Position numbers and translations under genes: made by a program. Below the pieces are notes generated by a model. The model did not search any database. It was not told where the DNA came from and worked only from the letters and a program-made list of their open reading frames with translations. From an uncultured Flavobacteriaceae bacterium (GTDB lineage Bacteria > Bacteroidota > Bacteroidia > Flavobacteriales > Flavobacteriaceae), in contig CANLCJ010000023.1 of assembly GCA_947489085.1 (NCBI GenBank), positions 1 to 64,000 on the forward strand: 64,000 nt of DNA. The letters are read 5' to 3'. Positions 1 to 64,000 of this stretch are shown here, piece by piece; position 1 is the first letter of the stretch, and each line of letters opens with the position of its first letter.

Positions 1-208
1 TCTCTCAAAATGCTTGTTATCAGGATTTAATAAATACAACTTAAACCTTATCCAATTTTTGTCGTGTACTTAGAAAAAATTTATAAAAAAACTTGAAACA
101 AATTTAGACAAAACGATACAAACAGGAGAATTTGGAGCTGATATGCAGGTAGAATTGATTAATGACGGTCCCGTTACTATAATTATAGATTCTAAAGCTA
201 AAGTATGA
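1..208 (+). pseudogene. dtd: Decayed 3' end of D-aminoacyl-tRNA deacylase (dtd)
   Basis: The frame from 92 to the TGA at 206-208 encodes the conserved C-terminal Dtd signature ([20 protein letters not shown]). That motif normally closes an enzyme of about 150 residues that removes D-amino acids from mischarged tRNA. Immediately upstream the frame is closed by TAG at 71-73. The expected continuation (a YLEK-like stretch before FIKKLE) appears in another frame, shifted at the A-run 74-79. Further upstream, residues resembling a degenerate KP..PLYEKF segment are mixed with stop codons. The gene therefore looks frameshifted. The window starts inside it, so the 5' part cannot be judged, and a homopolymer assembly error could explain the nearest shift. 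Confidence 0.62.
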
Positions 209-263
209 TTATTGGCTTAAATAGTTAGAGACTTATTAGTTATATTACGCAAAAATTACATCT

Positions 264-2174
264 ATGTATAAATATATAGGAATACTATTTTTTCTGATAA
301 TAGTAAAACAGAGTGCCTTCTCTCAAAATAATGTACTGTCTAGCTTAACACTGCCAAAAACATTAACCACAAATGCCAATGCTGTAGTGAGAGACTACAC
401 TACAAAAGTAACTCTCGAATCTTCCAAGCAGATGCGAGTTGCACAAAAACGCATTGTAACCGTACTTAATGGCAAAGGGAAAGATTTAGTAAACTCATAT
501 TTATATTACGATGATAATAAGAGAATAATAAAGTTAGAGGCTAATATTTATAATGCATTTGGTAAACAAATAAAAAAAATAAAGAAGAAAGATTTCAAGG
601 ATGTAAGTGCTGTTTCAGGAGGTACCTTGTATTCCGATTCGAGAGCAAAATATCTAGAATACACCCCAGTAAACTACCCTTACACAGTCGAGTTTATTTG
701 CGAAACAATAGACGAAAATACAGCGTTTATAAGACCTTTTTCGCCTTTAAGCAGTTACTATCTTAGTGTAGAAAAAAGTTCGTATACCATTAGTTACCCA
801 GAAGACATAACCGTTAGAGTAAAGGCGATAAATTTTAAAGGTTATGATTTAGAAAAATTAGAAGGTACTAACACCTACACGTTTAAGGTAGAAAACATAA
901 AAGCAATTGGCAGAGAAACATACAGCCCTTCATGGTCCACAATAGCCCCTAGAATACTGGTTGCAGCCAACAAATTTACGTTAGAGGGAGTTCATACAGA
1001 AGTAAACAACTGGAACGATTTTGGGAAATGGATGTACAACGATTTAATAGCAGACACACAAGATTTACCTGAAGACACAAAAAACGAAATAAAAGCATTG
1101 GTAGAAGGCGTAACAGACCCTATTGAAAAGGCTAGAAAAGTATACCAATACGTACAAGATAAAGTGCGCTACATAAGTGTGCAGGTAGGTATTGGGGGGT
1201 GGAAACCATTTAAAGTGTCTAAAGTTGATGAGTTGGGTTATGGAGATTGTAAAGCACTAACAAATTACACAATGGCGCTGCTAGATGCTGTAGGGGTAGA
1301 ATCTCATTACACTATAGTTTATGCCAGAGGCACCCAAAGAAACATAGAAAAAGATTTCTCAGCAATGCAGGGTAACCATGCCATGTTAAATATTCCACTA
1401 GAAGAAAGTGAAGATATATGGTTGGAATGTACCAGCCAACAAGTTCCGTTTGGTTACATCGGTAGCTTTACAGACGACAGAGATGTTTTTGTAGTAACAC
1501 CCCAAGGCGGACAAATAAAGCATACCAAACAATACACAACAGAGGAAAGTTTACAGCGCATAAACGGTAAGTATACCATTCTAAGTAATGGCGGTATAGC
1601 AGCGCAAATTAAGATAGATTCTAAAGGCATTCAATACAATAACAAATACTACTTAGAAAAAGAAAACAAGAGAGATTTAGATTTACACTATAAAAAAACA
1701 TGGAAATACATTAACGATCTGCATATAGAACAGATGAGTGTAGAAAATAACAAGCGTGATGTGGTTTTTACAGAAAACATAAAATTCAATGCGTTTGGGT
1801 ATGCTAAGGTTTTAGGAGATAGAATGCTACTAACCTTAAACGCTTTTAATAGAAATAGAAACATACCCAAAAAATATAAAACCAGAAATTTACCCGTACA
1901 GGTTAAAAGAGGGTTTACAGATATAGATGTTATAGAAATTGAGCTGCCTGCTGGTTATAAAATAGACGCTAAACCCAAAGAAGTATCGGTAACAAATGCG
2001 TTTGGTGTCTATCAAATGAGTATAGAGGTTAAAGATGAAAAAACGTTAGTTTATAAACGAAAATGGATTGTAAACAAAGGATATTACAATAAAGAAGATT
2101 ATACAGCATTTAGAGACTTTTACAAGGAAGTCTCAAAAAACGATAACACAAAAATAGCACTAATTAAAAACTAA
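264..2174 (+). CDS. Exported DUF3857/transglutaminase-like protein
   Basis: A 636-residue protein with an N-terminal signal peptide (about residues 1-20, ending SAFSQ). It then has a DUF3857-type beta-rich domain and a transglutaminase-like core at about residues 280-400. The core keeps the catalytic Cys329 in GYGDCKALT and His372 in GNHAMLN; the third position appears as Glu in WLECTSQ rather than the usual Asp. The C-terminal third is a beta-rich DUF-type domain. Known members are periplasmic or outer-membrane proteins of Bacteroidota with no settled substrate. Only 4 bases separate it from a second DUF3857 protein, so the two are probably co-transcribed and co-functional. Family assignment is firm; the reaction is unknown. 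Confidence 0.85.
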   Translation: MYKYIGILFFLIIVKQSAFSQNNVLSSLTLPKTLTTNANAVVRDYTTKVTLESSKQMRVAQKRIVTVLNGKGKDLVNSYLYYDDNKRIIKLEANIYNAFGKQIKKIKKKDFKDVSAVSGGTLYSDSRAKYLEYTPVNYPYTVEFICETIDENTAFIRPFSPLSSYYLSVEKSSYTISYPEDITVRVKAINFKGYDLEKLEGTNTYTFKVENIKAIGRETYSPSWSTIAPRILVAANKFTLEGVHTEVNNWNDFGKWMYNDLIADTQDLPEDTKNEIKALVEGVTDPIEKARKVYQYVQDKVRYISVQVGIGGWKPFKVSKVDELGYGDCKALTNYTMALLDAVGVESHYTIVYARGTQRNIEKDFSAMQGNHAMLNIPLEESEDIWLECTSQQVPFGYIGSFTDDRDVFVVTPQGGQIKHTKQYTTEESLQRINGKYTILSNGGIAAQIKIDSKGIQYNNKYYLEKENKRDLDLHYKKTWKYINDLHIEQMSVENNKRDVVFTENIKFNAFGYAKVLGDRMLLTLNAFNRNRNIPKKYKTRNLPVQVKRGFTDIDVIEIELPAGYKIDAKPKEVSVTNAFGVYQMSIEVKDEKTLVYKRKWIVNKGYYNKEDYTAFRDFYKEVSKNDNTKIALIKN

Positions 2175-2178
2175 ACTT

Positions 2179-4197
2179 ATGAGAGTTATAATACTTATCG
2201 CAGCATTATTTTTTTCAATAATAATGCCTTCTCAGAATTATAAATTTGGCAAGATATCTAAAGAAGAATTAGCAGAAAAATTTCATCCAGAAGATTCTAC
2301 GGCAATTGCTGCATATTTGTATAAATATAGAAACAGTTACTTTGAGTACGCACCAGAAAAAGGATTTCAATTAAAAACGAAAATACACGAACGCATTAAG
2401 ATTTATAATAAGCAAGGATTTAATTACGCTACAAAAGCCATCTTACTATATTTGAGCACGAGAGGAGATGGCGAAGAAAAAATATGGAATATTAAAGGAA
2501 GTACTTATAACTTAGAAGAAGGTAAGATAACCTCTCAAAAATTAAATAAAGCTGGGATATTTACAAACAAAAAAAACAAACTTTATAATGAAGTAAAGTT
2601 TACAATGCCTAATATTAAACCAGGTTGTGTTATCGAGTATAAGTATGAAATGGTATCTCCTTATGCCTCTAATGTAGATGAGTTTGTGTTTCAGCATAGT
2701 ATACCCGTAAAAGAATTAGAAGCACGTTTTGAAGTGCCAGAATATTATCATTTTAAAACAAATACAAAAGGCTATTTATCTATAAAACCAACTATAGAAT
2801 CAAAATCCACGTCCTTTTCCTATAAATACAAAGTGCCCGTATCAGAAAATCAAAGTTTCGATCCTGTTAACCATTATAGAACTGGAACTGTAGACTATAT
2901 TTCAGATATTTACAATTACAAATTAAGCAATGTCAAAGCATTGAAAAACGAACCCTACACAAATAATATAAGAAATTATAGAGCAGCAGTAAAACATGAG
3001 CTATCCAGTGTAGGTTTACCAGATACAGCTACTAAGTACTATGCAAAAACATGGAAAGATGTAGCGCGAACAATCTACAAAAGATCAGGCTTTGGAGGAG
3101 AACTTAACAAAACAGCATATTATAAAGAAGATATAGATAAACTGCTACGTACAGCAAGCAGTCCAGAAGAAAAAGCAGAACTGATCTTTAGTTTTGTAAA
3201 ATCTCGTCTTAAATGGAATGGTTTTAACAGTGTATATTCGAAAGGAACAAAAAAAGCATATAGTGAAAAACTTGGTAATAGCGCAGATATAAATTTAATG
3301 CTAACCTCAATGCTAAGATACGCTGGCTTAAATGCAAATCCAGTACTTGTAAGCACGAGAAATCATGGGGTACCATTGTTTCCAACTCGAGACGGTTTTA
3401 ATTATGTAATAAGCTGGGTAAAATTTCCAAATAATACAACTATGCTGTTAGACGCTACAGATAAATTAGCAGCTCCAAATGTTTTGCCTTACAGAGCTCT
3501 AAACTGGAAAGGAAGAATGATAGCAGAAAACGGAGGATCGGGTTTTATAAATCTATATCCCAAAGCAAAGTCTAAAACAGTTGTAAATTTAATGGCTACT
3601 ATGGATGAAAACGGGAATCTTTCTGGAGGCTGTAGGAATGTGATAACAAATAACAGAGCATTAGTTTTTAGGAAAAAATATAGAAGTAAAGGCAAAGAAA
3701 AATACATTGAGACTATGGAAAATAAGCACGGCAGTATGGTGGTAACCGATTTTAAAGCCTCAGACGTGTCTAATGTATCAAAACCAGTACAAGAATCCTT
3801 TAAGTTTAATATTGAAAATCAAGCAGATGTTATAGGTGATAAAATATATTTTTCACCCTTATTTCACCTTAGACAAAAAGAGAATCCCTTTAAATTAGAA
3901 AAAAGAGAATTTCCTCTAGATTTTGGATACCCTACTACGACGTCCTATAGAATATCTATCACAATTCCAGAAACGCATAAAGTAGAACATGTGCCAGAAC
4001 CGGTAAGCTTTGCCCTTCCAGACAACCTAGGTAAATTTAGCTATAAAGTAATTAGTAAAGGTAACAGCATACAGGTGGTTGTATCTAACCAAATAAACGC
4101 TTCTATAGTAAGCCCTGTATATTACAGTGCTTTAAAAGAATATTACAATACCTTTATACAAAAAGAAGCAGAGCAAATAGTACTAACAAAATTATAA
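2179..4197 (+). CDS. Exported DUF3857 protein with degenerate transglutaminase-like core
   Basis: A 672-residue protein with a short signal peptide ending near PSQNYK. It has the same architecture as its upstream neighbour: a DUF3857 region, a transglutaminase-like fold at about residues 310-430, and a beta-rich C-terminal part. Aligned by eye with the neighbour, the catalytic Cys is Ser368 (LGNSADINLML) and the catalytic His falls on Asn408 (DGFNYVIS). It is therefore probably a non-catalytic partner or a binding protein. It follows the first gene by 4 bases and precedes the MazG-like gene by 2 bases, indicating one operon. The function is inferred only at the level of a cell-envelope protein. 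Confidence 0.82.
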   Translation: MRVIILIAALFFSIIMPSQNYKFGKISKEELAEKFHPEDSTAIAAYLYKYRNSYFEYAPEKGFQLKTKIHERIKIYNKQGFNYATKAILLYLSTRGDGEEKIWNIKGSTYNLEEGKITSQKLNKAGIFTNKKNKLYNEVKFTMPNIKPGCVIEYKYEMVSPYASNVDEFVFQHSIPVKELEARFEVPEYYHFKTNTKGYLSIKPTIESKSTSFSYKYKVPVSENQSFDPVNHYRTGTVDYISDIYNYKLSNVKALKNEPYTNNIRNYRAAVKHELSSVGLPDTATKYYAKTWKDVARTIYKRSGFGGELNKTAYYKEDIDKLLRTASSPEEKAELIFSFVKSRLKWNGFNSVYSKGTKKAYSEKLGNSADINLMLTSMLRYAGLNANPVLVSTRNHGVPLFPTRDGFNYVISWVKFPNNTTMLLDATDKLAAPNVLPYRALNWKGRMIAENGGSGFINLYPKAKSKTVVNLMATMDENGNLSGGCRNVITNNRALVFRKKYRSKGKEKYIETMENKHGSMVVTDFKASDVSNVSKPVQESFKFNIENQADVIGDKIYFSPLFHLRQKENPFKLEKREFPLDFGYPTTTSYRISITIPETHKVEHVPEPVSFALPDNLGKFSYKVISKGNSIQVVVSNQINASIVSPVYYSALKEYYNTFIQKEAEQIVLTKL

Positions 4198-4199
4198 AG

Positions 4200-4526
4200 A
4201 TGAATATAGAAAACGCACAAAAAACAGTAGACGAGTGGATAAACGCGCATGGCGTTCGTTATTTTAACGAGCTTACCAATATGGCACAACTTACAGAAGA
4301 AGTTGGAGAAGTAGCACGAATTATTGCAAGGCGGTACGGCGAACAAAGCGAGAAAGAAAGCGACAAAGGCAAGGATCTGGGAGAAGAACTCGCCGATGTC
4401 TTATTTGTAGTCCTTTGCCTGGCAAACCAAACAGGCGTAGATTTACAGGCTGCATTTAACAAACGTATGGATAAAAAAGCCAAACGAGACCACGATAGGC
4501 ACCATAATAATGAAAAACTAAAATAA
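4200..4526 (+). CDS. MazG-like nucleotide pyrophosphohydrolase
   Basis: A 108-residue all-alpha protein of the MazG/dUTPase-like fold. The metal-binding signature is visible as EEVGEVARI followed by GEELADVLFVVLCLAN, the EExxE...ExxD pattern that coordinates Mg2+ in NTP pyrophosphohydrolases. Such single-domain proteins hydrolyse (often non-canonical) nucleoside triphosphates to monophosphate and pyrophosphate in the cytoplasm. The length matches single-domain members rather than the two-domain E. coli MazG. It is translated just after the DUF3857 pair and ends before a hairpin terminator at 4543-4569. The exact nucleotide substrate cannot be read from the sequence. Confidence 0.85.
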   Translation: MNIENAQKTVDEWINAHGVRYFNELTNMAQLTEEVGEVARIIARRYGEQSEKESDKGKDLGEELADVLFVVLCLANQTGVDLQAAFNKRMDKKAKRDHDRHHNNEKLK

Positions 4527-4534
4527 TTTATATC

Positions 4535-4542
4535 TATATTTG
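4535..4542 (+). promoter_or_regulatory. Predicted aroA promoter -7 box
   Basis: TATATTTG matches the Bacteroidota sigma-ABfA -7 consensus TAnnTTTG. Initiation about 6-8 bases downstream would give a short aroA leader of roughly 22 bases that begins within the upstream terminator stem. Confidence 0.55.
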
Positions 4543-4569
4543 ACGCTTCTAAATCCAGAAGCGTTTTTT
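4543..4569 (+). terminator. Intrinsic terminator after the MazG-like gene, inside the aroA leader
   Basis: Inverted arms ACGCTTCT (4543-4550) and AGAAGCGT (4557-4564) enclose a six-base loop and run into a six-T tract ending two bases before the aroA start codon. A -7 promoter box ends at 4542, so aroA transcripts would start inside the hairpin and escape it. Confidence 0.75.
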
Positions 4570-4570
4570 A

Positions 4571-5794
4571 ATGAATATCACTTTATTACACTCGAAAATA
4601 CAAGAAAAGTCTACAATAAAAATAACAGGATCCAAGAGTGAATCCAACAGGTTGTTATTATTACAAGCATTATTTCCAGAATTTACATTGGAAAACGTGT
4701 CGAATTCAGACGATAGTAATTTAATGACGAACGCTTTAGCCTCTAAAGCAGAAGTTGTAGATATTCACCACGCAGGAACCGCAATGCGATTTTTAACAGC
4801 CTATTTTTCAGTGCAAGAAGGCAGAACAACAGTACTTACAGGTTCTAAGCGCATGAAAGAGCGCCCTATAAAAATACTGGTAGATGCTTTAAGAACATTA
4901 GGGGCAAACATAAGTTACGAAGCAAACGAAGGTTTTCCACCAATAAAAATTATAGGAAAAAAATTAGAACAACACCAAGTAGCATTAAAAGCAAATGTTA
5001 GCAGCCAGTACATCTCAGCATTGCTATTAATAGCTTCAAAACTAGAGAAAGGCATCGTACTAACCCTAGAAGGCGATATTACCTCTGTGCCCTATATAAA
5101 CATGACGTTAAGTTTATTGAATGAGATAGGTGTAAAAACAAGTTTTAAAAATAATGTAATTACCGTATTTCCAACAACAACTCAGGTAAAAGCAAAACCA
5201 CTAACAGTAGAGTCTGATTGGTCCTCAGCATCCTACTATTTTAGCATAGCAGCCCTAAGTCCAGTAGGTACAGAAATTACACTATCAGCATACAAAGAAA
5301 ACTCCCTACAAGGCGATTCCTGTTTGGTAGACATATACAAACATTTTGGAGTAACCACATCATTTCAAAACAATAGCATTACCTTAAAAAAGGAAGCCAA
5401 AACGCTAACACCATTAGTACAAGATTTAAAACACGCGCCAGATATTGCGCAAACTATAGCCGTAAGCTGTTTTACCTTAGGCATACCCTGCGACTTAACA
5501 GGGCTACACACCTTAAAAATTAAAGAAACAGACAGGTTAGTAGCATTAAAAACAGAAATAGAAAAACTAGGAGGCGAAGTAGAAATAACAGACAAATCGT
5601 TACACTTAAAAGCCTCTACAAGCATAAAGCCAATGGTGCCAATAGCCACATATAACGACCATAGAATGGCAATGGCCTTCGCGCCAATAGCGTTAAAGCA
5701 AAGTGTTATTATAGAAGATGCAGGCGTAGTATCGAAAAGCTACCCCACATTTTGGGAAGACTTAAAAACCCTAGGATTTCAAATAACAGAATAA
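4571..5794 (+). CDS. aroA: 3-phosphoshikimate 1-carboxyvinyltransferase (EPSP synthase)
   Basis: A 407-residue cytoplasmic enzyme that joins phosphoenolpyruvate to shikimate 3-phosphate in the chorismate pathway. Visible family signatures are the N-terminal KITGSKSESNRLLLLQALF, the HAGTAMRFLTAYF segment (LxGTAxRFL-like, binding the substrates), and the C-terminal IKETDRL and NDHRMAMAFA motifs. The length is slightly below the usual 420-440 residues, as is common in Bacteroidota. The ATG lies directly after a terminator T-tract and has its own -7 box, so the gene is probably transcribed independently of the upstream operon. Assignment is secure. Confidence 0.97.
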   Translation: MNITLLHSKIQEKSTIKITGSKSESNRLLLLQALFPEFTLENVSNSDDSNLMTNALASKAEVVDIHHAGTAMRFLTAYFSVQEGRTTVLTGSKRMKERPIKILVDALRTLGANISYEANEGFPPIKIIGKKLEQHQVALKANVSSQYISALLLIASKLEKGIVLTLEGDITSVPYINMTLSLLNEIGVKTSFKNNVITVFPTTTQVKAKPLTVESDWSSASYYFSIAALSPVGTEITLSAYKENSLQGDSCLVDIYKHFGVTTSFQNNSITLKKEAKTLTPLVQDLKHAPDIAQTIAVSCFTLGIPCDLTGLHTLKIKETDRLVALKTEIEKLGGEVEITDKSLHLKASTSIKPMVPIATYNDHRMAMAFAPIALKQSVIIEDAGVVSKSYPTFWEDLKTLGFQITE

Positions 5795-5809
5795 TAATTA
5801 ATCATTTAC

Positions 5810-5841
5810 TTGACAACCCCTACCCGCAGATTGTATATTTG
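5810..5841 (+). promoter_or_regulatory. Predicted queA promoter
   Basis: TTG at 5810-5812 and TATATTTG at 5834-5841 form a Bacteroidota-type -33/-7 pair with a 21-base spacer. The implied 5' leader of queA is about 50 bases. Confidence 0.65.
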
Positions 5842-5898
5842 CTTTTTTGAAAACTTTAAAAGCTTCAAAATATACAAACGTATAAAAACTTTTTTTAG

Positions 5899-6948
5899 AT
5901 GAAATTATCGAACTTTGGTTTTGATTTACCAACAGAATTATTAGCAGAATACCCTTCAGAGAATAGAGACGAATCCCGCTTAATGGTTTTAAATAGAAAA
6001 GAACAAACCATAGAACACAAGTTGTTTAAAGATCTCATAAGTTATTTCGATGAAGATGATGTTATGATCTTAAATAACACCAAAGTATTTCCAGCAAGAC
6101 TGTATGGCAATAAGGAAAAAACAGGAGCAAGAATCGAAGTCTTTTTATTAAGAGAGTTAAACGAAGAACAACGCCTGTGGGATGTTTTAGTAGACCCCGC
6201 TAGAAAAATAAGAATAGGCAATAAACTATATTTTGGAGACGACGAAACCCTAGTAGCAGAAGTAATAGACAATACCACATCTAGAGGGCGAACACTACGT
6301 TTTCTGTACGATGGTTCTTATCAAGAATTTAGATCTAAACTAAGAGAATTAGGAGAAACGCCACTGCCAAAATACATAAAGCGAGACGTAGAGCCAGAAG
6401 ACGAAGACCGTTACCAAACCATATTTGCTAAAAACGAAGGTGCAGTAGCAGCACCAACAGCAGGTTTGCATTTCTCTAAGCACCTTTTAAAACGTTTAGA
6501 AATAAAAGGCATTAACTTTGCTGAAGTAACTCTACATGTTGGTTTAGGTACCTTTAACCCCGTAGAAGTAGAAGACCTCTCTAAGCACAAAATGGATAGC
6601 GAAGAAATCGTGATAGGGCCAGAAGCAGTAGACATAATAAACACAGGAATACAAAGAAAAAAACGTGTGTGCGCTGTAGGAACAACAGCCATGCGTACCA
6701 TAGAAAGCTCTGTATCCTCTAGTGGATTGTTAAACGAAATGGAAGGATGGACCAATAAATTTATTTTTCCACCTTACGACTTCAGTATAGCAAATTGTAT
6801 GGTAACCAACTTCCATACACCAAAATCTACATTGTTAATGATGATATCTGCCTTTGCAGGACATGACTTTGTAATGGAAGCCTATCAAGAAGCCATTAAA
6901 GAAAAATACAAATTCTATAGCTACGGCGATGCCATGCTAATTATATAA
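5899..6948 (+). CDS. queA: S-adenosylmethionine:tRNA ribosyltransferase-isomerase
   Basis: A 349-residue enzyme that transfers and isomerises the ribose of SAM onto 7-aminomethyl-7-deazaguanine in tRNA, giving epoxyqueuosine. Family hallmarks are visible in order: the N-terminal [32 protein letters not shown], the [13 protein letters not shown] segment, HVGLGTF, and the C-terminal [13 protein letters not shown]. Length is normal for the family. It has its own promoter and ends in a strong terminator, so it is monocistronic. It is not clustered with other queuosine genes here. Confidence 0.97.
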
Positions 6949-6955
6949 AACATGT

Positions 6956-6982
6956 AAAGCCCCGTTATCGGGGCTTTTTTTT
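6956..6982 (+). terminator. queA intrinsic terminator
   Basis: A perfect nine-base stem (AAAGCCCCG at 6956-6964, CGGGGCTTT at 6969-6977) with a TTAT loop, followed by continuing T residues to 6982. Confidence 0.93.
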
Positions 6983-7434
6983 AAGCACAAATAAAAGTAA
7001 AGGCATTACTCTTAAAACCAAAAAAAGGTTTAATACTCATATGGATAAGAATTTCGTGTCAATAGGTTGAATTATGTTTCGCTAGTCTAAGGCAAAAAAA
7101 TGAGCTTAGCCGTAGTTGAGATTTTATTTTTAACGCAAGAATAGTAGAAAAGAAACACAGGTATGCGAAATTTTTGTTCGTAAATTGTATACCCGTTTTA
7201 TGGATTAAAAGACTGTTATGAGGCTGAGATGTCCAATACATACTAGTGTTTTCTCCGTTTTAGTATAATACCATTATGGTGAAACTTAAAAATGCAGCTT
7301 TGCGGTAGTATACGAAGAAAGTCATAGCTGTAATAGTGTTTTTAATGCTTAAAACAGATGTAAGAGTCGGGCTATAATAGGTAGTAGCGTTCAGCGATGC
7401 GCTCCAACAATACCTTTATCCCTAATGCAAGAAC
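6983..7434. other. Gene-free spacer between queA and rlmN
   Basis: No coding region is supported. The spacer contains one copy of a dispersed repeat (7081-7190) shared with 29195-29306. A minus-strand open frame of 60 codons across the repeat is not considered a gene. The rest shows no recognisable structure. Confidence 0.6.
7081..7190 (+). repeat. Dispersed intergenic repeat, copy A
   Basis: The 19 bases 7081-7099 (GCTAGTCTAAGGCAAAAAA) recur exactly at 29195-29213. The following roughly 90 bases align with the second copy with substitutions and small indels. Shared blocks include TTTAAC, AAAGAAA, CACAGG, GCGAA and TTTT...TTGTA. Both copies lie in long gene-free spacers. No open frame is kept between them, so it looks like a non-coding or decayed mobile repeat. 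Confidence 0.7.
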
Positions 7435-7475
7435 AATGCTTTTACCAATAACAATTCGTTATTAGTAAAAGCATT
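7435..7475. promoter_or_regulatory. Long inverted repeat upstream of rlmN
   Basis: Arms 7435-7452 and 7458-7475 are complementary over 18 positions with one central mismatch (7446/7464) and a five-base loop. The right arm ends three bases before the -7 box of rlmN, and a short T-run follows. It may be a terminator for transcripts entering from upstream, or an operator overlapping the -33 region. The sequence alone does not decide. Confidence 0.6.
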
Positions 7476-7478
7476 CAC

Positions 7479-7486
7479 TATTTTTG
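7479..7486 (+). promoter_or_regulatory. Predicted rlmN promoter -7 box
   Basis: TATTTTTG matches TAnnTTTG and ends only ten bases before the ATG at 7497, so the rlmN mRNA would have almost no leader. Confidence 0.55.
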
Positions 7487-7496
7487 TATATATAAA

Positions 7497-8537
7497 ATGA
7501 GCAATACAAAAAAAGACATAAGGGCATTAACAAAAGCACAATTGCGTGATTTTTTTGAGACCCAAGGCGACAAAGCATTTAGAGGGAATCAAGTATACGA
7601 ATGGTTATGGCAAAAAGGGGCGCATAGTTTCGAAAACATGACGAATATTTCTAAGCAAACACGGCAAATGCTAGAAGAAAATTTCGTGATAAACCATGTA
7701 AAAGTAGATACCATGCAACGCAGTAGCGACGGTACAATAAAAAATGCAGTAAGACTACACGATAACCTTATCGTAGAATCTGTTTTAATACCAACACCAA
7801 CGCGAACCACAGCCTGTGTGTCTAGCCAGGTAGGCTGTAGTTTAGACTGCCGTTTCTGTGCAACAGCACGCTTAAAGCGCATGCGTAACCTTAACCCAGA
7901 CGAAATATACGATCAAGTTGTAGCTATAGATAAAGAAAGCAGGTTATACCACAACAGGCCATTGAGCAATATTGTATTTATGGGCATGGGAGAACCATTA
8001 ATGAATTACAATAACGTATTAAAAGCCATAGACAAAATAACATCTCCAGAAGGCTTAGCCATGTCCCCAAAACGTATAGTAGTATCTACATCTGGTGTGC
8101 CAAAAATGATTAAAAAAATGGCAGACGATGGTGTAAAATTCAAACTAGCCGTATCCTTGCATTCTGCTATAGATGAGGTAAGAACAGCAATAATGCCGTT
8201 TAATGCCACCTTTCCATTAGCAGATTTGCGAGAAGCCCTGCAACATTGGTATGCCAAAACCAAAAATAGAATAACCTACGAATACGTAGTGTGGAAAGGC
8301 ATAAACGACAAAAGAAAAGATGTAGACGCACTGGTAGAATTTTGCAAATTTGCACCAAGTAAAGTCAATTTAATAGAATATAACCCTATAGACGATGGCG
8401 AGTTTCAGCAAGCCCGAACACAGGCCATAGAAATGTATCAAAACGTGTTAGAAGCCAATAACATAACAGTAACCATACGCCGAAGCAGAGGAAAAGATAT
8501 CGACGCAGCATGCGGCCAACTGGCCAATAAGGCTTAA
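7497..8537 (+). CDS. rlmN: 23S rRNA (adenine-C2)-methyltransferase, radical SAM
   Basis: A 346-residue radical-SAM enzyme that methylates C2 of A2503 in 23S rRNA, and in many bacteria A37 of tRNAs. The iron-sulfur cluster ligands are Cys114, Cys118 and Cys121 (CSLDCRFC), preceded by TTACVSSQVG. The C-terminal catalytic Cys339 lies in DAACGQL. Other signatures visible are NIVFMGMGEPLMNYNNV, VVSTSGVP and KLAVSLHS. Length is typical. The promoter lies within 20 bases of the start, and 30 bases separate it from the downstream polyprenyl synthase gene, which may be co-transcribed. Confidence 0.97.
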   Translation: MSNTKKDIRALTKAQLRDFFETQGDKAFRGNQVYEWLWQKGAHSFENMTNISKQTRQMLEENFVINHVKVDTMQRSSDGTIKNAVRLHDNLIVESVLIPTPTRTTACVSSQVGCSLDCRFCATARLKRMRNLNPDEIYDQVVAIDKESRLYHNRPLSNIVFMGMGEPLMNYNNVLKAIDKITSPEGLAMSPKRIVVSTSGVPKMIKKMADDGVKFKLAVSLHSAIDEVRTAIMPFNATFPLADLREALQHWYAKTKNRITYEYVVWKGINDKRKDVDALVEFCKFAPSKVNLIEYNPIDDGEFQQARTQAIEMYQNVLEANNITVTIRRSRGKDIDAACGQLANKA

Positions 8538-8567
8538 GGGAATTTACCCATTTATACAAAATTGTAA

Positions 8568-9545
8568 ATGAAAATTGTAGAACAAATAAAACAACCCATA
8601 GCCTACGAAATGGAACTTTTCGAACAAAAGTTTCAACTCTCCATGTCAAGTAAAGTAGCGCTGTTAAACCGTATAACACACTACATTGTAAATAGAAAAG
8701 GAAAGCAAATGCGCCCTATGTTTGTGTTTTTGGTAGCTAAAATGGTAGCCAGAGGAGAAGTGCGAGAACGTACCTACAGAGGCGCATCGGTTATAGAATT
8801 AATACATACAGCTACCCTGGTGCATGACGATGTGGTAGACGACAGTAACATAAGACGTGGCTTTTTCTCGGTAAATGCATTGTGGAAAAACAAAATAGCC
8901 GTTTTAATAGGAGACTATTTGTTATCTAAAGGGCTGCTTCTCTCTATAGATAATAACGATTTCGATTTATTAAAAATAATATCTGTTGCCGTACGCGAAA
9001 TGAGCGAAGGCGAACTATTGCAAATAGAAAAAGCACGTAAACTAGATATTACAGAAGATGTCTATTACGAGATAATAAGACAAAAAACAGCAACCCTAAT
9101 AGCAGCATGTTGCAGTTTAGGTGCAGCCTCTGTAAAACCAGAATCTCCAGATGTAGAAACCATGCGTAAATTCGGAGAATTAATAGGTATGGCGTTTCAA
9201 ATAAAAGACGATTTATTCGATTATGGCGATGCTCAAATAGGAAAACCAACAGGTATAGATATTAAAGAGCAAAAAATGACTTTACCATTAATACATGTGC
9301 TAAACAATGCCAATAAAAAAGATAAAAAATGGTTAATCAATTCCATAAAAAATCACAATAAAAACACCAAACGTGTTAAAGAAGTTATAGCATACGTAAA
9401 GCAAAACGGAGGTCTCGACTATGCCATAACAAAAATGAAAGCCTTTCAAGAAAACGCACTACAACTATTAAATAATTATCCAGATTCGGAATATAAAACA
9501 GCCTTAAAGCTCATGGTTAATTACGTTATTGATCGAAAAAAATAA
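8568..9545 (+). CDS. Trans-polyprenyl diphosphate synthase
   Basis: A 325-residue isoprenyl diphosphate synthase that elongates farnesyl or geranylgeranyl diphosphate with IPP units, most likely for the menaquinone side chain. The first aspartate-rich motif is DDVVD at residues 87-91, after LIHTATLVH, and the second is DDLFD at 214-218, after GMAFQIK. GKQMRP near residue 45 is the usual substrate-binding element. The residues before the first motif are small or aliphatic, consistent with a long-chain product, but chain length cannot be fixed by eye. It follows rlmN closely. Confidence 0.93.
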   Translation: MKIVEQIKQPIAYEMELFEQKFQLSMSSKVALLNRITHYIVNRKGKQMRPMFVFLVAKMVARGEVRERTYRGASVIELIHTATLVHDDVVDDSNIRRGFFSVNALWKNKIAVLIGDYLLSKGLLLSIDNNDFDLLKIISVAVREMSEGELLQIEKARKLDITEDVYYEIIRQKTATLIAACCSLGAASVKPESPDVETMRKFGELIGMAFQIKDDLFDYGDAQIGKPTGIDIKEQKMTLPLIHVLNNANKKDKKWLINSIKNHNKNTKRVKEVIAYVKQNGGLDYAITKMKAFQENALQLLNNYPDSEYKTALKLMVNYVIDRKK

Positions 9546-9788
9546 ACCTAAGAGCTATTTTAACTATTTTTTGTAAGCGAATCACCTTAAATAGGTGTAT
9601 TTTAAGCATGCTATTAATTTTAATTTTTACAATACCCACCTTTTCAACTAGAACAAAATTTACATTTTAATAGCACACCCTACATGTATGTGTAGATTAA
9701 AAAGAGTGTAATTGCATATTAAAAAAGAAAAAAAACTATTTGTAAATAATGGCGTTGCCAAGTATTTATAAGTAGTCTATTTACAGTT

Positions 9789-11261
9789 ATGGTAAAAACC
9801 ACCTTATACACATTAGTCTTAGGTATTTTAATGGTATTGCAACTAAGCGCGCAACAAAATCAACGTGAGTGGAATAATCATAACAACTATAAGCAAGAAG
9901 TTATTACGAATATGCGTAATACACCATATACTATTAAAAGGGCTAAAGTAGCACATGCTAATAAAAATACAATACATAACAAAAACATGGAATTATTTAA
10001 AAATTTCGATTTTGTAAACGGTATAAACATAGCTTGGGTAAATTTTGGAAGGGATATAGGCGTCGAAACCGAATTTGGAATAACAAAAACAGCATACCAT
10101 CCGGACCTAGAAAAATTTACCGAAATTTTCGATAAGGTAAGTGAAACTGGCGGTAACGTTGTACGCTGGTGGTACCACACCAATGGTTCTACAAGTCCTG
10201 TTTTCGATGCCAACGACGAATTTGTAGTGCCAAATCCTGATTTTTTTGAGACAGACTTACGCATGCTTCTAGATTTAGCAGCTTCAAAAGGGCTGAAAAT
10301 TCAAATATGCTTATGGTCTTTCGATATGCTTAAAGGGAGGCAATGGCGTGTAAATTCAGCCAGAAACAAAAAAATACTAACTTCAGAACCTCATTTAAAT
10401 GCTTATTTGGAACACGCACTTATTCCATTAGTAAAAGCTATAGGAAATCACCCCGGGTTGTATGCTTGGGAGCTGTTTAATGAGCCAGAAGGTATGACTA
10501 ATACTTATGCGGGGCATTGGCCAGACTTTACCGATAAAATAACAGTTCCAGATCTAAAGAAAGTTATTAATAAAATGGCCGCAGCAATACGAAAAGAAGT
10601 ACCACAGGCCAAGATAACCGTAGGTGCATTAGGTTTCCTCTCGGCACTTGATGACAGCAGGCTAAGCTTTGAGAATAACTATTCAGACGCGCAACTGCAA
10701 CAAGCAGGAGGAGAAACAGAAGGCTATCTCGATTTTTACAACATACATTATTACGATTGGGCGGGAGAAGCAGGTTCCCCGTTTCACAACACATTTTTAG
10801 AAAGTAATCTCGATAAGCCAACCATAATTGCAGAATACTACCCAGACGATACATTTCAAGTTAACGCGCAATACTTAGGCGTAGAATTAATTAACAATGG
10901 CTGGCACGGCTCTTTAATATGGTCTTATACCGATCGCGATTGGCAAGCCATAGCACCAGTACTAAAGGCAACCGAAACAGCCCTGCAATTTGGTGTAGAC
11001 AGCGTATTACCAGAACCATTAGCAACAGTAAATATTCTGCCCAATCCAGCAACACAACATATAGAAATTACCAACATCCCAGAAACAACCGAACTTATTT
11101 TATTACTCAACCCCCAAGGGCAAATTTTAAATCGTTTTACAGGAGATTTTGCAGCACAATCGCAATTAAACGTAAGCTTATCAAATTACAGTACAGGAAC
11201 TTATATCATTTCACTATACAAATCGGGCAAAGCCATACATAAACGCTTTGTAAAATTATAG
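9789..11261 (+). CDS. Secreted GH5-like glycoside hydrolase with T9SS sorting domain
   Basis: A 490-residue secreted protein. Residues 1-21 are a signal peptide. Residues of about 65-395 form a (beta/alpha)8 glycosidase of the GH5 (cellulase/mannanase) type, with the proposed acid/base Glu232 in WELFNEPEG and the nucleophile Glu349 in TIIAEYYPDD. Residues of about 412-490 match a type A T9SS C-terminal domain (NILPNPATQ start, STGTYIISLYKSGK, final RFVKL). The enzyme is therefore exported by Sec and then by the gliding-associated T9SS to the surface or medium. Substrate is not certain: beta-mannan or beta-glucan are possible. It stands alone, far from the SusC/D locus at 36858-53675. Confidence 0.85.
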   Translation: MVKTTLYTLVLGILMVLQLSAQQNQREWNNHNNYKQEVITNMRNTPYTIKRAKVAHANKNTIHNKNMELFKNFDFVNGINIAWVNFGRDIGVETEFGITKTAYHPDLEKFTEIFDKVSETGGNVVRWWYHTNGSTSPVFDANDEFVVPNPDFFETDLRMLLDLAASKGLKIQICLWSFDMLKGRQWRVNSARNKKILTSEPHLNAYLEHALIPLVKAIGNHPGLYAWELFNEPEGMTNTYAGHWPDFTDKITVPDLKKVINKMAAAIRKEVPQAKITVGALGFLSALDDSRLSFENNYSDAQLQQAGGETEGYLDFYNIHYYDWAGEAGSPFHNTFLESNLDKPTIIAEYYPDDTFQVNAQYLGVELINNGWHGSLIWSYTDRDWQAIAPVLKATETALQFGVDSVLPEPLATVNILPNPATQHIEITNIPETTELILLLNPQGQILNRFTGDFAAQSQLNVSLSNYSTGTYIISLYKSGKAIHKRFVKL

Positions 11262-11289
11262 CCAGTGTTCGAGTGTTGGTAATACACCT

Positions 11290-11943
11290 CTATAAACCGC
11301 AATACTTTAGCACATGTTCTGGGACTTGTATTTTAGAATCCAAATGAGAGTCGCTAACAGGAGGCGCAACAACCTGAGTAATTGGAACTATTCCCGCCCA
11401 AATAGGCAGTGCCATATCTTTTTTCTCATCGATAACATCCTCAGCACGTACTTTAGCAGACGCTGTTGTAATTTTTAAGGCAACAACCAATGTCGCATTA
11501 AATTCTTTTGTGCTCATAGGTCTTAACAAATCCCATCGGTTAGGTATCATGTGGTCTACAATACATTTTAGAGCGGTTTCTTTTGTTTTAGAAGCCTCAA
11601 CAGCCGTAACTGTACCAAATACCGTAGCAGATCTATAGTTTACAGAATGATGAAAACCTGAGCGTGCTAAAACCAAGCCATCGAGATGCATTACAGTTAC
11701 ACTTGCCGTTTCTTGCGCCAATAAAGCTAGTAACATGCGGTTTTTTTTAGAACCATGGAGGTAGATGGTATCATCAATTCTACCATAAGCCATAGGGATA
11801 CTAATGGGAGTTCCTTCGAAATTATAGGTAACAAAACCGATAAAACCAGCATCGAGAATGCTATTAATTTGGTCTTTATCGTAAACGGCTCTATTGGCTC
11901 CTCTGGAGACTTTGTTTAAAGAGGTTTTAGTATACTGTTTCAT
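11290..11943 (-). CDS. Pyridoxamine 5'-phosphate oxidase-like FMN-binding protein
   Basis: A 217-residue protein of the flavin split-barrel superfamily. Visible family features are the N-terminal RGANRAVYDKDQINSILD, IPMAYGRIDDTIYLHGS and MHLDGLVLARSGFHHSVNYRS, resembling the NimA/PNPOx-like group that binds FMN. It is divergent from a MocR-type PLP-sensing regulator across an 83-base gap holding three TAGTCCA sites. This suggests that its expression answers to vitamin B6 status. A role in B6 or amine metabolism is inference; the substrate cannot be read. Confidence 0.82.
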   Translation of the reverse strand: MKQYTKTSLNKVSRGANRAVYDKDQINSILDAGFIGFVTYNFEGTPISIPMAYGRIDDTIYLHGSKKNRMLLALLAQETASVTVMHLDGLVLARSGFHHSVNYRSATVFGTVTAVEASKTKETALKCIVDHMIPNRWDLLRPMSTKEFNATLVVALKITTASAKVRAEDVIDEKKDMALPIWAGIVPITQVVAPPVSDSHLDSKIQVPEHVLKYCGL

Positions 11944-11980
11944 AATTTATGTGTTTTATGCTGTAAAATTAGTAACTTCA

Positions 11981-12023
11981 TGGACTACTAAAATAGTCCA
12001 GTTTTTATTTTATTGATAGTCCA
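11981..12023. promoter_or_regulatory. Operator sites for the MocR-type regulator
   Basis: Three copies of the heptamer TAGTCCA are seen: inverted at 11981-11987, and direct at 11994-12000 and 12017-12023. The first two form a palindrome with a six-base spacer, and the two direct copies start 23 bases apart, about two helical turns. Direct plus inverted copies between divergent genes fit known PdxR/MocR operators, whose published motif contains a TGGWCTA-type core. Confidence 0.75.
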
Positions 12024-12026
12024 GAG

Positions 12027-13505
12027 ATGATCCCTTATAAAACAATACTAAAGTTAGATAATGAAAAAAAGCAAGCGCTTTACATTCAGCTTACCAATCA
12101 ATTTATACATTTAATCAAGCAAGGGGTACTATTACCAGAGACGCGATTGCCTAGCAGTAGGCAGTTGGCAGAACTTATTGGGGTACACCGAAAAACGGTG
12201 GTAGCAAGTTACGAAGAGTTAGATATGCAAGGCTGGGTAAACACCTTAGCAAAAAAAGGAACATTTGTTAATGCAGAACTGCCAGTACTAAAAACGCAAT
12301 CTATTGGAGAAGCATTAGAGCCACTTAAAACAGACGAGCCTGGATTTTCATTTAAAAAAAACACTATTTTAGAACGTAGATTCCCCCAACATTATAAGGA
12401 AGGTTCTATTTATGTGAATGATGGTGTTTCAGATGGCAGACTTGCTCCAGTACAAGAAATAGGGATTTTGTATAGGAAATTACTATCTAAAAAGCACGCA
12501 ATTAATGCGTTGGGATATGGCAGTACTTATGGCCATTTAGAGTTAAGAACAACATTAGCCAACTATCTCAATGCCACTAGAGGTTTAGATATTACTGTAG
12601 ATAATATTATAATTACAAGAGGGAGTCAAATGGGCTTGTTTTTAAGTGCGCAATTGCTAATTAATGCTAACGATTATATTATTATAGGTGCGACAAATTA
12701 CAGCTCTTTGGATACCACATTCGAATGCGCAGGCGCAAAATTACTAAGAGTTGCTGTAGACAGTAATGGATTAGATACGCAGGAGGTAGCACAGTTATGC
12801 GAGCAGTACCCAATAAAAGCAATTTATACCACATCGCACCACCACCACCCCACAACAGTTACCCTCTCGGCCAAACGTAGGTTACAACTCTTAAATTTAG
12901 CTAAAACCTATGGTTTTGCAATTATTGAGGATGATTACGATTATGATTTTCATTACAATCAAGCACCAATTTTACCTTTGGCAAGCCACGACAAGTATGG
13001 GCACGTTATTTATGTGGGTTCGGTATGTAAAACCGTAGCCCCAGTATTTAGAGTAGGGTATTTGGTGGCTTCAAAATCTTTTGTAGACGAATGTGCCAAC
13101 TGGCGTAGGTTTGTAGACCGGCAAGGCGATGCCATACTAGAACTTACATTTTCTAGGTTTATAAAAGAAGGTGGTTTAGACAGGCACATTAATAAAGTTA
13201 TGAAAATATATAAACGCCGAAGAGATGTGTTTTGTACGCTTTTTAAAACGGAATTGGAAGCATATTTTTCTTTTGAAGTTCCTAAAGGCGGTATGGCTAT
13301 ATGGGCAGTATTACACAAAAAATACACTTGGGATGCTGTAGCTAAAAAAGCCTTAGATGTTAAATTGATAATTCCAGAATGGCAACGTTACGATATGGCA
13401 GGCACAGGGCATAATGCGATTAGAATAGGCTTTGCAGCTTATAATATAAAAGAAATTCATGATTTTGTAGAGCGCCTTAAGACGAGCCTATTAGCATTAG
13501 ATTAA
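12027..13505 (+). CDS. MocR/PdxR-family PLP-dependent transcriptional regulator
   Basis: A 492-residue fusion of a GntR-type winged helix at about residues 10-80 (LPSSRQLAELIGVHRKTVV) and a fold-type I aminotransferase domain. The PLP-binding Lys335 is in YVGSVCKTVAP, and IIEDDYDYDF holds the cofactor-contacting Asp. Members sense PLP and activate or repress vitamin B6 or amino-compound genes. The start codon lies three bases after the last TAGTCCA site, so autoregulation is likely. The divergent partner is an FMN-binding PNPOx-like protein. Which B6 gene it controls is inference from position. Confidence 0.92.
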   Translation: MIPYKTILKLDNEKKQALYIQLTNQFIHLIKQGVLLPETRLPSSRQLAELIGVHRKTVVASYEELDMQGWVNTLAKKGTFVNAELPVLKTQSIGEALEPLKTDEPGFSFKKNTILERRFPQHYKEGSIYVNDGVSDGRLAPVQEIGILYRKLLSKKHAINALGYGSTYGHLELRTTLANYLNATRGLDITVDNIIITRGSQMGLFLSAQLLINANDYIIIGATNYSSLDTTFECAGAKLLRVAVDSNGLDTQEVAQLCEQYPIKAIYTTSHHHHPTTVTLSAKRRLQLLNLAKTYGFAIIEDDYDYDFHYNQAPILPLASHDKYGHVIYVGSVCKTVAPVFRVGYLVASKSFVDECANWRRFVDRQGDAILELTFSRFIKEGGLDRHINKVMKIYKRRRDVFCTLFKTELEAYFSFEVPKGGMAIWAVLHKKYTWDAVAKKALDVKLIIPEWQRYDMAGTGHNAIRIGFAAYNIKEIHDFVERLKTSLLALD

Positions 13506-13664
13506 GACGTCTTAGGCAAATTTCATTTTTAAAATGGATACTTTACAGTACATTTACAATGTATTTTAGGTCTGTAAGAAGGGGCGTGTTGTTAAGGTGT
13601 TTTTTAACACACAAACTGTTCTAGAAGGCAACACTATTAATTAAAATTAGACACTACAGGTATT

Positions 13665-15623
13665 TTGATATCAGCAACCACCATAGATCAGGTTTTTGAA
13701 ACCTCTAGAGTAGAAGAGGTTATAGGCGATTTTGTGCAACTAAAAAAAGCGGGAAGTAATTATAAAGGCTTAAGCCCTTTTAGCGACGAGCGTTCTCCTA
13801 GTTTTATGGTGTCTCCTGTAAAGCAAATTTGGAAAGATTTTAGTACTGGAAAGGGGGGGAATGTAGTTGCTTTTTTAATGGAACACGAACATTTTACTTA
13901 TCCCGAGGCCATAAAATACCTGGCTAGAAAATACAATATAGAAATAGAAGAAACCGAGCAAAGTAATGCGCAAAAAGAAGCCGCTAACGAGCGCGAGAGT
14001 TTGTATTTGGTGAGTGATTTTGCAAATACGTATTTTCAAAAGATTTTACATAAAACAGACCAAGGTAAATCTATAGGTTTAAGTTACTTTAAAGAACGTG
14101 GTTTTACGCCCGAAACCATCAAGACTTTCGATTTAGGTTACTCCTTAAACGAATGGCAGGCGTTTACAGACGAAGCTTTAAAACAAGGTTACCAATTAGA
14201 GTTTTTGGAAAAAACGGGGCTAAGTATTGTAAAAGGCGAAAAACGATTCGACCGTTTTAAGGGAAGAGTAATGTTTCCTATTAAAAGTATGAGCGGTCGT
14301 ATTCTGGGGTTTGGTGGACGTATTTTAATCGCAGATAAAAAAGCAGCCAAATATTTAAACTCTCCAGAAAGCGATATTTATCATAAAAGTAAAGTGCTTT
14401 ATGGTATTTATAATGCGAAACAAAGTATAGCCAAAGAAGACAACTGTTATTTGGTAGAAGGGTACACAGATGTTATCCAATTTCACCAAACCGGAATTAC
14501 CAACGTAGTATCTTCTTCTGGAACAGCGCTAACGTCTGAGCAAATACGGCTTATAAACCGACTTACAAAAAATATAACGGTACTGTTCGATGGTGATGCA
14601 GCGGGTATGCGGGCATCGCTTCGTGGTATAGATCTTATACTAGAACAAGGCATGAATGTAAAGGTATGTACATTTCCAGAAGGCGAAGATCCAGATAGTT
14701 TTGCCAAAAAGAATGATTTGGAAGCCTTACAAACGTATTTAGAAACCAATGCTAAAGATTTTATACAGTTTAAAGCCAATGTATTGTACGAAGGCTCGAA
14801 AAACGACCCCATAAAAAAAGCAGAAACCATTAGAGATATTGTAAACAGTATTTCTAAAATACCAGATACAATAAAGAAAGAAGTTTACATCCAAGAGTGT
14901 GCACGAATAATGGATATAAGCGAAAGTGTGTTGTTTACAACTTTGGCGCAAATAAATCAAAAAACAGAAAAAGAAGACGCTAAAAAAACACCACAAAAAC
15001 AAGAGCGCTTTCAGGTTATAAAGCACGAACAGCCCGTAAAAAAAGTAGATGTGCAGTATGTATTGGAGCGTAAAATTATAGAAATTCTATTGTTATACGG
15101 AGATAAGGTTGAAGATTTTGAGGACCTTGTACTTAAAGAGACAGAAAAAGGAGATTTGGAGCTAGAGCCTGTTGTACAACAAGCACGTGTGTTCGAGAAA
15201 GTATATTTAGACCTACAGGACGATGAGATGGAATTTTCAAACTCACAGTTTAAAGACCTTTATTACACAATAATAGACCGTTTAAATCAAGATGAAACCT
15301 TTGAGCTGAAAACGTTTATTAATACAGTCGATGCCAATACAGCCAATGAAATAACAAATATTTTAATGGAGGATGAGCGTTATACCTTAGATGATTGGCA
15401 TCGAATGGATATTTTTCCTAAAGAGAAATCGCATACTGTTGCACAGTTGGTAAGCGAAACCATTTTAAGTCTTCGTTGCTTTTTAATAGACCAAAAGGTG
15501 TTCGAGTTTCAACAAAAAACATTGGAACACAAATCGGAAATTAATAGGGCAGTACTAGAAGAAGTAAAAGATTATTCTGGCTTAAAAATGCTACTCTCTA
15601 GAAAGCTTAATCGTGTATTATAA
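13665..15623 (+). CDS. dnaG: DNA primase lacking the zinc ligands of the CHC2 domain
   Basis: A 652-residue primase that makes RNA primers at the replication fork. The N-terminal region has the CHC2 fold, but aligned with E. coli DnaG its four zinc ligands are replaced: Ser37 and Ser40 in GLSPFSDERSPSF, and Asp58 and Thr61 in WKDFSTGKGG. The catalytic core and TOPRIM domain look intact (MFPIKSMSGRILGFGGR, VEGYTDVIQFHQTG, LFDGDAAGMRASLRG). A helicase-binding C-terminal region of about 200 residues follows. The start codon is TTG, chosen because the protein then begins exactly as the family does. The gene overlaps the convergent response regulator by six bases. Confidence 0.95.
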   Translation: MISATTIDQVFETSRVEEVIGDFVQLKKAGSNYKGLSPFSDERSPSFMVSPVKQIWKDFSTGKGGNVVAFLMEHEHFTYPEAIKYLARKYNIEIEETEQSNAQKEAANERESLYLVSDFANTYFQKILHKTDQGKSIGLSYFKERGFTPETIKTFDLGYSLNEWQAFTDEALKQGYQLEFLEKTGLSIVKGEKRFDRFKGRVMFPIKSMSGRILGFGGRILIADKKAAKYLNSPESDIYHKSKVLYGIYNAKQSIAKEDNCYLVEGYTDVIQFHQTGITNVVSSSGTALTSEQIRLINRLTKNITVLFDGDAAGMRASLRGIDLILEQGMNVKVCTFPEGEDPDSFAKKNDLEALQTYLETNAKDFIQFKANVLYEGSKNDPIKKAETIRDIVNSISKIPDTIKKEVYIQECARIMDISESVLFTTLAQINQKTEKEDAKKTPQKQERFQVIKHEQPVKKVDVQYVLERKIIEILLLYGDKVEDFEDLVLKETEKGDLELEPVVQQARVFEKVYLDLQDDEMEFSNSQFKDLYYTIIDRLNQDETFELKTFINTVDANTANEITNILMEDERYTLDDWHRMDIFPKEKSHTVAQLVSETILSLRCFLIDQKVFEFQQKTLEHKSEINRAVLEEVKDYSGLKMLLSRKLNRVL

Positions 15624-16244
15624 TTCTAGTAACTTAGCTTGATTTACTAAATCTACCATATTATCCACTTTAAGCTTTTTCATTAAACGAGCTTTGTAAG
15701 TACTTACAGTTTTTTCGTTAATGTCTAACTCTTGAGATACTTCTTTGTTTTTCTTACCGATAGCTAAAAGTTTTAAAACTTCAGTTTCTCTGGTAGATAA
15801 TTTTTTAAAGAATGTACCATTTTTGTTCACTCTATTACCAAAAGCAAGCTCTTGTGTTAAGGCATTACTTAAGTGTATACCACCATGGTAAACTTTAGTA
15901 ACAGCTTCGCTTAAAATAATTACATTTTCTGTTTTAGAAATGTATCCAGCGGCACCAGCTTTTATAGAGTTAAATCCATAAACGTTTTCAGGTTGCGCAC
16001 TTAACATAAGCGTTTTAATGTCTGGGTATTCAGTTTTTAAGTGTCTTAAAACTGTTAAGCCATTAAGTTTTGGTAAATCAATTTCTGCCAAAATAACATC
16101 AACGGGTTCTTTTTTTAGAAATTCTAATACGGCTTCTCCATTGTCAACGGTTCCTACAATCTTTACATCAGACGAAGCTGAAAATAAATGTTCTAATCCT
16201 TTTCTAACAATAGGGTGTGGGTCTGCAATTAATAATTTTATCAT
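15618..16244 (-). CDS. NarL/LuxR-type response regulator with Glu at the phospho-acceptor site
   Basis: A 208-residue regulator with a receiver domain (residues 1-120) and a LuxR-type helix-turn-helix (about 145-205, LSTRETEVLKLLAIGKKNKEV and EKTVSTYKARLMKKL). Aligned with NarL, the phospho-acceptor Asp is replaced by Glu54 (VDVILAEIDLPKLNG) and one of the paired acidic residues is Pro9 (IADPHP). The conserved Lys is kept (GYISKTE). It is therefore an atypical receiver, perhaps constitutively active. A -7 box at 16321-16328 supports a 70-base leader. Target genes are unknown, and no sensor kinase is adjacent. Confidence 0.9.
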   Translation of the reverse strand: MIKLLIADPHPIVRKGLEHLFSASSDVKIVGTVDNGEAVLEFLKKEPVDVILAEIDLPKLNGLTVLRHLKTEYPDIKTLMLSAQPENVYGFNSIKAGAAGYISKTENVIILSEAVTKVYHGGIHLSNALTQELAFGNRVNKNGTFFKKLSTRETEVLKLLAIGKKNKEVSQELDINEKTVSTYKARLMKKLKVDNMVDLVNQAKLLEL

Positions 16245-16320
16245 AATTCTTAGGGTTTTAATATCATGACATTAAACTATATTTTTTGAGAGAGTCATGA
16301 TTGAGAGTCCTCCTATAGGA

Positions 16321-16328
16321 CAAAAGTA
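16321..16328 (-). promoter_or_regulatory. Predicted promoter of the LuxR-type regulator
   Basis: On the minus strand this reads TACTTTTG, matching TAnnTTTG, about 77 bases before the start codon of the regulator at 16244. Confidence 0.55.
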
Positions 16329-16354
16329 ATAAAATTTATTATATAATGCAATAC

Positions 16355-17143
16355 CTACACAAAATTAATCGGAATCTCACAAACGGGTATTGGTGTCATT
16401 TTATGTTTATTGCTGGTATTGTAGCGCTTATAAATTTTAAAAACATCTTGTTGTCTGCCTTCAAAATCAGACGCAGTTTTACCTTTTTCATCCATTTGCA
16501 TAGCCCACTCCAGTTCTGGGTATGAGGCGCCAATTTGGTCTTCGTCGCTTCTGGCATCTCCAAATAAGCCATCGCTAGGAGCAGCCTTTATAATAGATTC
16601 AGGTACATTTAAGTAGGCGCCAATAGTGTACACTTGAGATTTTAATAAATCTGCAATTGGGCTTAAATCTACACCACCATCACCATACTTTGTATAAAAG
16701 CCAACTCCAAAATCTTCAACTTTATTACCTGTACCAGCAACTAACAAACCATATAGGCCAGCATAATAATACAATGTCGTCATTCTTAAACGTGCTCTAG
16801 TATTGGCCAATGCCATATCTATAGTCGCTTGTTCGCCATCCATAAAAATTTCACTTTTAAAAGATTCGAAAACGGGAGTTAAATCTGCTCGCGTATCATC
16901 AACATTTTCAAAGCGCGCTCTAAGTTGTGCAATATGCTCGTGGGCACGAGACACATGGCTTTCGGCTTGGTGTATGGGCATTTCAACACATAATACGTTT
17001 AAACCTGTTTTTGCACATAGGGTTGAGGTTACAGCAGAATCAATGCCCCCAGAAACACCTACAACAAAACCATTAACACCTGCTTTAGTAGCGTAATCTT
17101 TTAACCAGTTTACAATGTAATCTACAACTTTTTCTGTTTGCAT
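16355..17143 (-). CDS. nadE: NH3-dependent NAD+ synthetase
   Basis: A 262-residue enzyme that converts nicotinate adenine dinucleotide, ATP and ammonia to NAD+. The ATP-pyrophosphatase P-loop is visible as VGVSGGIDSAVTS. The deamido-NAD and ATP contact regions include GTGNKVEDFGVGFYTKYGDGGVDLSPIADL and SDGLFGDARSDEDQIG. No glutaminase domain is present. The open frame extends upstream to 17311, but the start at 17143 (MQTEKVV) gives the usual family length. It also lies downstream of a -7 box at 17181-17188, so the longer form is rejected. It is divergent from gldB. Confidence 0.95.
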   Translation of the reverse strand: MQTEKVVDYIVNWLKDYATKAGVNGFVVGVSGGIDSAVTSTLCAKTGLNVLCVEMPIHQAESHVSRAHEHIAQLRARFENVDDTRADLTPVFESFKSEIFMDGEQATIDMALANTRARLRMTTLYYYAGLYGLLVAGTGNKVEDFGVGFYTKYGDGGVDLSPIADLLKSQVYTIGAYLNVPESIIKAAPSDGLFGDARSDEDQIGASYPELEWAMQMDEKGKTASDFEGRQQDVFKIYKRYNTSNKHKMTPIPVCEIPINFV

Positions 17144-17170
17144 ATAAAGTGAATTTAATTCAGAGAATAG

Positions 17171-17188
17171 TACCTTTGTACAAAAATA
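17171..17188. promoter_or_regulatory. Back-to-back nadE and gldB promoters
   Basis: TACCTTTG on the plus strand (17171-17178) faces gldB. CAAAAATA at 17181-17188 reads TATTTTTG on the minus strand and faces nadE. Both match TAnnTTTG and lie two bases apart, so the two polymerases would compete for the same DNA. Confidence 0.65.
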
Positions 17189-17231
17189 AAGCATACACCC
17201 TATTAATAAAAATTTATAGCCTTTTGTTTCA

Positions 17232-18194
17232 ATGAAAAAACTAGTGTTTGTAATCGGTTTACTTTTTATGCTGCACGCCTGTAAGCAAGAGCATACTCTT
17301 GAAAACAACATCGCAGCTATAGATACTAAGGTTACAATAGAGCGTTTCGACCAAATTTTGGCTCAAGCTACAGCAGATAACTTACCTGAAATTAGAGCAG
17401 AATATCCGTTTATGTTTTCTGGAACGGATAAAGATTCTCTATGGCTCTCTCGAAATAAAGATACCATACAACAAGAATTGGTAGCAGAGGTAAACGCCAC
17501 GTATAAAACGACGGCAGCTTTACAGAAAGATATTGTATCCTTGTTTAACCACATAAAATATTATTTTCCAGAATTTCAACCTCCACGAATTATTACAACC
17601 ACCTCTATGGTAGATTATAGAAATAGTGTAATTGTTACAGAGGGTTTAGCGTTAATAGCTTTAGATACTTATTTAGGGAAAGACCATCGTTTTTACGAGG
17701 GCATACAAAAATTTATACGGGAAAACTTCGAGGCACACCAAATAACAGTAGACCTTTCTAAAGCTTACGCAGACCGTTACATATACCAAGAAGAACGGAG
17801 AACGTTACTAGATGAAATGGTATACTACGGCAAGCAATTGTATTTTAGTGCCACAATGCTGCCACACAAAACGGCAGAGCAACATATAGGTTATACACCA
17901 GAGCAATTGGAATGGGCAAAATTAAACGAGCATTACATTTGGCGATATTTTGTTGAAAGAGAATTGCTGTTTAGTACAGATACCAAGCTGCCAGTGCGCT
18001 TTATTAAACCAGCCCCTTTTAGTAAATTTTATCTTGCTGAAATAGATGGCGATTCCCCAGGGAAAATAGGGCAGTACATTGGTTGGCAAATTGTAAATGC
18101 TTATATGGCGCATAACGAGGTCTCTTTAAAAGACATGTTAAAAACAAAACCGAAAGTAATTTTCGATAATTCTAAATTTAAACCCCGTAAATAA
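17232..18194 (+). CDS. gldB: Gliding motility lipoprotein GldB
   Basis: A 320-residue lipoprotein with a signal peptide ending in LLFMLHAC, the Cys being the predicted lipidation site. The sequence that follows matches the GldB family over its length, for instance VTIERFDQILA, FYEGIQKFIRENF and a C-terminal AYMAHNEVSLKDML segment. GldB is required for gliding and T9SS-related functions in Flavobacterium johnsoniae, where it also lies next to gldC. The stop codon overlaps the gldC start (TAATG), so the pair is translationally coupled. Its biochemical activity is not established. Confidence 0.93.
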   Translation: MKKLVFVIGLLFMLHACKQEHTLENNIAAIDTKVTIERFDQILAQATADNLPEIRAEYPFMFSGTDKDSLWLSRNKDTIQQELVAEVNATYKTTAALQKDIVSLFNHIKYYFPEFQPPRIITTTSMVDYRNSVIVTEGLALIALDTYLGKDHRFYEGIQKFIRENFEAHQITVDLSKAYADRYIYQEERRTLLDEMVYYGKQLYFSATMLPHKTAEQHIGYTPEQLEWAKLNEHYIWRYFVERELLFSTDTKLPVRFIKPAPFSKFYLAEIDGDSPGKIGQYIGWQIVNAYMAHNEVSLKDMLKTKPKVIFDNSKFKPRK

Positions 18195-18529
18195 TGGCAA
18201 AAACCATACAATCTAAAATTGAATTAAACGTTGAGCTAGATGAAAACCGTGTTCCTGAAAAATTATCTTGGACGGCTCAAGATGGCGGTATTTCTAACGA
18301 GGAAGCTAAAGCTATGATGTTGTCTGTTTGGGATGATAAGGCTAAGGAAATGTTACGTATAGATTTATGGACTAAAGATATGCCTGTAGACGATATGAAA
18401 ATATTTTTTCACCAAACGTTGTTGGCTATGGCCAATACTTTTCAAAGGGCCACACAAGATGAAAAAATGACAGCAAGTATGAAAGATTTTTGCGATTATT
18501 TTGCTGAAAAATTAGAGCTTAAAAAATAG
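18194..18529 (+). CDS. gldC: Gliding motility protein GldC
   Basis: A 111-residue soluble protein without a signal peptide. Recognisable GldC features are the N-terminal SKIELNVELDENRVPEKL, the WTAQDGG segment and DDMKIFFHQTLLAMANTF. It overlaps the gldB stop by one base. Loss of the homologue reduces gliding in F. johnsoniae, but its molecular role is unknown. It converges on the deformylase-like gene, with only ten bases between the stops. Confidence 0.93.
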   Translation: MAKTIQSKIELNVELDENRVPEKLSWTAQDGGISNEEAKAMMLSVWDDKAKEMLRIDLWTKDMPVDDMKIFFHQTLLAMANTFQRATQDEKMTASMKDFCDYFAEKLELKK

Positions 18530-18539
18530 GCAGGAAGTA

Positions 18540-19196
18540 TTACTGTTGTAGAGTGTTTGCGATGTCTCTCTGTAAGTGGTCGAGGTAGAGAATGCCATTT
18601 AAATGGTCTATTTCGTGTTGAAAGATAACAGCGGTAAACCCAGAAACGCTTTCGGTAAGCTGTTTGTTTTCTAGTGTGTGGTAGGTTAGCAAGATGTTTT
18701 CGGCACGCGTGTTTAAAGTCTCAGACCTGTTTGGTATAGACAAACAGCCTTCCTTTACGGTTTGCTTGCTTTTAGAGTAATTCTCTATTTTAGGGTTTAA
18801 ATAAACTTCAAAAGGAAAATCTGGCTTATCGAAACGTTGTACCCAAATAATTTGTTTTAAAACCCCAACTTGGGGTGCAGCTATGCCCACGCCCATAGAA
18901 GCACTGTCTGTAACGGTAGCATACAAACGTTTTATAAAGTTACGCAGCACAATGTTGTTCTTATCTGGAATTACAGTGCTGCTTTTTTGCCTTAAAACTA
19001 AAGAATCCTTTTTTTGAGTAATTTTTAGAACCCGCATGGGTTTTAAATGGTCTGCACTCATAATAAGTTTTGCAGTTGTTTTGGAAAACCCAGTTTCTGT
19101 AATATTTTTAGAACTTGAACAGCTGGTAAATAGCAGCAGTACAAGTGTAACAACAAGAGTAATAGTTTTTATGTAAACCATTTTTACACCTACCAT
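18540..19196 (-). CDS. def: Lipoprotein-type peptide deformylase
   Basis: A protein of up to 218 residues with all three deformylase motifs: GVGIAAPQVG, EGCLSIP (metal ligand Cys151) and QHEIDHLNG (His194, Glu195, His198). The enzyme would remove formyl from N-formylmethionyl peptides using Fe2+ or Zn2+. What is unusual is the N-terminus: a hydrophobic segment ending LLLFTSC with Cys26 followed by SSSK, a lipoprotein signal. This implies anchoring outside the cytoplasm. A second ATG at 19181 gives an even better signal peptide. It overlaps the rodA stop and is the last gene of the elongasome operon. A housekeeping cytoplasmic deformylase is expected elsewhere. Confidence 0.88.
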   Translation of the reverse strand: MVGVKMVYIKTITLVVTLVLLLFTSCSSSKNITETGFSKTTAKLIMSADHLKPMRVLKITQKKDSLVLRQKSSTVIPDKNNIVLRNFIKRLYATVTDSASMGVGIAAPQVGVLKQIIWVQRFDKPDFPFEVYLNPKIENYSKSKQTVKEGCLSIPNRSETLNTRAENILLTYHTLENKQLTESVSGFTAVIFQHEIDHLNGILYLDHLQRDIANTLQQ

Positions 19197-20467
19197 TCGT
19201 TAATACGGTTAGAGTCTAACTTAATAAAAATAAATAAAAGAATGGTAAATGCCCAAAGCCCCGAACCGCCGTAACTAAACATGGGTAGCGGTATACCTAT
19301 GGTAGGTATTAGCCCCATAACCATACCTATGTTTATTAAAAAATGAATAAAGATAATTGCAGCAACACAATAGCCATAAACTCTGCTAAATTGTGTTTTT
19401 TGAAGTTCTGCCAAATGTAAAATACGCAGTATGAGCAAAACAAAAAGCAAAACAACAATGCCAGATCCTAAAAAGCCCCATTCTTCTCCTACTGTACTAA
19501 AAATATAGTCGGTATGTTGTTCGGGTACAAACTTTCCTGTAGTTCTTGTGCCTTCCAAAAAGCCTCTGCCTAGAAATCCACCAGAGCTAATGGCTTTTTC
19601 AGATTCGTTGAGGTTATAAGCAAATGTACGTTTCATTTGTTCCAGCTTTTCAGGATCTTTTTCTAGACGAAGCCATAAACTTATACGGTCTTGTTGGTGT
19701 GGTTTTAAAATACTTTCATAGAAAAATTTAATGCCGAATGCCAAAACACAACCAAAGGTAATAATGCCAAGCGTTTGTAGTAATGTAACTTTTTTTCTGT
19801 TGAAATAATAGAAAATCAATATTAAAACGGAAACACCAGAAGCTACAACCAAAGCGCCAAATTTTAGAGCCAAAACAGCTATAATAACCACAAATAGGCC
19901 TGTGTAAAGGTATATTTGAGACAAGCCTTCTCTGTACAATACAAATATAAAGGCCGCATAAACTATTGTACTTCCAGTGTCGTTTTGTAACAGTACCAGA
20001 AATGCAGGCAATGCAATTATGGTAAAGGTTTGTAGCTGGTCTTTTAGCCTATTAATGTCTGTATTTAAATCGCTTACAAATTTAGCCACAGCCAGCGCAG
20101 TTGCTGCTTTGGCAAACTCACTGGGCTGTATGGTAAACCCGCCTATGCCATACCAAGAGGTAGCACCATTTACGTTTTTTCCAAACAGAAAAAGACCTAC
20201 TAAGGAGAGCATGGAAACAATATATATAACACTAGAAAACCGCTCGTAAAACTTTGTGTCTAAAGCCAATAAGGTTATAATAATGCCAAAAGTTAACACT
20301 ATAAAAACAAGCTGTTTGCCGTAAGGTTGAGCTGTATCGAAATAATGGATAGCGTCTCCTGTTTGCGAAGCCGATAAAATATTAAGCCAGCCAAAACCAA
20401 CCAACACTAAAAATATAAGTATAGTTATCCAATCGAATCTATAATGTTTGTTTGTATTTCTAAGCAT
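19190..20467 (-). CDS. rodA: RodA, SEDS peptidoglycan glycosyltransferase
   Basis: A 425-residue polytopic membrane protein of the SEDS family that polymerises lipid II during lateral wall growth together with PBP2. About ten hydrophobic segments are visible. Family motifs include GGFTIQPSEFAKAATALAVAKF, TDYIFSTVGEEWGFLGS, and the C-terminal IGIPLPMFSYGGSGL. It shares its first base with the last base of mrdA and overlaps the deformylase gene by seven bases, so it sits inside a tightly coupled operon. Confidence 0.96.
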   Translation of the reverse strand: MLRNTNKHYRFDWITILIFLVLVGFGWLNILSASQTGDAIHYFDTAQPYGKQLVFIVLTFGIIITLLALDTKFYERFSSVIYIVSMLSLVGLFLFGKNVNGATSWYGIGGFTIQPSEFAKAATALAVAKFVSDLNTDINRLKDQLQTFTIIALPAFLVLLQNDTGSTIVYAAFIFVLYREGLSQIYLYTGLFVVIIAVLALKFGALVVASGVSVLILIFYYFNRKKVTLLQTLGIITFGCVLAFGIKFFYESILKPHQQDRISLWLRLEKDPEKLEQMKRTFAYNLNESEKAISSGGFLGRGFLEGTRTTGKFVPEQHTDYIFSTVGEEWGFLGSGIVVLLFVLLILRILHLAELQKTQFSRVYGYCVAAIIFIHFLINIGMVMGLIPTIGIPLPMFSYGGSGLWAFTILLFIFIKLDSNRINEW

Positions 20468-22404
20468 TAATTTACAACTGTATTTAAATTTTTTAAGCGT
20501 TGTTTTAGTTTGTAATACTCTTGTTCTTCTACAATTTGCAATTGTGTACGCCCATTTATAGCAAATGGTTTACCAGAATAAGGCTTGGCGTACTCGTTTT
20601 CTAAACTGTGTTTTAATAACCACTCCTCAAGATCTGTTCTGGTAATGTGGCCTCTAATGTGCTTTTCTATCATTAAACTGGCTACTTTACCAGCAAAGCG
20701 GCTACCCCAATAGCCATTTTCAACAAAAACAGCAATTGCTATTTTAGGATCGTCTTTTGGTGCGAATGCCACAAAAATAGAGTGGTCTGTAAGCTGTGTT
20801 CTTACACTGTCTATAATGGCAAAATTTTCTACAGTACCCGTCTTACCACAAATATCGATACCCTTTACCTGCAAAAATTTAGCAGTACCATTGGTATATA
20901 CCCTATGCATGCCTTCTATTACAGGTTCGAAATGAGGCCTGTCTATAGTGGTGTACTTTGGAGTTGTAAAAAAACGAGGTATCGTATCGTTTTGTATGGA
21001 TTTAATAATATGGGGTGTATAGTAAAAACCTCTGTTGGCTATACCAGCCGTCATGTTTGCCAGTTGTATGGGGGTGGTGGCTACTTCTCCTTGGCCAATG
21101 GCATTAGATATGGTATAGGTGGAATAAAACGTTTTAGGGTAAATATGTTGGTAGTAGGCTCGATCTGGAATACGCCCTTTTTGGCCAACAAATAAATCGT
21201 TGTTTAAAAAGCTACCTAAACCAAAGCTTTTAGCATGTTTGCTCCAAGTGTCTATACCTTCAGAAGCATTACCGTTTTTATCTAAAATTTTTCGGTAGGT
21301 TGTAGCAAAATAAGCGTTACAAGATTCTTGTATGCCAGAGGTTAAATCATTACGTCTGCCCCTGTAACAGTGGCATTTCATAAACCGATTTCCGTATTTA
21401 TAACCTGCATAACAAGTCACCTTATCATCTTTAGTAATAACACCTTCTTGTAAGCCAATCAAGGCATTCATAAGCTTAAAAGGCGAACCAGGTTCGTAAA
21501 CACCTTGCAAACTCCTATTAAATAAGGGTTTGGCAATAGAATCGTTATAAAGCTTGGTAAAGTTTTTAGACCGTTCTCTACCAATTAAAATATTAGGGTC
21601 GTAAGTAGGAGCTGCAACCATAGCTAAAATTTCGCCTGTAGCAGGTTCTATAGCAATTACCCCACCGCGCTTATTTTCCATTAACAATTCGCCATAAGCT
21701 TGCAATTTGGCATCTATGGTTATGGTAATGTCTTTACCTTGCTCAGGGAGTGTATCGTATTTCCCTTCTTTATAGGGGCCAATATCTCTGTTAAAACGGT
21801 CTTTTTGTATCAATTTAATACCTTTTCTGCCTCTTAAAATAGCTTCATAAGACGCCTCAACACCTTGCTTGCCTTTTAAATCGCCTAATTGGTAATAAGG
21901 GTCTCTTTTAATATCTCTGTTATTAACCTCTCCAATATCACCTAAAACATTAGCACCAATGGTGGTTTGGTATTTTCTTAAAGGCCTTTTCTGTATGTAA
22001 AACCCTTTGTATTTTCGCATTTTTTCTTGAAGAACGGCATAATCTTCTTTAGAAAGCTGGGGTACAAAAGGCGAGGCTAACCTTGTAGAGTAACGTTTAG
22101 CGCGTTGTAATTTTTTTTGGTAAGTTGCTTTAGATATTTTTAGCAAATTACAAAACTCTTCAACGTTAAAACTATCTACCTCTCGTGGTATAACCATAAC
22201 ATCGTAAGAGGGTTGGTTACCAACTAAAAGCGCACCGTTCCTGTCGTAAACAAATCCTCGTTTAGGGTAATTCCAAACTTTTCTAAGCGCATTATCTTCG
22301 TATAAACTGTTAGAAGTACCTTTATAGATTTGCAGGTAAAACAATCTGCCTATAAACGTTACTCCAGTAAGAATAACTAATAAAAATAAAAGAAGTTGTC
22401 TCAT
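20467..22404 (-). CDS. mrdA: Penicillin-binding protein 2 (elongation transpeptidase)
   Basis: A 645-residue class B penicillin-binding protein with an N-terminal membrane anchor (about residues 5-25), a pedestal domain and a transpeptidase domain. The active-site triad of motifs is complete: EPGSPFKLMN (SxxK serine), ESCNAYF (SxN) and CGKTGTVEN (KTG). It cross-links peptidoglycan in the periplasm as the partner of RodA. It overlaps mreD by four bases. Order and spacing match the conserved Bacteroidota elongasome cluster. Confidence 0.97.
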   Translation of the reverse strand: MRQLLLFLLVILTGVTFIGRLFYLQIYKGTSNSLYEDNALRKVWNYPKRGFVYDRNGALLVGNQPSYDVMVIPREVDSFNVEEFCNLLKISKATYQKKLQRAKRYSTRLASPFVPQLSKEDYAVLQEKMRKYKGFYIQKRPLRKYQTTIGANVLGDIGEVNNRDIKRDPYYQLGDLKGKQGVEASYEAILRGRKGIKLIQKDRFNRDIGPYKEGKYDTLPEQGKDITITIDAKLQAYGELLMENKRGGVIAIEPATGEILAMVAAPTYDPNILIGRERSKNFTKLYNDSIAKPLFNRSLQGVYEPGSPFKLMNALIGLQEGVITKDDKVTCYAGYKYGNRFMKCHCYRGRRNDLTSGIQESCNAYFATTYRKILDKNGNASEGIDTWSKHAKSFGLGSFLNNDLFVGQKGRIPDRAYYQHIYPKTFYSTYTISNAIGQGEVATTPIQLANMTAGIANRGFYYTPHIIKSIQNDTIPRFFTTPKYTTIDRPHFEPVIEGMHRVYTNGTAKFLQVKGIDICGKTGTVENFAIIDSVRTQLTDHSIFVAFAPKDDPKIAIAVFVENGYWGSRFAGKVASLMIEKHIRGHITRTDLEEWLLKHSLENEYAKPYSGKPFAINGRTQLQIVEEQEYYKLKQRLKNLNTVVN

Positions 22405-22907
22405 TGTGTTTTACGGCTAAAAATAACAGAAATTAATAGTAACATTAAGATAGTGAAACTACTAGAGAATAACGTTTTTTGAAGGATGTGTAGTATTCTC
22501 GTAGCACTAAAAATTTCTAAAGTAAATAAAACAAAATGATGTATTAGGGTTAATAGTGTTGTATAAATAAATTTTGCACCAAAATCTGTATTATCGAATT
22601 TTACATGGTTGTGCTCGTACAGCGTACCGAAAGCAGATTTTAAAAAGCCGGGCCTTAAATAAGCTATGGTTACTGCTGCCGCGGCATGTATGCCTCCAGA
22701 GTCTGAGAAAAGGTCTACTGCTAAACCTAAAAAAAAGCTGGTAACCATAAACACCACTCTACTGTTGTTTGTAGGGTAAAAAATAACAAACAAAATATAG
22801 ACGTAAGGGTTTATATAGCCTAAAAAGTTAATGTGATTAAACAGGGTAACTTGAAGTATAACAAGTAGTATAAATTTAAAGCTATGTTTTGTGGTTATAC
22901 TATTCAT
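22401..22907 (-). CDS. mreD: Rod shape-determining protein MreD
   Basis: A 168-residue membrane protein with four to five hydrophobic helices (for example LVILQVTLFNHINFLGYI and VVFMVTSFFLGLAVDLF). MreD sequences are weakly conserved. The assignment rests on length, topology, the GLAVDLFSDSGGIHAAA segment, and position between mreC and mrdA with overlaps of eight and four bases. It bridges MreC and the transpeptidase complex in the inner membrane. Confidence 0.92.
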   Translation of the reverse strand: MNSITTKHSFKFILLVILQVTLFNHINFLGYINPYVYILFVIFYPTNNSRVVFMVTSFFLGLAVDLFSDSGGIHAAAAVTIAYLRPGFLKSAFGTLYEHNHVKFDNTDFGAKFIYTTLLTLIHHFVLFTLEIFSATRILHILQKTLFSSSFTILMLLLISVIFSRKTQ

Positions 22908-23712
22908 TAGCGGCTTCTAATAACGAGTCTATTTCTGTTTTATCCATATTTTTTATAATATAAACGTGTTCTATATTCGTCATGTCGTTAAATAGTTTTA
23001 CGTCTATACTATAAAAGTTCTCTGTGGCATCTAAAGTTTTGTTTATAACAGTGCCAACAGGAATATTTTTAGGGAAAATGGAAGAACGCCCAGACGTTAC
23101 AATAGAGTCGCCCACTAAAACAGGCGCTGTTTTTTCCACGTCGGTTAGCTGTATAATGTTTGGCGATTTTCCATTCCAAGTAAGCGAACCAAAATGGCTT
23201 GTCTTCTTCAATTTTGCACTTATTCTACTCTTAGAATTTAAAATAGAAATTACGGTGGCATAATTTCCAGAAATATGATCTATAATACCAATAATACCCA
23301 AAGAAGATGTTACACCAAAATCTTCTTTTATGCTATCGTTTACGCCTTTGTTTATTAGTAAAAAGTTATTTGCAGCATTGTAACTGTTTCTAATAACTTC
23401 TGCGTTGGTAAGCTTATAATTTACGTTTGTGTTTAGATTGGTAGTACTGGTGTCTTTATAAGCGTTAAATAAAAGCTGATTTAAACGTTTGTTTTCTTCT
23501 GCAAGAATAACATTTTGAGATTTTAAATTGAAATAAGCACTTACACCATTAGCGGTATTGTATATGCTGCCCGTTACAAAGTTGGCAGAATTGATAAACT
23601 TACTGCGATGGTAAGAATGCGATTGAATGGTAAATAATATAGAAATGCCAAAGAGTAATAAGAACAACAAAAAGTTTTTATTCCTTATTATGAAATTAAG
23701 AATTTGTTGCAT
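22900..23712 (-). CDS. mreC: Rod shape-determining protein MreC
   Basis: A 270-residue bitopic protein with one N-terminal transmembrane helix (about residues 13-30), a coiled-coil (about 60-90, LKSQNVILAEENKRLNQLLF), then the paired beta-barrel periplasmic domain (GVTSSLGIIGIIDHISGNYATVISILN, VVTSGRSSIFPKNIPVGTV-like pattern). MreC organises the elongasome by binding PBP2. It starts ten bases after mreB ends and overlaps mreD. Confidence 0.95.
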   Translation of the reverse strand: MQQILNFIIRNKNFLLFLLLFGISILFTIQSHSYHRSKFINSANFVTGSIYNTANGVSAYFNLKSQNVILAEENKRLNQLLFNAYKDTSTTNLNTNVNYKLTNAEVIRNSYNAANNFLLINKGVNDSIKEDFGVTSSLGIIGIIDHISGNYATVISILNSKSRISAKLKKTSHFGSLTWNGKSPNIIQLTDVEKTAPVLVGDSIVTSGRSSIFPKNIPVGTVINKTLDATENFYSIDVKLFNDMTNIEHVYIIKNMDKTEIDSLLEAANE

Positions 23713-23722
23713 GTTTTAGCCT

Positions 23723-24751
23723 CTATTTTATCAATACACTTTTATATTTTGGTAAGTTTTTTAGTGTGATGCCTGTACCACGCACTACGGCACGTAAAGG
23801 GTCTTCGGCAATGTAAACAGGCAGGTCTGTTTTTTGAGACAAGCGTTGGTCTAAACCACGTAGCATAGAGCCACCACCCGCTAAGTAAATTCCTGTATTG
23901 TAAATGTCGGCCGCCAATTCTGGAGGAGTTTGCCCCAAGGTTTCCATAACAGCATCTTCTATACGCAAAATCGATTTATCCAGAGCTTTTGCAATTTCTC
24001 GGTAGGATATAGAAACCTGTTTTGGTTTACCCGTAAGCAAATCACGACCTTGAACGCTCATGTCCTCTGGTGCTAATTCCAAATCTTCGGTAGCTGCACC
24101 AATCTGTATTTTAATTTTTTCTGCGGTACGCTCTCCAACATACAAGTTGTGTTGCGTACGCATGTAATACACAATATCGTTAGTAAATACGTCTCCCGCA
24201 ATTTTAACAGATTTATCGCAAACAATACCGCCAAGAGCTATAACAGCAATCTCGGTAGTACCACCACCTATATCTACCACCATGTTTCCTTTAGGTTGTG
24301 TAATGTCTACGCCAATACCAATAGCAGCAGCCATTGGCTCGTGTATTAGGTATACTTCTTTACCATTTACACGTTCGGCACTTTCTTTTACCGCACGCAT
24401 TTCTACTTCTGTAATTCCAGAAGGAATACAAATTACCATACGTAGCGCTGGAGTAAAAAAGCGTTTTTTTAATGCAGGGATGTTTTTTATAAACATACTA
24501 ATCATTTGCTCGGAAGCATCAAAATCTGCAATAACACCATCTTTTAAAGGGCGAATGGTTTTAATGTTTTCGTGGGTTTTGCCTTGCATTAAGCTGGCTT
24601 CTTGGCCAACAGCTATAATTTTCCCAGAGACTCTATCTCTTGCAACAATAGATGGGGCATCTACCACAACTTTGTCATTATGAATAATTAAAGTATTTGC
24701 TGTACCTAAATCGATGGCAATATCCTCGGTTAAGAAATCAAAAAAACCCAT
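23723..24751 (-). CDS. mreB: Rod shape-determining actin-like protein MreB
   Basis: A 342-residue bacterial actin that forms membrane-associated filaments guiding lateral wall synthesis. Nucleotide-binding motifs are visible: phosphate-1 IDLGTANTLI near the start, GNMVVDIGGGTTEIAV (phosphate-2) and IYLAGGGSMLRGLD (adenosine motif). ITEVEMRAVKESAE and LIHEPMAAAIGIG are typical MreB signatures. It is the first gene of the mreBCD-mrdA-rodA-def unit. The usual Bacteroidota neighbour purH is displaced by about 5 kb here. Confidence 0.98.
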   Translation of the reverse strand: MGFFDFLTEDIAIDLGTANTLIIHNDKVVVDAPSIVARDRVSGKIIAVGQEASLMQGKTHENIKTIRPLKDGVIADFDASEQMISMFIKNIPALKKRFFTPALRMVICIPSGITEVEMRAVKESAERVNGKEVYLIHEPMAAAIGIGVDITQPKGNMVVDIGGGTTEIAVIALGGIVCDKSVKIAGDVFTNDIVYYMRTQHNLYVGERTAEKIKIQIGAATEDLELAPEDMSVQGRDLLTGKPKQVSISYREIAKALDKSILRIEDAVMETLGQTPPELAADIYNTGIYLAGGGSMLRGLDQRLSQKTDLPVYIAEDPLRAVVRGTGITLKNLPKYKSVLIK

Positions 24752-25169
24752 TGGCTATTAGTAGTTTTAAAACGAATCCCGTAAAAGTAATAAAAGTTAG
24801 TAAATATTTAAGGATATCATATTCAAAATGCTAATATAAAAGCAGTTTGTCTAATTTGTGTTTAGGCATCTATTTTTACTTTGTTTAAAAACAAAGTATT
24901 TTAAAATTTAAAAATCTATTATAGAGCTTAATAACAATGCTTTTTAAACTAATTTTGGTTTTAGGAATACATGCGGATGTATAATTACTTTAAAAGCGTT
25001 AATAGAATGCTATTTTATAGAGTCTAATTGTGTTTTATAAGTTTATTCCCATTAAAATTGAATTAATTATCATAAATCTAAAGTGTTTTTTATGTTTTTG
25101 TGCGTAATTATCAAAATTATTATTTACTTAGGGGCATTAACCTTAATAATTAATTAAAATAGATTAAAA
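24752..25169. other. AT-rich spacer between mreB and an orphan gene
   Basis: No gene or structural RNA is recognised. The spacer is visibly richer in A/T than the flanking genes and must hold divergent promoters. A near-consensus TACTTTTA on the minus strand lies just upstream of mreB. Confidence 0.5.
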
Positions 25170-25613
25170 ATGAGTACAACCAATTCAGAAATTAAACCAC
25201 CAGGAGTAAAAGTGCCACATGATAGTGTAAGCGTAAAAAAATTAGATGATGCACAAATTACTTTCGACTTTAAAACTCCTACTACACAGCCTCTACAACC
25301 TCTTATACAAGCAAAGGGTAATGAGTGCGAAATAAAAGTGAGTGCTATTGTATTTATAGCTGCTTCGGAAAATGTAGACCCTGAAAGTATTTTCGTGACT
25401 TGTCAATCTGTAATTTCAGGTTCAGGATTACCACAGCTCGATTTGTTTATTGTTTACAACGCAGAAGAGAAAAAAGCTAAGAAGTTTCAAGGGTATCGTG
25501 TCGATATTACTTTAAAGGATGTGCCAAAAGAAATAAAACATGTTTGTGCCTTCCTTTGGGATGAGGATCCTGAGACTTCTAGAGGGACTTGGACTACTGT
25601 AATGGGAAGGTAA
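25170..25613 (+). CDS. Orphan protein of unknown function
   Basis: A 147-residue soluble protein with no signal peptide or membrane helix, and no family was recognised. The first 45 residues are polar and probably flexible (many Thr, Pro, Lys). The remainder alternates hydrophobic residues in a beta-sandwich-like pattern (ECEIKVSAIVFIAAS, LPQLDLFIVYNAEE, YRVDITLKDVPKEIKHVCAF), ending in SRGTWTTVMGR. It stands alone, with a terminator 28 bases downstream and a kinase gene after it. The coding status is supported by length, a clean ATG start and codon pattern. Confidence 0.7.
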   Translation: MSTTNSEIKPPGVKVPHDSVSVKKLDDAQITFDFKTPTTQPLQPLIQAKGNECEIKVSAIVFIAASENVDPESIFVTCQSVISGSGLPQLDLFIVYNAEEKKAKKFQGYRVDITLKDVPKEIKHVCAFLWDEDPETSRGTWTTVMGR

Positions 25614-25641
25614 TAGCGGCCTTACAGCAAAACAAAAATAG

Positions 25642-25674
25642 CCCCATGATTTTTTTAAAGTTTATGGGGTTTTT
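25642..25674 (+). terminator. Terminator after the orphan gene
   Basis: CCCCAT (25642-25647) pairs with ATGGGG (25664-25669), and flanking A and T tracts extend the stem. A T-run follows. The start codon of the kinase lies only six bases downstream, so the kinase must rely on read-through or on a promoter inside this element. Confidence 0.7.
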
Positions 25675-25679
25675 GTACA

Positions 25680-27416
25680 ATGGAAACATTTAATACTAAA
25701 ACAACAAGTCTACTATTTATATTGTTTGTCAATGCTTTAGTTTTTTCTCAAAAAAATAATGAAGAGCTTTTTTTTAATTCTATAGTAAAGAGAAAAGCGG
25801 ATAAGCATAATGAAGTTTTTTTTTTCATTAAAGCATCAAGTTTTTTTATTGATAAAGAGTGGGATTCTACTTTGATTTACACTAGTAAGCAATTAGATAA
25901 AACAAGTATTCAAACAGATATAGGTGATTTTTTGCATTACTTTAGAGGATTTACTTTTAAAAAGAAGAAACTTTTTAAGGAAGCTCAAAAAGAATTTGAA
26001 TTGATATCACTTGATTTTGATTATTTTGATCTGGTTAAAATGCATATGGGGCAATTATCATTAGAAATGAAGAAGTATGAAGATGCAATTTATTTTTTAA
26101 AACCGTTACTAATATTAGACAATGAAAAGTATAAGTATATAAATAGAAATGTGATTTTATCTAATTTGGCTATATCTAATTTGCATTTAGGTCATTTTAA
26201 TAAAGCTGAAGAATATTTATTAAAAAATAAAGAACTACACGAAAAAATAAAAGACACCATAAATATAATTAATTCTTATGGAAATTTAGCTAATTTATAT
26301 TACGAGCAATACAAAGACAATTTAGCAATTCCTTATTTTGAAAAAGCGTATCAACTTTCTAAAAAAATAAATAATTTTCAAACTAAACTAGCTACTGCAC
26401 GAAACATGGCCGTAGTAGAAGAAAACCGCAACAACTACAAAAAAGCCTTAGCTTATCGTAAAGAAGCCGAACAATGGAAGGACTCCCTAAACAATCAAAA
26501 TAAAATCTACGAGGTAGCCCAACTCGAAAAGCAATTTGCGGTAAAACAAAAGCAGCAGGAAGTCGATTTATTACAAGTTGAAAACAAGGCCAAAGAGGTA
26601 GAACGTAATGGACTGTTGTATTCGGCACTAACTTTATTGATTCTATTGGGGGTTACCTTTTATTTTTACAAAGAAAAAAACAAAACTCACAAGATTATTG
26701 TCGCACAAAAAGAGACTTTAGATGCTTTAAATGCTACAAAAGATAAGTTATTCTCTATAGTGAGTCACGATTTACGATCGTCTGTAAACGCGCTAAAAAC
26801 AAGTAACGCCAAATTGCTATCGAATTTAGAAGCCAATAATTTGTCTGCTTTAGATACCTTGTTGCAACGTAACAGTGGTATTGTAAATGGAGCTTATAAT
26901 CTGTTAGATAACCTATTGCATTGGGCATTATTACAAACCAAACAGTCGTATTTTTATATAGAGCCGTTGCGTTTGTTTTTTATTACAGAACAGGTTTCTC
27001 ACAATTATAAACCTTTATTAGAAGACCAAGGCTTAACTTTCGAAAATAGTGTGTTAAAGACTGCCAAGGTCTTAGCCGACCAAGAATCTTTGAAAATTAT
27101 ATTACGTAACCTGTTAGATAATGCAATCAAATTTTCTAAACCCAATGGGCAGATTAAAATCTATACGACTGTAAGCAGAGATTTTTGTAATTTAATTGTA
27201 GAAGATACGGGCTTAGGCATGAGTGCAGATACTGTAGCAACACTGCTACGAGATACCCCAAACTTAGCAAAAAAAGAAAACGAAGATATTATAGGTACGG
27301 GGTTAGGGGTACAACTTTGTAAATCTTACATACAAAAAAATAATGGGGTGTTTTCTATAGAGAGTACATTAGGAAAAGGGACTAAAATGATTGTGGCTTT
27401 GCCAAAGACCACCTAA
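25680..27416 (+). CDS. TPR-containing membrane sensor histidine kinase
   Basis: A 578-residue sensor kinase. It has a signal peptide or anchor (residues 1-23), tetratricopeptide-like helical repeats at about 40-270 (YEDAIYFLKPLL, GHFNKAEEYLL, DNLAIPYFEKAYQLS), a coiled stretch, one transmembrane helix at about 311-331 and a linker. The phospho-acceptor His363 is in FSIVSHDLRSSV, and the HATPase domain includes NLLDNAIKFSKPNG and GTGLGVQLCKSY. Its original partner is probably the LytTR regulator at 28347, now 930 bases away because of an inserted cassette. Base composition changes sharply near 26390: the TPR part is much more A/T-rich than the kinase part. Confidence 0.9.
   Translation: METFNTKTTSLLFILFVNALVFSQKNNEELFFNSIVKRKADKHNEVFFFIKASSFFIDKEWDSTLIYTSKQLDKTSIQTDIGDFLHYFRGFTFKKKKLFKEAQKEFELISLDFDYFDLVKMHMGQLSLEMKKYEDAIYFLKPLLILDNEKYKYINRNVILSNLAISNLHLGHFNKAEEYLLKNKELHEKIKDTINIINSYGNLANLYYEQYKDNLAIPYFEKAYQLSKKINNFQTKLATARNMAVVEENRNNYKKALAYRKEAEQWKDSLNNQNKIYEVAQLEKQFAVKQKQQEVDLLQVENKAKEVERNGLLYSALTLLILLGVTFYFYKEKNKTHKIIVAQKETLDALNATKDKLFSIVSHDLRSSVNALKTSNAKLLSNLEANNLSALDTLLQRNSGIVNGAYNLLDNLLHWALLQTKQSYFYIEPLRLFFITEQVSHNYKPLLEDQGLTFENSVLKTAKVLADQESLKIILRNLLDNAIKFSKPNGQIKIYTTVSRDFCNLIVEDTGLGMSADTVATLLRDTPNLAKKENEDIIGTGLGVQLCKSYIQKNNGVFSIESTLGKGTKMIVALPKTT
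27305..27415 (+). repeat. Direct repeat, copy 1 (3' end of the histidine kinase gene)
   Basis: These 111 bases recur at 28235-28345 with only four differences, all between 27395 and 27411. The first 90 bases are identical. This copy forms the actual kinase C-terminus. Confidence 0.97.
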
Positions 27417-27573
27417 TTCATAATAACAGTCATTGCATTTTAGAACTATCAAATAAATAACACGCATTGAAATTTAACACAGTTAAATAATTTGAAGATG
27501 TATTGCATTATTTTTACTGTAAAACTACGAAATAAGTTTAGGGTGTTCGTGAATTTTGTATCTTAGTTAAGAT

Positions 27574-27828
27574 ATGGATATTCAAGCAGAAAAATATCAT
27601 TTAATACAAAAAATTGTTCATCTTCAAGATAGCAGTATTATCAGTAAGTTAAAAGAACTTCTTAGTTCTCAGTCTACAACTACTGATTGGTATGATGAAT
27701 TAACGACTTCACAAAAAAACGCTATTGACAAAGGATTACAAGATTTAAAAGATGGTAATACATTAACTCATGAGCAAGTTCAACAAGTTGTTAGACAAAA
27801 AATTGAACAATTAAGGCAAAGGAGTTAA
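27574..27828 (+). CDS. Antitoxin of a type II toxin-antitoxin module
   Basis: An 84-residue, charged, helical protein resembling the small addiction-module antitoxins of Bacteroidota that precede RelE/ParE toxins. It has an N-terminal helical part (EKYHLIQKIVHLQD), then DWYDELTTSQKNAIDKGLQDL with the frequent D-W-(W/Y)-D-E-L pattern, and a C-terminal helix that would wrap the toxin. The stop overlaps the toxin start (TAATG), typical of translational coupling. It is intact while its toxin is frameshifted. The module lies within a segment inserted between a kinase and its regulator. Confidence 0.78.
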   Translation: MDIQAEKYHLIQKIVHLQDSSIISKLKELLSSQSTTTDWYDELTTSQKNAIDKGLQDLKDGNTLTHEQVQQVVRQKIEQLRQRS

Positions 27829-28105
27829 TGCAAATTATTTGGGCAGCTTCTGCTAAACAGACTTATCTTGATGCTATTGAACAACTATTTGAAAAATGGA
27901 ATATTTCTGTAGTTGATACGTTTGAATTACAAGTAAGTCAATTAATAAGATAGAATTTCATAATCACATTTGTCCTAAATCTATTTTTGAAGGACTTCAC
28001 AAATGTGTTATCAATAAACACAACTCTTTAATCTATAAAGTTAAAAACGATAATTGTATAGAGATTGTAATGTTTATCTTCAACAAAAGTGAACACATCT
28101 TTTAA
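27828..28105 (+). pseudogene. Frameshifted RelE/ParE-family toxin
   Basis: Translation from the ATG overlapping the antitoxin stop gives a ParE-like start (MQIIWAASAKQTYLDAIEQL, then FEKWNISVVDTFE) and stops at 27951-27953 after 41 residues. The remaining toxin sequence continues in another frame to TAA at 28103-28105: NKIEFHNHICPKSIFEGLHK, then CVINKHNSLIYKVKNDN and CIEIVMFIFNKSEHIF. This has the usual CPKS, KCVI, SLIY and IE(L/I)V blocks of this family. A single small indel near 27938-27945 explains the break. The toxin should be inactive unless ribosomal frameshifting or a sequencing error is involved. Confidence 0.78.
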
Positions 28106-28234
28106 AATCATTACATGCTTTAGTATTTGAGGAAAGATAACTTATAAAATATGTTTTGTGTCATTTCAAATATAAAACTTACAGCTCGCGTCCGAGAGAT
28201 CGCTATCGTTACGACTTTGTCGAGTGCCGTATTG
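28106..28234. other. Spacer with a GC-richer island
   Basis: No gene is present. Bases 28183-28225 are notably richer in G/C than the surroundings and contain nested CG-rich inverted words (CTCG...CGAG, CGAC/GTCG). It ends exactly where the second copy of the kinase 3' end begins, so it may be the junction of the inserted segment. Confidence 0.4.
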
Positions 28235-28345
28235 AGGGGTACAACTTTGTAAATCTTACATACAAAAAAATAATGGGGTGTTTTCTATAGAGAGTACATT
28301 AGGAAAAGGGACTAAAATGATTGTATCTTTACCAAAAACCACCTA
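28235..28345 (+). repeat. Direct repeat, copy 2 (vestigial kinase 3' end)
   Basis: A near-exact copy of 27305-27415. The copy ends in a TAA stop (28344-28346) directly followed by the ATG of the response regulator, which is probably the ancestral kinase-regulator junction. It has no start and no upstream kinase sequence. Confidence 0.97.
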
Positions 28346-28346
28346 A

Positions 28347-29093
28347 ATGCAAAATATTAACGTTTTAGTTATAGAGGACAGGCCAGAGGAAAGTAAACCC
28401 TTGGTTGCCACTTTAACAGCCAATGGTTATACTGTTGTGGCCATAGCTACAAACTTTAAAGAGGCTTTAGAGCTGTACCACAAGCACCCTATAGATATTG
28501 CCATAATAGATATTTTTTTAAACGGCAATCCAGAAGGTATTGCATTTGCCGAAACCATAAATCTAGACCCCAATAGCTCGAAACCATTCGTATTTTTAAC
28601 CAGTTCTACAGATAGGGCCTTATTTGAACGTGCTAAACTTACCCAGCCGTTTAGTTACCTTATGAAACCCTTTAACGAGCTGGAAATTTTATATGCTCTG
28701 GAAACAGCAGTAGAAAAATTTTACAAACAAGCCGATGTGTTTTTGGGAGAGGAAGAAGACACTATAATAAGCGAGGATTACTTATTTATTAAAAAGGGGA
28801 AGGCTTTAAAAAAAGTACTTACAAAATCTATTATTTATATTGAAGTTGAAGAGAAGTACTGCAATATTATAACAGAAGATGAAAAATTTGTCATTTTAAT
28901 TTCATTGACAAAAATTTTAAAGTTTTTGGATAAAAACAGGTTTAGCCGCACCCACAGAAACTTTATAGTTAATACCGAAAAAATTACAGAAATAGTACCT
29001 AGTGATAATCTTATAGTACTTTCTGGCCAACACAAAGCGATACTTAGCGATACTTATAAAGACATTTTAAAACGCATCAGGACACTAAAATAA
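28347..29093 (+). CDS. LytTR-family response regulator
   Basis: A 248-residue regulator with a receiver domain (residues 1-125) and a LytTR DNA-binding domain (about 145-245). The receiver retains the acidic pair Glu10-Asp11, the phospho-acceptor Asp55 (DIAIIDIFLNGNPEG), the Thr/Ser region FLTSSTDRA and the conserved Lys in YLMKPFN. The DNA-binding part shows IYIEVEEKYCNI and FSRTHRNFIVN, typical of LytTR. It directly abuts the vestigial kinase 3' end, so it likely answers to the histidine kinase at 25680-27416. Targets are unknown. Confidence 0.93.
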   Translation: MQNINVLVIEDRPEESKPLVATLTANGYTVVAIATNFKEALELYHKHPIDIAIIDIFLNGNPEGIAFAETINLDPNSSKPFVFLTSSTDRALFERAKLTQPFSYLMKPFNELEILYALETAVEKFYKQADVFLGEEEDTIISEDYLFIKKGKALKKVLTKSIIYIEVEEKYCNIITEDEKFVILISLTKILKFLDKNRFSRTHRNFIVNTEKITEIVPSDNLIVLSGQHKAILSDTYKDILKRIRTLK

Positions 29094-29194
29094 TACGCTT
29101 TGCTTTACGGCTATTAATTTGTTACAAATGAAGTGATTTAAACTTTTTTGATTCTAGCGAAAATTCTAGATTTTGTTTAATTGAAGTGTTTTTT

Positions 29195-29306
29195 GCTAGT
29201 CTAAGGCAAAAAATAAAGCTCAGCTCTCGTTAAGGATTCCTTTTTTAACATAAGGCATTAAAAAAGAAAGCACAGGGACGCGAAGTTTTGTTTGTATATC
29301 GCATAG
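29195..29306 (+). repeat. Dispersed intergenic repeat, copy B
   Basis: It starts with 19 bases identical to 7081-7099 and then aligns for about 90 more bases with substitutions and gaps. Reverse-frame translations of both copies keep some residues (NFA.LCF), but this copy has stops, so it is not a gene now. Confidence 0.7.
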
Positions 29307-29566
29307 TCTTACTGCTATTGGTTTTTCTTATTGAAATGTAGGCACTTAGCCTGTCTGTGTATAGCCACCTTACTACGTTTACAGGCAACAAAATATCCAG
29401 CCATTCTTTACATGATGTTAATTTACGGATTCATGACCCTAATTTCCTGTTTTATGACTATTTCTAAATACTGATTGCTGTTTATCAGTAATTTAGACCT
29501 ATGTAAAACGAAAAACATCATGGCATGTTTTCAAGAAAGAAATGGGATCAAAAATCGAAACGAAAT

Positions 29567-29680
29567 ATGAATATTACAGAACGTAAAAAAACGGACTACT
29601 TTATCTATGCGCTAATGGCAGCAGTTATCGCTCAGCTTTGTATCTTGATATACCGTATTATTATGATAACGTCTATATAG
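29567..29680 (+). CDS. Possible small membrane protein
   Basis: A 37-codon open frame from ATG 29567 to TAG 29678-29680. It reads as a charged N-terminus (MNITERKKTDY) followed by one strongly hydrophobic helix of about 24 residues (FIYALMAAVIAQLCILIYRI), the classic shape of a bacterial small membrane protein. The positive-inside rule would put the N-terminus in the cytoplasm. No family was recognised, no clear promoter or ribosome-binding site is visible, and such a frame can occur by chance. Confidence 0.35.
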   Translation: MNITERKKTDYFIYALMAAVIAQLCILIYRIIMITSI

Positions 29681-29886
29681 TACTTTGTACTATTTGTAAT
29701 TGTTGTAATACATTGTTTTTTTCAGGTTCAAGAAAAAAGCAACTATGATGGCTATGCTTAGGTTTTTATCGAGTAGTAACTTTAGCTATAAGTTGGGTAA
29801 ACCGAATTAAACATATATAAAATACATCTTGTAACCAACCTTGTTTTAACAGATGTAGCATATAAACTCATGTTTATAGTGCATAA

Positions 29887-29918
29887 AAAAAGAGCACTCC
29901 TTAACAAGTGCTCTTTTT
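29887..29918 (-). terminator. purH terminator
   Basis: Twelve-base complementary arms (29887-29898 and 29907-29918, core AGAGCACT/AGTGCTCT) with an eight-base loop and A/T tracts on both sides. It lies 22 bases past the purH stop and could act in both directions. Confidence 0.9.
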
Positions 29919-29940
29919 ACAATTATAGGGATTGAAGCTT

Positions 29941-31473
29941 CTAGTGCTTAAAGTGTCTCGTACCTGTCATTACCATAGCAACACTATTAGCGTTACAATA
30001 GTCGATGCTTAATTGGTCTTTAATAGAGCCTCCAGGCTGAATAACAGCAGTTATACCCGCGTTATTGGCTATTTCCACACAATCTGGAAACGGAAAAAAG
30101 GCATCGCTAGCCATAACAGCACCATTTAAATCGAAATTAAAAGAACCTGCCTTGTGTATAGCCTGTTGTAAAGCATCTACACGGCTTGTTTGGCCCGTGC
30201 CACTAGCGCAAAGTTGTTTGTTTTTTGCCAAAACAATGGTGTTAGATTTTGTATGCTTACATATTTTAGACGCAAATAATAAATCGTCTATCTGTGCCGC
30301 AGTTGCTTTAGTGTTAGTTACTGCTTTTAAACCTTCAGCAGTATCTGTAATGTTATTTCTGTCTTGTACCAAAATACCATTTAAACAGCTGCGTACATTA
30401 GTTTGTGGCATGTCTATATCATGGATTTTTAGTAAAATCCTGTTCTTTTTTCCTTGAAGTACAGCTAAAGCATCATTAGCAAAAGAAGGAGCAATAACAA
30501 CCTCACAAAATAATTTATGAATCTCTTCTGCGGTAGCCAAGTCTATTTCAGTATTACTAATAAGCACTCCACCAAAAGCCGATACGGGATCTCCAGCTAA
30601 AGCATCGATATAAGCTTGGTGTAAGTTATCACGTTGCGCTAAACCGCAAGCATTGTTGTGTTTTAAAATGGCAAATGTAGGTGCATCGTTTTTAAACTCT
30701 AGCATTAAGTTTACAGCAGCATCTACATCTAAGAGGTTGTTGTAACTTAGTTCTTTACCGTGTAATTTGGTAAATAATTCATCAAAATCTCCAAAAAACA
30801 CGCCTTTCTGGTGTGGATTTTCTCCATAACGTAAAGTTTTACCTTTAGTTTCACTAAGTTTTAAAACGGTTTCTTCGTTATTCTGATTAAAATAATTGAA
30901 AATAGCAGAATCGTAATGCGAAGACACATTAAAAGCCTTTCCTGCAAAACGCTTTCTATCAGCTTCAGAAATACTGCCGTTATTAGCAGAAATAAGCTCT
31001 AAAAACTCAGCATAATCGGTAACAGAAGAGACACAAATAACATCTGCATAATTTTTAGCGGCGGCACGAATTAATGAAATACCACCTATATCAATTTTTT
31101 CTATAATGTCTTGATGACTTGCACCAGAAGCGACAGTCTTTTCAAAAGGATATAAGTCTACAATAACAACATCAATTTGAGGAATCTCATATTCCGCCAA
31201 TTCTGCCACATCGCCATCGTGGTTTTGTCTGTTTAAAATACCACCAAAAACCTTTGGGTGTAATGTTTTTACACGACCGCCTAATATAGAAGGGTACGAT
31301 GTAACATCCTCTACAGGAACAACCTTAATGCCTAAATCGTTAATGAATTTTTCTGTACCACCAGTTGAATAAATAGTAACCCCTTGTTTATCTAACTCTT
31401 TTACAATAGGCTCTAAACCGTCTTTACTAAATACAGATATTAGTGCTGATTTAATGGTTTTTTCGTTGCTCAT
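29941..31473 (-). CDS. purH: Bifunctional AICAR formyltransferase/IMP cyclohydrolase
   Basis: A 510-residue cytoplasmic enzyme for the last two steps of IMP synthesis. The N-terminal IMP cyclohydrolase domain shows ALISVFSKDGLEPI, STGGTEKFI and GRVKTLHPKVFGGIL. The C-terminal transformylase domain shows the KHNNACG motif with its catalytic Lys-His, RYGENPHQ, and the closing SDAFFPFPDCVE and TGTRHFKH. Length and order are normal. It is monocistronic, with a -7 box at 31562-31569 and a strong terminator. In related genomes it is commonly next to mreB, which is about 5 kb away here. Confidence 0.98.
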   Translation of the reverse strand: MSNEKTIKSALISVFSKDGLEPIVKELDKQGVTIYSTGGTEKFINDLGIKVVPVEDVTSYPSILGGRVKTLHPKVFGGILNRQNHDGDVAELAEYEIPQIDVVIVDLYPFEKTVASGASHQDIIEKIDIGGISLIRAAAKNYADVICVSSVTDYAEFLELISANNGSISEADRKRFAGKAFNVSSHYDSAIFNYFNQNNEETVLKLSETKGKTLRYGENPHQKGVFFGDFDELFTKLHGKELSYNNLLDVDAAVNLMLEFKNDAPTFAILKHNNACGLAQRDNLHQAYIDALAGDPVSAFGGVLISNTEIDLATAEEIHKLFCEVVIAPSFANDALAVLQGKKNRILLKIHDIDMPQTNVRSCLNGILVQDRNNITDTAEGLKAVTNTKATAAQIDDLLFASKICKHTKSNTIVLAKNKQLCASGTGQTSRVDALQQAIHKAGSFNFDLNGAVMASDAFFPFPDCVEIANNAGITAVIQPGGSIKDQLSIDYCNANSVAMVMTGTRHFKH

Positions 31474-31816
31474 GTTTTTAAATGTTGTTTTAAACTCCTC
31501 TGTTTAGGATGTGATTATGTTGTTTATCAAGAGGTTATCCTCTGTGTTTTAAAAATATTTGCAAAAGTAGCTATTTCATAAAGAAATACAACTTAGAATG
31601 GTTTTAAAAAAGTAACGTTTTTTTAACTAAATTATAGATTTGTTAACAGCGCTTAGCATACAGGTAAACACACACATGCTATGGCTATTAATTTTAAAGC
31701 TTAGTAAATAGTTTGGAAAAGCAGTTTAAAAAGATGTATTTTGTAGTAGCGATGCATTTTCAATGTTTTGTCTTATACCAAACGATAAAGCAATTCTATA
31801 AAGCCCATAGTATATT
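31474..31816. other. Divergent spacer between purH and xrtF
   Basis: Apart from the purH promoter box at 31562-31569, nothing is recognised. No gene or structural RNA is supported. Confidence 0.5.
31562..31569 (-). promoter_or_regulatory. Predicted purH promoter -7 box
   Basis: The minus strand reads TACTTTTG (TAnnTTTG), giving a purH leader of roughly 80-85 bases. Confidence 0.55.
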
Positions 31817-32368
31817 TTGAAAGCACTTTTTATAAAATTTAAACCTGTAGTACGATTTATAACAACATTTTTGTTGGTCTATTTTGCCTTATCGGTTGCT
31901 TACAAGTTTTATTTAGAATATTCGAAAACAAGCACATACTATCCAGACTATTTTACGCATTTGGTAGCGCAACAAACAAAGGGGCTGCTCAATGCATTTT
32001 CATATACTACGGAAACCCTACCGCATGAAAATGAACCCTCAATAAAACTCATAGTTAATGGCAATTATTTAGCCCGCGTTATAGAGGGGTGCAACGGTAT
32101 TAGTATTATAATTTTATTTGTAGCATTTATAGTAGCGTTTGCATCTCGATTAAAACCGACACTATTATATGTTTTAGCAGGGAGTGTATTAATTTACAGC
32201 ATAAATTTAGCCCGCATAGTTTTATTGTCTATTGGTTTGTACCATTACCCAGAGTTAGAGGTGGTTTTGCACACCGTTATTTTTCCGGCATTAATTTATG
32301 GTGTTGTGTTTTTATTATGGGTGTTTTGGGTAAATACATTTTCTAAATTAAAGCCAAAACATGCCTAA
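31817..32368 (+). CDS. xrtF: Exosortase family protein XrtF
   Basis: A 183-residue polytopic membrane protein with about four hydrophobic segments. The exosortase catalytic triad is visible: Cys92 in VIEGCNGISI, Arg133 in NLARIVLLS and His152 in VVLHTVIFPA. Exosortases are transpeptidase-like enzymes that cut C-terminal sorting signals, and the F type is confined to Bacteroidota. The start codon is TTG, chosen because it puts the first helix at the usual place. It overlaps the next gene by eight bases. Its substrates are not established and none was recognised in this window. Confidence 0.9.
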   Translation: MKALFIKFKPVVRFITTFLLVYFALSVAYKFYLEYSKTSTYYPDYFTHLVAQQTKGLLNAFSYTTETLPHENEPSIKLIVNGNYLARVIEGCNGISIIILFVAFIVAFASRLKPTLLYVLAGSVLIYSINLARIVLLSIGLYHYPELEVVLHTVIFPALIYGVVFLLWVFWVNTFSKLKPKHA

Positions 32369-32792
32369 ATTTATAACCTATTTGAGTGTTATTGTGCTTG
32401 TTATTATACTTGTGCTAATTCGTCTTTTCGAGAACACGCTATTTTACGATCCCTATCTCACATTTTTTCAAAACGATTATTTGTATTTGGACAGTCCAAG
32501 ACGCGAGTTGCTGAAACTCGTGGGGTATACTACACTAAGATACGTGTTAAACACATTAGTATCATTAACATTAATACAGGTTGTATTTAAAGATTTAAGT
32601 ATTTTAAAATTCTCAACTATTTTATACGCAATAGCTTTTCTTATACTATTACCACTGTACCTTTATTTTGTAATAAATCCTAGGCAAGAAGACTATTATT
32701 TGTTTTTTAATGTGCGGCGTTTTTTAATTCAACCTTTAGTATTAATCCTGTTATTGCCTGCTTTTTATTATCAAAAGCGAAAATTTAAATAA
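32361..32792 (+). CDS. Exosortase F system-associated membrane protein
   Basis: A 143-residue protein with four predicted transmembrane helices (IVLVIILVLIRLF, a helix around VLNTLVSLTLIQVVF, ILLPLYLYFVI, FLIQPLVLILLLPAFYY). The FFQNDYLYLDSPRREL loop, together with its position right after xrtF, identifies the small partner found with XrtF across Flavobacteriia. Start and stop codons overlap with xrtF, so the two are translated together. Its role in sorting is unknown. Confidence 0.85.
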   Translation: MPKFITYLSVIVLVIILVLIRLFENTLFYDPYLTFFQNDYLYLDSPRRELLKLVGYTTLRYVLNTLVSLTLIQVVFKDLSILKFSTILYAIAFLILLPLYLYFVINPRQEDYYLFFNVRRFLIQPLVLILLLPAFYYQKRKFK

Positions 32793-32871
32793 GCTATAGG
32801 TATATCCTAAAATAAAAGTTAATCTATTTTAAAATGAAAAACATTAGGATAGAATTTTGTAATTTTGAAAT

Positions 32872-33279
32872 GTGAAGGTAACATCAACATATAAGATAGT
32901 AGCAATAGGTATGGCGCTTTTAGTGTTATGTTCTACGTTTTCCTTTACGGTACAAAAGCACTATTGCGGAGATGTTTTAGTAGATACTTCGGTATTTACT
33001 GAAGTGGAAAGGTGCTGCGCACACGGTACAGATACTTCTGTATTAAGCCCGAATCCTTGTTGTAAGGATGAAGTGACTTTAATTAAAGGGCAAAAAGAAT
33101 TAAAAATTTCGCTACAAGCCCCTGTTGCATTTCACAAAAAACACTTAAAAAAACATCACGTTTGTTACCAAGCTCTAGAGCGTATTTATGCATACAAACG
33201 GTTCTTAGAGCCTAAAAAATACGTACCCCCTAAATTGATCCCAGATATTCTTGTATTGGATCAAGTATTTTTAATATGA
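32872..33279 (+). CDS. HYC_CC_PP family exported protein
   Basis: A 135-residue protein with a signal peptide (about 1-25) followed by the family-naming motifs HYC (KHYCGD), CC (VERCCAH and NPCCKDE) and PP (YVPPKL). The start is GTG, since the next in-frame ATG would remove half of the signal peptide. Six cysteines in an exported protein next to HMA-domain proteins suggest metal binding, probably copper or another soft metal. The function is not established. It heads the cluster that ends with the secreted HMA protein at 36751. Confidence 0.82.
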   Translation: MKVTSTYKIVAIGMALLVLCSTFSFTVQKHYCGDVLVDTSVFTEVERCCAHGTDTSVLSPNPCCKDEVTLIKGQKELKISLQAPVAFHKKHLKKHHVCYQALERIYAYKRFLEPKKYVPPKLIPDILVLDQVFLI

Positions 33280-33370
33280 TTTTATTGACTGCCTATTGTA
33301 ACACACAATAAGCAGTGCTTCCTTTTTAAATTTTAGAGAAGTTTAAAATTCGATTACAAATACATATTAC

Positions 33371-34081
33371 ATGAAACTTACATATACAGTTACAGGCATG
33401 ACGTGTAATGGCTGTAGTGCTAGTGTTACAAAAGCATTACAACGCATAGCAGAGGTTACACACGTTACAGTTAATCTAGAAAACGCTGAGGTAACGCTTA
33501 CTACTACAGCACCAGTTACTATAGAGAAAATACAGGAGGCCTTACCGCCAAAATATAAGGTTGCTGTACCAAAAAATGAGGAAATATTGCAAAATCCCTT
33601 GGCAACAGGCAGCTTAAAGCAACTCTACCCACTAGGTCTTATTTTTGCATATTTGTTAATTACAGCCGTGTTATTAAACGTAAAATCGTGGCAAACATCA
33701 CAGTTTATGTACGACTTTATGGGGCTGTTTTATATCGTTTTTAGCTTTTTTAAGCTATTAGATGTAAAAGGATTTGCTATGTCTTTTAAAATGTACGATC
33801 CCCTTGCCAAACGCGTGCCGTTTTACGCTAAAGCATATCCTTTTATAGAAGTACTATTGGGACTTATGCTATTACAGCGTTTAGAACTAAAAGCAACACT
33901 TGTACTAACACTTTTTATTCTAGGTATAACTACAATTGGCGTTACGCAAAGTCTATTAAAAAAGGAAACCATACAATGTGCTTGTCTGGGTACTGTACTT
34001 AATTTACCGATGACGAAAGCCACTTTTATAGAAAATAGCATTATGCTAGTCATGGCTTTAACCATGCTAATCTTGGATTGA
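33371..34081 (+). CDS. HMA domain fused to MauE/DoxX-like membrane protein
   Basis: A 236-residue fusion. Residues 1-66 are a heavy-metal-associated ferredoxin-like domain with the ligand motif MTCNGCSAS (Cys-x-x-Cys). The remainder has four transmembrane helices in a MauE/DoxX-like arrangement, including an IQCACLGTVLNLPM segment with a second cysteine pair characteristic of this membrane group. It is likely to bind and pass a soft metal, or to manage its redox state, at the inner membrane. There is no P-type ATPase domain. It lies between the HYC_CC_PP protein and a TonB-dependent receptor in the same direction. Confidence 0.85.
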   Translation: MKLTYTVTGMTCNGCSASVTKALQRIAEVTHVTVNLENAEVTLTTTAPVTIEKIQEALPPKYKVAVPKNEEILQNPLATGSLKQLYPLGLIFAYLLITAVLLNVKSWQTSQFMYDFMGLFYIVFSFFKLLDVKGFAMSFKMYDPLAKRVPFYAKAYPFIEVLLGLMLLQRLELKATLVLTLFILGITTIGVTQSLLKKETIQCACLGTVLNLPMTKATFIENSIMLVMALTMLILD

Positions 34082-34131
34082 TGTGTTTATTGCAATGCTA
34101 TATACCGCATGCCACTTAAATTAAATACAAT

Positions 34132-36372
34132 TTGAAAACATTACTATATATCATAAGCTTTTTGCCTGTCTTAATGAGTGCCCAAACGCACATTTCGGGA
34201 CGTGTTACAGAAGCCGATGCTAAAGGGACACCCATAGAACTGGTAGGAGCTAACGTATTTTGGTTGGGTACCAGAGTGGGTACAGTAACCGATGTAGATG
34301 GTTCCTTTAAAATATCTTATAAGGAGGCCTACAGAAAACTTGTAATTAGTTATGTAGGTTATAAAACAGATACTTTAACTATAGAAACTCCAAAGTTTAT
34401 AACCCACACATTAAAAGCCAATGAAACTCTAAACGAGGTTTTAGTAACCACGCAAGCGCAAACGACCTCACGTTCTTATTTTAAAGCTCAAAACGTAATT
34501 ACAGTAAATAGTAAGGAGTTGTTAAAAGCCGCATGCTGCAACTTGTCTGAGAGTTTTGAAACCAACCCTTCTATAGATGTAAACTTTGCAGATGCCGTTT
34601 CTGGTACACGACAAATTAGACTGTTAGGTTTAACAACGCCCTATATTTTAATAGCTACAGAAAACGTACCTTCTATACGCGGCGCGGCACAAGCTTATGG
34701 ATTGAGTTTTATTCCTGGTACTTGGGTAGAAAGTATACAAATAACCAAAGGCGCAGGTAGCGTGGTAAACGGGTTTGAGAGCATTGCAGGGCAAATTAAT
34801 ACAGAGCTTGTAAAACCAACAACAGATGAAACACTTTTTGTAAACCTTTACGGTGCGTCCAGTACACGTACAGAGCTCAATACACATATTAATACAAAAG
34901 TAAATGCGCATTGGGATACAGGACTTTATATACACGGTAACAGGCATAACCAAAGGCACGATAATAACAATGATGGCTTTTTAGATATGCCACTTTTTCA
35001 CCAGATAAATCTTATGAGCCGTTGGCAGTATACCAATGCCAAACGCGGTTTGGTAAGTTTTATTAATTTAAGGTTTTTAAACGATGAGAAACAGGCAGGC
35101 GAGCTTGATTTTAGACCAGAACACGACCGTTTTACAACAAATAACTGGGGCAGCGAAATTGATACCAGGCGTTACGAATTGGCGACTAAATTTGGCTATG
35201 TAAATCCAAACATACCATGGCAAACTTTGGGTGTGCAAACCGCATATAGCAAGCACGAGCAAGCGTCTTATTTTGGATTTAATACTTATACCATTAACCA
35301 CGATAGTTTTTATGCTAATGCCATATACAATTCCATATTGGGCGATTCTAGACATAAAATTAAAACAGGTTTAAGTTACACTAACGATGTGTATGATGAA
35401 TTGGTAAACACGACTGTTTTTAGTCGTAAAGAGCATTCAGTAGGGGCTTTTGCAGAGTATAACTATAACAATTTAGAACTTCTAAATCTTACGGTAGGCT
35501 TGCGTGTCGATAGGCACAATTTATTGGGTACATTTGTAACACCGAGATTTCATTTAAAATACGCGCCTTGGCGTAAATCTGCTTTTAGAGCTTCTTTTGG
35601 TCGAGGTAAACGAAGCGCTAATATTTTTGCAGAAAACCAGCAATTATTTTCTACAGCACGACAAATAGATATTTTAAATACAGATGGTCCTATTTATGGC
35701 TTAGAACCTGAGATAGCTTGGAATTTTGGAGTCTCTTACCTACAGGGGTTTACGTTGTGGAATAGGTTAGGGGATGTAACTTTAGATCTGTATAGAACCG
35801 ATTTTAAAAATCAGGTGGTTGTAGATTGGGAAGACCCCAGAGCAATTCGCTTCTATAATCTAGAAGGCCAGAGTTTTGCAAATAGTTTACAAGTAGAAGT
35901 TAATTATAGTCCTGTAAAACAATTGGACCTCCGTACCGCATACAAATTTTACAATGTAGAAACCGATTATATCTCAGGGCAACTAGAACGCCCATTAACA
36001 CCAAAACATCGCTTTTTCTTAAATATGGGTTACGAAACGCAGCGTACAAAAAATGGTTTCGGACATTGGAAATTCGATACAACTTTTAACTGGTTAAGTA
36101 CACAACGTTTTGCTTCAACATCTGCTAATCCCATCCCTTTTCAATTGCCAGAGCGCACACCCACAGTAAGCACTTTAAACGCACAAATAACTAAAGTGTT
36201 TTCCTCGAAGTTTGAAATGTACTTGGGTGGCGAAAACATTACAAATTTAAGACAATCTAATGCCGTTTTAGGTACTAACGATCCATTTGGGCCTCAATTT
36301 GATACCACTTTTGTTTACGGTCCAATTTTTGGAAGTCTCTATTATGCAGGTTTAAGATATCAATTAAAATAA
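34132..36372 (+). CDS. TonB-dependent outer-membrane receptor
   Basis: A 746-residue receptor. It has a signal peptide (about 1-18), a CarboxypepD_reg-like domain at about 20-100 (ISGRVTEADAKGTPIELVGANVFWLGT), a plug at about 110-230 (AACCNLSESFETNPSIDVNF, IAGQINTEL), then a beta-barrel with a terminal aromatic-rich strand (LYYAGLRYQLK). The start codon is TTG. A Cys-Cys pair in the plug, and flanking HMA proteins, make a metal or metallophore the likely cargo rather than a glycan; no SusD partner follows. Substrate is inference. Confidence 0.9.
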   Translation: MKTLLYIISFLPVLMSAQTHISGRVTEADAKGTPIELVGANVFWLGTRVGTVTDVDGSFKISYKEAYRKLVISYVGYKTDTLTIETPKFITHTLKANETLNEVLVTTQAQTTSRSYFKAQNVITVNSKELLKAACCNLSESFETNPSIDVNFADAVSGTRQIRLLGLTTPYILIATENVPSIRGAAQAYGLSFIPGTWVESIQITKGAGSVVNGFESIAGQINTELVKPTTDETLFVNLYGASSTRTELNTHINTKVNAHWDTGLYIHGNRHNQRHDNNNDGFLDMPLFHQINLMSRWQYTNAKRGLVSFINLRFLNDEKQAGELDFRPEHDRFTTNNWGSEIDTRRYELATKFGYVNPNIPWQTLGVQTAYSKHEQASYFGFNTYTINHDSFYANAIYNSILGDSRHKIKTGLSYTNDVYDELVNTTVFSRKEHSVGAFAEYNYNNLELLNLTVGLRVDRHNLLGTFVTPRFHLKYAPWRKSAFRASFGRGKRSANIFAENQQLFSTARQIDILNTDGPIYGLEPEIAWNFGVSYLQGFTLWNRLGDVTLDLYRTDFKNQVVVDWEDPRAIRFYNLEGQSFANSLQVEVNYSPVKQLDLRTAYKFYNVETDYISGQLERPLTPKHRFFLNMGYETQRTKNGFGHWKFDTTFNWLSTQRFASTSANPIPFQLPERTPTVSTLNAQITKVFSSKFEMYLGGENITNLRQSNAVLGTNDPFGPQFDTTFVYGPIFGSLYYAGLRYQLK

Positions 36373-36397
36373 CGTATAAATAAAATTACAGAACACT

Positions 36398-36751
36398 ATG
36401 AAACATTTAATAATCCTAGCACTCCTATTTTCAACCTTGAGTAGTAACGCTCAAAATAAAAATGCTAAAGCCTCCTTAGATGTAAATGGCATTTGCGGTA
36501 TGTGTAAAGCACGTATAGAAAAAGCGTGTTTAAATACTAAAGGTGTAAAATGGGCAGATTGGAATGTAGAAACTCATGAATTAAAACTTATTTACAATGC
36601 ACAAAAAATAAGTATCGATTCCATAAAGCAGAGTGTGCTAACAGTAGGGCACGATGTTGAAGATAATACGGCTACAGCTGCAGCTTATGCAAGCGTGCAT
36701 CCATGTTGTAAATACAGAAACGCTACTGTTAGAAACGAACACCAAGACTAA
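36398..36751 (+). CDS. Secreted HMA-domain metal-binding protein
   Basis: A 117-residue protein with a signal peptide (about 1-19, ending SNAQN) and a single heavy-metal-associated fold with the ligand pair in VNGICGMCKARIEKA. A C-terminal VHPCCKYR motif adds a further cysteine pair. It starts 25 bases after the receptor stop, so it is probably co-transcribed. It would act as a periplasmic metal carrier or as the recipient of metal from the receptor. The metal is likely copper, by family habit, but this is unproven. Confidence 0.85.
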   Translation: MKHLIILALLFSTLSSNAQNKNAKASLDVNGICGMCKARIEKACLNTKGVKWADWNVETHELKLIYNAQKISIDSIKQSVLTVGHDVEDNTATAAAYASVHPCCKYRNATVRNEHQD

Positions 36752-36804
36752 CAAATTGAGTATTATTTAAAGACAGGAAATATAGACTAGCATGCCTAAA
36801 TGCA

Positions 36805-36836
36805 AAAAGAGGTTGCTTTTTCAAGCAACCTCTTTT
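36805..36836. terminator. Bidirectional terminator between convergent units
   Basis: A perfect 14-base stem (36805-36818 with 36823-36836, core AGAGGTTGCTT) closes on a TTTC loop. It separates the metal cluster from the minus-strand GH3 gene. Confidence 0.93.
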
Positions 36837-36857
36837 AGTTTAATATTACTGTATTTA

Positions 36858-39158
36858 TTATTTTGAGACAAGCTCGAAAGTAGATTTCAGTGTTGCTTGA
36901 GAACTGCCACCAATAAATACTTCGAACATGCCAGGTTCTACCACATAGTTCCCTTCATTATTGTAAAAGCCAAGTTCATTTTCGGTTAAGGTAAAGGTTA
37001 TGGTTTGAGAAGCGCCAGGATCTAAAGTTACCGATTTAAAGCCTTTTAACTCTCTAACAGGCCTTGTAACACTAGCTGTAAGATCTCTAATGTATAACTG
37101 TGCCACCTCTTTTCCTTTAAGTTTTCCTGTGTTTTTTAGAACACAAGAGACCTTTACGTCTTCTTTTAGTTGATATGTTTTCTTAGAGACTTTAATCGCA
37201 TTATAGTTAAATGTCGTGTAACTTAAGCCATACCCAAATGGATATAGCGGTGTGTTTTCCACATCGCCGTAGTGAGACCAAAACACAAAGTCTGGTACAT
37301 TAGCTTGCTCGTTTACAGGTCTTCCTGTATTTTTATGATTGTAGTATATTGGAATTTGACCCACATTTCTAGGGAAAGTTATTGGTAGCTTGCCACTCGG
37401 GTTATAGTCGCCATAAAGTACCTCTGCTACAGCATTACCTGTTTGGCTACCCAACTGCCAAGCTTCGACAATGGTAGGGATGTTTTCGCTGGCCCAGTTT
37501 ATGGTTAACGGTCTGCCGTTGTTTAAAACTAGAACGATGTTTTTGTTAACTTTAAAAACAGCTTCTAAGAGTTCTTGTTGTACGCCGGGTAGCGATAATT
37601 CGGTTCTGCTTCTCCCTTCGCCACTTTGAAATCCGTGTTCTCCTAATACCATAACAACAACATCTGCTTTTTTAGCAGCAGCAATAGCAGCAGGAAATCC
37701 ACTTTTGTCTGTGGTATTAACTTTAACTTCTCTGGTAAACTCTGTTTCTGTTGTATTAACATCGGCACCTTTTTCGAATACTAACGTATTGCCTTTGTAG
37801 CGTTTCATGCCCTCTAGAACAGATACCGCAGTACTATCTTTAGAAGCAAGCCTCCAACTGCCAAGTGGGCTGTTATTATCTGCCGCCAAACCTCCAATAA
37901 GAGCTATGGTTTGTCCTTCTTTTTTTAAAGGTAAAAGTTGTGTTTCATTTTTAAGTAATACAATAGATTTTTTGGCCATATCTAATACGGCAGCATGGCT
38001 GGCTTTGCTATTAATAACCTTTTTTTCGCGTTTAGAATCGCAATACCTGTAAGGGTCGTCAAACAACCCTAATTCGTATTTAACAGTTAGTATGCGGCGC
38101 ACGGCTTCATCTATAGTACGTTCTTTAACAGCACCTTCTTTAATTAACAGTTCTAATTCTGAAACATAAGCATAAGACTCCATGTCTAAATCGCTACCTG
38201 CTATAGCGGCTAGTCTTGCAGCATCTTTATTACTTTTGGCATAGCCCCAGGTTACCATTTCCTTAATAGATGCCCAGTCTGATACTACAAAACCTTTAAA
38301 ACCCCATTTTCCTTTTAGGATGTCTCTTAATAAATAAGTATTTCCAGTGGCGGGAACACCATTTAATTCGTTAAATGCATTCATCATAGTTTTTACACCA
38401 CTATCAGATGCCGCTTTAAATGGAGGCAAAACAATATTATGCAAAGTCGACGTGCCTACATCTACGGTATTGTATTCTTTACCTGCTTCAGAAAAACCAT
38501 AAGCCGCAAAGTGTTTAGCACAGGCCGCAATGGTATTGGGTGCAGATAAATCGTCTCCTTGAAATCCGCCAACTCTGGCTTCAGCAATTTTACTGCCTAA
38601 AAAAGGGTCTTCTCCTGCGCCTTCCATAACACGTCCCCATCTGGGATCTCTAGAAATGTCTACCATGGGTGCAAAGGTCCAGTTAATGCCTGCTGCAGCG
38701 GCTTCTGCGGCAGCGGTACTGGCTGAGTTTTTTATAGCATCTAAATCCCAACTAGCGGCTTCTGCTAGGGGTATAGGTGCCAACGTCTGATACCCGTGTA
38801 TAACATCGAATCCTATAATTAAAGGAATGCCTAAGCGAGTTTCTTCTACAGCTATTTTTTGTACTGCTTTAACATTCTTAACACCTTTAACATTAAGCAT
38901 GGAACCTACAAGCCCATTTTTAAGGTGGTTGTATTTCTTTTTGGCATTACCGTTTTTAGGGCTAGGCCCTGTAACGTTCCAGAACCCATTGTATTGGTTC
39001 ATTTGGCCTATCTTTTCTTTAACCGTCATTAACTTAAGTAAAGAATCTACTTTAAAGTTAATTTTTTGATCTTTAGAATAAGAAGATGTTTGGCCTTTTA
39101 CAGCCTGAGTTATTAGTGTTAAAGTAATAACAAGTGCTATTGAAACTTTTGTTTTCAT
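36858..39158 (-). CDS. bglX: GH3 beta-glucosidase (BglX type)
   Basis: A 766-residue periplasmic enzyme with a signal peptide (about 1-22). It has a GH3 N-terminal barrel, a C-terminal alpha/beta sandwich and a fibronectin-III-like domain (about 670-765). The nucleophile is Asp294 in FVVSDWASI; other signatures are GAGEDPFLGSKIAEARVGGFQG and KHFAAYG. It would release glucose from the non-reducing end of short beta-glucans. It is the last gene of the minus-strand utilization locus, separated from the preceding lipoprotein gene by 71 bases with a strong hairpin. The window does not fix specificity (beta-1,3 versus 1,4). Confidence 0.94.
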   Translation of the reverse strand: MKTKVSIALVITLTLITQAVKGQTSSYSKDQKINFKVDSLLKLMTVKEKIGQMNQYNGFWNVTGPSPKNGNAKKKYNHLKNGLVGSMLNVKGVKNVKAVQKIAVEETRLGIPLIIGFDVIHGYQTLAPIPLAEAASWDLDAIKNSASTAAAEAAAAGINWTFAPMVDISRDPRWGRVMEGAGEDPFLGSKIAEARVGGFQGDDLSAPNTIAACAKHFAAYGFSEAGKEYNTVDVGTSTLHNIVLPPFKAASDSGVKTMMNAFNELNGVPATGNTYLLRDILKGKWGFKGFVVSDWASIKEMVTWGYAKSNKDAARLAAIAGSDLDMESYAYVSELELLIKEGAVKERTIDEAVRRILTVKYELGLFDDPYRYCDSKREKKVINSKASHAAVLDMAKKSIVLLKNETQLLPLKKEGQTIALIGGLAADNNSPLGSWRLASKDSTAVSVLEGMKRYKGNTLVFEKGADVNTTETEFTREVKVNTTDKSGFPAAIAAAKKADVVVMVLGEHGFQSGEGRSRTELSLPGVQQELLEAVFKVNKNIVLVLNNGRPLTINWASENIPTIVEAWQLGSQTGNAVAEVLYGDYNPSGKLPITFPRNVGQIPIYYNHKNTGRPVNEQANVPDFVFWSHYGDVENTPLYPFGYGLSYTTFNYNAIKVSKKTYQLKEDVKVSCVLKNTGKLKGKEVAQLYIRDLTASVTRPVRELKGFKSVTLDPGASQTITFTLTENELGFYNNEGNYVVEPGMFEVFIGGSSQATLKSTFELVSK

Positions 39159-39176
39159 TTACTGTAAATTATTAGT

Positions 39177-39200
39177 GCCAAGCGTAGAATTACGCTTGGC
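39177..39200. repeat. Perfect intercistronic hairpin
   Basis: GCCAAGCGTA (39177-39186) and TACGCTTGGC (39191-39200) form a ten-base stem with a GAAT loop in the gap between the glycan-binding lipoprotein and GH3 genes. No T-tract follows on the coding strand, so it is more likely an mRNA stability or processing element than a terminator. Confidence 0.75.
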
Positions 39201-39229
39201 GAGCTAGTAGGAGTTAGTATTTATAAATG

Positions 39230-40102
39230 TTAGTTGGATGCTGCTTTGCGTATATTATCTAAGAAAAATACCCCAGGATCTGCTTGAGCACCGTTTACTA
39301 TGAGTTGTATTTGTGTGTAGATTCCAACTTCTTCCGCAGGTAAAGGTTGGAAATTTTCAGGATCGTCAGCCTCAAAAGCTTTTGTGGCATTAGAATAATC
39401 GAAGCTTAAGGTTTCCCAACCGCTTCCTGTATGTTCTGCAGCAACATTAGCAGACCTGGCACCATTTAAACCATTTTTAACATCAACAGAAACCGAAGCG
39501 GGTATGGTAGAATAAAACTGAATGGTAACTACCCTATCAGGTGTGGTTAAATCTAGCTCAGGTATCCCAAATCCAGAACCTTGAAACTGTCCCGCTCCTC
39601 TATCGATACGCAATATGCTTTCAGACATGTTAGCCTCTTCTACAAAGGGGTTATCTACAATTTCTATAGGAGCCCCAAAATCGAAAGCACCTTCTAGTGT
39701 AGTGTTCTCAAAATCGAAATCAAATTCGAACTCAGGTTCTGTTGTAAAATCAATAACTATAGCTTCGGTAATTTCGGTGGTTTTATCGTTAGGTGCTGTT
39801 GCAATAATACGAATAAGATATTCTCCTTCTGGGTAGGTGTTGGTTGCAGAGCTATTTCTCCCAATTAAAGCTTCATTACTATTAGGGTCTCCAAAGAAAA
39901 TGGTAAACGATGCAGCGCCTACAGCATTTGGAGATACGGTTACAAGCCCAGGATTTTCATTATCTATTTCTATTTGGGCTTCTACGCTGGTAGGTGCTGG
40001 CCCTTCCACAAGTATAGCATTAAAATCATCATCGTTTTTACAAGATACTATTGCTATAATAATAGCAAGTAGGGGTAATGCATTTTTAATTGTTTTCATC
40101 AC
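39230..40102 (-). CDS. Surface glycan-binding-like lipoprotein with PKD-type domain
   Basis: A 290-residue lipoprotein with a signal peptide ending IIAIVSC and an acidic KNDDD patch after the lipidated Cys, typical of surface-exposed Bacteroidota lipoproteins. Residues of about 35-120 look like a PKD/immunoglobulin-like domain (AQIEIDNENPGLVTVSPNA, GEYLIRIIATAP). Residues of about 150-288 resemble a carbohydrate-binding jelly roll, ending FFLDNIRK. In laminarin-type loci a protein of this shape follows SusC/SusD and captures glucan. No catalytic motif is seen. Function is inferred from position and architecture. Confidence 0.72.
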   Translation of the reverse strand: MMKTIKNALPLLAIIIAIVSCKNDDDFNAILVEGPAPTSVEAQIEIDNENPGLVTVSPNAVGAASFTIFFGDPNSNEALIGRNSSATNTYPEGEYLIRIIATAPNDKTTEITEAIVIDFTTEPEFEFDFDFENTTLEGAFDFGAPIEIVDNPFVEEANMSESILRIDRGAGQFQGSGFGIPELDLTTPDRVVTIQFYSTIPASVSVDVKNGLNGARSANVAAEHTGSGWETLSFDYSNATKAFEADDPENFQPLPAEEVGIYTQIQLIVNGAQADPGVFFLDNIRKAASN

Positions 40103-40294
40103 TAGATTAGTTTTGTTTTTAATTTTTGGTTAAAGTTGCGTTTAGCTGTGGTTTTGTAAATACAAGCTAATAAATATTAGTTTTCAATATATACCTTTAC
40201 AACAGTTATGTTATAAAATGCTTTATTTGTAATATAAATAGAGTGTTTGTACACCATCTTGCAGATGTAGTTTTACACGATTTTAGAATAGGAA

Positions 40295-43200
40295 TCATTT
40301 TTTTATTTTTATAAATTGTAAAAAATCACTGTTTTTTGCCGCAATAATGTAAGTGCCTTGTTTTGTTTTTACAAATGCAGCATCTTTTGTGTCTCCTTCC
40401 ATATATAATCCACTTTTAATAGCTGTTACAGGAGTAAAATTGCCTTTACCATTCCCTTTTAAAAACAGCCCATATCCAGCATCTGCTCTAGGTGTTTCCA
40501 CTTCAGAAGCATGTAAATTTCCAGCAATTAGCGCATCTAAATGTCCATCGTTGTCAAAGTCTTTTATTAAGGATTGATTTATTGGGCTAGTTTGTGCTAG
40601 TTTTGGTAGCTCATGTATTTTAAATGTACCGTCTTTATTTTCGAGATATACACTGGCAAACGATTTTACTTGATAGTGCAAGCCTTTTTTTAGTTTAGAG
40701 GCGTCGTAAACATCCGTTAATGTTGCGGTAGAAAACGCATCGTAATTTTCAAATTGTTTCTTTATTTTAGGCATTTGCTGCGAAGAACATTCTCTTCCGC
40801 GAACAGGGTATTTTTTACCGTCGTTGTAATAACTCAATACAATATCATTAATGTTATTGCCATCGAAATCGTTAAAGTAAATGTCGAAGGTTTCATTTTT
40901 ACTGGCTTTATACTTGTAATTTAAACCAAGATTGCCACAAATAAGATCCAAATCGCCGTCGTTATCGAAATCGCCACTAGAAAGGCTAAACCACCATCCT
41001 GTTGTGTTTTCTAAACCTAGAGCTTTAGAAACGTCTTTAAATTTCCCTTTTGTGTTTTTAAAAACTTTAATAGGCATCCATTCTCCAGAGATAAACAAAT
41101 CTTCCCAACCGTCTTTATCGTAGTCCATCCAAAGTGCAGTGGTTACTAAACCTAGTTTTTCTAGATTGATAGTGTTTTTGGATACTTTTCTAAATTGTGG
41201 TCTGCCTTTTTTACTAATGTTCTCTAACAGATAACTGTTAACAGGGTAGGGGTAATTAGCAGGAAGGAGCCTGCCGCCTACAAACAGATCTAAATCTCCA
41301 TCTTTATCGAAATCTTTGGCAGTAACTCTACTGCCACTTGTATGTAGTTGTGGTAGAGCAAATCTGCTTTTAATAAATTTGCCATTACCTTGATTTACAT
41401 ACAACCTGTCTTGTAATATTTTAGAATTGGGCTTAAACTCATTACCACCACTAACAATGTAGAGGTCGTTATCGCCATCGTTATCCGCATCGAAAATTAA
41501 AGCTCCTATATCTTCATGTTGCCTGTCTTCTAAAAGAATTTTAGTTTTTTGTTGTATAAATTTGCCTTCTGGTGTTTGGAAATACATGCCTCCAGGGTAT
41601 TTCGATGCGGCACCTACATAGAAATCGTCTAAACCATCGTTATTTAAATCGCCTACTGCTATGCCAGGGCCAAATTTTGAAGTTTTATGCGGTAAAAGAA
41701 TCTCATACTTAAAATCGTCGTATATGTTTTCTTTATGCTTGTAAATGGCTAAGGTATCGCTAAAACTATCAAATAAAAGGGGGTGTTTGTCTTGGGGGGC
41801 TTGAGATGGGGGTGCGGCATCGTTATAGTTTAATGTGATAAATTGATTCGATTTTACATTTTTTAAGACTTGTGTTTTACCATCTGGCCAGGTTACTGTA
41901 ACGTTTTTGCTTACGGGGGTTTTGCCCAATCCAAAATGAAGTTGAGGTGCCACAGAAGATTGAAACCCTCTACTTAGTGTTAGCGCTTGCGTAAGCTGTA
42001 AGGTGTCTAAATCTATATCGATTTTAGAACCTAATCCGAACTTATTTTTGGGAGCGCCTGTAAAGTTGAAAGTGAGATGGTTGTGCGTTTCAGAGCTTTT
42101 GTTTTCAAAAATAGTTACTTTATCGTCTATATTGTTTGTTACAATTTCCAAATCGCCATCGTTATCTAAATCTACATAAACGGCGCCATTGGAAAAGCCT
42201 TCGAATGTAAGTCCCCATTTGGAATTTGCTTTCTCGAAAGTTAGGTCTCTTTTGTTTTCGAACACATAATTGTCTATTTTTTCTGAAGGTATTTTTAAGC
42301 TTTTAGAAAGTAGGCTATCCTTATGTTTTTTTTGACCTTTTAGGGTTGCAAAATAATCTTTGTTGTTAATTTCTCGTCTTGTTCCGTTTGATATGAAGAT
42401 GTCTTTCCAACCATCGTTATCTAAATCTACAAATAGTGGTGCCCAACTCCAATCTGTAGAAGAGAGGCCTGCTAACCGAGAGATGTCGCTAAATTTTGGA
42501 GTCTTTCCATTTTGATTTCCTAAACCCAATTGTAGTGTGTTTTGCATGTATTGGTATTGAAAACCGACACGTTCTATATTTTCAAAAAGTGTAGGATTCA
42601 TACTTGCCATATTGGCCTTAGAGCGCCTGTTAGATGCGGCATCCATATCCATTTGTAGAATATCCAGAAGTCCATCGTTATTAAAGTCGGCAATATCTAC
42701 TCCCATACCATAGAAGGAGGTGTGCTGGGTGGTTTCTTTTATTTTATCGGTAAACGTACCGTTGCCATTGTTTATGTACATACAGTCTGGAGAGCCAAAA
42801 TCGTTCGATACATACAAGTCGGACCAGCCGTCTCCATTAAGGTCTGCTGCGGTAACACTTAGCGATAAACTGTATAATTTCACATTTGCCTTTTCGGTAA
42901 CTTTAGTAAACGTATTACCATCATTACGGTACAGATTATCTGTTTCTACGCTGGTAACTCTATCCATTCGCATTTTATAATTATAACTATTGTAATTGAA
43001 TGGTGTTATAGGGTAATTGGCCACAAAGACATCTAAATCGCCATCGTTATCGTAATCGAAAAAAGTAGCATCTACACTATTTCCAACATCGTTTAAACCA
43101 AATAGCTCTGCTTTTTCGGTAAAAGTATTGTCTCCATTATTAATAAATAATTGATTGTCTTTTGTTCCTGATAAGCCACCTACTAAACAATAAATATCCA

Positions 43201-43603
43201 GAAAGCCATCATTATTAACATCGGCCATAGTAGTACCTGTGTACCATCTGGAATCTCCTGTGAGTTTAGCCGATTGGGTAATGTCTTCAAATTTTAAATT
43301 GCCCTTATTTAAGTAGAGTTTATTTTCGACCATATTACCTGTAAAAAATAAATCGGTAAGCCCATCATTATTAACATCTCCAGCAGATACGCCACCTCCC
43401 ATGTATATGTATGGGTAGGTAAAATAATTTAAGGTATCGTTTTCTGTTAATGTATTCGCAAAGGTTACTGCAGTAGAGTCGCTGCTTAATTTTTTAAAAA
43501 GTTTGGGTTTAGAGCTGTTGTTATTGGTTTTAGGTTGTTCTTTATTACAAGAAAATTGCAATAAAACGATAATAGTGAGTATATAATATTGTGTTACTTT
43601 CAT
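40295..43603 (-). CDS. Large FG-GAP/VCBS and ASPIC/UnbV repeat lipoprotein
   Basis: A 1102-residue lipoprotein (signal ending LLQFSC) built from FG-GAP/VCBS calcium-binding blades. At least thirteen D-x-[DN]-x-D-G-x-x-D loops are visible (DVNNDGLTDLFF, DYDNDGDLDVFV, DLNGDGWSDLYV, DFDNDGHLDALI). An ASPIC/UnbV domain lies near residues 505-590, as in CRTAC1-like proteins. It is expected to form one or two beta-propellers on the cell surface that bind Ca2+ and possibly glycan or protein. The start at 43603 is preferred over 43621, giving a compact lipoprotein signal. It lies in the SusC/D unit. Its role there is not established. Confidence 0.85.
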   Translation of the reverse strand: MKVTQYYILTIIVLLQFSCNKEQPKTNNNSSKPKLFKKLSSDSTAVTFANTLTENDTLNYFTYPYIYMGGGVSAGDVNNDGLTDLFFTGNMVENKLYLNKGNLKFEDITQSAKLTGDSRWYTGTTMADVNNDGFLDIYCLVGGLSGTKDNQLFINNGDNTFTEKAELFGLNDVGNSVDATFFDYDNDGDLDVFVANYPITPFNYNSYNYKMRMDRVTSVETDNLYRNDGNTFTKVTEKANVKLYSLSLSVTAADLNGDGWSDLYVSNDFGSPDCMYINNGNGTFTDKIKETTQHTSFYGMGVDIADFNNDGLLDILQMDMDAASNRRSKANMASMNPTLFENIERVGFQYQYMQNTLQLGLGNQNGKTPKFSDISRLAGLSSTDWSWAPLFVDLDNDGWKDIFISNGTRREINNKDYFATLKGQKKHKDSLLSKSLKIPSEKIDNYVFENKRDLTFEKANSKWGLTFEGFSNGAVYVDLDNDGDLEIVTNNIDDKVTIFENKSSETHNHLTFNFTGAPKNKFGLGSKIDIDLDTLQLTQALTLSRGFQSSVAPQLHFGLGKTPVSKNVTVTWPDGKTQVLKNVKSNQFITLNYNDAAPPSQAPQDKHPLLFDSFSDTLAIYKHKENIYDDFKYEILLPHKTSKFGPGIAVGDLNNDGLDDFYVGAASKYPGGMYFQTPEGKFIQQKTKILLEDRQHEDIGALIFDADNDGDNDLYIVSGGNEFKPNSKILQDRLYVNQGNGKFIKSRFALPQLHTSGSRVTAKDFDKDGDLDLFVGGRLLPANYPYPVNSYLLENISKKGRPQFRKVSKNTINLEKLGLVTTALWMDYDKDGWEDLFISGEWMPIKVFKNTKGKFKDVSKALGLENTTGWWFSLSSGDFDNDGDLDLICGNLGLNYKYKASKNETFDIYFNDFDGNNINDIVLSYYNDGKKYPVRGRECSSQQMPKIKKQFENYDAFSTATLTDVYDASKLKKGLHYQVKSFASVYLENKDGTFKIHELPKLAQTSPINQSLIKDFDNDGHLDALIAGNLHASEVETPRADAGYGLFLKGNGKGNFTPVTAIKSGLYMEGDTKDAAFVKTKQGTYIIAAKNSDFLQFIKIKK

Positions 43604-43681
43604 ACTAAAATACGAATACATTTTTTTATAAAGTTACTATTAAAAGATGTGTATAGACCATTAAAAACTAAAAATGAAGAA

Positions 43682-43705
43682 AGAGCAAGGTGCATTCCTC
43701 GCTCT
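43682..43705 (-). terminator. Weak hairpin downstream of susD
   Basis: Arms at 43682-43690 and 43697-43705 pair over nine positions with one wobble (AGAGCGAGG with CCUUGCUCU on the transcript), followed by a U/C-rich stretch. It may attenuate transcription between susD and the FG-GAP gene. Confidence 0.45.
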
Positions 43706-43749
43706 CTCTTTAGACAACAATAATTGTAATCTACTTAAACTATCTTTGT

Positions 43750-45249
43750 TTAGAAACCTGGGTTTTGGTCTGCTTCTGATATTGATGGATTTGTATCAAT
43801 TTCGACTTGAGGTATGGGCATTAGCCTGTGTACGTCTGGGTTGTAACCTCTGGAAATTCCTGCATTGTTAGTAGTTATTTCCTGAGCGTCTAAATTCCAC
43901 CTTACTAAGTCGTCGAATCTTACTTGTTCTCCACATAACTCTACCATACGCTCGTGTACTATGGCGTTAAATATGCCCGTGGGCGTGTCTACAGGAAAAC
44001 CAGCAGCATCCATTTCTGGCGTGCCGTAAAGTGGCATTTCTACCCTTTCTCTAATTTGATTTAAAAAGTTTATAGCAGCAGAATCGTTTCCTAAATTTAA
44101 TTCTACTTCGGCTTGCATTAGCACAACGTCTGCGAAGCGTAAAACTCTTGCATTGGTGGTTCCGTTTTGCACAACGGTAGGGTTGTCGTACAATTGCGAA
44201 AACTTAAACCATCTTATATTACCTTGATTCCATATTAACTCATTGTTGGGACCAAATGGTACACCGTCTTGAAGTATAGCAGCGTTTAGTCTCGGATCGT
44301 TTTCTTCAAATTCGGCTATTAGTTTATTGGATGGGTTAAGGTTACCCCAGCCTGTATATTCTTGAGCATGAAATGTAACTTCAGACACGCCAATACCTGT
44401 TTGAGACCACAAGTCGTCTTCGGTATTGTCTCCGTTAAAAGAGACTTCAAACATAGACTCGTCATTAAATTCTCCAGAGTCGTTAAAATTATCATTATAA
44501 TCTTCTAAAGGTAATAATGAATAGCCTGTAATTTGCGCAAAGGTAGCTTGAGCCTCGTCGTACATTTCTCTAAATAAATAAACTTTCCCTAAAAGGCCTA
44601 GCGCTGCACCCCTTGTTGCTCTACCACGTTCTGTAGCGCCTTTGGTAAATAAAAGGTTAGAAGCTAACCTAAGGTCGTTAATTATAAGTCCGTAAACTTG
44701 ATCTACCGTAGCTCTTGGTCTTTGTTTGGTGGTGTTTCCAGATTCTACGGTTATTGGTACACCCCCATAACGTCTTACTAACATAAAGTAATATAGACCT
44801 CTTAAAAAATGGGCTTGCCCTACAGCATCTTCAATATCACCTTCGGTAAAGTCTGAGCCTACAAGCCTACTTCTCATTGTTTCTTCACCTTCTATAACAA
44901 AGTTACAAGCGCCAATACCATTGTAACAATTGTTCCAAAAGCGTGTGGTTTGTTCTAGGGAAGGTGTTAATGCAAAATTAAAAGAAGTTACAAAATTGGG
45001 GTCACCTCCAGATTCAGATTCGTCTGAAAATGTGTCTGGTAAGATGTAACCGAAACGTTGGTATAAGCCAGAATTTTGCAGTTGTGCATAGGCTGCATTT
45101 GCAGAGGCTTCAATTTGAGCTAAAGACTCAAAAAATAGATCTGGAGAAAGTTCGTTTGTGTTGCGAACCTCAACATCGTCATCACAGGATACTACAAACA
45201 ATGCAGTAATCATGAGAATTGCTAAACTAAGTTTTTGCGTTGTTTTCAT
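43750..45249 (-). CDS. SusD/RagB-family glycan-binding lipoprotein
   Basis: A 499-residue outer-membrane lipoprotein with a signal ending ALFVVSC and an acidic DDD export patch. Typical SusD features are visible: helical TPR-like packing, AQAHFLRGLYYFMLVRRYGGVPI, ERGRATRGAALGLLGKVYLF, and the C-terminal RFDDLVRWN and ...RLMPIPQVEID. It forms the lid of the SusC transporter and binds the incoming oligosaccharide. The start at 45249 (MKTTQKLS) is preferred over the open frame's 45279, because the latter would put ten residues before a perfect signal and overlap susC. Confidence 0.95.
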   Translation of the reverse strand: MKTTQKLSLAILMITALFVVSCDDDVEVRNTNELSPDLFFESLAQIEASANAAYAQLQNSGLYQRFGYILPDTFSDESESGGDPNFVTSFNFALTPSLEQTTRFWNNCYNGIGACNFVIEGEETMRSRLVGSDFTEGDIEDAVGQAHFLRGLYYFMLVRRYGGVPITVESGNTTKQRPRATVDQVYGLIINDLRLASNLLFTKGATERGRATRGAALGLLGKVYLFREMYDEAQATFAQITGYSLLPLEDYNDNFNDSGEFNDESMFEVSFNGDNTEDDLWSQTGIGVSEVTFHAQEYTGWGNLNPSNKLIAEFEENDPRLNAAILQDGVPFGPNNELIWNQGNIRWFKFSQLYDNPTVVQNGTTNARVLRFADVVLMQAEVELNLGNDSAAINFLNQIRERVEMPLYGTPEMDAAGFPVDTPTGIFNAIVHERMVELCGEQVRFDDLVRWNLDAQEITTNNAGISRGYNPDVHRLMPIPQVEIDTNPSISEADQNPGF

Positions 45250-45259
45250 ATTTATTTTT

Positions 45260-48200
45260 TTAAAATTCGAATTGTACACCTACAATTACAGTTTGCGGTC
45301 TAGGGGCTTCCCCACGGTCTATATTGGTACCTTGTAGCAGGCCATCTGCGCCATAGAAAGGAGCAATTTCAGGGTCTAAACCATCGTAATCTGTAAGTGT
45401 AGCTAAGTTTTGTCCTTGAAGATAAAATCTGGCTTTGCTAACATAACCTTTAAAGATGTTTTCTGTTACTTTAGAAGGCAATGAGTAGCCTAGAGTTACG
45501 TTGCGTAGTCTTGCATAAGAGGCATCTTGAATGTAACGTGTAGATATAAAGTTGTTGGGGTTGTTTCCTTCAAACCTAAATCTTGGTATATCTGTAATGT
45601 CTCCTGGGTTTTGCCAGCGCCTTAATACTTCTACACCATGGTTGGTTACGTTTTCTTGACCTTGTAAAAACCAAATGTTAGAATTTAGAGCATCGACACC
45701 GTATACGCCAGTTATTAAAAAGCTAACATCAAAATTTTTGTATTCGGCTTTTATATTTGCTGCAAAGGTAAAATCTGGATTGGGATCTCCAATTACAGAG
45801 CGATCTTCGTCATCGATATCGCCATCCCCATTTACATCTCTATAGCGCACATCCCCTGGCTGAGCTATAAATACTTGTCCAGACTGAGGGTCTAAGTTAT
45901 CTGCACCTATGTGGTCTATAATTTCTTGCTCATCGGAATACACACCTTCAAATTCTAAACCAAAAAAGTGGAATATAGGTTCTCCAGGGGCTAATCTACT
46001 TAACTGCTCTGAAAAAGGAGGATTAAAACTAGCTTGTCTTAATTGTTGGGTTACAGATCCTAATGTCTTAACGTTACTTTCCGATCGAGATACATTACCC
46101 CAGAAACTCCATTTAAAATCGCCTTCGTAATCGTTATATCCCAATGTTAACTCTAAACCAGTAACTTCTACGTCTCCAACATTTCTAGGGAGGACAACAC
46201 CTGTTAAGCCGTCTCCAGGAATACCAGAGGATGGTGTTTGTGGTTCTCCTACAATTAAACGATCACTGGCATTATTAAAATAATCTGCGGCAAACGTAAT
46301 TTTATCGTTCCACAAGCCTATTTCAAAACCATAGTTTTGATTGATACCACGCTCCCATACCAAATCACGATTATCTGCACCAACTGGGCTAAATCCTAAC
46401 TCTCTGTTGTCGCCTATAGGAAAATTAAAACCGGGAGCTACAGCAGGTTGAAATTGGTTTACTCGATTTGACGAATTTGGCAAACGGTTGTTTCCTGTTA
46501 CACCATAACTCGCTTTAAATTTTAAGTTATTTATAACTTCGCTTGTTTCTAAAAAACGTTCTTTAGAGGCTACCCAACCTAAAGAAGCACCTGGAAACCA
46601 ACCTACGCTATTTTCTGGAGCAAAACGAGAAGATTTGTCTCTACGTATAGAAGCTTGTAATAAGTACTTGCCTTTATAATTGTAATTTAAACGGCCTAAA
46701 TACGATACTAATTCATTAGGGATAGTTCTACTATTAGATATGCCGTTTTGCACTTCTGGAATTTCAGAAGTAATGTCTGTAGATAAATCTCCTGTAAGTA
46801 CTTCTGTGGTTTCTTTTAATTGTTCTGCTACAAGTGTAACATCGAAATTATGACCAGAAAAAGTTCTGTTGTAGTTTAACGTGTTTGTAAACAGTGTGGA
46901 TATAAAATTGGTTCTGTTTTTAGAAATAACAGTGTTTTGTTGTCCAAATTGTCCACTGGTAGTAAATGCTCTAGAAATATCATCTTGAAAATTGTATTGC
47001 GCATTTAAACCAAATTGCGATCTGTATGTTAATCCTTTTAAGAGTTTAAATTCTGCGTATAAACTACCTATAAGAGATGTTATTCTGTTCAAGTTGTCTT
47101 CGGTCTCTTGTACACGCACTTGGTTTCTTGAATTATTTACATCGCCATTGTTGGGACCTGCAAAGGTGCCATCTGGATTACGAACAGGAATATAGGGTGC
47201 AGCTGCAATAATGTTGTATAAAGGTACACGTCCTGCACTTACTTGCGGTGCTACGGTTTCAGTATACCCATAAGAAAAGGTTTCTCCAATTTTAAAAAAG
47301 TCGTTTATTTTTGCTTCAGAGTTTGCATTAAATGTATAACGTTTAAAATTGGTATCGATATAAATACCATCTTGATCGAAAGCAGAGAACGAAAAGTTAT
47401 ATTTTGCTTTTTCGGTACCTCCATTTGCACCAAAGTTGTAACTTGTTAAGAAAGCAGTTCTAAATAATTCGTCTTGCCAGTCGGTTTCTATACCATTACC
47501 ATCGAACAAGGGGTTGTTGTTAATAATACCAACTTGGGTGCCACCTAGTTGTTGCGCATTAATTTCTCTAATGTATTGTACGTATTGCTCTGTGTTTAAT
47601 AAATCGTACCGTTGGTTAGATTGTTGAAAACCAGTGTAAGTACTAAACGTAAAAGAGGTTTTACCTTCTACACCTTTTTTTGTGGTTACAATAATAACAC
47701 CATTAGAACCTCTAGATCCATAGATTGCAGCAGCAGCAGCATCTTTTAAAACGTCTATTTTTTCTATACTATTGGGGTCTATGTTATTGATACTTTCTGT
47801 AAAAACACCATCAACAACATATAGTGGTTCGCCATCGCCAAAGGTGTTTAAACCTCGAATAGATACTAATGTTCTAGAACCAGGTGCACCACCACTGGAT
47901 ATGCTTACCCCGGCGGCTCTTCCTTGTAGGGTTTGAGCAATGTCTGCTGCCGGAATTTCACTTATTTCTTCGGCTTTTACAGAGGATACTGCCGTTGTTA
48001 AGTCAGATCTTTTTTGAGTACCATATCCAATTACAACAACCTCATCTAAGGTGGCTATATCTTCATCTAGCACAACGTCTATCGTCTCTTTTCCTTTAAC
48101 AGGTATTTCTTTGGTTACATAGCCTATGTAACTTATTACCAAAATGGCATTTTCGGATACATTTTTAATGGAGTAAGCACCATCAAAGTCTGAAGTAGCA

Positions 48201-48349
48201 CCGTTTGTAGTTCCTTTTTCAATAACGCTAGCTCCTGGTAAAGGATTTACCCCGTCTGTAATAGTTCCAGAAATGGTTTGTGCTAACATAATGTTTGTAA
48301 AAATAAAAGCCACAACAAAGAGTCGCTTCTTTAAAAAGTACATCGTCAT
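45260..48349 (-). CDS. SusC/RagA-family TonB-dependent glycan transporter
   Basis: A 1029-residue outer-membrane transporter. It has a signal peptide (about 1-23), a CarboxypepD_reg-like domain (about 25-105, ISGTITDGVNPLPGASV), and the TonB-box/plug region with VVIGYGTQKRSDLT and VSIRGLNTFGDGEPLYVVDG. Then comes IDVLKDAAAAAIYGSRGSNG, diagnostic of SusC, and a 22-strand barrel ending VIVGVQFEF. It imports oligosaccharides of the locus, using TonB energy. A second in-frame ATG two codons later could be the start. A -7 box lies at 48413-48420. Confidence 0.97.
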   Translation of the reverse strand: MTMYFLKKRLFVVAFIFTNIMLAQTISGTITDGVNPLPGASVIEKGTTNGATSDFDGAYSIKNVSENAILVISYIGYVTKEIPVKGKETIDVVLDEDIATLDEVVVIGYGTQKRSDLTTAVSSVKAEEISEIPAADIAQTLQGRAAGVSISSGGAPGSRTLVSIRGLNTFGDGEPLYVVDGVFTESINNIDPNSIEKIDVLKDAAAAAIYGSRGSNGVIIVTTKKGVEGKTSFTFSTYTGFQQSNQRYDLLNTEQYVQYIREINAQQLGGTQVGIINNNPLFDGNGIETDWQDELFRTAFLTSYNFGANGGTEKAKYNFSFSAFDQDGIYIDTNFKRYTFNANSEAKINDFFKIGETFSYGYTETVAPQVSAGRVPLYNIIAAAPYIPVRNPDGTFAGPNNGDVNNSRNQVRVQETEDNLNRITSLIGSLYAEFKLLKGLTYRSQFGLNAQYNFQDDISRAFTTSGQFGQQNTVISKNRTNFISTLFTNTLNYNRTFSGHNFDVTLVAEQLKETTEVLTGDLSTDITSEIPEVQNGISNSRTIPNELVSYLGRLNYNYKGKYLLQASIRRDKSSRFAPENSVGWFPGASLGWVASKERFLETSEVINNLKFKASYGVTGNNRLPNSSNRVNQFQPAVAPGFNFPIGDNRELGFSPVGADNRDLVWERGINQNYGFEIGLWNDKITFAADYFNNASDRLIVGEPQTPSSGIPGDGLTGVVLPRNVGDVEVTGLELTLGYNDYEGDFKWSFWGNVSRSESNVKTLGSVTQQLRQASFNPPFSEQLSRLAPGEPIFHFFGLEFEGVYSDEQEIIDHIGADNLDPQSGQVFIAQPGDVRYRDVNGDGDIDDEDRSVIGDPNPDFTFAANIKAEYKNFDVSFLITGVYGVDALNSNIWFLQGQENVTNHGVEVLRRWQNPGDITDIPRFRFEGNNPNNFISTRYIQDASYARLRNVTLGYSLPSKVTENIFKGYVSKARFYLQGQNLATLTDYDGLDPEIAPFYGADGLLQGTNIDRGEAPRPQTVIVGVQFEF

Positions 48350-48412
48350 AAATGTTTGAGTTTAGTTAGTTATAGTTTTGTTAAAATGTTAAGTTTATGC
48401 AAATAGTTTCTT

Positions 48413-48420
48413 CAAATTTA
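48413..48420 (-). promoter_or_regulatory. Predicted susC promoter -7 box
   Basis: The minus strand reads TAAATTTG (TAnnTTTG), 64 bases before the susC start. Hybrid two-component regulators usually bind just upstream of such a site, so 48421-48538 is the likely regulator target. Confidence 0.5.
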
Positions 48421-48538
48421 CTTTCAGGGCTTACGATCTGCCTAAAAGAATTGAAGCAATAGCTGGTATTTTTGATGCAAATGCAAGATTACACTCAAAT
48501 TTTGTAGTCTTTTAAGTGTATTTTTGGGGTTTTGTATG

Positions 48539-51500
48539 TTATTTTATGGACTCGGTAGGTAAATGATTATATTCTACCTTAAAGCATTTTGTGAAGTAGG
48601 AGGGAGAAGAAAATCCTATTTTATAAGTCACTTCATTAACATTATAGTTGCCTGTTTCTAAAAGTTGCTTAGCCTTTTCTAGCCTTATTTTACGGATTAA
48701 CTCGTTTGCAGAGATTCCTGTAAGTGCTTTTATTTTTCTGTAGAACTGGCTACGACTAAGGTTAAACTCACTAGAAAGTATTTCTACTCCTAAATTGGTG
48801 TCGCTTATGTTAGTGTCTATAAAATCTAACACTTTTTCTATAAATGTTTTATCTAGGGGAGTGGTTTTGGTTTGGTTTTTATTTACAATAAAATTAGTGT
48901 TGTACTTGTCGAAAAGTAATTGCCTGCTGGTAAGTAATTGTTTTAGCGTGGATTTTAGTACCCCCATATCGAAAGGCTTGCTTAGGTAAGCATCTGCACC
49001 AGATTCTATACCTTGTATTTTTTCTTCTGTCATAACCTTTGCTGTTAGCATTAATAAGGGGATATGACTTGTTTTTACGTTCGTTTTAATATTCTTGCAA
49101 AGTTCGTAGCCATCCATAATTGGCATTACAACGTCTGTTAGTATAACATTTGGTGTTTCTTTTTCGGCAATGTTATAGCCTATTTTGCCGTTTTCTGCCG
49201 TATACACGGTATAGGTTTTTTCTAGTTCATTTTTTAAATACGTTCTAAGTTCTATATTGTCTTCAACAATTAGTAGCGTGTGTTCTTTTTTTAGATTAGT
49301 GTTTTCGGTAAGAGAAATAGGAGGACTTATTTGTGTTTTATCGTCTTTGATAGCAATAGCTTTTTTAACAGACTCTGGCCTACTTTCGCTTATAATTTCC
49401 TCCATTGTATACTGAGATTTTCCAATAGGAAAACTTACAGTAAATGTAGTGCCTTGACCTATAATACTTTTTACATCTATTTTACCTTTGTTAAGTTGCA
49501 CAAAGCTTTTTACCATTTCTAAACCAATACCTGTACTGCCATAGTAATCTTTATTGTCTTTACCTACTTGGTAAAAACGCTTAAATATGTTTTTATATTC
49601 TTTTTGGTTTAAACCAGGGCCTGTATCTGCAATGGATATGTCTATAGCATTAGAGGATTCTATGTTTTTGGCATCTTTTACTTCGCGTACCTTTACTCTG
49701 GTTGTAATTTTGCCCTTGTCTGGTGTAATTTTAAAAGCGTTAGAGAGAATATTGAATAGTATTTTTTCGAGCATGCCAGAGTCTATCCACGTTTTTAAAC
49801 TGCTAATAGAGGTTTCGAAAGTAAGTTCTATTTGGCGTTGTTTTGCTTCTTCTTCAAAATAAGCAAGAACGTTTTCAACTTTGGCAATGATGTCTATCTC
49901 TTGAGCTTGAACTGCAATTTTATTGAGTTGAAGTTTTCTAAAATCCATCAACTCATTGATGAGTCTAGAAAGGCGATCTGCATTTTTTCTTATAATTTTG
50001 TGCTTGTGTTTAATATCATCTGTTAATGTTAAGGATGTATCTTTGATAATATCTTCAAGAGGATTTATAATTAGTGTTAAAGGCGTTCTAAATTCGTGAG
50101 ATATATTTGTAAAAAATTGAAGTTTCTTCTTGTTTAAATGTTCTTCTTGCATTCGCTTTTCGCGCTCGAAAGCTATAAGCTGTTTTTGCTTAAACCTGGC
50201 TTTTATAAACTTGCTAATTAAAAACAAGGCTATAATAAAAAACAGGATAGCGCCAATATATGCGTATGTACTCTCCCACCAGGCTGGGCGTATTGTAATA
50301 TCTAAGATTAATGGTGTTGTATTCCACACCCCATCGTTGTTGGCGCCTTTAAGTTTAAAAATGTAATCGCCTTTTGGCAAATTGGTATAGGTGGCACTTG
50401 TGCTGTTACCTACATAGTTCCAATCTTTATCGAAACCGTCTAATTTGTATGCATATTGGTTTTTATCGGGCTGTGTGTAACTTATACTCCCGTAATTAAT
50501 TGTGAATACAGATTGGTTGTGTTTTAAGGCTATTTTCTTGGTTTGCGAAATTACTTTACTTAACGGCGAATGTTTGCTGGTAATGTCTACATCTTTATTA
50601 AAGAGCTTTAAAGAAGATAAATAGAGCTTGGGCGTAATAGTGTTGTTTTCTATATTTTTTGGATTGAAATGGTTTATTCCAGAATACCCGCCAAAGTAAA
50701 GTTCTCCCTTGTTGTTTTTTAAAACAGCACCGTTGTTAAAGTAATTATCCATCAACCCGTCGTCGACCGTGTAATTAATGGCTTTTTTAGTTTTAACATT
50801 TAAAGCAGTAATGCCAGATATACCGCTTAGCCACAATGTTCCTTCGTTGTCTTCAATAATTGTATTAACAGAGGTTTCAGTAAAACCTTCAACATTATTA
50901 TAATTTGTAACTTTTTTAGAATTTTTATCATAAGAAAATAAACCACCTCCATTAGTACCAATCCAAATCATGCCATCTTTAGATTGAAATAAGGAAAGAA
51001 TGTCGTGTATGCTTGGGTGGTCTTTGGTAACGCTTGCCAGCTCTGCACGTATAGAAGTTACACTAAAGTTACCATTTTCCATGGGTTCGATTTGAAATAA
51101 ACCACTTGTAGTTCCCATCCAGATAACGTCGCTATCATCTATCATTACCACTTTAACATCAGAGTTTGTTAAATTGTAATCTACAAACGGTGTACTATCG
51201 CATTTATGAAACGTTTTGGTATTGGCATCGAAATACAATAAGCCTTTTAAAAAAGAACCAATCCATATTCTGCCTTTAGAATCTTCGGCAAAGCATGTAA
51301 TGCCGCTAGAGTTAATAGCATGAGGGGTGTTTTCTTTGGTATAATTTACAAATGTTTTTTTGCCTGCTTCTAAGAGGTATATGCCTTTATCCCAAGTACC
51401 AACCCATATATTACTATTGCTGTCTATAAAAACGGTTTGCGTGTCTTTACTGGTTAACCCTTTGTATTTAGAGTTAACTGCGCCGTTTATGTGTTCGAAA

Positions 51501-52681
51501 GTATTGCTTTTAGGCTTAAAAATATCTACACCACCTGTTACGCCAATCCAGTACCAACCCCTTTTATCTTGCCTAATAGCAGATACAGAGTGGCCTTGAA
51601 GAGAATTTTTGTTGGGATGGTTTTGTATAGACGAAAATTTGCTGCGCAAGCTATTGTGTATGCTTACTCCTCTATTGTAATACCCTACCCATAAACGGTG
51701 TTGCTTGTCTATAAATAAAGACCACACAGAATTAGAACTTAAACTTTCAGGATCGAAAAGGTTATTGATATAGGTTTTTACAGGGTTACCATTAGTGTCT
51801 ACAACTATTAAACCATCATTTTCTGTACCAGATAGAATATGGTTTTCGTAGGCGCATAGTGAAAGTATTTTTTTGCTGGATATAGGAAACACACTTAATT
51901 TTGGTGCGTTTTCTATATTAGATATTTTGTAGATGCCTTTATCTGCTGTGCCAGCCCATAAATTATCTTCCTTATCGAAAATTAAAGTTTCTACATGGGT
52001 GCTTAAAACGTCTGTAAGTGGGCTGTTGTCTAGAGTAAAATCTACTAAAGCATTATTAACTTGGTCTAGGTATTTTAGCCCTTGATTGGTGGCGGCATAA
52101 ATGGTGCCTGTTTTACTTCGTGATAGGTTATTTATAAAAAAACTCCTAACGGTATTGTCTAGCTCAATATGAACTACAGAGGTTATTAAAGTATTGATGT
52201 TAAGTTTTAAAACACCACTGCTATAAGTACCTATAATTAGATTCTTATTATCGTCTTCAATTAACGATTTTACGTCAATAATAACAGGGTCGCCTTCATG
52301 ATTGGATTTTAGATGAATTTGTTCAAAAATATCGAGATCTCTATTGTATCTGTTTAAGCCTACATTGGTGCCTATCCATAAGTTATCTTCAGAATCTATA
52401 AAAGAAGAAAAAATTAAATTGCTGTTTAAAGACTCATCATTTAAGGCATTGTAGGTATAAGGATAATAGTTTTTACCATCGAAACGGTAGAGGCCAGCCC
52501 CTCTGGTGCCTATCCAAGTAAACCCATGTTTGTCTTGGCAAATAGAAGAGATAGGCATTTGCGGTATACCTTCCCTTATGTTGGCAAAAGTTAGGTTAGT
52601 AAGGTCTAACTTTTGTCCGTAAACAGACAAAGCAGTGAAAATGAAAAGCACTAAAAAAGGAACTCTTAATCTAAAAAGCAT
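48539..52681 (-). CDS. Hybrid two-component system regulator (HTCS)
   Basis: A 1380-residue single-chain sensor-regulator. It has a signal peptide, two seven-bladed Reg_prop propellers (repeats such as GFTWIGTRGAGLYRFD, NLWIGTNVGLNRYN, WIGTNGGGLFSYD), a Y_Y_Y domain near 745-805 (YAYKLDGFDKDWNYVGNST) and one transmembrane helix near 812-832. The kinase part has His862 in TNISHEFRTPL and an HATPase domain (GSTGIGLEMVKSF). A receiver with Asp1183 (ILTDVVMPIMDG) and an AraC-type helix-turn-helix at the C-terminus (EILSSEFNLSRSQFYRKIKA) complete it. The periplasmic propellers should bind the breakdown product of the locus glycan and switch on susC onward. Confidence 0.96.
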   Translation of the reverse strand: MLFRLRVPFLVLFIFTALSVYGQKLDLTNLTFANIREGIPQMPISSICQDKHGFTWIGTRGAGLYRFDGKNYYPYTYNALNDESLNSNLIFSSFIDSEDNLWIGTNVGLNRYNRDLDIFEQIHLKSNHEGDPVIIDVKSLIEDDNKNLIIGTYSSGVLKLNINTLITSVVHIELDNTVRSFFINNLSRSKTGTIYAATNQGLKYLDQVNNALVDFTLDNSPLTDVLSTHVETLIFDKEDNLWAGTADKGIYKISNIENAPKLSVFPISSKKILSLCAYENHILSGTENDGLIVVDTNGNPVKTYINNLFDPESLSSNSVWSLFIDKQHRLWVGYYNRGVSIHNSLRSKFSSIQNHPNKNSLQGHSVSAIRQDKRGWYWIGVTGGVDIFKPKSNTFEHINGAVNSKYKGLTSKDTQTVFIDSNSNIWVGTWDKGIYLLEAGKKTFVNYTKENTPHAINSSGITCFAEDSKGRIWIGSFLKGLLYFDANTKTFHKCDSTPFVDYNLTNSDVKVVMIDDSDVIWMGTTSGLFQIEPMENGNFSVTSIRAELASVTKDHPSIHDILSLFQSKDGMIWIGTNGGGLFSYDKNSKKVTNYNNVEGFTETSVNTIIEDNEGTLWLSGISGITALNVKTKKAINYTVDDGLMDNYFNNGAVLKNNKGELYFGGYSGINHFNPKNIENNTITPKLYLSSLKLFNKDVDITSKHSPLSKVISQTKKIALKHNQSVFTINYGSISYTQPDKNQYAYKLDGFDKDWNYVGNSTSATYTNLPKGDYIFKLKGANNDGVWNTTPLILDITIRPAWWESTYAYIGAILFFIIALFLISKFIKARFKQKQLIAFEREKRMQEEHLNKKKLQFFTNISHEFRTPLTLIINPLEDIIKDTSLTLTDDIKHKHKIIRKNADRLSRLINELMDFRKLQLNKIAVQAQEIDIIAKVENVLAYFEEEAKQRQIELTFETSISSLKTWIDSGMLEKILFNILSNAFKITPDKGKITTRVKVREVKDAKNIESSNAIDISIADTGPGLNQKEYKNIFKRFYQVGKDNKDYYGSTGIGLEMVKSFVQLNKGKIDVKSIIGQGTTFTVSFPIGKSQYTMEEIISESRPESVKKAIAIKDDKTQISPPISLTENTNLKKEHTLLIVEDNIELRTYLKNELEKTYTVYTAENGKIGYNIAEKETPNVILTDVVMPIMDGYELCKNIKTNVKTSHIPLLMLTAKVMTEEKIQGIESGADAYLSKPFDMGVLKSTLKQLLTSRQLLFDKYNTNFIVNKNQTKTTPLDKTFIEKVLDFIDTNISDTNLGVEILSSEFNLSRSQFYRKIKALTGISANELIRKIRLEKAKQLLETGNYNVNEVTYKIGFSSPSYFTKCFKVEYNHLPTESIK

Positions 52682-52796
52682 AACATAAATTGTTTTTTTT
52701 TGTTTGATAAACTAGCGTAAACACTTTGATTTTTTAATTGAGTTTTTGGTAAAATTGGGCACATTACAGTGATCTTATTTTCTCCAAAATAGGAAA

Positions 52797-53675
52797 TTAT
52801 TTCTTATAAACTTTAATCCAATCTATTTGAAATGTAGATGTATCAACGAAAGTTGAAGGATGCATTCCAAAGAAAAAATCGCCACCAACAGCTAAATTTA
52901 ATACGATTTTTAGCTTGTTACCAAAAATGTCTGCAATGTGGTTTTTACCGTCTGCAGTATACTTGTATAAAGGTTTGCCATCGAAAAATATTTCTAAACT
53001 GTCCTTACTCCAAACAAGTTCGTAATCGTGAAAGTTCGCAGTAAGGTTTGTGTTAAAATCGTAAGTTCTTTCTGTGTATTCGTGTTTAACGATTGAAATA
53101 TTGGGTTCAATACCATAAAAGATATTAGATTGAAAAGCCTTTAGATTATTGCCTTTAGCTTCTAAAATGTCTATCTCTCCTTTAGTAGGCCAAGGGTTTG
53201 CATAACACCAGAACGCAGGCCACATGCCATGCCCTTTAGGCAATCTCATACGAGCTATAATACGATACGTGCCTTCGCCTTGACTATTAGAAGGGCCGAA
53301 TCGTTTTTTAGATTCAATTTTGCCAGATGTATAAGAAAAAGCTTTAAGAGCACTATCGTAAGGGTTATTTACACCGGTAACTGCTTTTTTTTGAGCTGTT
53401 ATGGTTAAAACACCATTGCTAACATTCAATTGTTCTTTTGTGTACAATTGTATCTCGTTATTAAAAGCGCCGCCTTCCCAAATGTTCCATTGGTCTAAAT
53501 TGGTGTTAAAATCATCTTGAAATACTAAAGTCCATTTGCGGTCTTCTAAATTTACTTTAATGTGTTTAGAGTCTCCACCAGTAGCAGTAACAGCAGTGCT
53601 TTGCGAAAAGCTTTTTAGAGTTATAATGCTTACAAATAAAACGCATATTAATTTTAAAGTGCGTACACATTTCAT
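52797..53675 (-). CDS. GH16 endo-beta-glucanase (laminarinase-like)
   Basis: A 292-residue secreted enzyme with a signal peptide (about 1-24) and one GH16 jelly-roll. The catalytic E-x-D-x-x-E motif is Glu167 (nucleophile), Asp169 and Glu172 (acid/base) in KGEIDILEAKG. This beta-bulge form is typical of laminarinases and lichenases rather than kappa-carrageenases. WKLVFQDDFN-like and MWPAFWCYANPWP segments frame the cleft. It is expected to cut internal beta-1,3 (or mixed) glucan links outside the inner membrane. It precedes the HTCS gene by 115 bases on the same strand. No T9SS tail or lipobox is present. Confidence 0.92.
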   Translation of the reverse strand: MKCVRTLKLICVLFVSIITLKSFSQSTAVTATGGDSKHIKVNLEDRKWTLVFQDDFNTNLDQWNIWEGGAFNNEIQLYTKEQLNVSNGVLTITAQKKAVTGVNNPYDSALKAFSYTSGKIESKKRFGPSNSQGEGTYRIIARMRLPKGHGMWPAFWCYANPWPTKGEIDILEAKGNNLKAFQSNIFYGIEPNISIVKHEYTERTYDFNTNLTANFHDYELVWSKDSLEIFFDGKPLYKYTADGKNHIADIFGNKLKIVLNLAVGGDFFFGMHPSTFVDTSTFQIDWIKVYKK

Positions 53676-53991
53676 GAATGTTAGATGTTACAGGATTAAC
53701 AAAGTAAAGATAATTATACCGCTCTGTAGGCTACAGTACTAGTGTGGTAAAAATGAAGCAATTTAAAAACTTATGATGCATTTAAAACATAGTTTGAATT
53801 ACAAAGCGCAAAAAAAGAGTAGTCTTAAAAGAAGAGCTATTTTGCTGTAAAACTCCAAAAAGCAATGTATTGATACACTATTTTGGCAAGCCATGTAATA
53901 ACATTAAATATGTTATTTTCGTTGATGAAACAGATATAGTGCTTTTTAATACTGCTTCCATACAACGTGTAACTAACTAAATTTAATTGTA
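53676..53991. other. Divergent spacer between GH16 and the DUF5060 gene
   Basis: No gene is seen. A 13-base palindrome (CTGTAG-G-CTACAG, 53724-53736) lies 49 bases before the GH16 start and could be an operator. No perfect TAnnTTTG box was found on either strand. The spacer is the natural place for regulator sites shared by both units. Confidence 0.45.
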
Positions 53992-56856
53992 ATGAAATAC
54001 ATAAACCTGCTCTTAGTAGCAATATGTTTTAAAGTGAGTTTGTCTTTCTCTCAAACCGCAAATGATGTTTCTATAACGGGATCGTTTAAAAAATGGCAAA
54101 AAATAACGTTAAATTTTAAGGGAGATGTGTTGCATGAATATGGAGAAGTTAATCCTTTTTTAGACTACCGCCTAAATGTTATTTTTAGAAACGAAGGAAG
54201 AGTAATAGCAGTTCCAGGTTTTTTTGCGGCAGATGGCAATGCTAAAGATTCGGGAGCGACCTCTGGTGCGGTATGGCAAGTAAGATTTACGCCAGATGCT
54301 GTTGGAGAATGGACGTACGAGGCCTTTTTTAGAACAGGAAAAGGTATTGCTGTAAGTGATGATTTTTATGCAGGAAAACCTGCTAACTTTAATGGTGCTA
54401 AGGGCAATTTTACAGTTACGGAAGCAGATAACTCAGGATCTGCATTACAAATAAAAGGCCGTTTGCAATACGACGGCACAAGATATTTAAAATATAGTGA
54501 CACTGGCGAAGCGTTTTTAAAAGGCGGCGCAGATAGCCCAGAAAACTTTTTGGCCTACTACGAATTTGACCAAACTCCACCATCGCACAAATATGCCACT
54601 CATGAGAAAGATTGGTTGCCAACCGATGCAACATGGAAAGGCGGAAAGGGCAAGTCGATATTAGGTGCTTTAAATTATTTGGCATCAAAAGGAATGAACT
54701 CGGTATACTTTTTAACTATGAATGTTCAAGGCGATGGTAAAGATGTTTGGCCTTGGACAGATAAAAACGAGAGGTACCGTTACGATTGTAGTAAACTAGA
54801 CCAATGGGAACTTGTATTCGACCATATGGATAAATTAGGCATAATGCTGCACATTGTAACCCAAGAAACAGAAAACGAATTGTTGTTAGATATAGGTGCA
54901 TTGCAAACACAACGCAAACTTTACTACAGAGAATTAATAGCGAGATTTTCTCATCACTTGGCAGTAACTTGGAATTTAGGTGAAGAAAATGGTTGGGAAA
55001 CATGGACGCCTAAAGCTCAAAATAACGCAGATAGAATAGCCATGGCCAACTATATAAAAACCCATGATCCTTACAAGAATTTAATTGTACTGCACACACA
55101 CTCCAAACCACACTCTAAATCTCACATACTAACCCCACTATTAGGGCTTCAAAGTTTAGATGGACCCTCGTTACAAACGGGTAAACTTGCCAATGTACAT
55201 AAAGACACAAAAAAATGGATACAGTTGTCTCAAGAGTATGGCAAACAATGGGTGGTAATGCAGGACGAAATAGGACCTGCTGGTACAGGGGCAAAGCCAG
55301 ATGCAGACGATAGTACACATGATGCTGTGAGAGCAAAAGTATTATGGGGTAACTTAATGGCAGGCGGCGCAGGCGTAGAGTGGTATTTTGGTTATAAATA
55401 TGCCCATAACGATTTAAAGTGTGAAGATTGGCGCTCTAGAGATGTATTGTGGGAACAAACCAACCATGCTTTAAGGTTTTTTAAAGAGCACCTCCCTTTT
55501 AGTAATATGGCCTCTTTAGACCATTTAACCCCAAATACAAAAGATTATGTATTTGCAGAACAAGGCAACGTTTATGCTATTTACTTGCCAGAAGCAGAAA
55601 AAACTAAAATAAATTTAAGCGAAGCAACTGGAGAATACACATTAGCGTGGTATAACCCAAGAACAGGAGGCACTTTAACGCAAGAAAAACGTGTTAAGGG
55701 CGGTAAATTGGTGTCTTTAGGTATGCCACCAAGTAAAACAGGAGACTGGGTAGCGCTACTTAAAAATAAAGCCCCTAAGCAAGCTATTAAAGCGGATACA
55801 AAACCAACGCTAACTCTAAAGGCTTTGGAAGATTTTACACCAGTAGAAGGCGACACACAATACTATAAAGACAAACGTAATAAGGCACTGGCAATTAAAG
55901 CCAACATTGTAGCTCAACGCAAAGGCTTTGCTAAAGCAGGTGCTGTTTTTATGGGAGAAGAAGGTCTATATATGGTTACATTACAAAGCATGGCAGAGCA
56001 AGATGGCGAATCAACCTACAACCTTTATAAAAATAAAACACTAATACGCAGTTTATCCAACCCACAAGTTACAGAACCATTTAAACATGTTACGCTTAAT
56101 TTTGGAACACTTTACCTAAAAAAAGGAGAAAAAATTTATATAAGCTCTAACGCTCACACTAATGGTATTATTCCAGAAGGCGAAGGTACAGCATGGTCTA
56201 GAGGGCGTTGGAACTCGATTTTATTTACTAAAACAACTATTTTAGAAGCAGAAAACTTAAAAAAGGCCAAAGCGATACAACCAGACGCGAATAATAAATT
56301 TGAAGTAGAGGCAGAACATTTTCACTTAAACACTACAAATAACAGCCCACGCAAATGGTACATTATAAAAAAGCAAAATCAAGACCCTGCAACGCACTCT
56401 AAAAAGTATTTTGAAACGGCAAGTGGCAAAGCCTACTTAGAAGCACTACCCGATACACGAGTAAGCCACAAAGACGAATTGGTACGAGGAGAGAATTTTT
56501 ATCCAATACCAGGATCTGGAGGTATAGTTGCTTATAAAATAAATGTAAAAACCCCAGGCAAATATTATGTTTGGGTAAAAGCCTTATCTACAGGCCCAGA
56601 AGATAATGGGTTACACGTAGGTATAGACGGAACTTGGCCTAACAGTGGCGCACGCATACAATTGTGTAAAGGCAAACACAAATGGACATGGTCTTCGGCG
56701 CAACGCATACCTAAAAACCACTGTGGTACCCCAAACACTATATTTTTAGATATTAAAACCCCTGGAGTGCATACGCTAATGTTTTCTATGCGAGAAGATG
56801 GTTTTAAACTAGATAAATTTATAGTAACACCTAATAAAAATTTAAAGCCAGAATAA
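53992..56856 (+). CDS. DUF5060-containing putative glycoside hydrolase
   Basis: A 954-residue exported protein. It has a signal peptide (about 1-21), an N-terminal DUF5060 immunoglobulin-like domain at about 25-140, and a (beta/alpha)8-like middle at about 150-520. The middle carries carboxylate-bearing motifs in clan-A position: WNLGEENGWE (candidate acid/base) and WVVMQDEIGPAG (candidate nucleophile). A small beta domain follows (to about 590). The long C-terminal part has an EAEHFHL segment like the GH115 C-terminal or CBM domains (about 765-950). It is divergent from GH16, next to a glucan locus. The family is known mostly as uncharacterised hydrolases, so substrate remains open. Confidence 0.75.
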   Translation: MKYINLLLVAICFKVSLSFSQTANDVSITGSFKKWQKITLNFKGDVLHEYGEVNPFLDYRLNVIFRNEGRVIAVPGFFAADGNAKDSGATSGAVWQVRFTPDAVGEWTYEAFFRTGKGIAVSDDFYAGKPANFNGAKGNFTVTEADNSGSALQIKGRLQYDGTRYLKYSDTGEAFLKGGADSPENFLAYYEFDQTPPSHKYATHEKDWLPTDATWKGGKGKSILGALNYLASKGMNSVYFLTMNVQGDGKDVWPWTDKNERYRYDCSKLDQWELVFDHMDKLGIMLHIVTQETENELLLDIGALQTQRKLYYRELIARFSHHLAVTWNLGEENGWETWTPKAQNNADRIAMANYIKTHDPYKNLIVLHTHSKPHSKSHILTPLLGLQSLDGPSLQTGKLANVHKDTKKWIQLSQEYGKQWVVMQDEIGPAGTGAKPDADDSTHDAVRAKVLWGNLMAGGAGVEWYFGYKYAHNDLKCEDWRSRDVLWEQTNHALRFFKEHLPFSNMASLDHLTPNTKDYVFAEQGNVYAIYLPEAEKTKINLSEATGEYTLAWYNPRTGGTLTQEKRVKGGKLVSLGMPPSKTGDWVALLKNKAPKQAIKADTKPTLTLKALEDFTPVEGDTQYYKDKRNKALAIKANIVAQRKGFAKAGAVFMGEEGLYMVTLQSMAEQDGESTYNLYKNKTLIRSLSNPQVTEPFKHVTLNFGTLYLKKGEKIYISSNAHTNGIIPEGEGTAWSRGRWNSILFTKTTILEAENLKKAKAIQPDANNKFEVEAEHFHLNTTNNSPRKWYIIKKQNQDPATHSKKYFETASGKAYLEALPDTRVSHKDELVRGENFYPIPGSGGIVAYKINVKTPGKYYVWVKALSTGPEDNGLHVGIDGTWPNSGARIQLCKGKHKWTWSSAQRIPKNHCGTPNTIFLDIKTPGVHTLMFSMREDGFKLDKFIVTPNKNLKPE

Positions 56857-56969
56857 CACCATCAATACTATAAAGCGTGTAATCAGTTGTTATTTGGGAG
56901 ATGTATTAAAGAGTATTAGTATTCTTCTAAATAGAACGTTAATACTTTTTTTTATGTCTCTAATTTCGC

Positions 56970-56977
56970 TATTTTTG
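56970..56977 (+). promoter_or_regulatory. Predicted promoter of the FKBP gene
   Basis: TATTTTTG (TAnnTTTG) lies 25 bases before the start codon at 57003. Confidence 0.6.
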
Positions 56978-57002
56978 GCCACAAATTAAAATTAAAAAGA
57001 CA

Positions 57003-57710
57003 ATGAAATTAATTAAATTATCGTTTTTGGTAGCGGTTATAAGTTTAGCATCTTGCCAAAATAAGCCAGGGGCTGTATCACAAAAAAAATTAGAAACATC
57101 TATAGATTCAGTAAGTTATGCTATAGGCTTAGATGTTGCTAAAAATGTAAAATCTAGTTTCGATGATTTTAGTAACGAATTATTTCTTCAAGGTTTTCAA
57201 AACGGATCAGACTCTACAGATATTTTAATAGACCAAGCCCAAGCACAGGCAGTTATACAATCGTATTTTCAGAAGAAACAACAAGAAGAAGCTGAAAAGC
57301 GTAAAGCAGAAGGCGAAAAAAATAAAGCAGAAGGCGAAAAATTCTTAGAAAGTAATGCTACTAAAGAAGGTGTAAAGGTTACTGAAAGTGGTTTACAATA
57401 TCAAGTTATAAAAGAAGGTACAGGTAAAAAACCATCTGCAGACTCTAAAGTAAAAGTACATTACCATGGTACATTAATAGATGGTACGGTATTCGATAGC
57501 TCTGTAGATAGAGGACAACCAACAGAATTTGGTGTAAACCAAGTTATAAGAGGATGGACAGAAGGTTTACAATTAATGAAAGAAGGTGCAAAATACAAAT
57601 TCTTTATTCCTCAAGACTTGGCTTACGGTGCAAACCCAAGACCAGGAGGGGCCATTAAACCATACGCGACTCTAGTATTCGATGTAGAGTTGTTAGAGAT
57701 TGTAAAATAA
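57003..57710 (+). CDS. FKBP-type peptidyl-prolyl isomerase lipoprotein
   Basis: A 235-residue exported chaperone with a lipoprotein signal (SLASCQNK). It has an N-terminal helical dimerisation domain of the Mip/FkpA type ([19 protein letters not shown]; a long charged helix around residues 85-115). The C-terminal FKBP domain is at about 125-233, with [37 protein letters not shown] and [20 protein letters not shown]. It would speed folding of proline-containing proteins in the periplasm. It is monocistronic, with a promoter box and a strong terminator on either side. Confidence 0.93.
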
Positions 57711-57735
57711 GTACATCGTACATTTTAAATATTAT

Positions 57736-57764
57736 AAAAACAGGAAGCAATGCTTCCTGTTTTT
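57736..57764 (+). terminator. Terminator of the FKBP gene
   Basis: Arms 57736-57747 and 57753-57764 (core ACAGGAAG/CTTCCTGT) with a five-base loop, continuing into a T-tract to 57767. The era promoter box starts nine bases after the stem. Confidence 0.93.
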
Positions 57765-57772
57765 TTTGTTTG

Positions 57773-57780
57773 TATTTTTG
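57773..57780 (+). promoter_or_regulatory. Predicted era promoter -7 box
   Basis: TATTTTTG (TAnnTTTG) lies 44 bases before the ATG at 57825, just past the preceding terminator. It supports the downstream start of era. Confidence 0.6.
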
Positions 57781-57824
57781 CCATTTTAAGCAATCTAATT
57801 ACATTTAGGCTAAAACAAGTATAT

Positions 57825-58709
57825 ATGAGTCATAAAGCAGGTTTTGTAAATATTATAGGAAATCCAAACGTAGGCAAATCCACATTAATGAATGCTTTTG
57901 TGGGCGAAAAATTATCTATAATTACTTCGAAAGCACAAACCACAAGACATCGTATTTTAGGGATAGTAAATGGAGACGATTTTCAGGTAGTATTAAGTGA
58001 TACACCAGGCATTATAAAGCCAGCTTACGAATTGCAAAGTTCCATGATGGATTTTGTAAAATCTGCTTTCGAAGATGCAGATGTACTCATTTATATGGTT
58101 GAAATTGGGGAACAACACCTAAAAGATGAAGCTTTTTTTAAAAAAATAACAAACTCTAAAATACCAGTACTATTACTTTTAAATAAAATAGATACTTCCA
58201 ACCAAGAGCAATTAGAAACTCAAGTTCAACTATGGGCAGATAAAGTGCCTAATGCCGAAATTTTTCCAATTTCAGCATTAGAAGGGTTCAATGTAAAAGA
58301 AGCTTTTAATCGTATATTAGAACTACTGCCAGAATCGCCACCGTTTTATCCCAAAGACCAATTAACAGATAAGCCAGAACGGTTTTTTATTAACGAGAAA
58401 ATAAGAGAAAAAATACTATTGCATTACAAAAAGGAAATACCGTATGCTGTAGAAATTGAAACTGAAGAATTTTTTGAAGAAGACCATATTATAAAAATAC
58501 GATCTGTTATAATGGTAGAGCGCGAGACCCAAAAAGGCATAATTATAGGGCATAAAGGCAGTGCTTTAAAACGTGTTGGGGTAGAGGCTAGAAAGGATTT
58601 AGAAATTTTCTTTGATAAAAAAATTCATTTAGAACTTTATGTTAAGGTAAATAAGAATTGGCGTAGCAACCAGGCACAGCTGAAACGTTTTGGTTACAAT
58701 AACAGGTAA
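57825..58709 (+). CDS. era: GTPase Era
   Basis: A 294-residue essential GTPase for 16S rRNA processing and 30S assembly. G motifs are visible: G1 GNPNVGKST, G3 DTPG, G4 NKID. The C-terminal KH RNA-binding domain includes IIIGHKGSALKRVG. The open frame extends upstream to 57750, but that start lies inside the FKBP terminator hairpin. The ATG at 57825 gives the normal MSHKAGFVNIIG beginning. Confidence 0.97.
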   Translation: MSHKAGFVNIIGNPNVGKSTLMNAFVGEKLSIITSKAQTTRHRILGIVNGDDFQVVLSDTPGIIKPAYELQSSMMDFVKSAFEDADVLIYMVEIGEQHLKDEAFFKKITNSKIPVLLLLNKIDTSNQEQLETQVQLWADKVPNAEIFPISALEGFNVKEAFNRILELLPESPPFYPKDQLTDKPERFFINEKIREKILLHYKKEIPYAVEIETEEFFEEDHIIKIRSVIMVERETQKGIIIGHKGSALKRVGVEARKDLEIFFDKKIHLELYVKVNKNWRSNQAQLKRFGYNNR

Positions 58710-58792
58710 ATCCTAACCTTAATTTCTTAAACCCGTAACATTAGCTTTAATAACAGGTTTCATATTTGTGAATTATTAATCTCACACAAATT

Positions 58793-60322
58793 ATGAAACT
58801 AAGTAATCTATTTAAACTAAGTTCCCCATTTCTTCTAGTGGCAGTTATACTACTATCTGCGTGCGAAACGGCAGAAGATGGTATAGACGGTACCGATGGC
58901 GAAGATGGCCAAGATAGTCAAGACGTTACCTTTTTCTCAACCCAAGCCCAAATCGCTTTTGGAGATGGCGTAAGCGAAATATCGGCCTACGATGCAGCAA
59001 CACAAACTGTTTTTTCAACAAATTCTGAAGCTAAAGAGGTAGAAGTTATAAACATCTCAAATATAAGTGCGCCTCAAATTCAAACCCCAATAGATATTAC
59101 AGCATTTGGGGGTAATGTAAACTCTGTAGCCAGTAAAAATGGATTCTTAGCTATAGCAGTAGAAGCCGCAGATGCCACAGAAGACGGTGTTGTAGTAATT
59201 TACCAAACAGACAATTTAACCACGCCGTTTCTACAAGCCAGTGCAGGAGCATTACCAGATATGGTAACATTTTCTCCAGATGGTAGATACGTTTTAGCAG
59301 CTAACGAAGGAGAGCCTAATGATGCTTATACTGTAGACCCTCAAGGCTCTGTCACTCTTATAGAAATAGAGACACAAACCATATCTCAAATTACTTTCGA
59401 TGCATTTAATAACCAAGAAGCAGCTTTAGAAGCAGATGGCTTTAGAGTATTTGGACCAGGAGCAAATTTAAGTACAGATGTAGAACCAGAATACATAACA
59501 GTATCTGCCGACTCCAGAACCGCCTACATTGCACTTCAAGAAAATAATGGTATAGCAGTATTAGATATAGACACAAAAGCAATAACAGCTATACACCCTC
59601 TAGGAACAAAGGATTTTTCGCAGTTTGCTTTCGATTTAAGCGATAGAGATGATGAGGTAGGCAATTTAAGATCATGGCCTGTACTTAGCTATTACCAACC
59701 AGATGCTATAGATTATTTTGAAGTTGGAGGCGCCGGTTACATAATTACAGCCAATGAGGGAGACGCCAGAGATTACGATGGTTTTTCTGAAGAAGTAAGA
59801 GGAGATGATTTAACTTTAGATCCAGACGCATACCCAGATGCAGAATTTTTACAAAATGATGAAAACTTAGGGCGTCTTAATGTAACAACAGCTAATGGCG
59901 ACACGGATGGAGATGGCGATATCGACCAGATTTTTACCTATGGCGGGCGCTCATTTTCAATATGGGACACTTCTGGAACATTGGTATTCGATTCTGGAAA
60001 CGAATTTACATTAAAAACGCTATTTACGTTTGGAAGTTACCCAGACAGTAGATCAGACTCTAAGGGTACAGAACCAGAATCTGTAATAACCTATACAGAA
60101 GGTAGTAACACATTTGCTGCTATAGGTTTAGAACGTAGCGGCGATGTGTTAATTTATAACATTACAGATGTTTTTAACCCGGTGTTTGTGCAACGTTTGC
60201 GAAATACCTCACCAGAAGGTCTGTTAATTGTTAATGCCAACGAAAGTCCAAATGGAAAAACACTTTTAATAGTATCCAACGAATTTCCAGATAATGCTAC
60301 TTTAAATATTTATTCAAAATAA
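58793..60322 (+). CDS. Choice-of-anchor I lipoprotein
   Basis: A 509-residue lipoprotein (signal ending LLSAC) with a short Gly-Asp-rich linker (GIDGTDGEDGQDSQD) and then a beta-propeller-like choice-of-anchor I domain. Its motifs include MVTFSPDGRYVLAANEGEPN, YIITANEGDARDYDGF and KGTEPESV. Such domains occur on secreted or surface proteins, often with phosphatases or nucleases, but this protein has the propeller alone. No enzymatic residues are assigned. It is flanked by era and by a terminator. Function unknown. Confidence 0.85.
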   Translation: MKLSNLFKLSSPFLLVAVILLSACETAEDGIDGTDGEDGQDSQDVTFFSTQAQIAFGDGVSEISAYDAATQTVFSTNSEAKEVEVINISNISAPQIQTPIDITAFGGNVNSVASKNGFLAIAVEAADATEDGVVVIYQTDNLTTPFLQASAGALPDMVTFSPDGRYVLAANEGEPNDAYTVDPQGSVTLIEIETQTISQITFDAFNNQEAALEADGFRVFGPGANLSTDVEPEYITVSADSRTAYIALQENNGIAVLDIDTKAITAIHPLGTKDFSQFAFDLSDRDDEVGNLRSWPVLSYYQPDAIDYFEVGGAGYIITANEGDARDYDGFSEEVRGDDLTLDPDAYPDAEFLQNDENLGRLNVTTANGDTDGDGDIDQIFTYGGRSFSIWDTSGTLVFDSGNEFTLKTLFTFGSYPDSRSDSKGTEPESVITYTEGSNTFAAIGLERSGDVLIYNITDVFNPVFVQRLRNTSPEGLLIVNANESPNGKTLLIVSNEFPDNATLNIYSK

Positions 60323-60343
60323 ACTACGGCACATAACTCCTAT

Positions 60344-60378
60344 AAAAAGCCAGAGTACGCCATAAACTCTGGCTTTTT
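60344..60378 (+). terminator. Terminator of the choice-of-anchor I gene
   Basis: A perfect 12-base stem (60344-60355 with 60367-60378, core AGCCAGAG/CTCTGGCT), with A and T tracts. Confidence 0.93.
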
Positions 60379-60454
60379 ATTACCTCAAATTTAGAAATTA
60401 TAAGTTTAGTATCTAAGGAACTAAAATTTGGAAGCTTTCTTAACTATTATATAG

Positions 60455-60462
60455 TACCTTTG
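60455..60462 (+). promoter_or_regulatory. Predicted der promoter -7 box
   Basis: TACCTTTG (TAnnTTTG) lies 17 bases before the der start codon, giving a very short leader. Confidence 0.6.
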
Positions 60463-60479
60463 CACTCAATTTACAGCTT

Positions 60480-61784
60480 ATGAGTAATATAGTAGCCATT
60501 GTAGGAAGACCAAATGTTGGAAAATCTACATTTTTTAACCGCCTGATTCAGAAACGAGAAGCCATAGTAGATGCTGTTAGTGGGGTAACAAGAGATCGTC
60601 ATTATGGAAAGACAGATTGGAATGGTAAAGAGTTTTCCCTTATAGATACAGGAGGATATGTGGTTGGAAGCGATGATGTTTTCGAAGCCGAGATCGATAA
60701 ACAGGTAGAACTGGCTATAGACGAAGCAGATGCTATAATTTTTATGGTAGATGTAGAAGCTGGTGTAACAGGTATGGACGAGGATGTTGCCAACCTATTA
60801 CGTAAAGTAACAAAACCTGTATTTCTTGTTGTAAACAAAGTAGATAACGGCAAACGAGCAGAAGACGCTGTAGAGTTTTATGCCTTAGGTCTAGGCGATT
60901 ATTTTACTGTGGCGAGTATTAATGGTAGTGGTACAGGAGAACTTTTAGACGCTATCGTAGACGCATTACCAGAGAAGGAAGAAGTCATAGTAGAAGATTT
61001 ACCACGTTTTGCAGTTGTAGGACGTCCAAACGCAGGGAAATCGTCGTTTATAAATGCCTTAATAGGCGAAGACAGATATATTGTTACAGATATTGCAGGA
61101 ACTACCAGAGATGCAATAGACACAAAATACAATCGTTTTGGTTTTGAATTTAATTTAGTAGATACAGCGGGGATCCGAAAAAAATCTAAAGTAAAAGAAG
61201 ATTTAGAGTTTTATTCTGTAATGCGAAGCGTGCGTGCCATAGAATACAGCGATGTCTGTTTATTGGTATTAGATGCCAATCGAGGGTTCGATGGCCAGGT
61301 GCAAAACATATTTTGGCTGGCAGAACGCAACCGTAAAGGCATTGTAGTTTTAGTAAACAAATGGGATTTGGTAGAGAAAGACCACAAGTCTGTTTCAGCC
61401 TACGAAAAAATGATACGCAAACAAATGGAACCCTTTACAGATGTTCCTATTGTTTTTATTTCTGCTCTTACCAAACAGCGTATCTACAAAGCTATTGAAA
61501 CGGCTGTCGAAGTTTATAAAAACCGTACAAAGAAAATAAAAACGAGTCAGCTTAACGATGTCTTACAACCCATTATAGATCATTATCCGCCACCAGCTTA
61601 TAAAGGCAAGTTTGTTAAAATAAAATACATAATGCAATTGCCTACGCCTCAACCACAATTTGCATTTTTCTGCAACTTACCGCAGTACGTTAAAGACCCT
61701 TATAAACGTTTTTTAGAAAACAAACTAAGAGAACACTTTGGTTTTAATGGTGTACCTATTAGTGTGTATATGCGAAAGAAGTAA
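60480..61784 (+). CDS. der: Ribosome biogenesis GTPase Der (EngA)
   Basis: A 434-residue protein with the unique tandem GTPase arrangement. Domain 1 starts [15 protein letters not shown] with DTGGY and NKVD. Domain 2, near residue 180, starts [15 protein letters not shown] with DTAGIRKK and NKWD. A C-terminal KH-like domain follows. It is needed for 50S subunit maturation. Length and motifs are complete. Confidence 0.98.
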
Positions 61785-61868
61785 ACAAATAGTCTCTTTT
61801 AAAGTCGTGATTTACTCATTTGTTGCGTGAGAATTCTAATTGAATGTATATGTTGTTGATTTAGCGAC

Positions 61869-61876
61869 TATATTTG
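61869..61876 (+). promoter_or_regulatory. Predicted promoter of the secreted protein-kinase unit
   Basis: TATATTTG (TAnnTTTG), 19 bases before the start codon at 61896. Confidence 0.6.
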
Positions 61877-61895
61877 TTTTTCAATTACAACTCTT

Positions 61896-62999
61896 ATGAC
61901 TAAAATAGGTTTAGCGTTGTGCGCTATTTTTTGCATTCTACAAATTGGTTTAGCACAAAAAGTGATTCATAATCCCGATTATATTTCAAAAAATTTTAGC
62001 GCTGTTGTAACAAAAATAGAGTTAAACGCTAATGCAACTGTTTTACATTTTTTAATTAAGCAATCAAGGGGAAAGTATGTTACTATACCTAAAGAGACTT
62101 ATATAGAAGATGCTTCGGGTAGTGGGCAAAAGATTTATGTTACAAAAGGCGTAGGTCTTAATGTTAGTGTTAGAACAATTATTCCAAATACAGACGAGTT
62201 AAGGTATAGCTTGCATTTCCCGCCCTTAAAAAAAGAGGTGCGAAGGATAAATTATGGAGAATCCAATCCAGGGGGTAATTGGTATATTTACAAGCTTAAT
62301 CTTACTAGAAACGGGAAAGACTTTTTAAAGCGCTATAATAATTCCAAAATAGAGAATAGCGTAAGGCACCATAGAGAATCCATTCTGCGTTATAAAAACA
62401 AAGGAAATTCTAACGCGTCGGTACTACTGGAAAATTCAAGAAATACATTATTTCCCAGAGATCTGCCAGAGCAGTTTTTTGGGAGTTGGTACGATAAGTT
62501 TGGAACATTACTGTTTATTGCTACGCGAGATTATGTTGTACTAAATTCTAGAGTGCAGTACTATCTAAATATTCAAGAAAAAGGAATCAATAAATATCAA
62601 ATAGAAACATCATTTAACTTTATAGAGATTTTAAGCCTTGAAACAAATACTATTACACTACGCACAAATCGTATCATGACTTTAAAAAAAGCATCTCATT
62701 TACTAAAAGTACCCGAATTAATTCAAGGGAATTGGTTTCTGTCTCAAAACCTAAAACGCATTAAAATAACAGAAGATTCCTTTATTTTAGCAGAAACAAA
62801 ACATGAGAAAACAGAAGATATAGAGACTTATAACATTGATTACGTTAGTACTTCAGAAAACGGTGCTTTAATTTTGTTTGTATTGTACCATAAAGGTACT
62901 TATAAAGTATATTATGCGAGGAAAGAAGGTAAAAGTTACGAGTTGTATTCTAGAGAACGAAAAGATATAGTTTTTAAAAAGGAAACCCTCACTAATTAA
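61896..62999 (+). CDS. Secreted protein related to the downstream kinase sensor
   Basis: A 367-residue protein with a signal peptide (about 1-20, ending GLAQK) and no other membrane segment. No family was recognised. Residues 20-185 are a beta-rich domain. Residues of about 189-365 begin DLPEQFFGSWYDKFG and include IATRDYVVLN and IQGNWFLSQNLKRIKI. This pattern recurs in the same order in the extracytoplasmic part of the histidine kinase encoded 17 bases downstream (DLPSQIVGAW, ISRDYIVIE, IIDDWYLKREKIVL). The two are thus probably one operon derived partly by domain duplication. A role as a ligand carrier, decoy or co-sensor is inference. Confidence 0.72.
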   Translation: MTKIGLALCAIFCILQIGLAQKVIHNPDYISKNFSAVVTKIELNANATVLHFLIKQSRGKYVTIPKETYIEDASGSGQKIYVTKGVGLNVSVRTIIPNTDELRYSLHFPPLKKEVRRINYGESNPGGNWYIYKLNLTRNGKDFLKRYNNSKIENSVRHHRESILRYKNKGNSNASVLLENSRNTLFPRDLPEQFFGSWYDKFGTLLFIATRDYVVLNSRVQYYLNIQEKGINKYQIETSFNFIEILSLETNTITLRTNRIMTLKKASHLLKVPELIQGNWFLSQNLKRIKITEDSFILAETKHEKTEDIETYNIDYVSTSENGALILFVLYHKGTYKVYYARKEGKSYELYSRERKDIVFKKETLTN

Positions 63000-63016
63000 A
63001 TAAGCTTTTAAAACGA

Positions 63017-64000
63017 ATGCGAATATTTCTTTTCCTTTTTGTTTTACTACCCTGCATGGGTTTCGCTCAAGCGAGGAGTAGGTTGCCCTCCGATTTGCCT
63101 AGCCAAATTGTTGGCGCTTGGGTTGATGATAAAGAGGATATTGTACTAATTATTTCAAGAGATTACATCGTTATAGAAAACCAACTTTACTCTTATAATG
63201 ATATTGTATCAGAACGAAAGAAAACCTATTTTACTTGTGTTTATAAATACGGTGTAAAGTACCTTAATACAGAAAAAATTAATGCCTCAAAATTATATGT
63301 AGATGCAGGCGATAAGATAAAAGTACTTACCAAATTGCCGTTTGTAAAGCAGAACAAATTGCCCGATTTTATAATAGACGATTGGTATTTAAAGAGAGAA
63401 AAGATAGTATTAAGAGAAAACGGAATGCTGTTTTCAGATACATTTTATCAAATAGATAATGTGTTTTCATCAAATGGAATTGATTACAAAATTATAGTTT
63501 ACCACAGCGGAGAGTACAGTTTTATATATAATTATTTAAATAAAAATGGCCATTATTTAAATACTAACTTTTCAGAAATTAAAGTTTTTAAAAAGGCTTC
63601 TTTTTTTAAAAAATACAAAATACATAGTATATTTTTATTAGTAACAATAATGCTGCTCGTAACTTATTATACTTTAAAAATGAAAATAGGGATAGCAAAA
63701 AAACGAGAAATGACTAAACGCGCATTAGTAGAAATGGAGTTGAAAAGTATACGTTCTCAAATGAATCCTCATTTTTTATTTAATGCCTTAAGTGCCATTC
63801 AAAACCTTATACATAAAAATGATACCGAAAAGGCAAATCACTATTTAACCCAATTTGCACAATTAATGCGGTTAACATTAGATAAGTCTGAAAAAGGTGT
63901 AGTGCCTTTGGAGGACGAGCTAAAATCTATACAGAAGTATCTCGAATTAGAAAAACTACGCTTTTTTTTCAATTACAAAATTGAAATAGATGCTAGTGTC
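63017..64000 (+). CDS. LytS-type membrane histidine kinase (cut by the window end)
   Basis: An open frame from ATG 63017 runs off the window after 328 codons. It shows a signal peptide or first helix (1-20), an extracytoplasmic sensor (about 26-200) resembling the upstream secreted protein, one transmembrane helix at about 203-222 and a short coiled linker. A His_kinase (LytS/YehU) domain follows, with the phospho-acceptor His252 in QMNPHFLFNALSAIQNL and then FAQLMRLTLDKSEKG. The ATP-binding domain lies beyond the edge. Such kinases usually pair with a LytTR regulator, expected just outside the window. Confidence 0.87.
   Translation, partial: MRIFLFLFVLLPCMGFAQARSRLPSDLPSQIVGAWVDDKEDIVLIISRDYIVIENQLYSYNDIVSERKKTYFTCVYKYGVKYLNTEKINASKLYVDAGDKIKVLTKLPFVKQNKLPDFIIDDWYLKREKIVLRENGMLFSDTFYQIDNVFSSNGIDYKIIVYHSGEYSFIYNYLNKNGHYLNTNFSEIKVFKKASFFKKYKIHSIFLLVTIMLLVTYYTLKMKIGIAKKREMTKRALVEMELKSIRSQMNPHFLFNALSAIQNLIHKNDTEKANHYLTQFAQLMRLTLDKSEKGVVPLEDELKSIQKYLELEKLRFFFNYKIEIDASV

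Follow-up and report, generated by a model that had tools for sequence, protein, structure and literature searches.

A possible autoregulated two-component cassette of Flavobacteriaceae in which an exported protein shares ancestry with the sensor of the neighbouring histidine kinase

The stretch of DNA that we analysed (the window) is 64,000 nucleotides long and comprises bases 1-64000 of the 67870 on contig C23. Around its end the genes der, SEC (61896-62999), KIN (63017-64360), RR (64384-65136) and a gene for a TlpA-like protein (approximately 65501-67687) follow one another, all on the plus strand. The open reading frames of SEC and KIN were located where the preliminary description had placed them. 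KIN overruns the window, which holds 63017-64000 of it, and its stop codon lies at position 64360 of the contig.

SEC, an exported protein, has 367 amino acids. Hydropathy reveals a single hydrophobic segment, at the N-terminus, and no second one. No Pfam or NCBIfam family matches SEC at E values up to 1, and within that search no thioredoxin or redoxin domain was found in it. Its N-terminal domain (approximately residues 21-140; 61956-62315) is common to the N-termini of TlpA-like proteins: SEC residues 8-138 align with the N-terminus of the TlpA-like protein encoded downstream at E 3.6e-18, and hhalign joins the two N-domain profiles at E 2.3e-43. Judged by these alignments, SEC is a mosaic whose N-terminal half is the N-terminal domain of the protein encoded just downstream, beyond the window. 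A thioredoxin-like domain was found in that downstream protein. The remainder of SEC consists of two lobes, lobe 1 (residues 186-270; 62451-62705) and lobe 2 (residues 271-367; 62706-62996), each predicted to form eight strands and to be lipocalin-like.

KIN is a sensor histidine kinase of 447 amino acids. Its His_kinase domain (PF06580; 63734-63964, with the motif QMNPHFLFN) was detected at E 2.2e-24, with 85.9 bits against a cut-off of 25.2; the match to HATPase_c (PF02518; E 0.0024, 18.7 bits) falls under the cut-off of 26.4. By hydropathy, hydrophobic segments lie at the N-terminus and near residues 202-224 (the transmembrane segment, 63620-63688), with a soluble domain of two lobes between them: sensor lobe 1 at approximately residues 24-108 (63086-63340) and sensor lobe 2 at approximately residues 115-200 (63359-63616). 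Kinases that are LytS in the strict sense carry a multi-transmembrane LytS region at the N-terminus. KIN has no such region, nor any Pfam match to one at E values up to 1, so the label "LytS-type" used in the preliminary description should be replaced by that of a PF06580 His_kinase protein with one transmembrane segment after the sensor. The same description had recommended looking among the following genes for a LytTR regulator, and the very next gene, RR, encodes one, with a receiver (PF00072, 81.1 bits) and a LytTR domain (PF04397, 62.7 bits).

It had also been proposed that the C-terminal half of SEC and the extracytoplasmic part of KIN share a domain, and this holds. SEC 187-340 and KIN 24-171 are 27% identical (blastp E 2e-10). 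Their local alignment score of 139 was reached in none of 2000 shuffles (mean 35.7, maximum 66), and the N-terminal half of SEC scores 30 against KIN. The profile-profile comparison that had been suggested as a check, with three SEC rows against three KIN rows, gives a probability of 98.9% and E 3.7e-17 over 144 columns. The shared unit has two lobes, either one some 85 residues long. Profiles of the single lobes from five genomes match like with like: lobe 1 with lobe 1 at 98% (E 1.7e-12) and lobe 2 with lobe 2 at 97% (E 1.6e-10), the cross-lobe pairs of SEC and KIN being worse (40%, E 5e-5, and 5%, E 0.003). Chance similarity is thus ruled out by the shuffles, the profile-profile comparison and the lobe-by-lobe matches alike. 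Since like lobes match better than cross pairs, the two-lobe unit is most likely older than the parting of SEC and KIN. The lobes may themselves be repeats, to go by the comparison of KIN lobe 1 with KIN lobe 2 (79%, E 2e-6, profiles from five genomes); lobes 1 and 2 of SEC match at only 0.2% in the same kind of comparison.

Divergence between the two proteins is considerable. They share 22-29% identity, and only six columns (G, W, Y, W, Y, K) are invariant over the 14 SEC and KIN rows. Cysteine is absent from the SEC lobes in six of seven genomes; KIN lobe 1 has one at roughly the same position in six of seven genomes (not in G229), with no second recurring cysteine. Thiol redox sensing by the lobes is therefore not supported by the sequences.

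What fold might the shared lobes have? The lipocalin or calycin fold is an eight-stranded barrel with a GxW motif near its N-terminus, and lobe 1 has a G and a W that do not vary across the 14 SEC and KIN rows. We built models of SEC and KIN from separate alignments of five and four rows. The SEC model has a mean pLDDT of 69.8, its C-terminal half (8 + 8 strands) being the better modelled; the N-domain is all-beta in the model and is possibly a beta-sandwich, as we read its weak structural matches. In a second structural comparison, which covered the best 1000 Foldseek matches, lipocalin-like, fatty-acid-binding (FABP) and avidin barrels were found for both SEC lobes, along with domains of esterases and peptidases. 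Among these 1000, SEC lobe 2 is best matched by Tp0751 (Z 10.3) and SEC lobe 1 alone by a retinoic-acid-binding protein, at a Z of 6.9 in a range (below approximately 8) that is common according to the tool's own note. For KIN the model as a whole is poor (54.5); it does include lobe 2, for which Tp0751 (Z 8.4) is again the best match. It is the agreement of many rows, not any single Z, that leads us to predict lipocalin-like lobes in SEC and KIN where they are well modelled. Foldseek itself gave no match at E up to 0.001 for the SEC model (best E 1.7e-3, a D-aminopeptidase, rmsd 14.2) and nothing better than E 0.64 for the KIN model. The Pfam lipocalin family did not match SEC or KIN, and a sequence search of solved structures gave no significant relative (best E 0.99). 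The preliminary description had considered that different predicted folds would speak against a shared domain: for lobe 2 the predictions agree, with Tp0751 as the best match of both proteins, while lobe 1 of KIN is too poorly modelled to be judged.

A survey of relatives, likewise suggested earlier, produced seven cassettes: that of the window's genome (G000), L041 in an uncultured Flavobacteriaceae, L042 in Allomuricauda (taken as the same as G229), L043 in Flaviramulus, and G248, G740 and G748. All seven keep SEC, KIN and RR side by side in one constant order, and the flanking genes vary; in G740 and G748 no TlpA or outer-membrane protein (OMP) gene adjoins the cassette. With the SEC-lobe profile at least 5 of 397 family genomes match, and all five have both SEC and KIN. 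With the KIN-sensor profile at least 2 of 395 order genomes match, both with both partners. The KIN sensor alone as a query finds strong matches in 2 of 248 family genomes, again both with both partners. Five further weak matches of that query (E 7e-4 to 8e-3) were considered as orphan kinases and rejected as unrelated proteins; reading of their sequences suggests a protease, an epimerase, a carboxypeptidase-regulatory-domain protein, a glycosyltransferase and a TPR protein. A 14-row profile matches 1 of 395 phylum genomes, the window's own, and of 61 candidate stretches from a scan of GTDB r220, 3 were confirmed. In these samples (397 and 248 family genomes, 395 order genomes) the sensor was never seen on a kinase without SEC; the searches with the SEC-lobe and KIN-sensor profiles covered at most eight first-look candidates in many genomes, so that a diverged orphan kinase could escape them.

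In a tree of the 14 two-lobe units, the seven from SEC are separated from the seven from KIN by a branch with 100/100 support; branching inside SEC is unresolved and KIN of G748 forms a long branch. Such a single split argues for one old duplication whose products have been kept together. With the homology and the constant adjacency, it also bears out the earlier suggestion that SEC is a secreted paralogue of a sensor. The lobes of SEC, seven intact copies with 33-67% pairwise identity, have diverged in step with the KIN sensor beyond what the kinase core accounts for (partial r 0.75, 3 of 5040 permutations); the correlation weakens when the close relative L041 is left out (partial r 0.64, 53 of 720 permutations). 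We take this correlated divergence as mild support for a functional partnership. A general habit of placing a paralogue beside a kinase was also considered; it is unsupported by the two further PF06580 kinases that the genome encodes, neither of which has a neighbour matching SEC or the KIN sensor, and the N-terminal parts of which have no match among their 6 and 5 neighbouring open reading frames (best E 0.62).

The connection with TlpA-like proteins extends to the lobes. In the relatives represented by L024, L025, L028, L029 and L030, which lack the cassette, a TlpA gene follows der directly or past one small gene. The TlpA proteins of these relatives have approximately 855 amino acids and, after the shared N-domain, contain one lobe resembling the sensor lobes. 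Profile comparison of KIN lobe 1 with nine such TlpA lobes gives 71% (E 4.7e-6). The remaining three pairings give only 6-16%, and for that reason we regard the kinship of the lobes with TlpA as likely, and as weaker than that between SEC and KIN. SEC has the N-domain of the TlpA-like thioredoxin proteins of Flavobacteriaceae, some of which have a sensor-like lobe as well, but unlike them it is without a thioredoxin domain. In G748 the N-domain is missing: its SEC has 227 amino acids, with two lobes and a start that resembles an export signal yet falls below the hydropathy threshold used. From this natural variant we conclude that the link with the kinase resides in the lobes.

Some observations on the TlpA-like proteins may be recorded here. 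Those adjoining the cassette at L005:5502-7688 (728 amino acids) and L041:12665-14827 (720 amino acids) are shorter than the homologues of about 855 and, on reading of the sequence, seem to have no lobe following the N-domain. Directly downstream of the latter gene, L041:14836-16650 encodes 604 amino acids with weak similarity to part of TlpA (E 3.3e-9) and no Pfam family at E up to 0.1.

Upstream of SEC there is a direct repeat with a period of 21 bp, CTCATT-N15-CTAATT (61815-61841, plus strand), which we describe as a putative operator of the LytTR type. A -7-like promoter box, TATATTTG (61869-61876, plus strand), lies 33 bp below the second repeat; we judged it against the promoter consensus of Bacteroidota. 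The generalized motif is CTMA-N17-CTMA followed by a TAnnTT box 33-34 bp past the start of the second CTMA. Its repeat precedes the start codon by 79-82 bp in all seven SEC genes, with the box spaced as above in each, though at G740 the box at the expected distance is weak. The composite motif occurs in 12 of 14 regions (shuffled mean 0.014, maximum 1, in 1000 shuffles), namely in all seven SEC regions and in five of the seven TlpA or OMP regions beside the cassette, being missing at TLPb and OMP of G248; an earlier count had given 10 of 12 regions (mean 0.31, maximum 3, in 1000 dinucleotide shuffles). It is found in none of seven regions upstream of TlpA, or of the small gene preceding it, in genomes that match by the N-domain only. 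These statistics are partly post hoc, as the repeat was first spotted by eye in the 12 regions and then tested in them. Independent confirmation comes only from the later-found cassettes G740 and G748, where both SEC promoters have the repeat at the same place.

Genome-wide the motif is not clearly enriched. A strict pattern gives 7 (G000), 2 (G229) and 6 (G248) matches, against 2, 5 and 15 for the reversed control; of these 15 matches 11 are within open reading frames, and three of the four intergenic ones are at the cassette. Two composite patterns give 31 matches against 18 and 10 against 9 in five genomes; taken together, the share at the cassette is 1 of 7 in G000 (whose SEC site, with its 33-bp gap, misses the composite pattern used), 3 of 4 in G229, 2 of 17 in G248, 0 of 3 in G740 and 1 of 10 in G748. 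Within the 64-kb window, both strands counted, plain CTMA-N17-CTMA has eight occurrences, of which one is at SEC. The weight of the motif therefore comes from its place and fixed spacing, not from genome-wide counts, and we do not claim a wider regulon. Scanning with a LytTR consensus, at gaps of 10-14 bp, found nothing; the half-sites share on average 5.8 of 8 letters with the reverse complement of that consensus, against 3.9 after shuffling. Autoregulated LytTR systems have been described with two 9-bp repeats 12 bp apart, that is with a 21-bp period, just above the promoter (PMC6193735). The repeat at SEC fits autoactivation of this sort, with RR as the presumed binding protein.

What could be the role of an exported relative of the sensor? 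What can be read from the DNA is the homology, the order of the genes, their joint occurrence and a repeat resembling an operator, present at SEC and at adjacent envelope genes; what we infer is contact between SEC and KIN, a ligand, the sign of the effect of SEC, and binding and activation by RR. Our preferred reading, which we hold only tentatively, is that SEC, KIN and RR form an autoregulated two-component cassette with a soluble periplasmic co-sensor that shares its ancestral module with the sensor of KIN. KIN would sense in the periplasm through two tandem lipocalin-like lobes and phosphorylate RR. RR would then activate SEC, KIN and RR by binding the direct repeats of 21 bp that lie closely above the promoter, so that SEC and KIN apparently induce their own expression; where they are present, RR would also activate neighbouring envelope genes (those of TlpA-like thioredoxin proteins or of a barrel protein in the outer membrane). 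The lobes of SEC would most likely dock on the KIN sensor, or bind the same cue beside it, and so set its activity, while the N-domain that SEC has in common with TlpA proteins may bring information on a TlpA substrate or partner. Exported SEC thus probably belongs to the KIN sensor as an inbuilt partner, or regulates it. At 22-29% identity, homotypic docking is not obvious. The preliminary description had named co-sensing, ligand competition and hetero-oligomer formation as options, and all of them are compatible with the data. The N-terminal half that SEC shares with TlpA, the resemblance of the lobes to that of TlpA and the shared 21-bp LytTR-type operator go beyond it.

A further proposal, possible though somewhat doubtful, is that the two-barrel unit of KIN works only together with its soluble relative from the same autoactivated operon, as a split sensor that tunes itself, the N-domain of SEC coupling KIN to the state of a TlpA-type envelope client. 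If this is true, we are dealing with a hetero-oligomeric sensor made of paralogous halves, one membrane-bound and one free.

SEC could instead act as an effector within the regulon, for example by carrying, scavenging or chaperoning some hydrophobic or envelope-derived ligand, and would not touch KIN; the kinase would have captured its ligand-binding lobes so as to sense that ligand too. A related lobe in TlpA-like envelope proteins suggests that the module may have been an effector domain first, and both the operator common to SEC and the neighbouring TlpA and OMP genes and the ligand-binding kind of fold predicted for the lobes would suit such a role. An independent effector, however, would not need to accompany every kinase, yet no kinase without SEC was seen in the samples, and the order SEC-KIN-RR is constant in seven of seven cassettes while the flanking genes vary. 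Constant adjacency and the absence of SEC-less kinases from the samples speak for a functional partner rather than a bystander, and we consider the effector explanation rather unlikely. Another suggestion is that SEC is a soluble decoy, which binds the ligand of KIN and, being self-induced, lowers free ligand as a negative feedback. The relationship of its lobes to the KIN sensor, its export without a second hydrophobic segment and its apparent induction by the system through the operator would all be explained. Ligand contacts like those of KIN would be expected in a decoy, but the 14 rows have no more than 6 invariant columns, and the N-domain is left without a role; we find this explanation improbable. 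That SEC is a duplication remnant, a by-product of kinase assembly with no signalling role, accords with its mosaic architecture and tandem position but is hardly credible given seven intact copies (33-67% lobe identity), each with a kinase alongside and an operator above.

In the co-sensor reading, SEC would be an unusual accessory protein, since the accessory proteins of sensor kinases, as far as we know, usually have no kinship with the sensor. A literature search by titles and the beginnings of abstracts, partial in coverage, turned up no paper on a kinase whose sensor has a soluble paralogue encoded together with it. In LuxP-LuxQ and HptA-HptS, as here, a separate exported protein modulates or informs a sensor kinase; the part of the source available to us does not describe those accessory proteins as related to the sensor domain (PMC8534201), whereas SEC shares ancestry with KIN. 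VtrA/VtrC and ToxR/ToxS are co-component systems, and they resemble SEC/KIN in being fast-evolving two-gene sensing cassettes with a membrane regulator and a neighbouring lipocalin-like periplasmic partner (PMC9214523). There the chain of the regulator itself contains a DNA-binding domain as output, while the output of SEC/KIN is a kinase and a separate RR; the portion of that paper available to us does not describe the partner as a copy of the regulator's sensor, and it reports a heterodimer for VtrA/VtrC (PMC9214523), where for SEC/KIN one is only presumed. No transmembrane DNA-binding output protein is present in SEC, KIN or RR, the output being the kinase and its separate regulator. Co-component systems of the VtrA/VtrC type are the nearest functional counterpart of SEC/KIN.

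LytTR regulatory systems (LRS) are not known to us to have a kinase or receiver. They are like the cassette in having a LytTR regulator and autoregulatory 9-bp direct repeats, mostly with a 12-bp gap, just above the promoter, and their regulator is paired with an inhibitory membrane protein (PMC6193735). That of the cassette is a receiver-LytTR protein and is paired with a PF06580 kinase. LRS-like operons of Bacteroides are described there with 11-bp repeats 11 bp apart (PMC6193735).

A conserved operon whose accessory protein is a paralogue of the sensor would be a clean system in which to study the origins of decoy, co-receptor and effector-derived-sensor arrangements. The putative operator offers a direct reporter, and the natural lobes-only SEC of G748 a minimal partner.

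Several minor observations concern the repeat and its surroundings. The first open reading frame after the operator, before the TlpA gene, is a small one at both L005:5275-5505 (76 amino acids) and L041:12438-12650 (70 amino acids), with a signal- or lipoprotein-like start. Elsewhere in the window's genome, on contig C19 (L063:5702-7193), a response regulator that reads as LytTR-like is followed about 40 bp later by a similar 21-bp repeat and then by a lipoprotein-like open reading frame of 196 amino acids. A second set of intergenic composite sites (L114, L115, L117, L119, L120 and L121) consists of two CTCAtt-like half-sites at 21 bp followed by a T-rich stretch; four of these six precede an open reading frame with an export-signal-like start, and they perhaps represent the regulon of another LytTR regulator.
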